Origin: a virus
DNA: 23,134 nt
Direction: 5' to 3' (one strand)
Virus record (IMG/VR): IMGVR_UViG_3300006868_000119
Span: 1-23,134 of that record
Part shown: piece after piece, positions 1 through 23,134 of the stretch
How the letters are laid out: each line of letters starts with the position of its first letter
Position numbering within the stretch: the first letter of the stretch is position 1
Translations under genes and position numbers: made by a program
Notes under the pieces: generated by a model
What the model was told of the DNA's origin: nothing
Seen by the model: the letters and a program-made list of their open reading frames with translations, nothing else
The model's database searches: none

Positions 1-138
1 GGGGGGGGAGGGGGTATCATGCGGTGTGGTGGTGGTGTTCCCACCCAGATACAAAATAAGCCAAATTAGAAAAAAAAGAACGCTCTGTAAGTTATTGATT
101 TAACTGCTTCTAAATACTTGTATTGCTAAAGGGGATAA

Positions 139-165
139 ATGCGAGTATTGTTCTTGTCATGCTAA
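139..165 (+). CDS. possible 8-codon leader peptide
   Basis: The best ribosome binding site at the head of the late module, AAAGGGG at 128-134, is correctly spaced for the ATG at 139, not for the next gene. That ATG opens an 8-codon frame (MRVLFLSC) whose TAA at 163-165 lies just inside the start of the next gene (ATGCTAA, start at 159). This layout would allow terminating ribosomes to restart on the downstream gene. It is too short to be judged by coding statistics and could be chance. Confidence 0.3.
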   Translation: MRVLFLSC

Positions 166-575
166 CTGAACAAGATAAGCTGAATATTGAGGAGCGCAAG
201 GCGTTCAATCTCAATAAAAGGAAGAGGGGTAGGCCTAAGAAGTCAGAGGTTGCTGCTAAGAAGAAGGGTAACCGAGGCCAGGTAGGTCGGCCAAAGGGTG
301 ATGCAGCTATCATTAACGAGTATAAAGCTCGTATGCTGGCTTCTCCTAAGTCTAATCTGGTTCTTGAGACCATATTTGATGCGGCTTTAGACAACGAGCA
401 CAAGAATCAAGCAGCAGCATGGAAGCTCTTGATGGACAGAATGCTCCCTGTAGCGGCTTTTGAGAAGGATGTGGTGAAGGATTCAGGCAGAGGTGCCATC
501 CAAATCAACATCTCAGGCGTAAACGCTGTTGACATCCCTTCTAATGAAGTCATCGAGGGTGAATTTGAATCTTAG
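159..575 (+). CDS. putative terminase small subunit / AT-hook-like DNA-binding protein
   Basis: A 138-aa basic protein. Two AT-hook-like cores are visible: RGRPKK at residues 23-28 and GRPKG at 43-47, separated by a Lys-rich stretch. A helical middle (about 55-110) and a short beta-rich tail follow. Position as first gene of the late module, one step from the large terminase, suggests the DNA-recognition subunit of the packaging motor, but I do not recognise a specific small-terminase family. An in-frame TTG at 123 would add 12 residues but has no ribosome binding site. The ATG at 159 is preferred because it overlaps the stop of the leader frame. Its end overlaps the start of the endolysin gene. 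Confidence 0.5.
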   Translation: MLTEQDKLNIEERKAFNLNKRKRGRPKKSEVAAKKKGNRGQVGRPKGDAAIINEYKARMLASPKSNLVLETIFDAALDNEHKNQAAAWKLLMDRMLPVAAFEKDVVKDSGRGAIQINISGVNAVDIPSNEVIEGEFES

Positions 576-912
576 ATACTTCTCATTAGACGAGTTTGAC
601 TGTCAGGTCACCGGAGAAAACCGCATGGAAGGGGAGTTTCTGGAGGTTCTTGACGAAATCAGACACCGATGTGGCTTCCCCTTTGTTGTAAGCAGTGGTT
701 ATCGAGACCCATCCCACCCCGCAGAGGCAGTTAAGGCCGTTCCTGGCAACCACACCAAGGGAATCGCAGCAGATATTAAGATAACTAACTCTGCCCAACG
801 CTACTCTATTGTTAAACACGCTATGGATATTGAGGTTTCTGGCATAGGCGTTGCTAGTAACTTCGTTCACCTCGACATCAGGGCCACAACGCCCGTTATT
901 TGGATCTACTAA
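565..912 (+). CDS. endolysin, M15 family zinc peptidase (D-Ala-D-Ala carboxypeptidase/L-Ala-D-Glu peptidase type)
   Basis: A 115-aa single-domain enzyme expected to cut peptidoglycan cross-links or stem peptides at lysis. The M15_3-type motifs are intact: SGYRDP at 44-49, the zinc motif H-x6-D (H63, D70) and the second metal motif H-x-D (H102, D104). No signal peptide is seen, so export would need a holin. The start is TTG at 565, six bases after GAGG at 555-558, giving the N-terminus MNLRYFSLDEF seen in this family. GTG at 559 and ATG at 544 are alternatives. The gene overlaps the 3' end of the preceding gene, and its TAA shares a base with the next ATG. The holin candidate lies about 10 kb away, so lysis genes are not clustered. 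Confidence 0.85.
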   Translation: MNLRYFSLDEFDCQVTGENRMEGEFLEVLDEIRHRCGFPFVVSSGYRDPSHPAEAVKAVPGNHTKGIAADIKITNSAQRYSIVKHAMDIEVSGIGVASNFVHLDIRATTPVIWIY

Positions 913-1274
913 TGTTCACAACCAAGCACGTTACCCTGACTGACGCTAATCCTGCGACCCTGTTTACCGTTCCCAATGGATTCGTGGCGAATATCGGGTT
1001 TGTGTTTGTGGCTAACCACGGCGGATCTACTAATTCTGTACAGGTCTGGTGGGAAAGCAGCGGTGCAGTGCCCCAGTTGTACCTGTTCGGCGGGAATAAC
1101 CTTAATGCTAAGGATAACCTTACGTTAAGCAGCGGAGCTTCTTGCCCGTTATTTGTTCTTCATTCAGGGGAAGTTGTAAAAGCCCAGGCAGGCAGCGCAG
1201 GAAACATAGAAGTTGCCGTAACCTTTGGCTTGGCTGACCGCCCTGCGGGTTTAAACAACTTCGATGACGCATAA
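912..1274 (+). CDS. small beta-rich protein, probable virion component, unknown function
   Basis: A 120-aa protein starting at an ATG that overlaps the endolysin stop (TAATG). It is rich in Thr, Val, Asn and Gly, with alternating hydrophobic residues typical of a beta sandwich. It has no Cys-ligand motif, signal peptide or membrane helix. The layout (an N-terminal strand, then a Ser/Thr-Asn-x-Val-Gln-Val strand, a middle Leu/Ser strand and a C-terminal Val-rich strand) resembles the 102-aa protein at 8633 in general character only. A decoration or tail-associated role is an inference from the neighbourhood. Confidence 0.6.
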   Translation: MFTTKHVTLTDANPATLFTVPNGFVANIGFVFVANHGGSTNSVQVWWESSGAVPQLYLFGGNNLNAKDNLTLSSGASCPLFVLHSGEVVKAQAGSAGNIEVAVTFGLADRPAGLNNFDDA

Positions 1275-1377
1275 AGACCACAAGATAACCGTTGCACAGC
1301 AATCCGACCTGAATTGGGACGGCAATGTTGAGGAAGAAGAGGAAGAAGAGGAAGAGTGTCCACAGAGCTCAACATAA
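1264..1377 (+). CDS. 37-aa ORF with nine-Glu run, uncertain
   Basis: An ATG at 1264 overlaps the previous gene by 11 bases and opens a 37-aa frame with the N-terminus MTHKDHKITVAQQSDLNWDG, then nine consecutive Glu and a Cys-Pro-Gln tail. The purine-rich codons for the Glu run (about 1330-1355) also supply the ribosome binding site of the terminase gene. The ORF fills the gap between two genes and overlaps both, as expected in a compact phage, but there is no strong ribosome binding site of its own. It may only be the leader of terL. Confidence 0.4.
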   Translation: MTHKDHKITVAQQSDLNWDGNVEEEEEEEEECPQSST

Positions 1378-2612
1378 AGCTTTTGCCCTGGCAACAAGAA
1401 GTCTGGGAAGACCCCACCAGATTTAAGATCGTTGCTGCTGGTAGACGAACAGGCAAGTCAAGACTCGCTGCGTGGATGCTTATAGTCAATGCCCTCCAAG
1501 CAGAGAAGGGCCATGTGTTCTATGTCGCTCCCACTCAAGGGCAGGCAAGAGACATTCTCTGGCAAACCCTCCTGGAATTAGGTCATCCGGTCATTTCCGG
1601 CAGTCATATCAACAATCTCCAGATTAAATTGATCAACGGGGCCACGATTAGCCTGAAGGGCGCTGACCGACCCGAGACTATGCGGGGTGTTTCGTTGAAA
1701 TTCCTCGTTCTTGACGAATACGCCGACATGAAGCCGGAAGTCTTCGAGCAGATCCTAAGACCTGCACTGGCTGACCAGAAGGGCCAAACTCTCTTCATTG
1801 GTACACCGATGGGCAGGAATCACTTTTACGACCTGTACAAGTATGCTGAGCTGGGAGATGACCCGACCTACAAGTCCTGGCACTTTACTTCCTACGACAA
1901 CCCCCTGTTAGACCCAGAAGAAATCGACATCGCCAAAAAGTCCATGTCGAGCTACGCCTTCAGGCAAGAGTTCATGGCGTCCTTTGAAGCCAGAGGGTCT
2001 GAGATGTTTAAGGAAGACTGGGTTAAGTTCTCTGACAAAGGCCCAGAAGAGGGCGATTACTACATCGCTGTTGACCTTGCAGGTTTTGAGGAAGTTAATA
2101 AGAAGAAAACTAAAAACTCCAGGCTGGACGAAACCGCTATTGCTGTGGTGAAGGTCAATGAGCATGGCTGGTACGTGGAAAACGTCATCCACGGGCGGTG
2201 GGAGCTAAACGAAACAGCCGCCAAAATATTCCAGGCCGTTAGAGATTATCGTCCTGTCAGCGTGGGAATTGAGAGAGGTATTGCCAAACAAGCCGTTATG
2301 TCTCCTCTCATAGACTTGCAGAAGAGATACGGGACGTTTTTCCGAGTGCAGGAATTGACCCACGGCAACAAGAAGAAGACCGACAGAATCATGTGGGCTT
2401 TACAGGGAAGGTTTGAGAACGGCTACGTTACGCTAAGCCGAGGCGAGTGGAATCACAAATTCCTAGATCAGCTGTTTCAGTTTCCTGATCCACTGACCCA
2501 CGATGACTTGATCGACGCTCTGGCATACATAGACCAATTAGCAAATGTAGCCTATGATTACGAATATGAAATTGACGACCACGAAATACTAGATATCGTA
2601 AGTGGCTATTGA
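1356..2612 (+). CDS. terL: terminase large subunit (packaging ATPase and nuclease)
   Basis: A 418-aa motor protein that pumps DNA into the prohead through the portal and cuts concatemers. N-terminal ATPase: Walker A GRRTGKS at 29-35, Walker B FLVLDEY at 116-122 with D120 and catalytic E121, and coupling motif FIGTPMG at 147-153. C-terminal RNase H-like nuclease: YYIAVDLAG with D240, and HDDLIDAL at 382-389 with D383, D384 and D387. This is the Terminase_6 type arrangement, and the length is normal. The start is GTG at 1356 behind a GAGGAAGA-type ribosome binding site. No intein interrupts it. The stop TGA overlaps the next ATG (TGATG). Confidence 0.97.
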   Translation: MSTELNIKLLPWQQEVWEDPTRFKIVAAGRRTGKSRLAAWMLIVNALQAEKGHVFYVAPTQGQARDILWQTLLELGHPVISGSHINNLQIKLINGATISLKGADRPETMRGVSLKFLVLDEYADMKPEVFEQILRPALADQKGQTLFIGTPMGRNHFYDLYKYAELGDDPTYKSWHFTSYDNPLLDPEEIDIAKKSMSSYAFRQEFMASFEARGSEMFKEDWVKFSDKGPEEGDYYIAVDLAGFEEVNKKKTKNSRLDETAIAVVKVNEHGWYVENVIHGRWELNETAAKIFQAVRDYRPVSVGIERGIAKQAVMSPLIDLQKRYGTFFRVQELTHGNKKKTDRIMWALQGRFENGYVTLSRGEWNHKFLDQLFQFPDPLTHDDLIDALAYIDQLANVAYDYEYEIDDHEILDIVSGY

Positions 2613-2628
2613 TGAAGAAGTGTATTAG

Positions 2629-2778
2629 ATGCGGCGAAGAAAAAGCCTATTTAACCCAACCTTTCAGGTTGACCATATTGTCCCGCTACAAAGCGCTAAG
2701 GTTTGTGGGCTGCACGTACAGCATAATATGCAAGTTCTGACCGCTGACGAAAACAGGCGCAAGTCAAACAAATTTTAA
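2629..2778 (+). CDS. short HNH endonuclease core, possibly a frameshifted gene
   Basis: The frame from ATG 2629 encodes 49 aa carrying a recognisable HNH core: [10 protein letters not shown], then VCGLHV, NMQVL and ENRRKSNKF, covering the catalytic His-Asn-His region and the structural Cys/His. The usual preceding Cys-x2-Cys knuckle is not in this frame. It lies in the frame starting at ATG 2612 ([11 protein letters not shown]), which overlaps the terL stop and ends after 42 codons. One extra base in the A5 run at 2640-2644, or a -1 slip there, would join the two halves into about 55 aa. Terminase-linked HNH proteins are known to assist DNA packaging in some phages. Whether this copy is active is open. 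Confidence 0.55.
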
Positions 2779-2789
2779 CGGATACTAAT

Positions 2790-4784
2790 ATGAGCGATTT
2801 TTACGAAGTCGACCCCCTGATGGCAGAGCAGTCCATTGAAGAGTGGGTCATGGGTAAGTGTGAGAATTGGAGAGATCACTACGAGTCTAATTACTCTGAG
2901 CAGTTCGAGGAGTATTACCGTTTGTGGAGAGGGATTTGGGATGCTTCTGATTCTGAACGATCCTCTGAAAGATCCAGGATCATCTCCCCTGCCCTTCAGC
3001 AAGCAGTAGAGTCTAACGTCGCTGAGCTGGAAGAAGCGACCTTTGGGCGGGGCAAGTGGTTTGATGTTTCCGATAACTACGGCGACACCGAAAGACAAGA
3101 CGTTATGTTCCTCCGAAACAAACTTACTGAGGACTTTGAATCCTGCAAAGTAAGAAAAGCCGTAGCGGAGTGCTTGATTAACGCTGCTGTCTTTGGGACG
3201 GGTGTTGGCGAAGTTGTCATTGAAGAAGTTAAGGAAATGGCTCCTGCAACCCAACCCATTATGGGCGGGGAGCTTCAAGCCGTTGGCGTAAACATTTCAG
3301 AAAGGATGGTGGTTAAACTCAAGCCAGTCCTTCCCCAGAACTTCCTGATCGACCCCGTGGCTACAAGTGTAGATGACGCAATGGGTGTGGCGATTGACGA
3401 GTTTGTTTCCCTGCACCAAGTTGAGCTATTACAGGAACAAGGCGTATACAAAGATGTCTATGTTGGTACGGCATCGCCGGACATGGATCTTGAGCCAGAC
3501 CAAGACTTAACTGTCTACTCCGATGACAAGGTAAGGCTCACAAAGTATTACGGTCTTGTGCCGTCCGATCTGCTCTCCGAAGAATTGGGGGAGGCCGCAG
3601 GCGACTCTCGTTACGTTGAGGCGATTGTTGTCATAGCAAATGGCGGCATCCTCCTGAAGGCAGAAGCCAACCCCTACATGATGCAGGATCGCCCTGTCGT
3701 GGCTTTCCCGTGGGACGTTGTTCCGAGTAGATTTTGGGGTCGAGGCGTTTGTGAAAAGGGTTATAACTCTCAGAAAGCCCTAGACACGGAGCTTAGAGCA
3801 AGAATCGACGCGCTTAGCCTTACTGTCCACCCCATGCTGGCGGTAGACGCTACTCGTCTTCCTAGAGGTGCTAAGCCGGAAGTCCGGCCAGGCAAGATGA
3901 TCCTAACTAACGGAGACCCGCGTGAAGTATTACAGCCATTCAACTTCGGACAAGTCAACCAAATCACCTTCGCCCAAGCCGGAGCTTTACAGCAAATGGT
4001 GCAGCAAGCAACAGGAGCTGTGGACTCCGCAGGAATTGCGGGTTCTGTCAATGGTGAAGCTACTGCCGCTGGGATTTCTATGTCTCTGGGCGCTATTATT
4101 AAGCGTCACAAGCGAACTCTGATTAACTTCCAGCAGTCCTTCCTGATTCCTTTCGTGAAGAAGGCTGCGTATCGCTACATGCAGTTCGACCCAGAGTCCT
4201 ACCCTGTAGCAGATTACAAGTTCAACGCGACTTCTACTTTGGGGATTATTGCCAGAGAATACGAAGTCACCCAGCTGGTACAGCTTCTTCAGACCATGCA
4301 GCAGGACTCTCCGCTCTATGCGACCCTGGTGCAGTCGGTTATCGACAACATGAACCTGTCTAACCGTGAAGAGCTGATTGCTGCGATGCAACAAGCCATG
4401 CAGCCAGACCCGCAACAAGCACAAGCTCAGGCGATGATGCAGGAAGCGCAGTTGTTGCTCCAGCAGTCACAGACAGACGCATTGTCTGCTCAGGCCCAGG
4501 AGTCTGCTGCGAGAGCGTTCAAGCTGAATGTAGAAGCGAGGTCTATCCCTGCGGAGCTTGAAATCGAGAAGATGGAAGCAGTTACGCGGAATCTTAGAGA
4601 GGGCACTGAAGACGACAAAGAGTTTGAGCGTCGGTTGAAAGTGGCTGACTTGACCCTCAAAGAGAAGGATGTGAAAATCAAAGAGATGCTGGTCAAGAGC
4701 CAGAAAGAAGAAAAGGATAAGAATCAGCAGGTTGAGTCTCAATTGCTTGACAGACTTGCTTCTGCCACTCCTGAAAATTCCTAA
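2790..4784 (+). CDS. portal protein
   Basis: A 664-aa protein expected to form the dodecameric ring at one capsid vertex, docking TerL during packaging and the tail parts afterwards. The size and the order terL-portal-scaffold-coat fit podovirus portals. The N-terminal part has the acidic/aromatic start and a SERSRIISPALQQAVES segment near residue 50-65. The middle contains RPVVAFPWDVVPSRFWGRG at about 293-311, followed by helical crown sequence. The C-terminal 150 residues are Gln/Ala/Glu-rich and strongly coiled-coil, as in barrel-type portals. The start is ATG 2790; the ribosome binding site is weak (ACGGAT). The stop TAA shares a base with the next ATG. Confidence 0.9.
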   Translation: MSDFYEVDPLMAEQSIEEWVMGKCENWRDHYESNYSEQFEEYYRLWRGIWDASDSERSSERSRIISPALQQAVESNVAELEEATFGRGKWFDVSDNYGDTERQDVMFLRNKLTEDFESCKVRKAVAECLINAAVFGTGVGEVVIEEVKEMAPATQPIMGGELQAVGVNISERMVVKLKPVLPQNFLIDPVATSVDDAMGVAIDEFVSLHQVELLQEQGVYKDVYVGTASPDMDLEPDQDLTVYSDDKVRLTKYYGLVPSDLLSEELGEAAGDSRYVEAIVVIANGGILLKAEANPYMMQDRPVVAFPWDVVPSRFWGRGVCEKGYNSQKALDTELRARIDALSLTVHPMLAVDATRLPRGAKPEVRPGKMILTNGDPREVLQPFNFGQVNQITFAQAGALQQMVQQATGAVDSAGIAGSVNGEATAAGISMSLGAIIKRHKRTLINFQQSFLIPFVKKAAYRYMQFDPESYPVADYKFNATSTLGIIAREYEVTQLVQLLQTMQQDSPLYATLVQSVIDNMNLSNREELIAAMQQAMQPDPQQAQAQAMMQEAQLLLQQSQTDALSAQAQESAARAFKLNVEARSIPAELEIEKMEAVTRNLREGTEDDKEFERRLKVADLTLKEKDVKIKEMLVKSQKEEKDKNQQVESQLLDRLASATPENS

Positions 4785-5048
4785 TGGACGCAAAGTTACT
4801 TGCGGTATTCGATGTTCTCAGCGACAAGATTGATAAAGTCGCTGCTGACAAAGGATTAAACGGGAAAGACGGCAGGGGTTTTCCCAATTAGGGGCGTAGC
4901 TAGAGTTGATGACTTTTCTACCGGAACCTGCGATGTGCGCGACTTAACTGTCAACCAAAGCATTGAAAACAACGCGACATCGCTTAACACGATTAACCAG
5001 GGCGTTCAGAAAGCCTCAATTTTAATTTCACACACCACTGACCTCTAA
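4784..5048 (+). pseudogene. small gene split over two frames, collagen-like GKDGRG turn
   Basis: ATG 4784 overlaps the portal stop and opens a 35-codon frame (MDAKLLAVFDVLSDKIDK to GKDGRGFPN) ending at TAG 4889-4891. The +1 frame continues without a stop to 5048 with a plausible protein (RGVARVDDFSTGTCDVRD to KASILISHTTDL). Losing one base near the G4T4C3 run at about 4877-4885 would join them into about 88 aa (GKDGRGFPIRGVARVDDF). The choices are a disrupted gene, a sequencing error, recoding, or two tiny genes (the second possibly from GTG 4937). Function unknown; a short helix followed by a Gly-rich segment suggests a structural protein. Confidence 0.5.
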
Positions 5049-5057
5049 GGGGAAGGC

Positions 5058-5225
5058 ATGATTACTCAAACAGAATTTAACCGAGCATTGACCGAAATCA
5101 ACCAAAGCTACTCTAAGCTGGTTGATAGAGTAGAAAAGCTGGAGGAGGCTTTACGTGAAAAAGAAAGATCCGCGCCTGGCAAGGGTCGGGGTAAGCGGGT
5201 ACAACAAGCCGAAGAGAACGCCTAA
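5058..5225 (+). CDS. 55-aa coiled-coil protein, unknown function
   Basis: ATG 5058 follows a very strong ribosome binding site, AAGGGGAAGG. The 55-aa product is helical with a heptad-like segment (ALTEINQSYSKLVDRVEKLE, about residues 10-29) and a basic, Gly/Lys-rich tail. It overlaps the next gene by 71 bases in another frame; that gene's ribosome binding site lies inside this one. Many phages carry comparable small helical proteins behind the portal. No function can be assigned. Confidence 0.7.
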   Translation: MITQTEFNRALTEINQSYSKLVDRVEKLEEALREKERSAPGKGRGKRVQQAEENA

Positions 5226-5436
5226 TCACCCGACAAAGAGCCACGTTGTTGTGGCTAAAGAAGGCGACAAAACTAAGACAATCCGCTTTGGTCAGCAAGG
5301 CGTTAGTGGCGCAGGCAAAAGCCCTAAAACAGCCTCAGAGAAAGCGCGACGCAAATCATTCAAAGCGCGTCATGCTAAAAACATCTCTAAAGGCAAGATG
5401 AGCGCGGCATACTGGGCCAACAAGGTGAAATGGTAA
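5155..5436 (+). CDS. conserved-looking 93-aa basic phage protein (DUF6321-like, tentative)
   Basis: Starts at GTG 5155, seven bases after GGAGGAGG. The protein is very rich in Lys, Arg and Ser: N-terminus MKKKDPRLARVGVSGYNKPK, central HPTKSHVVVAKEGDKTKTIRF and C-terminus KMSAAYWANKVKW. This pattern matches a small protein family widespread in marine phages, which I recall as DUF6321 but cannot verify. The charge suggests DNA or capsid-interior binding, but no role is established. It heads a run of three basic proteins between portal and scaffold. Confidence 0.8.
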   Translation: MKKKDPRLARVGVSGYNKPKRTPNHPTKSHVVVAKEGDKTKTIRFGQQGVSGAGKSPKTASEKARRKSFKARHAKNISKGKMSAAYWANKVKW

Positions 5437-5591
5437 TGGCAAAACGTGGTTTGTACGAAAACATCCGAAGAAAGCGAGCTAGGATTAAAGCTGGCAGCGG
5501 AGAGAAGATGAGAAAGCCTGGTTCAAAGGGCGCTCCCACGGCCAAGAATTTTAAGCAGGCGGCTAAAACTGCCAAGAAACGTAAAAAGTAG
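5436..5591 (+). CDS. 51-aa basic protein
   Basis: ATG 5436 overlaps the preceding TAA by one base (TAATG). The product is 51 aa, about one third Lys/Arg: N-terminus MAKRGLYENIRRKRARIKAG, then GEKMRKPGSKGAPTAKNF and a Lys-rich end. The start MAKRGLY and the motif MRKPGSKGAPTAK are familiar from small uncharacterised proteins in many phage structural modules. A nucleic-acid-binding or virion-packaged role is inferred from charge only. Confidence 0.75.
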   Translation: MAKRGLYENIRRKRARIKAGSGEKMRKPGSKGAPTAKNFKQAAKTAKKRKK

Positions 5592-5601
5592 AGGTTAGAT
5601 A

Positions 5602-5697
5602 ATGCCAAAAGTAGGGAAAGTTAAGTACCCATACACCAAAGCAGGCAAAGCTGCTGCGGCCAAGAAGCGCAAGAAGATGAAGAAGAAATATAAATAG
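5602..5697 (+). CDS. 31-aa Lys-rich protein
   Basis: ATG 5602 is preceded by GAGGTTAGATA. The 31-aa product begins MPKVGKVKYPYTKAGKAAAA and ends in a nearly pure Lys/Arg stretch. Very short proteins beginning MPKVGKxxxPYTxxGK recur in phage structural regions, which supports a real gene despite its size. Function unknown; likely to bind nucleic acid or an acidic partner. Last of the basic cassette, followed by the only real gap in this part of the module. Confidence 0.65.
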   Translation: MPKVGKVKYPYTKAGKAAAAKKRKKMKKKYK

Positions 5698-5711
5698 GGC
5701 TTATTGCTTAA

Positions 5712-5728
5712 TATCACTGTTAGTGATA
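5712..5728. promoter_or_regulatory. 17-bp perfect dyad, operator-like
   Basis: In the 64-base gap between two genes, TATCAC-TGTTA-GTGATA forms a 6+6 inverted repeat with a 5-base centre. The half-sites equal the outer part of the lambda CI/Cro operator consensus (TATCAC...GTGATA), which may be coincidence. A second weak dyad, CTTTT-GCGT-AAAAG, follows at 5744-5757. Together they could be operators, a transcript hairpin, or chance. No convincing -35/-10 pair is visible. Confidence 0.35.
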
Positions 5729-5761
5729 AGTTTCAAACGTAAACTTTTGCGTAAAAGCTGA

Positions 5762-6007
5762 ATGGACAGAGAGTTAGAAGAGTATTTTGATAGATACAAT
5801 GAGCTTTTTAACCATCGTGGTTATGAGCAGTTGCTAGAAGAAATCTCTAATAATATCAATAACTTATCTGAAGTCGGCACGATTAAAGACGCAGAAGAGT
5901 TGTTTTTCCGCAAGGGCCAGATTGCTGCATTCAGGTCAATCCTCGGGTTCGAGGACTCTGTAAGTATAGCAAGGTCACAAGCAGAAGAAGATGTACAAGA
6001 TTTTTGA
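5762..6007 (+). CDS. 81-aa acidic helical protein, unknown function
   Basis: ATG 5762 follows the operator-like gap; the ribosome binding site is weak. The product is almost entirely helical and acidic (MDRELEEYFDRYNELFNHRG, then EEISNNINNLSEVGTIKDAE), with FFRKGQIAAFRSILGFEDSV near the C-terminus. This resembles a short protein family found in the portal-scaffold interval of T7-like and marine podoviruses. No function is established. It overlaps the zinc ribbon gene by 17 bases. Confidence 0.75.
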   Translation: MDRELEEYFDRYNELFNHRGYEQLLEEISNNINNLSEVGTIKDAEELFFRKGQIAAFRSILGFEDSVSIARSQAEEDVQDF

Positions 6008-6233
6008 TTTTCGATGCCCAGAAGGGCACGAATTTGAAAAGATGGTATCCGGTGATTACACGACCGTTAGGTGCAGTTGTGGTGAACTGGCTACTAGAAT
6101 GCTATCCGCTCCGGCCTTTCACCTTGATGGGGCTTCTGGGGACTTCCCTGGTAGACACATGCGATGGGTGAGGGAGCACGAAAAGGCGGGTAGGAAATCC
6201 AATCTCCATAATGATTTAAGTCACGGAGTTTAA
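5991..6233 (+). CDS. small zinc ribbon protein (FmdB-like)
   Basis: An 80-aa protein with an N-terminal zinc-ribbon-like fold: C9-P-E-G-H13, then C28-S-C30-G. This gives C9, H13, C28 and C30 as possible ligands, fewer Cys than the usual two CxxC knuckles. The middle HLDGASGDFPGRHMRW (about 45-60) is typical of phage members of this group, and the C-terminal part is basic and helical. The role is unknown; a capsid-module regulatory or structural role is possible. It overlaps the preceding gene and ends two bases before the scaffold ATG. Confidence 0.75.
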   Translation: MYKIFDFRCPEGHEFEKMVSGDYTTVRCSCGELATRMLSAPAFHLDGASGDFPGRHMRWVREHEKAGRKSNLHNDLSHGV

Positions 6234-6235
6234 TT

Positions 6236-7060
6236 ATGTCAAGAGCAACGCTGGTTGATCTGCCTCCAGAGCCGGAGGGAACAGACCCCGTTGATAACGA
6301 AGCAGCAGAGATTTTGCAGCCTGAAGAAGATACGGCAATGCCGGAGTCTGAAGAAGGATTTGCAGAGCAACCTCAAGAATCCGTTATTCCAGAGAAGTAC
6401 AGAAACAAGTCTTTGGAAGAAGTTGTGCAGATGCACCAGGAAGCCGAAAAGCTACTGGGGCGTCAGTCATCTGAGGTCGGAGAGCTTCGTAAGGTTGTAG
6501 ACGACTACATTGCTAGTCAGACGCAGCCCTCAGCACCTCAGCAAAATGTTGAGCCTGAAGACGAGTTAGATTTTTTTACAGATCCTCAAGCTACGGTAAA
6601 CCGTGCTATTGAGAATCACCCAAGTGTAAGAGAGGCGGCACAGTATTCTGTCCAGTACAGGCAGCAAGCAGCTTTAGCTGAGCTAGAGCGAAAGCACCCT
6701 GACATGAAAGAGATTTTGAGCGATCAAAATTTTGCTTCATGGGTAGAAGAGTCGCCAATCAGGAAAAGGTTATTTGTAGAAGCTGACAAAGAGTTTAGCG
6801 TTGAAGCGGCTGATGAGTTGTTTTCCTTGTGGAAAGGGCTTAGAGGCGCAGCACAGCAAACTGCCGCCGCAGACAAGCAGTCTCGGAAGCAGCAAATCAA
6901 GGCAGCAAATACAGGTAGCGCACAGGGTAGTTCAGAGAGATCAACCAAGAAAATTTATCGTCGGGCCGACTTAATTAAACTAATGAAAGACCAGCCTGAC
7001 CGCTATCAAGCGTTATCTGAAGAGATTTTAAAAGCGTATGCGGAGCGGCGGGTCAGATAG
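6236..7060 (+). CDS. capsid scaffold protein
   Basis: A 274-aa acidic, Gln/Glu-rich protein directly upstream of the coat gene. Its N-terminal 50 residues are acidic and Pro-rich. A PEKYRNKSLEEVVQMH segment follows at about 51-66, then a coiled coil. The C-terminal basic helix (KIYRRADLIKLMKDQPDRYQ, then EEILKAYAERRVR) is typical of the coat-binding end of podovirus scaffolds. It should template procapsid assembly with the coat protein and then leave. Start ATG 6236. Confidence 0.87.
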   Translation: MSRATLVDLPPEPEGTDPVDNEAAEILQPEEDTAMPESEEGFAEQPQESVIPEKYRNKSLEEVVQMHQEAEKLLGRQSSEVGELRKVVDDYIASQTQPSAPQQNVEPEDELDFFTDPQATVNRAIENHPSVREAAQYSVQYRQQAALAELERKHPDMKEILSDQNFASWVEESPIRKRLFVEADKEFSVEAADELFSLWKGLRGAAQQTAAADKQSRKQQIKAANTGSAQGSSERSTKKIYRRADLIKLMKDQPDRYQALSEEILKAYAERRVR

Positions 7061-7074
7061 GAGAGTGATCCACA

Positions 7075-8055
7075 ATGGCTACGGCTACTTATCCAGGTGC
7101 GGCTGGTAATACCGCAAAAACAGAAGCGGCCACTTTTATTCCCGAAATTTGGTCGGACGAGATTATTGCTACCTACGAGAAGACTCTCAAGGTTGCGCCT
7201 CTCGTAAAGAAAATTTCCATGACTGGAAAGAAAGGCGACAAGATCCATATTCCCAAGCCCGTTCGTGGCGCGGCGAATGCCAAGGCTGCTGACACGGCAG
7301 TAACGATCATTGCCAACACTGAAGGCGAACTGACGATTGACATTGATCGTCATTTTGAATACTCGCGTCTGATCGAAGACATCGTAGAAGTACAGGCTCT
7401 TTCAAGTCTGCGTCGGTTCTACACTGAAGATGCTGGCTATGCTCTGGCAACTCAGATTGACACTGACCTGCACTCTACGGGTACAGGCTTTGGTAACGGT
7501 GGTGCGGTTGTTTACGCTGACGCTGTTGCAGAGACTGACTACGTTCACACGGGTTGTTTCTTCAATGATGCTGGCACGACGACTGCTTACGCAGTCGACA
7601 CTGTTGCATCTACTGACGTATTCACTGATGCGTTCTTCCGTGACATGATTCAGAAGATGGACGATAACGATGTGCCGATGGAAAATCGTCACCTGATTAT
7701 CCCGCCTTCTGCCAGAAACACTGTAATGGGCATTGACCGTTACGTGTCTTCTGACTTCGTGTCAGGCCAGGCTGTCCAGTCAGGTCTTATCGGCAACCTG
7801 TACGGTGTAGACATCTACGTGTCTTCTAACTGTGCTCAGATCGAAGCTGCTGCTGATAACGCAGGTGGTAGTGTAGACGTTCGCGCTGCAATGTTCTTCC
7901 ACATGGAAGCCATTGTCCTTGCAGAGCAGATGTCTGTTCGGTCACAAACCCAGTACAAGCAGGAATACCTGTCTAACCTGTACACGGCTGATTGCCTGTA
8001 TGGCGTTCAGGTTTATCGTCCTGAAGCTGGTTTCGTTCTCGCACTCGCTGAGTAA
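7075..8055 (+). CDS. major capsid protein
   Basis: A 326-aa HK97-fold-type coat protein. Evidence: length, position behind the scaffold, strong ribosome binding site (AGGAGAG before ATG 7075), an intrinsic terminator right after the stop, and family-like segments: IPEIWSDEIIATYEKTL near the N-terminus, then IHIPKPVRGAAN, LTIDIDRHFEYSRLIEDIVE and a C-terminal YLSNLYTADCLYGVQVYRPE. C-preferred third positions (GAC, TAC, CTG) are frequent, as expected for a highly expressed gene. No protease or N-terminal delta domain is evident. Confidence 0.93.
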   Translation: MATATYPGAAGNTAKTEAATFIPEIWSDEIIATYEKTLKVAPLVKKISMTGKKGDKIHIPKPVRGAANAKAADTAVTIIANTEGELTIDIDRHFEYSRLIEDIVEVQALSSLRRFYTEDAGYALATQIDTDLHSTGTGFGNGGAVVYADAVAETDYVHTGCFFNDAGTTTAYAVDTVASTDVFTDAFFRDMIQKMDDNDVPMENRHLIIPPSARNTVMGIDRYVSSDFVSGQAVQSGLIGNLYGVDIYVSSNCAQIEAAADNAGGSVDVRAAMFFHMEAIVLAEQMSVRSQTQYKQEYLSNLYTADCLYGVQVYRPEAGFVLALAE

Positions 8056-8064
8056 CGAACTTGG

Positions 8065-8097
8065 AGGGGGTCTTTATGGCCCCCTTTGCTTTAAATC
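8065..8097 (+). terminator. intrinsic terminator after coat gene
   Basis: Ten bases after the coat stop codon, AGGGGGTC (8065-8072), loop TTTAT and GGCCCCCT (8078-8085) form an 8-bp GC-rich stem with one G-T pair. It is followed by TTGCTTTAAATC, a broken U tract. This would boost coat mRNA stability and limit read-through to the fibre genes. Confidence 0.85.
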
Positions 8098-8117
8098 TTT
8101 CTCGACGGTAAGCATTT

Positions 8118-8633
8118 ATGGCTATTAAGCTAAAGACAGGCTCAGGCGCCCCTCTACCGACCGATCTTATTGAAGGCGAACCAGCCTTAGACCTCACGAA
8201 TAAAAGGCTTTACAGCGAGACTGGTGGCGTTGTTTTTGAGGTTGGCACGAACCCGTCTGAACTTACCCTAGCGGGTACTCTGGTTACTGCAACTGGCACA
8301 GAGCTAAACATCCTGGATGGCATTACAGCCTTTTTGGATGACGACAGCATGGCAGCTAATAGCGCAACGGCGCTTGCCAGCCAGCAATCTATCAAACAAT
8401 ACGTTGACGTACAGGTTGGTGCCGCACCTAGCGGAACTGCAAGCTACGCAAACTTTGAAGTTACTTTAAGTCTAACAATCCCCAGCGGGACAACAGCGGC
8501 AAGACCGTCTACCCCTTCTTCTGGGAACATCCGATACAACACTTCGCTAACCGCTTTTGAAGGATACGACGGCTCAGATTGGAAGCCGTTTGGCGCAACA
8601 GCGGCTAAACTACACTTTTTAGGAGGCATGTAA
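8118..8633 (+). CDS. fibre-like structural protein (head or tail fibre)
   Basis: A 171-aa Ser/Thr/Gly-rich beta protein. The N-terminus (MAIKLKTGSGAPLPTDLIEG, then EPALDLTNKRLYSE) matches the attachment motif found at the start of many phage head or tail fibres. The middle has the fibre hallmark ATGTELNILDGIT, and the end has RYNTSLTAFEGYDGSDWKPF, a pattern common in fibre tips. Starts at ATG 8118 after the terminator. The stop overlaps the next gene by one base. It is short for a whole receptor-binding fibre and may act together with the glycine-rich protein two genes on. Confidence 0.7.
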   Translation: MAIKLKTGSGAPLPTDLIEGEPALDLTNKRLYSETGGVVFEVGTNPSELTLAGTLVTATGTELNILDGITAFLDDDSMAANSATALASQQSIKQYVDVQVGAAPSGTASYANFEVTLSLTIPSGTTAARPSTPSSGNIRYNTSLTAFEGYDGSDWKPFGATAAKLHFLGGM

Positions 8634-8941
8634 TGGCCGCAAAGAACGGGCGAGTTAATCTAACTGCCGCAACTGCTGCTGACGTCGTTCAGGCAGGCGC
8701 AAGCGGTGGAACCTTTAACGTGGAGATTCTGAACGCATCTGGCTCTACCGCGATTGTTCAGTTGGGCATTAGCGCAACTACAGCAACATTCGAGGCTGCT
8801 GGCAAGCTGATTGAGTCTTTGTCTCTTGCAGACAATGAGACTGCCAGCTTTAAGCAAATCGTTCTGGAAGCCAACGAATACATCGTGGGTGAATCAGACA
8901 CGACCAATGTCAACATGGTAGCAATGGGGTTTGACGAATAA
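8633..8941 (+). CDS. 102-aa beta-rich structural protein
   Basis: Start and stop each share one base with the neighbours (TAATG at both ends). The product is Ala/Thr/Val-rich with alternating hydrophobics and no signal, Cys or membrane segment. Segments such as FNVEILNASGSTAIVQLG and QIVLEANEYIVGESD read as beta strands. Sandwiched between a fibre-like and an adhesin-like gene, it is probably a virion accessory or capsid decoration protein; this is inferred from context only. Confidence 0.65.
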   Translation: MAAKNGRVNLTAATAADVVQAGASGGTFNVEILNASGSTAIVQLGISATTATFEAAGKLIESLSLADNETASFKQIVLEANEYIVGESDTTNVNMVAMGFDE

Positions 8942-10011
8942 TGGCGCTGATTAAAGAACAAAGAAACCCCAAAGGGGCTTTCATTCAGGAAATGGTGTTT
9001 ACATTAAGCACCACATTTACACCGGCGATGGATTGTTACGCTAGGATATTTGTTCTTGGCGGCGGAGGTAGTGGCGCGGCATCTTTGACACCGGTAGTCA
9101 CGTCATCTTCGTGTGCTACTGGAGGTGGCGCTGGCGCTTTTTGCTGCAGCGAGGTTCGTCTGTCGGCATCTACAGCTTATACCGTTACTGTAGGGGCTGG
9201 AGGCGCGGCAGTAACAGAAAACATTGAGGGCGTTGAGGCGGGAATCGCAGGTGGCAACAGCGTTTTCTCGGGAACCGGAATAACCACAATAACGGCGAAC
9301 GGTGGAGCTGGTGGAACAGCCGCTATTAACGCCGGTGCAACGAATCTGACGGGAGCTGCTGGCGGAACAGGCTCCGGGGGGAACAAATTTAATCTTACCG
9401 GCGGTGCGGCGGGAGATGCTGACGCAGTAGACTCAACAAGCAGAACTTTATCGGCATCTGGTGGCGGTGCTCCTGCCATATTTGGCGAAGGGTATCGTGG
9501 AGGGCATGCGAATACAACGAACACAGGGAGTCAACGGTTCTGTGCTTCGGGTGGTGCAGGTATTGGAGGTCGAGGTGGCGATGCTACACTGTCATCCTCT
9601 GCGGGTGACTGTGTTAGTCAGGCGGGGGGCACCGGAGGGCCAGGGAAAGACATAACCGATGCGGTAACTACCTGGTCAAATTCCAATGAAAGCGGTGTAA
9701 CCTATGCGGTATCAACAACTGATTATCAGCACGACAGCATTTTTAGTGGATTGAAAGTTGCTGCTCCCACAACAGAAGCTGCCGGCGGGCGTTTTGGGTG
9801 CGGCTCGTGCGGGGGCAGAGGCAGTGTATCAACTGCCGGATGGTTCGGTGGCGGCGGTGGCTCCATGTCGGATGGTATTGGCCCCAATGCTGGCCGTGGG
9901 GGGTATGGCGGCGGTGGTGGTGGGGCTATACGCCCAGCCGGGTCTGGGACTGCTGCGTCTGGCGCTGGCGGTGGTGGATTAGTTGTCATCCAAATATTGG
10001 AGTATCTGTAA
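8941..10011 (+). CDS. glycine-rich tail adhesin-like protein
   Basis: A 356-aa protein. A beta-type N-terminus (MALIKEQRNPKGAFIQEMVF) leads into repeated Gly-rich blocks: VLGGGGSGAAS, a TVGAGGAAV block, FGCGSCGGRGS and a C-terminal GGYGGGGGGAI to GGGGLVVIQIL. Poly-Gly blocks of this kind form packed polyglycine-II helices in phage adhesins such as the S16 gp38 type; the ending in a short hydrophobic strand is common in glycine-rich phage proteins. Receptor contact at the tail or head fibre tip is likely but inferred. Several Cys, including a CxxC (CGSC), are unusual for such a protein. Confidence 0.72.
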   Translation: MALIKEQRNPKGAFIQEMVFTLSTTFTPAMDCYARIFVLGGGGSGAASLTPVVTSSSCATGGGAGAFCCSEVRLSASTAYTVTVGAGGAAVTENIEGVEAGIAGGNSVFSGTGITTITANGGAGGTAAINAGATNLTGAAGGTGSGGNKFNLTGGAAGDADAVDSTSRTLSASGGGAPAIFGEGYRGGHANTTNTGSQRFCASGGAGIGGRGGDATLSSSAGDCVSQAGGTGGPGKDITDAVTTWSNSNESGVTYAVSTTDYQHDSIFSGLKVAAPTTEAAGGRFGCGSCGGRGSVSTAGWFGGGGGSMSDGIGPNAGRGGYGGGGGGAIRPAGSGTAASGAGGGGLVVIQILEYL

Positions 10012-10379
10012 TGTCGACTTACAAACTTTTTTTTAATGGTGAACACGTCAATACAGTAATTGCTGAAACTGATTTTATTGAAAGCAACTATCCAGACCAT
10101 ACCTACGTAGAGGTGCCGCCGTCGCAGGAAAAATCCCATCTTGAGGAGTTTTCCCCGAAAGAGCTGTACGACTCTTTTACAACAGACGAAGCATTGCTTG
10201 CATTAATGAGCAGCAACCCCGCAGTAGTTGCTCAAGCACAACTTCTAACTGTAAACAGAGGCGTTACAGTTTCTTTTAATGACGCAGGGTATCAATCAGC
10301 TATTGACCTGTTAGAGACAGAAAGTGTGTTGACCGCTGATAGGGCGGCTGAGTATCGCCAGGGTATTCCTCTTGATTAG
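10011..10379 (+). CDS. 122-aa protein of unknown function, fibre-associated
   Basis: Starts at ATG 10011, one base overlapping the adhesin stop. The longer frame upstream (from 9798) is only a shadow of the Gly-rich gene. The N-terminal 35 residues are beta-like (MSTYKLFFNGEHVNTVIAET). The C-terminal two thirds are helical, with ALLALMSSNPAVVAQAQLL and a YQSAIDLLETESVLTADRAA segment. Position after an adhesin suggests a fibre chaperone or small tail part, but no family is recognised. Confidence 0.65.
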   Translation: MSTYKLFFNGEHVNTVIAETDFIESNYPDHTYVEVPPSQEKSHLEEFSPKELYDSFTTDEALLALMSSNPAVVAQAQLLTVNRGVTVSFNDAGYQSAIDLLETESVLTADRAAEYRQGIPLD

Positions 10380-10560
10380 GATTCTGGCTTTTGTTCTTTT
10401 GCTCTCTGGCTGCGGGACTATGAAGCCCGTTGAGATGTGTCTTAAAACCGGAGTCTTAGCAAGCGTGATTACTTTAGACGTTTGTGGGACTGTAGGTGAC
10501 GGGAAGTTTGATCCAGAGCTTGCTGTTGCTTCTGTAGAGGAAGCTGATGAAAGTCCGTGA
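10372..10560 (+). CDS. small lipoprotein, candidate outer-membrane spanin
   Basis: A 62-aa protein from TTG 10372, overlapping the previous gene by 8 bases with AGGG upstream. The N-terminus MIRILAFVLLLSGCG is a lipoprotein signal with lipobox LLSG-C14, so processing would leave a 49-aa lipoprotein. Two further Cys (residues 23 and 38) and an acidic tail follow. Position near a holin candidate suggests an o-spanin or other lysis or exclusion lipoprotein, but it lacks the Pro-rich body typical of Rz1. A Gram-negative host is implied if it is a spanin. Confidence 0.6.
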   Translation: MIRILAFVLLLSGCGTMKPVEMCLKTGVLASVITLDVCGTVGDGKFDPELAVASVEEADESP

Positions 10561-10990
10561 GGGATTTAAATACGTCCTCGATGAGGACGTAACCTTTCCT
10601 GTCCCTCAGTGGTTTCCTCGCAAGTTTAACCTGCTGTACGAGGACGCCAGAATGAAAGTAACCAGCGAGGCACTTACCCTCAAGCAAGGGTTTGCCTGGA
10701 ACGGCGCTAACGCTTTCCCTGACAGAGACTGGATTATGGTGCCTTCTGCGATTCACGATGCAATGTTGTGGTGGCGACACTACTACTGGATGGAAAACGA
10801 GCACGAGGGTCTTAAAGACAGAGAGCTGAAGAAGTGTATTGATAAGTGGTTTGCAGAAGAGTGCAGATCCCGTGTTCCGGTTTGGCGAAAGCTGACACCG
10901 GACTTTTTGTTTTTTGGTGTTAATGTTTTATCACGTTTGTCTCCTGGCCCTGACCAAGCAGAACGGCACAGGGTAAAGGAGTATTTCTAA
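10547..10990 (+). CDS. DUF1353-like protein
   Basis: A 147-aa protein, ATG 10547, overlapping the lipoprotein gene by 14 bases. The core LKQGFAWNGANAFPDRDWIM with AIHDAMLWW (about residues 44-75) follows the DUF1353 pattern: GF-x-W-(D/N)-GA and then a PxxxHD motif. The C-terminal half is helical with W and R clusters. DUF1353 proteins are frequent in phage lysis or tail regions, but their function is unknown. No signal peptide or membrane helix. Confidence 0.68.
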   Translation: MKVREGFKYVLDEDVTFPVPQWFPRKFNLLYEDARMKVTSEALTLKQGFAWNGANAFPDRDWIMVPSAIHDAMLWWRHYYWMENEHEGLKDRELKKCIDKWFAEECRSRVPVWRKLTPDFLFFGVNVLSRLSPGPDQAERHRVKEYF

Positions 10991-10992
10991 CA

Positions 10993-11220
10993 ATGAGCGA
11001 AGTAAAGGATAAGGCTTTGGACGTTGCAATAGCGGCATTAGATCGTATTGCAGAACACGAGAAGGAGTGCGGAGAGCGATGGGCTGAAGCTACTGTTGAA
11101 CTGAGAGAGCTGCGTAATGCAGCTAATAAGCATTCTGCGCGCTGGGAAAAACTAGCCTGGTTGGTTGTCGGCTCGTCCTTTACTGTGTTCGTTACCATTA
11201 TTACTACGGTGGTCTTGTAG
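10993..11220 (+). CDS. holin-like protein with one C-terminal membrane helix
   Basis: A 75-aa protein with a charged amphipathic helix (residues 3-50, heptad-like, Cys26) and a single hydrophobic segment at the very end (LAWLVVGSSFTVFVTIITTV, about 54-73). This is the layout of XhlA-like holins and holin accessory proteins: cytoplasmic coiled coil and tail anchor. It would open the inner membrane for the M15 endolysin or time lysis. Its small size, the neighbouring lipoprotein and the DUF1353-like gene support a lysis role, but a tail-anchored virion or membrane protein is possible. Confidence 0.65.
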   Translation: MSEVKDKALDVAIAALDRIAEHEKECGERWAEATVELRELRNAANKHSARWEKLAWLVVGSSFTVFVTIITTVVL

Positions 11221-11223
11221 CTG

Positions 11224-14091
11224 ATGGAAATAAAAAAAATTAGCAATGCTAAAGCGCTTCCCCCGTTTACAACGCTTCTATCGTACGATTTGCCATTGTA
11301 CACAGACCAGCCAAGCGATGAGCCAGATACGCCAGATATCCCTCAGCCAGATTCAGAAGCTGAGTTTTTTGAGGGCGCTCAATCGGTTATCAATGAGGCT
11401 TACGGGGACATTATTAGAGCGTGGGGCAACGGCATTCTGTCTAACACGCTTAGTATGGATGACGTCCCTGAGTTTCTGCGCGAACAAGTGCAGGGGTATA
11501 TTAATTACACGACTGGGCAAGCAGAAGAAGTCGTAGACGTTTTAAGCGGCGATGCTGAGCTACAAGGTGATCTTGATTCGGTAGCTGATTCTTTTACTGG
11601 AGGGCCTCTTACAGAAGAGGAAGTGCTTACTGAAGAAGAGCTGGCAAGAATTCGCATTGAAGAGCGCGAAGAGCTTGCAAGGATACTAAGAGAGCGAGCG
11701 GAAAGAGACAGACACTTTGGGGCAACCGCAGACGAATGGAACTCAATGTCTTTAGAAGAGCGCACCGAGCAGTATGACAGATACTTTGAAAACCTTTTCC
11801 GAGATGCTGAGCGGCGGAAACACTCAGCAAACGAACAACGGTTAGCCGAAGAAAGAGCTAAAAATTACGGCAAGACTGACGCTGAATGGGCAGAGATGTC
11901 TAAAGAAGAAAGGGCTTTACAGAAGGAAGCGTACCTTCAAGCTCAAAAAGACATAGAAGAAGCTCGCGCGTCCTGGGGCGGCATTGGGCAACCAAGCGAA
12001 GAAGATCAAGAGAAAGTCGGCGGAATTTTTCAGTCTGCAACAGAAATAGCAAAGCAAGCTGGCGGAGCAATAGCAAAAGTATTTGAGTCTATTTTTACTC
12101 CTCCTGACCCTGAGACTCTGCCTGGTGGGTCTAAGTGGGTGCCACCTGGGACTATTATCGGCATCCGATTCTCGCTGCCTGGAGGGACTGGAGGTCTTTT
12201 GGGCCCGAAGTTTGTAAAGACTTTGATTCTTGCTGTCCCTACGCTGCCAGGCAAGCCGCTTGAAATTCCCCTTACAGACGGTCAAGGAGACTGGCTGCCA
12301 GCACGCGAAATCGGCAACAACATTTATCAGCAAACTACTCGACCAATACGAGATTTAGTAGGCGCGGTACAAGATAAGATTGGTGAAATAGGTGACAAGA
12401 TCCAAGAAGGCACCAATGTCTTTGAGGCGATTCTTGGCGCTGGCGGAGAAATACTGTCCGGGCCGCTAGACATTCTAATAAACACTATGGGAGAAAACGG
12501 GGCTGCTGAGCTCCTTGGCGGGATTATTACTACAGGGTTGGAGAGTGGGTTTGGAGCAGAGGACTTTGGAACACAAGACGACCTTGGCGGAATTAGCGCT
12601 GAAGACCTTGGCGTTTCTCCAGAAGATGTTTCTGGAGCAGAAGACGATTCTGAAGCAGAAGACGATTCTGAAGAGTTTGAATTAGGCGGCTCAGAAGAAG
12701 AGGAAGAAAAGGAGGTTGTAACTGAAGACAAAGCCGTTGTTGAGGGCTTTATCGAGCAGCGGCCAGACCCTGATCCTGTTATTGTAGAAATATACGACCC
12801 TGTTGTGCCTTGCTTCGTGGCTGGCACAAAAATTGACATGGCTGACGGGACGCAAAAAAACATCGAAGATGTCTTGGTAGGCGACAAGGTTCAGGCAATA
12901 GACGGCAAGATTGATACAGTCTCTTACGTGCATGATATTCCTGTGCAGGATCATGTCTTGTGGACGCTAAACGGGCGTATTACAGCAACAGAAGCTCACC
13001 CCTTTCTGACTACAGAAGGATGGAAGTCAGCCAACCCTGAAGCATCTGCGCCCATTTATGAAAGCTACAGCATCGCTATTGGCAAGCTAGAGGTTGGAGA
13101 CATCCTGGTTGGCTCGTCTGACAATGTTGAGCTGTCATCCTTGGAAAGCAAAGAAGAGCGCGTTAAGGTTTACAACTTTACGACAGAATCTACTCACACT
13201 TACATGGTTGACGGGGTAGTGTCGCATAACAAGTCAATACCAGAGCCTCCGCCGAAGCCAGGGGTTGTCGACGGCGGCGTGTTCGATGATCGGCCGGAAG
13301 AGAAGTCTGTTGTGCCGGAAGATAGAGAGCCGGTGTTTTCCTGCTTTGTCGCCGGCACAAAGATCAATATGGCGGACGGGTCCCTCAAGAACATTGAGAG
13401 CATTTCTCTTGGAGACAAGGTTCTGGCGCTGGGAGGCGAGATTGACGCCGTATCTTACGTGCATGACATCCCCGTCCAAGACCAATCGCTATGGACGCTG
13501 AACGGCCGCATAACGGCAACAGAGGCTCACCCATTCCTGACCACAGAGGGATGGAAGTCCGCAAACCCTGAAGCGTCACGGCCTATTTATAAGGCTTACG
13601 GCATTGCTATCGGAAAGCTGGAGGTCGGTGACGTCTTGGTGGGCTCACCGGCTAACATTGAGCTCTCCTCTCTGGAGCACAGGGATGAGAGGGTCAAGGT
13701 CTACAACTTCACCACAGAATCTACCCACACCTATATGGTTGACGGGGTAGTGTCGCATAACAAGTCAATACCAGAGCCTCCGCCTCTAATAACTAATACT
13801 GCCTCGCCTCCTTTGCCTCCAGAGGATTTTGAGCCGGAGACTAGAATAGAAACAATAATAGTGGAGCCGCCTATAACGGGGCAGCCCCCCGAGCCTCCGC
13901 CGGAGCCTCCACCTTTTGTTGCTCCTCCTCCTGCTTCAGGGGGCGGTGGGGGGATGCTGGGCGGGACTCCTGGAGCTTACATGGCGGATCTTCCTTATCA
14001 GCTACCAAGGTTTATGGGCGTTCCGTATGACCCAGGCGATCCAGTAGAGCAGTTAAACAGAATCATCCTAGAAGGACTTTTCTCAAAATGA
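11224..14091 (+). CDS. 955-aa virion-region protein with two tandem Hint (hedgehog/intein) domains
   Basis: Unknown protein placed between the holin candidate and tail tubular protein A. Order of parts: an acidic N-terminus; a charged helical zone (about 130-250) with a 50-aa repeat (FGATADEW at 165, YGKTDAEW at 215, each followed by a Met-Ser-x-EER segment); a Gly/Pro/hydrophobic middle (280-450) possibly membrane-active; a Glu/Asp-rich linker (about 470-500); Hint domain 1 (530-669); a 37-aa linker; Hint domain 2 (707-846); a Pro-rich stretch with a poly-Gly turn; and a final conserved-looking tail (LPYQLPRFMGVPYDPGDPVE). Both Hint domains have Cys1, TxxH and a terminal His-Asn, but Lys follows. 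The stop overlaps the next start (ATGA). The role may be a virion protein that cleaves or crosslinks itself. Confidence 0.85.
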   Translation: MEIKKISNAKALPPFTTLLSYDLPLYTDQPSDEPDTPDIPQPDSEAEFFEGAQSVINEAYGDIIRAWGNGILSNTLSMDDVPEFLREQVQGYINYTTGQAEEVVDVLSGDAELQGDLDSVADSFTGGPLTEEEVLTEEELARIRIEEREELARILRERAERDRHFGATADEWNSMSLEERTEQYDRYFENLFRDAERRKHSANEQRLAEERAKNYGKTDAEWAEMSKEERALQKEAYLQAQKDIEEARASWGGIGQPSEEDQEKVGGIFQSATEIAKQAGGAIAKVFESIFTPPDPETLPGGSKWVPPGTIIGIRFSLPGGTGGLLGPKFVKTLILAVPTLPGKPLEIPLTDGQGDWLPAREIGNNIYQQTTRPIRDLVGAVQDKIGEIGDKIQEGTNVFEAILGAGGEILSGPLDILINTMGENGAAELLGGIITTGLESGFGAEDFGTQDDLGGISAEDLGVSPEDVSGAEDDSEAEDDSEEFELGGSEEEEEKEVVTEDKAVVEGFIEQRPDPDPVIVEIYDPVVPCFVAGTKIDMADGTQKNIEDVLVGDKVQAIDGKIDTVSYVHDIPVQDHVLWTLNGRITATEAHPFLTTEGWKSANPEASAPIYESYSIAIGKLEVGDILVGSSDNVELSSLESKEERVKVYNFTTESTHTYMVDGVVSHNKSIPEPPPKPGVVDGGVFDDRPEEKSVVPEDREPVFSCFVAGTKINMADGSLKNIESISLGDKVLALGGEIDAVSYVHDIPVQDQSLWTLNGRITATEAHPFLTTEGWKSANPEASRPIYKAYGIAIGKLEVGDVLVGSPANIELSSLEHRDERVKVYNFTTESTHTYMVDGVVSHNKSIPEPPPLITNTASPPLPPEDFEPETRIETIIVEPPITGQPPEPPPEPPPFVAPPPASGGGGGMLGGTPGAYMADLPYQLPRFMGVPYDPGDPVEQLNRIILEGLFSK
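12637..12672 (+). repeat. 18-bp tandem repeat, two exact copies
   Basis: GCAGAAGACGATTCTGAA occurs at 12637-12654 and again at 12655-12672, encoding two AEDDSE units in the acidic linker in front of the first Hint domain. A simple recent slippage product that lengthens an unstructured linker in frame. Confidence 0.9.
12811..13230 (+). other. Hint domain 1 of the 955-aa protein
   Basis: A 140-aa domain with intein-type blocks: A = CFVAGTKIDMADG starting at Cys530; B = ITATEAHPFLTTEGW with the TxxH motif; F/G = VKVYNFTTESTHTYM to VVSHN ending at His668-Asn669. The next residue is Lys670, not Cys, Ser or Thr, so classical splicing is not expected. N-terminal thioester formation and Asn cyclisation remain chemically possible, as in bacterial intein-like domains. 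No homing endonuclease insert. Confidence 0.88.
13204..13253 (+). repeat. 50-bp exact direct repeat, copy 1
   Basis: The 50 bases from ATGGTTGACGGGGTAG to CCTCCGCC are identical to 13735-13784. They encode the last residues of the Hint domain and the SIPEPPP start of the following linker. Flanking Hint sequence is far less conserved at the DNA level. Confidence 0.92.
13342..13761 (+). other. Hint domain 2 of the 955-aa protein
   Basis: A second 140-aa copy, residues 707-846, exactly 531 bp downstream of the first. It has the same blocks and the same ends: Cys707, TEAH, His845-Asn846 and then Lys847. By eye about 25 of 140 residues differ from copy 1, mostly in the segments after block A and around residue 100-115 of the domain. 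Third codon positions are much more diverged and richer in G/C than in copy 1. Confidence 0.88.
13735..13784 (+). repeat. 50-bp exact direct repeat, copy 2
   Basis: Second copy of the 50-bp identity block, offset 531 bp from the first, covering the end of Hint domain 2 and the start of its Pro-rich linker. Confidence 0.92.
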
Positions 14092-14735
14092 CTTATTTAA
14101 GTTTAGTAAATGGGGTGTTGAGGCGGCTACGTGAGCCAGAGGTATCTGCTGTAGCAGAGAATGACTACAGTACGCTGATTGGTGACTTTGTTAATGATGC
14201 TAAGGATTTGGTAGAAAGCGCATGGGACTGGAGCGCACTGAGAAAGACCCTGCTTATTGATACTACTGACGGAGTTTACAACTACTCTTTGGTAGGTAGC
14301 GGAAACAAGATCAAAGAGCTTAACGTCATAAACGACACTTCTAACCTTGTCATGCACTACCAAACGAATAACTGGTTTGATGACGCGCTTCACATCAGCA
14401 ATCGTATTAATGGTGCACCGCAAAACTATACCTACGCTGGGGTCGATGTAAACGGCGATACTACTATTGATGTCTACCCTATCCCAGACAAGCTGTACTC
14501 AATCCGGTTTGATGCTGTTGTGAGGAACGGTGTTTTTACTGCTGACTCAGACGAGCTAGACGTTCCATCGACGCCTGTTATTCTTCTTGCAGTAGCTCTA
14601 GCATCTAGGGAGAGAGGCGAGACTGGCGGTACTTCTACAGCGGAGTATTTCCAGATTGCGAATAAGCATCTTGGCGATGCTATTTCCCATGACGCCGGAA
14701 GGCACCCAGAAGAAGTTATTTTCTACACGGCATAA
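14088..14735 (+). CDS. tail tubular protein A-like (gp11-type head-tail adaptor)
   Basis: A 215-aa protein with the pattern of T7 gp11-like adaptors: a helical start MTYLSLVNGVLRRLREPEVS, the segment VNDAKDLVESAWDWSALRKT at about 43-62, and later beta strands ending in IDVYPIPDKLYSIRFDAVV. It should form the dodecameric ring joining the portal to the tail nozzle. It starts with a 4-base ATGA overlap on the Hint gene and is followed at once by the tubular B gene. Confidence 0.85.
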   Translation: MTYLSLVNGVLRRLREPEVSAVAENDYSTLIGDFVNDAKDLVESAWDWSALRKTLLIDTTDGVYNYSLVGSGNKIKELNVINDTSNLVMHYQTNNWFDDALHISNRINGAPQNYTYAGVDVNGDTTIDVYPIPDKLYSIRFDAVVRNGVFTADSDELDVPSTPVILLAVALASRERGETGGTSTAEYFQIANKHLGDAISHDAGRHPEEVIFYTA

Positions 14736-14737
14736 CT

Positions 14738-16267
14738 ATGGCTCAACCGTTACAAAGCGTTAATCTGGTCGCCCCTGGATTCAAGGGGATTAACACGGAA
14801 GACTCCCCCTTGGCTCAAGACCCGTCTTTTGCTGAGGTTGCAGACAATGCTGTTATCGACCAGAGAGGGCGGATTGCTGCTCGTCGTGGGCTGACTGTCA
14901 TTACCACTGACAAAACAGAGCTGGGTTCAGATCAATCCATTGCAGGGATCAAAGAGTTTAAGGACAGCGCTGGTAACGCTAAGTTATTCTCCGTAGGAAA
15001 TAACAAGATCCTTAGTGGGGATACAACTCTAGTAGACGAGACACCTGGTGCGTATGTCATTACCGCTAATGACTGGAAGATGGTCAACTTCAATGACTCG
15101 ATATACTTCTTCCAAAGAGGTTATGAGCCTCTGGTCTACTCTAACGCAGGCGGCTCTGTTGTTACGCTAAGCTCTGTTGCAGGTGCAGCAGGGGTTACCT
15201 CTACGATGTACGGGAACGAAGTTTTGGCTGCTTGGGGGCGTTTGTGGACGGCTGACTTTGCTTCTGACAAGTCTACGATTTACTGGTCTGATCTTTTGAT
15301 TGGTCACGACTGGTCAGGTGGTACGTCTGGGTCAATAGACATCTCTAAGGTCTGGCCTGATGGCTATGACGAGATTGTAGCGTTAGCCGCACAAAACAAC
15401 TTCCTGATTGTTTTCGGCAAGAAGAGTATTGTGGTTTACGCCAATGCAGACTCTCCGGCAAACATGGCGCTGTCTGACACAGTAACCGGAGTCGGGTGTG
15501 TTGCCAGAGACACGGTTCAGTACACAGGAACAGATGTGTTGTTTTTGTCCTACACGGGACTGAAGAGCTTTGGCAGGACAATACAAGAGAAGTCCATGCC
15601 GATTAGCAGTCTGTCAGGGACGATTACTAAAGACATCATTAGCCTGCTGTCGACTGAAGAAAATGGCTTTGAATCAGCATACTACCCAGAAGAGAACTTC
15701 TACCTGTTGACCTTCCTGGGATACAACACGACTTACTGTTTTGACGTCAGAGGCACGTTAGACAACGGTGCCTACAGGGTTACGAGATGGACGGGGACTG
15801 GATTTACCTCGTATGAGAGGTCAGATGACGGGCTTCTGTTGATCGGAAGCGTCAATGGTATAGGTAAATACGATCAGTATAGTGATAACGGATTACCTTA
15901 CAGATTCAAATACACAAGCCCAGAGTTGGCTTTTGGCGACAGCAGTAAGTTAAAGTTTCTCAAGAAGCTAAGGCCGATTATCGTCGGTGGCAATGGTGCT
16001 GATGTCTACCTAACCTGGTCGTATGATTTCAAGAACAAGGAAGGCTCTGCAACAATAAGCCTGCCTGCCCAGTCTAAGGCAGAGTTTGGTCTGGGAGAAT
16101 TTAATATTGCAGAGTTCTCTAAGGGTAATCTGATTACTACAACTAAGGCAGTAAACGCTAACGGCAGTGGTTCTACCCTGTCGATTAACATGGAGACTGA
16201 TGTCGACGGAGATCAGTTTTCGCTACAGGAAATTAACGTGCTTACACTTTTGGGTAAAACGCTATGA
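14738..16267 (+). CDS. tail tubular protein B-like / tail nozzle protein (gp12-type or stabilisation protein)
   Basis: A 509-aa beta-rich protein following tail tubular A. The N-terminus has the family hallmark of a GF-x-GINTEDSPLAQDPSFAEV segment followed by AVIDQRGRIAARRGL at about 38-52. The body shows repeated beta-propeller-like strands with NFLIVFGKKSIVVY and a YYPEENFYLLTFL segment. It would form the hexameric nozzle below the adaptor ring, through which DNA leaves. Shorter than T7 gp12, but close to sizes in marine podoviruses. Confidence 0.85.
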   Translation: MAQPLQSVNLVAPGFKGINTEDSPLAQDPSFAEVADNAVIDQRGRIAARRGLTVITTDKTELGSDQSIAGIKEFKDSAGNAKLFSVGNNKILSGDTTLVDETPGAYVITANDWKMVNFNDSIYFFQRGYEPLVYSNAGGSVVTLSSVAGAAGVTSTMYGNEVLAAWGRLWTADFASDKSTIYWSDLLIGHDWSGGTSGSIDISKVWPDGYDEIVALAAQNNFLIVFGKKSIVVYANADSPANMALSDTVTGVGCVARDTVQYTGTDVLFLSYTGLKSFGRTIQEKSMPISSLSGTITKDIISLLSTEENGFESAYYPEENFYLLTFLGYNTTYCFDVRGTLDNGAYRVTRWTGTGFTSYERSDDGLLLIGSVNGIGKYDQYSDNGLPYRFKYTSPELAFGDSSKLKFLKKLRPIIVGGNGADVYLTWSYDFKNKEGSATISLPAQSKAEFGLGEFNIAEFSKGNLITTTKAVNANGSGSTLSINMETDVDGDQFSLQEINVLTLLGKTL

Positions 16268-16497
16268 GTAACTACACTAAGACTACTGACTTTGCTGCCA
16301 AGGACAGCTTGCCCTCTGGCGACCCGAACAAGGTAGTAAAAGGATCTGAATTCGAAACGGAGTACGACAACATTGCAACAGCGATTGCAAGTAAAGCAGA
16401 CTCTGACAGCCCCACATTCACAGGAACGCTAGTCGTGGACAACATTACTGTAGGCGGAACGCTAACAGTCACTAACTTTGACGGAGGCACCTACTAA
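16264..16497 (+). CDS. 77-aa small tail-associated protein
   Basis: Starts with a 4-base ATGA overlap and ends with a TAATG overlap. The N-terminus MSNYTKTTDFAAKDSLPSGD and the EFETEYDNIATAIASKAD segment are a pattern repeatedly seen at the N-terminus of fibre proteins and as stand-alone short proteins in podoviruses of sea bacteria. The end SPTFTGTLVVDNITVGGTLT is fibre-like beta sequence. It may be a fibre adaptor or trimeric stub attached to the nozzle. Confidence 0.72.
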   Translation: MSNYTKTTDFAAKDSLPSGDPNKVVKGSEFETEYDNIATAIASKADSDSPTFTGTLVVDNITVGGTLTVTNFDGGTY

Positions 16498-17333
16498 TGA
16501 GCTTACCTGAAGCACTAGGACTTTTAAGCGCAGCTGGTGGCGGCGCGTTAGTTAAAGGAGCCTCCGACGAACTTGGGCGCATTGGAAAGCAAGCCTTTCA
16601 GTCGATGGCTGGGCAGTATGACGAAAGTGGTCAGCTAGTAAATGAGGGGCTTGCTCAAGAGCTGCGGGGCATGTTGGAATTCCAGCCCTACAGCATTACT
16701 ACTGCGACTGGCTCTCAGTTTGGCATGACGCAAGACCCTGTAACGGGCGAGATGACTTACCAAATGGGGCTGTCTCCGCGTGAGCAGGAGCTTCAACAAA
16801 CTCTGGCAGACCAGGCTGGGATGTTTTTCGGTCTAGCAGGTTCGCCTACTGCTGACAGAGAGCAGCAAGTCTATGAGAGAATGATGGCTGCAACTGCGCC
16901 TGAGAGAGAGCGTCAAAGACTCGCGCTAGAAGAGCGACTTGCCAACCAAGGTCGATTAGGCGTTAGAACGTCTATGTTTGGTGGTACTCCAGAGCAATTA
17001 GCAATGGCTAAAGCCGAGGAAGAAGCGAGGAACATGGCGATTCTTAACGCTATGGAATTTGCTGGGCAGGAACAACAACGTCAGGCTCAACTGGGATCTG
17101 GTATGCTTGCTTCTAGCTACATGCCGCAAGCCCAGCTACTTCAAGGACTGGAACCAGGAATGTCTGCATCAGAAGCCAGACGACAAGCACTGTCAGAACA
17201 AGCTAAAACGTATGGTCAGACTTACGCTACAGGTCTTGAAGCGTTGCTTCAGTCTGCGCTGGGTCAAGCTACCCTCGCTGGCACAACAGGCCAGGGTCTG
17301 TTGACTGGGGGCTTGGCAGGTCTGTTTAAGTAA
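16497..17333 (+). CDS. probable internal virion / DNA ejection protein
   Basis: A 278-aa Ala/Gly/Gln-rich protein. It has a hydrophobic, Gly-rich N-terminus (EALGLLSAAGGGALVKGA, about residues 5-22), a Gln/Glu-rich central coil with ERERQRLALEERLANQGRLG, and a hydrophobic Gly-rich C-terminus (LAGTTGQGLLTGGLAGLFK). This composition and the position directly before two larger internal-protein candidates match podovirus ejection proteins of the P22 gp7/gp20 or T7 gp14 kind, by analogy only. Confidence 0.65.
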   Translation: MSLPEALGLLSAAGGGALVKGASDELGRIGKQAFQSMAGQYDESGQLVNEGLAQELRGMLEFQPYSITTATGSQFGMTQDPVTGEMTYQMGLSPREQELQQTLADQAGMFFGLAGSPTADREQQVYERMMAATAPERERQRLALEERLANQGRLGVRTSMFGGTPEQLAMAKAEEEARNMAILNAMEFAGQEQQRQAQLGSGMLASSYMPQAQLLQGLEPGMSASEARRQALSEQAKTYGQTYATGLEALLQSALGQATLAGTTGQGLLTGGLAGLFK

Positions 17334-17345
17334 GAGGAAAGTTAT

Positions 17346-18971
17346 ATGCCTTCATTTTCACAAAGTTTTTTAGCCAGCCTGGGTCAGCCACGCTTTGCTC
17401 AAGGCATGTTCGATGTCGGCCAAGCCATAGGCGGTATTGGTGGGCAACTAGCAGAGAAGAGAAGACGGGACGAGTTAAGTAAGTTTGACACTACTACGCC
17501 TGAAGGGCGGCTTGGCATGTTGACAGCCCAGCTAAAAGAAACAAAGACTCCTGAAGAAAGGTTTAATTTGGGTCAACAGATTCAAGAAATACAAAAAAGC
17601 ATTGCTGCTTCAAAAAGCTTTGGCTCGTCATCAGAAAATCTTACTCAAGGTATTGCTTCAGCGGAAGCTGGAAATATCGAGGGTTTACAAGGCTCGATTG
17701 ATTTTTTTAGGAAACAAATGGCAGACGCCAGTCTCCCAAACGAAATTCGTGTAGGCGCTCAGCAAAGCCTTATAAGCCTCCAAAAACTTGTTCCTGGAGC
17801 AAGAGAAAACCGCAACCTTAAACAAGGAAGAGACATTTTCCGGCTTACTGAAGAATTAAAAGGTGCTGGCCCAAATGATAAATTGGAAATACAAAGCCAA
17901 ATAGATCGGCTAAGAAGCAATCCTGATGCAGTGAGAGAATATAATAATCTGCAAATGGCGAATTGGCAGTTTAAAAATGCCCAAAAAGGCATGAAGTCGG
18001 ATCAATGGATCGCTGACAATGGCCCGAGAATACTACAGCTTATTGATGAAGGAGACATGGATGGCGTAAGTGATCTTGTTGAAGAAGCAGGAGAGTTTTC
18101 TAGCGCAGCACAAAAATATGTCAACGCAAGCATTAATTCAAAAAACGCGAGAGACAAGCTAGAAGCGGCTGCAATAGAAGAAAAGAAAGGGCCAAGCTTA
18201 AAAGTTTTTGAGGAGCAAATTGAAAACTTGCCAGAAGAGTTCCAGAAAAAGTTGCAGCCTTTGTGGAATGCTTACAAGAAAGCTTCTGAAGGCTGGGACA
18301 CCGAAAGTGAAACTTGGAAAACAGGGACAAGACTTGCGGCAAAAAATATAGAGGATCAGCTTCGAGGGCAAATAAACTCAATCAGCAACAACATTGCTGT
18401 AGCAGATTATGCGCGAGAGCGCCGATTAAAATCAGAAACAGACAAGCAAATTAAAGAGCTGGAAATAAATTTAGAAAACGCCAGCGTTTTGACCTCGCAG
18501 GAAAAGTCTCAAATTCAAGCTAGGGTTGTGCAGCAGTATAAAGGTAAAGACCTGCCTAAAAACTTTAAGGAATTAGTTGCGCAAGAAGAGCGCCAAGTAA
18601 TCCAAAGCAAAACGCGGCGTATATTGAATGAGCTTGCAGAGCTAAAAGGTGAAGAGCCTTCCGAGCAAGAGCCGCAAACTCCTTTGCAAATTATTGAAGA
18701 AGCAATGAGTGTTAATCCTGGCAAAAGCAGAGAAGAAGTTATTAACGCTTTAATTAAGATTGGAGACTTGCCTTTTGATTACACACAAAAGGAAGAAAGC
18801 GAGGATTTAAGCGAAAGGGAAAAGCGTATGCAGGATCTAGGTCTTAGAGATAAGCGTATGCAAGAGCTTGGGAGGGGGTTTGCTGCCAGAATGGAGTCTT
18901 TGGGAACTAGACAGCAAAGGATGCAGGCTCTTGGCCCTAGAGAGCAACGCGAACCTTCTTTGTTTCGGTAA
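17346..18971 (+). CDS. probable internal virion protein, coiled coil with C-terminal RMQxLG repeats
   Basis: A 541-aa Lys/Glu/Gln-rich helical protein, start ATG 17346 behind AGAGGAAAG. N-terminus: QSFLASLGQPRFAQGMFDVG followed by a Gly-rich turn, then long heptad-like helices (about 35-480). The C-terminal 50 residues hold four copies of R-M-(Q/E)-x-L-G at 494, 504, 515 and 525, spaced 10-11 residues apart. It lies between two other ejection-protein candidates and likely travels inside the capsid. No enzyme motif is visible. Codon use is more A/T-rich than in the tail genes. Confidence 0.62.
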   Translation: MPSFSQSFLASLGQPRFAQGMFDVGQAIGGIGGQLAEKRRRDELSKFDTTTPEGRLGMLTAQLKETKTPEERFNLGQQIQEIQKSIAASKSFGSSSENLTQGIASAEAGNIEGLQGSIDFFRKQMADASLPNEIRVGAQQSLISLQKLVPGARENRNLKQGRDIFRLTEELKGAGPNDKLEIQSQIDRLRSNPDAVREYNNLQMANWQFKNAQKGMKSDQWIADNGPRILQLIDEGDMDGVSDLVEEAGEFSSAAQKYVNASINSKNARDKLEAAAIEEKKGPSLKVFEEQIENLPEEFQKKLQPLWNAYKKASEGWDTESETWKTGTRLAAKNIEDQLRGQINSISNNIAVADYARERRLKSETDKQIKELEINLENASVLTSQEKSQIQARVVQQYKGKDLPKNFKELVAQEERQVIQSKTRRILNELAELKGEEPSEQEPQTPLQIIEEAMSVNPGKSREEVINALIKIGDLPFDYTQKEESEDLSEREKRMQDLGLRDKRMQELGRGFAARMESLGTRQQRMQALGPREQREPSLFR

Positions 18972-18980
18972 AAAATTTAG

Positions 18981-21584
18981 ATGAGTAAATACTTAAATTT
19001 ATTTGACGATTCCGCCGCCACGAGCAAGTATTCTAATTTATTTCCAAAAGAAGAAGACGCAGATTACTCTCCGGCAAGAGCCGCGACGATAGATTTTTTT
19101 GAGGCAGCTATTGGTGCTGGCGACGAGCTGGACGCAACAGTGCAGTTGCTTACTGGCGAAGCTTCAAATTGGAGTGAAGCTATCAATCGTTCTCGCGCAG
19201 AACTGAGAGCTTACGAAGAAGAAAACCCTAGCGCGTCGATGATTACCAGCGCAGCAGGGTTTGCTGCTGGCTTGTTTGTCCCTGGTGCGGGTATGGCGAA
19301 GATTGCTCAAGCGGGAACCAAGCTAGACAGGGCGTTAAAGGTCGGGACTTTGGGCGCAGCAGAAGGCGCTGTTTACGGCTTTTTGAGCGGAGAGGGCGAC
19401 GAAAGATTAGCTAGTGCAGGCGTTGGTGCTGCATTAGGCGGAGCATTAGGTGGCGCTGCTGGAGCCTTTCTGACTAAAAACGCAGAAGAAGTAAAAAAGG
19501 CAGCAGCAAAGCTAAATGCTCAAAGAGATCCTAAAGGCCGAAAGTTCTTAGAGTCAGGGAAAGGCAGTCACATTGGCGGGGAAGATGGATTCGTTAATGT
19601 GGGCAAGGCAAAAGAGTCTAGCAGGCCAGGGGTTACATACGACACAAGCACCTCGGCTCGAGGCGCAAAAGATATACAGGATGACGCTTCTGTTATTCAG
19701 TCTCCATCAGGACAAAGCAAGACGGTTGACAACATATTCCTGAGCACTAGGAATTGGTTTGTTAAAAACGTAGGAGAGAGAGCTGCAAGGCTTGCTGAAG
19801 ACTCTGAGCTGATGATACGAAGCGATCAAAGAGCTATTGATGAAATTTTTGACACGACCTTCCTGAATGCTGCAAAAGTTTTTGACGAGAACCGCTTGTT
19901 CAAGTCAGCAGCTTTGAGGATGAACAAGTCTATCAAAAAAGATCGGCGCATATCGTGGGAGGATTTTGGCAAAATAGCCAAGACCCCAGAAGAAAAAGCA
20001 ATGGTTCGCAACCTTGAAGAGCAGGTTAAAACGCTTCAAGCGATGGATTTTGTTAAGCAACCAGATGTCGACTATTTCCCTACAAAAGCTTTGGTGGAGG
20101 CGGGTCAGTCGAAGCTTGGGGTGCTGCCTCCAGAGGCTTATGACAATCCTATTAAAGCACTGAAAGAATATGCTGAAGATGTCTCTGCTGCCAGAGCGCT
20201 TGCTGCTCGGTTTAACATTGACGTTTCAAGACTAAAAGCTCCAGACGAAAAGACGGGAGAAAGCCGTTTAAATGTTGTTATTAAAGCTATTGAGAAGGAT
20301 GCTAAAAAGCAGGGGGCTACATCAGAGGTGGCGGCTAACCTAGCTAACGGCTTACGCTCACAGCTGATTGCTTCTAAGCAAGGCGGGAATACTGTTGGTG
20401 CTGTAGCTCGGCGCGTAACGTCTGCTGCCCTCTTGGCTAACCCAATGAACGCTATCCTAAACGTGATCGAAGGAGTCACCGCACCTGTTTACCAGAATGG
20501 TGTCAGCGCATGGGCTAAGACTCTGCCTAAAGCTATCCTTGCTACGCTCAATGAAAGCTTTGGCGTAAAGAATAAAAACTGGCTTTCAAATAAGGAGCTG
20601 GGCTTAGACAAAGACTTTATGGGAGAGGTTGCTAACACTGGCAAGAAAGCCATGAACGATGCGGCTGACTCTGTAAGCTTTTTGAAAGTCGGGGAGGACG
20701 TTGTTCGGGGAATAGATTTTGCCAACAAGGTTCTCTACAAGGTTTCAGGGGTTCAGACTGTAAACAGGATGGGCCAAGAGATCCTTAGCAACTCTGCCAT
20801 ACAGCGCGGGATTGACCTGGCAAAAGACGGTTCGGAGAAGTCTTTAGAAAAGCTCAGGAAGCACGACGGGATGAGGGGACTTACCGAAAGGGAGTTCCAG
20901 TCCACTGTAAAAGCTTTGCAAGCTAAAGACTTATCTAACCCGTGGGTTGTTAATTTCGCAGGCGCTTCGATGAATAAATGGCAACCCGTAAGCGCAAGCG
21001 CAATGCCCAAAGCTTTTCACGACAATCCAAATGGGCGCATGGCCTACAGCATGCTGTCGTACATGAACAAGCAGATGAACAGCCTGATAAACGATGTCGG
21101 GCAAAACATTATGAGGGCGAAAGACAAGGGCTTAAATACTAAAGAAGGGGCTGAGGCCGCAAAAGCTGCAATGTTTAACTCTGCAAAATACGCCGCGCTG
21201 TTTGGCGTTACTGCTGGTGTTTGGGATGACTTTAGAAAGACATTAGACCTGTCCAGAGACAGAGATCTTGAAGAGCTTATGACGCCAGAAGGGATAGCAA
21301 GCGCCACAATGAATCAGATTGCATCTAACATGAGCAGCGGAGTTCTGAACATTAGAGCAGAAGAGTATGGGGGCAGGCCTGTTGAGCTTATTCCTGCTCC
21401 CTTAGCTGCTGGTTTCGGCTTGGCAAGCGGCGTCTACGAAGCTGGCGAGGGGATGCTTACAGGAGAGCCTGATGCTGAACCGCTTTTGAGGGCCACTCAA
21501 ACTTATGTCCCAGGCTTCTCAAACATTGACAGAGTTCTTCGCATGACAACCGGAGAGCGGTTGTTTGAAGACCTTATTGACTAA
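18981..21584 (+). CDS. large internal virion / DNA ejection protein with glycine zippers
   Basis: An 867-aa protein, last of the late module. The N-terminus carries two copies of SKYxNLF (2-8 and 15-21). Hydrophobic segments follow at about 87-105 and 122-136, then a glycine zipper GVGAALGGALGGAAGAF at about 147-163, able to insert into membranes. The remaining 700 residues are mainly helical, with charged coils and a further Ala/hydrophobic stretch near 475-500. T7 gp16 and similar proteins use such segments to build a trans-envelope channel. No lytic transglycosylase motif was recognised. The stop overlaps the stop of the first minus-strand gene. Confidence 0.7.
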   Translation: MSKYLNLFDDSAATSKYSNLFPKEEDADYSPARAATIDFFEAAIGAGDELDATVQLLTGEASNWSEAINRSRAELRAYEEENPSASMITSAAGFAAGLFVPGAGMAKIAQAGTKLDRALKVGTLGAAEGAVYGFLSGEGDERLASAGVGAALGGALGGAAGAFLTKNAEEVKKAAAKLNAQRDPKGRKFLESGKGSHIGGEDGFVNVGKAKESSRPGVTYDTSTSARGAKDIQDDASVIQSPSGQSKTVDNIFLSTRNWFVKNVGERAARLAEDSELMIRSDQRAIDEIFDTTFLNAAKVFDENRLFKSAALRMNKSIKKDRRISWEDFGKIAKTPEEKAMVRNLEEQVKTLQAMDFVKQPDVDYFPTKALVEAGQSKLGVLPPEAYDNPIKALKEYAEDVSAARALAARFNIDVSRLKAPDEKTGESRLNVVIKAIEKDAKKQGATSEVAANLANGLRSQLIASKQGGNTVGAVARRVTSAALLANPMNAILNVIEGVTAPVYQNGVSAWAKTLPKAILATLNESFGVKNKNWLSNKELGLDKDFMGEVANTGKKAMNDAADSVSFLKVGEDVVRGIDFANKVLYKVSGVQTVNRMGQEILSNSAIQRGIDLAKDGSEKSLEKLRKHDGMRGLTEREFQSTVKALQAKDLSNPWVVNFAGASMNKWQPVSASAMPKAFHDNPNGRMAYSMLSYMNKQMNSLINDVGQNIMRAKDKGLNTKEGAEAAKAAMFNSAKYAALFGVTAGVWDDFRKTLDLSRDRDLEELMTPEGIASATMNQIASNMSSGVLNIRAEEYGGRPVELIPAPLAAGFGLASGVYEAGEGMLTGEPDAEPLLRATQTYVPGFSNIDRVLRMTTGERLFEDLID

Positions 21585-21790
21585 CCCTCACAGTAAGGGT
21601 CAGCAGCCTCTAGCAGCTCGTCTACGTCTGGCAGAGCCTCCCTTTCCTCTGCGTCTATCAGGACACAGATAGTGTTGGTAAAGAACTCTAGCGCCTCTCC
21701 CCAGCCCTTACGGTGCTCTGGGTCTAGTCTGAGAGTATTCAGGTGTTCTCGTTTAAGATCCACCCTTCTCAGCAGTTTGTCTGCGTCCAT
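21581..21790 (-). CDS. 69-aa acidic helical protein, unknown function
   Basis: Read from the second of two adjacent ATGs (21790), which has the better spacing from AGGAGG. The product is helical and acidic: MDADKLLRRVDLKREHLNTL at the start and a PDVDELLEAADPYCEG end. No family recognised. Its stop TAG overlaps the TAA of the 867-aa gene on the other strand by 4 bases, so the two transcription units meet here. Confidence 0.65.
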   Translation of the reverse strand: MDADKLLRRVDLKREHLNTLRLDPEHRKGWGEALEFFTNTICVLIDAEEREALPDVDELLEAADPYCEG

Positions 21791-21799
21791 CATCGCCTC

Positions 21800-21934
21800 C
21801 TATTGGGAGCAGTAATCCAGGATTACTTTGCAAGCATGACGTACTTCTTCTGACTCTGCGATCTCGCTATGCAATTTGCAAAAATGTACCACAACTTTCT
21901 CTTGAAAGTCTTGTCTAAGAATCTCATCTATCAC
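21800..21934 (-). CDS. 44-aa protein, unknown function
   Basis: A GTG start at 21934 overlaps the end of the Cys-rich gene by 11 bases, with GAGGTGG about 9 bases upstream. The product is a short helical peptide (MIDEILRQDFQEKVVVHFCK to VILDYCSQ). A longer frame reaching 21991 is only the shadow of the neighbouring gene. The stop lies within the ribosome binding site of the next gene. Confidence 0.5.
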   Translation of the reverse strand: MIDEILRQDFQEKVVVHFCKLHSEIAESEEVRHACKVILDYCSQ

Positions 21935-22451
21935 TTTGATTTTCCACCTCTTTTGTCGCGCACCAGTACCCAACCTGGGCGTATCCGGCAATGTCTACCC
22001 ACGTATCTTCGTGATCTGAGGAGTGCATCAATCTCGCGACCTTGAGCAACATCATCATTACAGCTGCGTCAGAGGGCGTTATAACATCGCTGGGAGACCC
22101 GCTTAGGTAAGCATTCCACAGGTCTGCAATCCTCTGATGGTTCGTATGGGGATCACCATAGACGTCTTGTCTGTCGCCATTGACTAACTCATCAGCCAGT
22201 TGATTGATTGATTCGGATTTTTTCAGCTTCTCCATGCGCTTCATTCCCAGATCAATCGCACACTCACCTCGCCCTGGGACGTACTCACAGTACAGCGGTG
22301 TGTCGCAGTCCTTGCATAGCTCAAACTTCTTTCCCTCAGACTTGGCGTTTTCCCATGACTTAATGTTGCAAAACCCCTCTGTCGAGCAGAATAGTGGCGA
22401 CTTACACCCTTCGCAGGTTGGCTCTCCATTCTTTAATATGTAATCACTCAT
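21924..22451 (-). CDS. DUF6378-like protein with N-terminal twin four-Cys module
   Basis: A 175-aa protein. Residues 13-28 and 46-64 form two similar Cys modules: C-x2-C-x5-C-x5-C and C-x2-C-x5-C-x8-C, both with a (S/T)PL(F/Y)C core, likely zinc sites. A charged helix follows. The second half (about 85-165) has the DUF6378 pattern: DVYGDPHTNHQRIADLWNAY, then ITPSDAAVMMMLLKVARL and DTWVDIAGYAQ. DUF6378 is common in phage and prophage early regions; its function is unknown. The start is ATG 22451, sharing the 8-base ATGAGTGA overlap with the preceding gene. Confidence 0.78.
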   Translation of the reverse strand: MSDYILKNGEPTCEGCKSPLFCSTEGFCNIKSWENAKSEGKKFELCKDCDTPLYCEYVPGRGECAIDLGMKRMEKLKKSESINQLADELVNGDRQDVYGDPHTNHQRIADLWNAYLSGSPSDVITPSDAAVMMMLLKVARLMHSSDHEDTWVDIAGYAQVGYWCATKEVENQSDR

Positions 22452-22719
22452 CATCTTTCTCCGCTTTGGCGAGGGCTTCACCCGTATCCCTGCTTAACCA
22501 TTCGTGGTGGTATATGTCGCCTCTGTACTCCAGCCAAGATTTCAGTAACTCAACCAGCTCATCACGCTGACGCTCAAGGTCAGCGTACTTGTCTGCTCTG
22601 ATGTAGGCGGTGGCCCCATCGAACGCAAAATTGCTCCAACCCCCACCCCTGCCATGTACTGTCTGGTCTGGGAATCTTTGCCCTTCCTGTAAGAAGGCTG
22701 TATCTGGCATATCACTCAT
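22444..22719 (-). CDS. 91-aa early protein with coiled coil, unknown function
   Basis: Start ATG 22719 (MSDMPDTAFLQEGQRF); the longer frame to 22773 lies within the next gene. A Gly/aromatic-rich middle (GRGGGWSNFAFDGATAYIRA) precedes a helix (DLERQRDELVELLKSW) and a charged tail. The segment YIRADKYADLERQRDEL resembles the short coiled-coil proteins of phage early regions sometimes called Ead/Ea22-like. No function known. Overlaps both neighbours by 8 bases. Confidence 0.62.
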   Translation of the reverse strand: MSDMPDTAFLQEGQRFPDQTVHGRGGGWSNFAFDGATAYIRADKYADLERQRDELVELLKSWLEYRGDIYHHEWLSRDTGEALAKAEKDDE

Positions 22720-22900
22720 CCGCATCACCCTTGGTTGTGGGCTGGATGTAGATATAAACGATGGTGACATCAAAGACTCGGTGTACTACTTTATACTCCT
22801 TGCCGTCATGCAAAATCACATGGTCACCTTTTGCAGGTATGTGGCTCTGACTCCTTCTCATGCCATACACTGACCTATCTAGTACAAAGTAAACGTCCAT
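22712..22900 (-). CDS. 62-aa beta-barrel-like early protein
   Basis: Start ATG 22900 sharing a base with the stop of the preceding gene (TGATG), behind GGGGGTGAG. The middle HIPAKGDHVILHDGKEYKVV followed by a Val/Ile-Tyr-rich strand looks like a small SH3-like barrel, common in early phage genes. Ends in a GDADE acidic tail whose codons overlap the next start. Function unknown. Confidence 0.6.
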   Translation of the reverse strand: MDVYFVLDRSVYGMRRSQSHIPAKGDHVILHDGKEYKVVHRVFDVTIVYIYIQPTTKGDADE

Positions 22901-23001
22901 CACTCACCCCCTTGGGTATCTGGCCGGAGTCTGGATAGGGTTTCCCTATACTCTCTCGCAGCCACCGCGTGAAGCCATATCCTTTCTGGCATATCACTCA
23001 T
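22900..23001 (-). CDS. 33-aa early protein, unknown function
   Basis: Start ATG 23001 gives MSDMPERIWLHAVAAREYRE, then an Arg-rich helix and a GGE end. It begins with the same 17 bases (ATGAGTGATATGCCAGA) as the gene starting at 22719 and overlaps its upstream neighbour by the same 8 bases, which supports translation. Too short for a family call. Confidence 0.5.
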   Translation of the reverse strand: MSDMPERIWLHAVAAREYRETLSRLRPDTQGGE

Positions 23002-23134
23002 CTGTCTGCTCTCCTCGTATTCTATCTACATAGGCACCCAGACCATTGACTCTTAAAACGTCTAGAGCATTAAGAAGTTTCTCTTGTAGCACATCCCGTT
23101 CTGCCTTGAGGGATTCATACTCATCAGTCTCAAC
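22994..23134 (-). CDS. partial coiled-coil early protein (5' end outside window)
   Basis: An open frame enters from the window edge and ends at 22994. The visible 46 residues (VETDEYESLKAERDVLQEKL, then LNALDVLRVNGLGAYVDRI, ending TDE) are helical and coiled-coil-like, of the kind common in phage early regions. No function can be given from this fragment. Confidence 0.6.
   Translation of the reverse strand, partial: VETDEYESLKAERDVLQEKLLNALDVLRVNGLGAYVDRIRGEQTDE

Follow-up and report, generated by a model that had tools for sequence, protein, structure and literature searches.

What two consecutive Hint domains, each followed by a lysine instead of a Cys, Ser or Thr, might be doing in a phage structural-block protein is the question raised by the window (the whole 23,134-nucleotide stretch of DNA analysed here, IMG/VR record IMGVR_UViG_3300006868_000119), which derives from an uncultured and probably marine phage. 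The domains are encoded by an ORF of 955 aa (11224..14091; this and all other window features are on the + strand), defined by ORF calling and by alignment of relatives around the adjacent adaptor gene. Translation revealed two units of 140 aa, 177 codons apart, exactly as the sequence-only reading had placed them: Hint 1 (residues 530-669; 12811..13230) with Cys530, T589xxH592, H658 and H668-N669, and Hint 2 (residues 707-846; 13342..13761) with Cys707, T766xxH769, H835 and H845-N846. Both carry the TEAH block B and the VVSHN end followed by KSIPEPPP, as that reading described, together with a block-F HTY motif (H658 and H835), and neither contains a homing endonuclease insert. The +1 positions are occupied by Lys670 (AAG; 13231..13233), invariant in the family, and, as family comparison showed, Lys847 (AAG; 13762..13764). 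The translated Pro/acid-rich linker of 37 aa between the Hints, KSIPEPPPKP...REPVFS (13231..13341), has its downstream counterpart in a Pro-rich C-terminal flank (13765..13938), followed by a tail, GGGGGMLGGTP...LPRFMGVPYDPGDPVEQLNRIILEGLFSK (13939..14088), which alignment showed to be common to Hint-less relatives. Just 5' of Hint 1, Tandem Repeats Finder detected three 18-bp repeats in an acidic low-complexity stretch (12620..12673). For the 955-aa protein, Pfam returned, apart from the Hint-overlapping AXH, no non-Hint family above cut-off, and the PHROGs matches were mostly unnamed and likewise overlapping; the N-terminal part was modelled by AlphaFold with low confidence (pLDDT 43).

Profile, PDB-sequence and AlphaFold/PDB searches all assigned the units to the Hint superfamily, nearest to BIL domains, in agreement with the initial identification. 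Both were recognized above cut-off by the Pfam families Vint (1.8e-16), Hom_end_hint (7.3e-16) and PT-HINT (4.8e-13), in two stretches each, and by NCBIfam TIGR01443 (intein_Cterm), above its own cut-off, so that the pair is not a chance resemblance; for Hint 2, comparison of the copies gave the same placement. The best PDB sequence match was CthBIL4 (2lwy; phmmer 3.8e-7, profile 2.3e-40), an A-type BIL of Clostridium thermocellum. The AlphaFold2 model of the Hint (pLDDT 92.5) matched best the BUBL1 BIL2 domain of Tetrahymena thermophila (PDB 6y75, 6tmm; VIA Z 20.5, 140 residues, 2.1 A), followed by the gp41-1 intein (Z 17.7), CthBIL4 (17.4) and hedgehog (15.6). Across an alignment of 51 sequences, no variation was seen at Cys1, at the block-B Thr or in the final His-Asn, and very little at the His residues of blocks B and F.

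Like A-type BILs, the phage Hints lack Cys, Ser or Thr at +1, retain the terminal His-Asn, sit in a hypervariable protein region (as seen in the window versus its closest relative and among the related proteins described below) and have no homing endonuclease. CthBIL4 shares the His-Asn end, the variable-region location and the absence of a homing endonuclease, but its type is found in cellular proteins rather than phage structural ones; it reportedly has Ala at +1, and Acetivibrio relatives have Ala or Val. BUBL1 BIL2, the best fold match, is also a BIL without a +1 nucleophile and occurs as two BILs per locus; however, it belongs to a eukaryotic polyubiquitin locus with ubiquitin-like flanks and its reported acceptor lysines are those of ubl5 or Ras, whereas the phage Hints, 24% identical to it, have an invariant Lys directly at +1. 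Mini-inteins (gp41-1, Mtu RecA and Ssp DnaB) have the same fold (Z 16-18), Cys1, TxxH and HN, but the phage Hints carry Lys where class 1 splicing inteins have Cys, Ser or Thr, and those of the window are not set into the conserved active site of an enzyme that is itself conserved. Nor is there a precise insertion with an empty site: in the window the whole hypervariable region is exchanged, and in the T4-like virion protein VrlC, discussed below, the C-side boundary is precise while a variable linker lies on the N side. The PT-HINT domains of polymorphic toxins resemble the phage Hints in that these exceed the Pfam PT-HINT cut-off, but the latter belong to a phage structural block and no toxin domain follows them. 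Finally, Hedgehog/Hog proteins, which do without Asn cyclisation, differ by the terminal HN of the phage units and by the Pro-rich flank found after the Hint rather than a sterol recognition region.

The attention that had been given to the lysine proved well founded. Among 20 members sharing at most 95% identity with each other (mean pairwise identity 65%), position +1 showed an entropy of 0.0 bits, versus 2.16 at +2 and 2.26 at -1, and, judged from these alignments, conservation of the module reaches outwards as far as Lys+1 and no further. A wider scan employed two patterns, one of which contained HNK, and only clusters recovered by the N-terminal pattern, which is blind to +1, were counted; the 29 clusters among the matches listed had K in 25 cases, R in two and G in two, compared with a chance expectation for K of 5.8%, a count that is unbiased for +1 apart from the selection of 80 loci among those matches. 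At 85% clustering, K+1 was present in 21 of 35 viral and none of 28 bacterial-genome clusters (Fisher p 9e-8, a value that ignores kinship), which rules out HNK as a property common to all Hints. Five changes are needed to place K+1 on the tree, three of them forced by well-supported branches. Both AAA and AAG codons are used for this lysine, and many proteins end exactly at HNK.

The placement of the protein in the virion region was supported by synteny: the ORF is flanked by a small membrane-type ORF and, immediately downstream, by an SU10-type adaptor (head-tail connector) gene (14088..14735; Pfam PF24175, 5.3e-12, and viral scan), and reading of the ORF list gave terminase-, portal- and capsid-like ORFs in the surrounding block. 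Elsewhere in the window, a Gly-rich protein (8941-10011) weakly matches tail fibre families (phrog_863, 1.4e-11), and an ORF at 529-912 with SGYRDPSHP...GNHTKGIAADI looks by eye like an M15-type peptidase. With the adaptor as anchor, about 60 genes located directly upstream of it were gathered. Their products are hypervariable except for a C-terminal tail of about 40 residues, LPxFVxVxYxPKDYxxxLNRxIxESLFKGMI, and most carry collagen-like, DP, G/T or Pro repeats and no Hint; such pre-adaptor proteins may perhaps serve in host recognition or particle decoration. The closest relative, L088, has a 99% identical adaptor and neither Hint, and identity between its protein and that of the window ends at SGAEDD and restarts at VVVEPPIT. 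In the L088 protein (L088:2385-4820), three DPNAxLxPIIKDPxKQ repeats stand where the window has its two Hints. A single Hint was found in six relatives (L089-L092, L095 and L096), and a strongly diverged one, also ending in SHNK, at the same site in L135 and L144. Given that the closest phage lacks them, the Hints are an accessory module and, judging from L088, the one-Hint and the diverged-Hint relatives together, an exchangeable part of the variable middle of this protein. No Pfam family was found in two Hint-less relatives of the 955-aa protein. Among GenBank phages, isolated relatives with a close DNA match were not found and the window adaptor had no match; the nearest protein matches, from three Vibrio phage records, had Hints about 32% identical.

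In uncultured phages, relatives of the Hints were detected in structural-block proteins of at least five unrelated kinds. Those 55-78% identical to the window's are hosted by the pre-adaptor gene, a Pro-rich gene between portal and GroES-like/capsid genes, a gene following an ORF of about 1,125 aa at the end of the structural block, a DUF4815 protein of T4-like phages (L003 and L040) and a tail-region protein in L174. Across unrelated host genes, DNA identity extends from the Cys1 codon to codon 141, that of the lysine. A further Hint-like C-terminal stretch, divergent and noticed by eye (CVHVDSY...YIMHHN), follows the Lys+1 Hint of L003 (6001-7044). A further host is VrlC, for which more than 1,100 GenBank phage records have related DNA, with Hint-less homologues. 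Three uncultured phages have one or more Hints just ahead of its conserved domain, giving HN/KDPxAQTF, and a fourth, L329, gives HN/RGADPLAQTF; one or two Hints precede DPLAQTF in L313, L323, L325 and L329, and the tandem VrlC Hints had no match in GenBank phages. In the three Hint-less homologues that were read, DP is preceded by T or Y at the position where those three phages have K, which assigns the lysine to the Hint; the opposite view, that it is part of the host protein, was rejected on this ground and on that of the unrelated flanks.

The window pair had been taken for a one-off, which could not be upheld, since uncultured phages often carry two or three successive Hints, and the many arrays rule out a unique double Hint. 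Besides the window, L174, L043, L204 and over 12 others have such arrays, with spacers that are often only K, KG or KS, whereas the window pair has a long linker. Some copies are degenerate, namely the second, C-terminal unit of L043, which ends in LVHSEI, and the first copies of L055 and L204. Three Hints are present in L204, L320, L332 and L345, the first without Cys1 and ending HN-AP, the second ending HN-R and the last being a C-terminal HNK. Over 150 codons, the two window copies have 82% protein and 75% DNA identity and differ by 59 synonymous and 27 non-synonymous codons, their likeness beginning at Cys1 and ending just past KSIPEPPP; together, these figures and boundaries indicate an old duplication under purifying selection. 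A recent duplication or an assembly slip was rejected on the synonymous divergence and on the presence of an identical protein on a second contig, L002; as that identity covers the whole ORF, an assembly slip is an unlikely source of the tandem, although both contigs may stem from a single population.

The fold, the catalytic residues, the strict conservation of Lys+1, the modularity and the accessory nature of these domains are established by the comparisons above; that they are active and occur in virions is presumed, as are the order of steps and the attacking amine. The residues taken alone predict an N-S acyl shift and cyclisation of the Asn. The sequence-only reading had gone on to conclude that, splicing requiring Cys, Ser or Thr at +1, the Hints should cleave or pass an activated thioester to a nucleophile, and that the protein could be cut into three pieces, lose its Pro-rich tail or be crosslinked; its Hint fold and catalytic residues stand, but this requirement is too strict, as A-type BILs and BIL2 have been reported to behave otherwise. 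Even without a +1 nucleophile, A-type BILs are able to join their flanks (Dassa 2004; Aranko 2013; both via PMC4031507), and an alternative splicing route has been described for them (PMC5874633). BIL2 is described as forming an isopeptide bond between a Lys epsilon-amine and a C-terminus (PMC8616854). A further review, contradicting the others, states that A-type BILs cannot ligate (PMC7765530). The reported ligation by A-type BILs and the BIL2 isopeptide bond make transfer to an amine as likely as simple cleavage.

Our preferred reading, put forward tentatively and at somewhat under even confidence, is self-processing with aminolysis by Lys+1, which would leave the flanks joined at the lysine; it is favoured because of the BIL2 precedent and the conserved Lys+1. 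Each Hint would act as an autocatalytic BIL-type module, in which Cys1 takes over the N-flank as a thioester through an N-S acyl shift assisted by the block-B Thr and His, and cyclisation of Asn140 breaks the bond ahead of Lys+1. The lysine, a built-in part of the module and most likely the acceptor, would then attack the thioester with the alpha-amine that has been set free, the route proposed for A-type BILs, or with its epsilon-amine, as has been reported for BUBL1 BIL2, so that the Hint is expelled and the flanks are joined at the lysine, cleavage being a side reaction. The predicted window product would consist of the N-terminal part, K, the 37-aa linker, K, and the Pro-rich tail with the conserved C-terminal tail, both Hints being gone.

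The main rival, possible but to our judgement clearly short of probable, is that the Hints only cleave, at the N and/or C end, by thioester hydrolysis and Asn cyclisation, to yield an N-terminal part, a linker and a C-terminal tail in a maturation or release step, with Lys+1 serving catalysis or fast Asn cyclisation and not as acceptor. BILs without +1 nucleophiles are reported to give mainly cleaved products (PMC7664689); the Hints sit in disordered Pro/acid-rich, hypervariable linkers, where cleavage would be tolerated; for those ending a protein at HNK there is no C-flank that could be ligated, and the window gives no sign that the flanks need to be rejoined. However, cleavage leaves the near-constant Lys after Asn unexplained, even where it is the single terminal residue, and in VrlC it would split off the DPLAQTF domain, which is part of the same chain in Hint-less homologues. 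The lysine could also be an electrostatic or structural helper instead of an acceptor. A bolder version of joining at the lysine, which we consider unlikely, is that the portable 141-residue module of Hint plus Lys splices or crosslinks through the +1 epsilon-amine and produces isopeptide-branched virion proteins, with arrays having one- or two-residue joints giving cyclic peptides or chains with several branches; this would constitute a splicing class with Lys as the +1 nucleophile. Conjugation in trans, with the Cys1 thioester handed to a lysine on a different protein of the virion or of the host surface, would crosslink the appendage as BIL2 conjugates ubl4, with Lys+1 as default intramolecular acceptor or guide. 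It draws on the closest fold, that of BIL2, for which conjugation to Ras and ubl5 has been described (PMC8616854), and on the occurrence of the modules in structural-block proteins of several phage groups, but seems improbable to us, since the invariance of Lys+1 in cis suggests an intramolecular role and Pfam, at E up to 1, gave no match to a ubiquitin-like domain beside the Hints of the 955-aa protein. Equally doubtful is the view of the insert as inert or of structural use only, a mini-intein-like mobile passenger that today neither acts nor brings an advantage, with which the presence or absence between near-identical phages (L088), the many host proteins and the degenerate copies would agree, but not the catalytic residues and Lys+1 kept in every main-clade member or the synonymous excess between the window copies.

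The fold and general chemistry of these domains are already known; what seems new is a BIL family of phage structural proteins with an obligatory +1 lysine, which moves between unrelated proteins and forms arrays, and the open-access literature searched yielded no account of such proteins with Lys+1 Hints or with Hint arrays. As far as sequence comparison goes, the near-constancy of Lys at +1 across hundreds of related phage domains suggests that particle proteins are joined or crosslinked via lysine and not by ordinary splicing. If Lys+1 is the acceptor, the module would provide a compact tool for ATP-free lysine ligation; it would extend the protein-splicing chemistries and be a prokaryotic counterpart of the ciliate BIL-ubiquitin system, and for the phages it would represent an intein-derived ligase in which an amine replaces the thiol or hydroxyl and which matures or covalently reinforces their particles.
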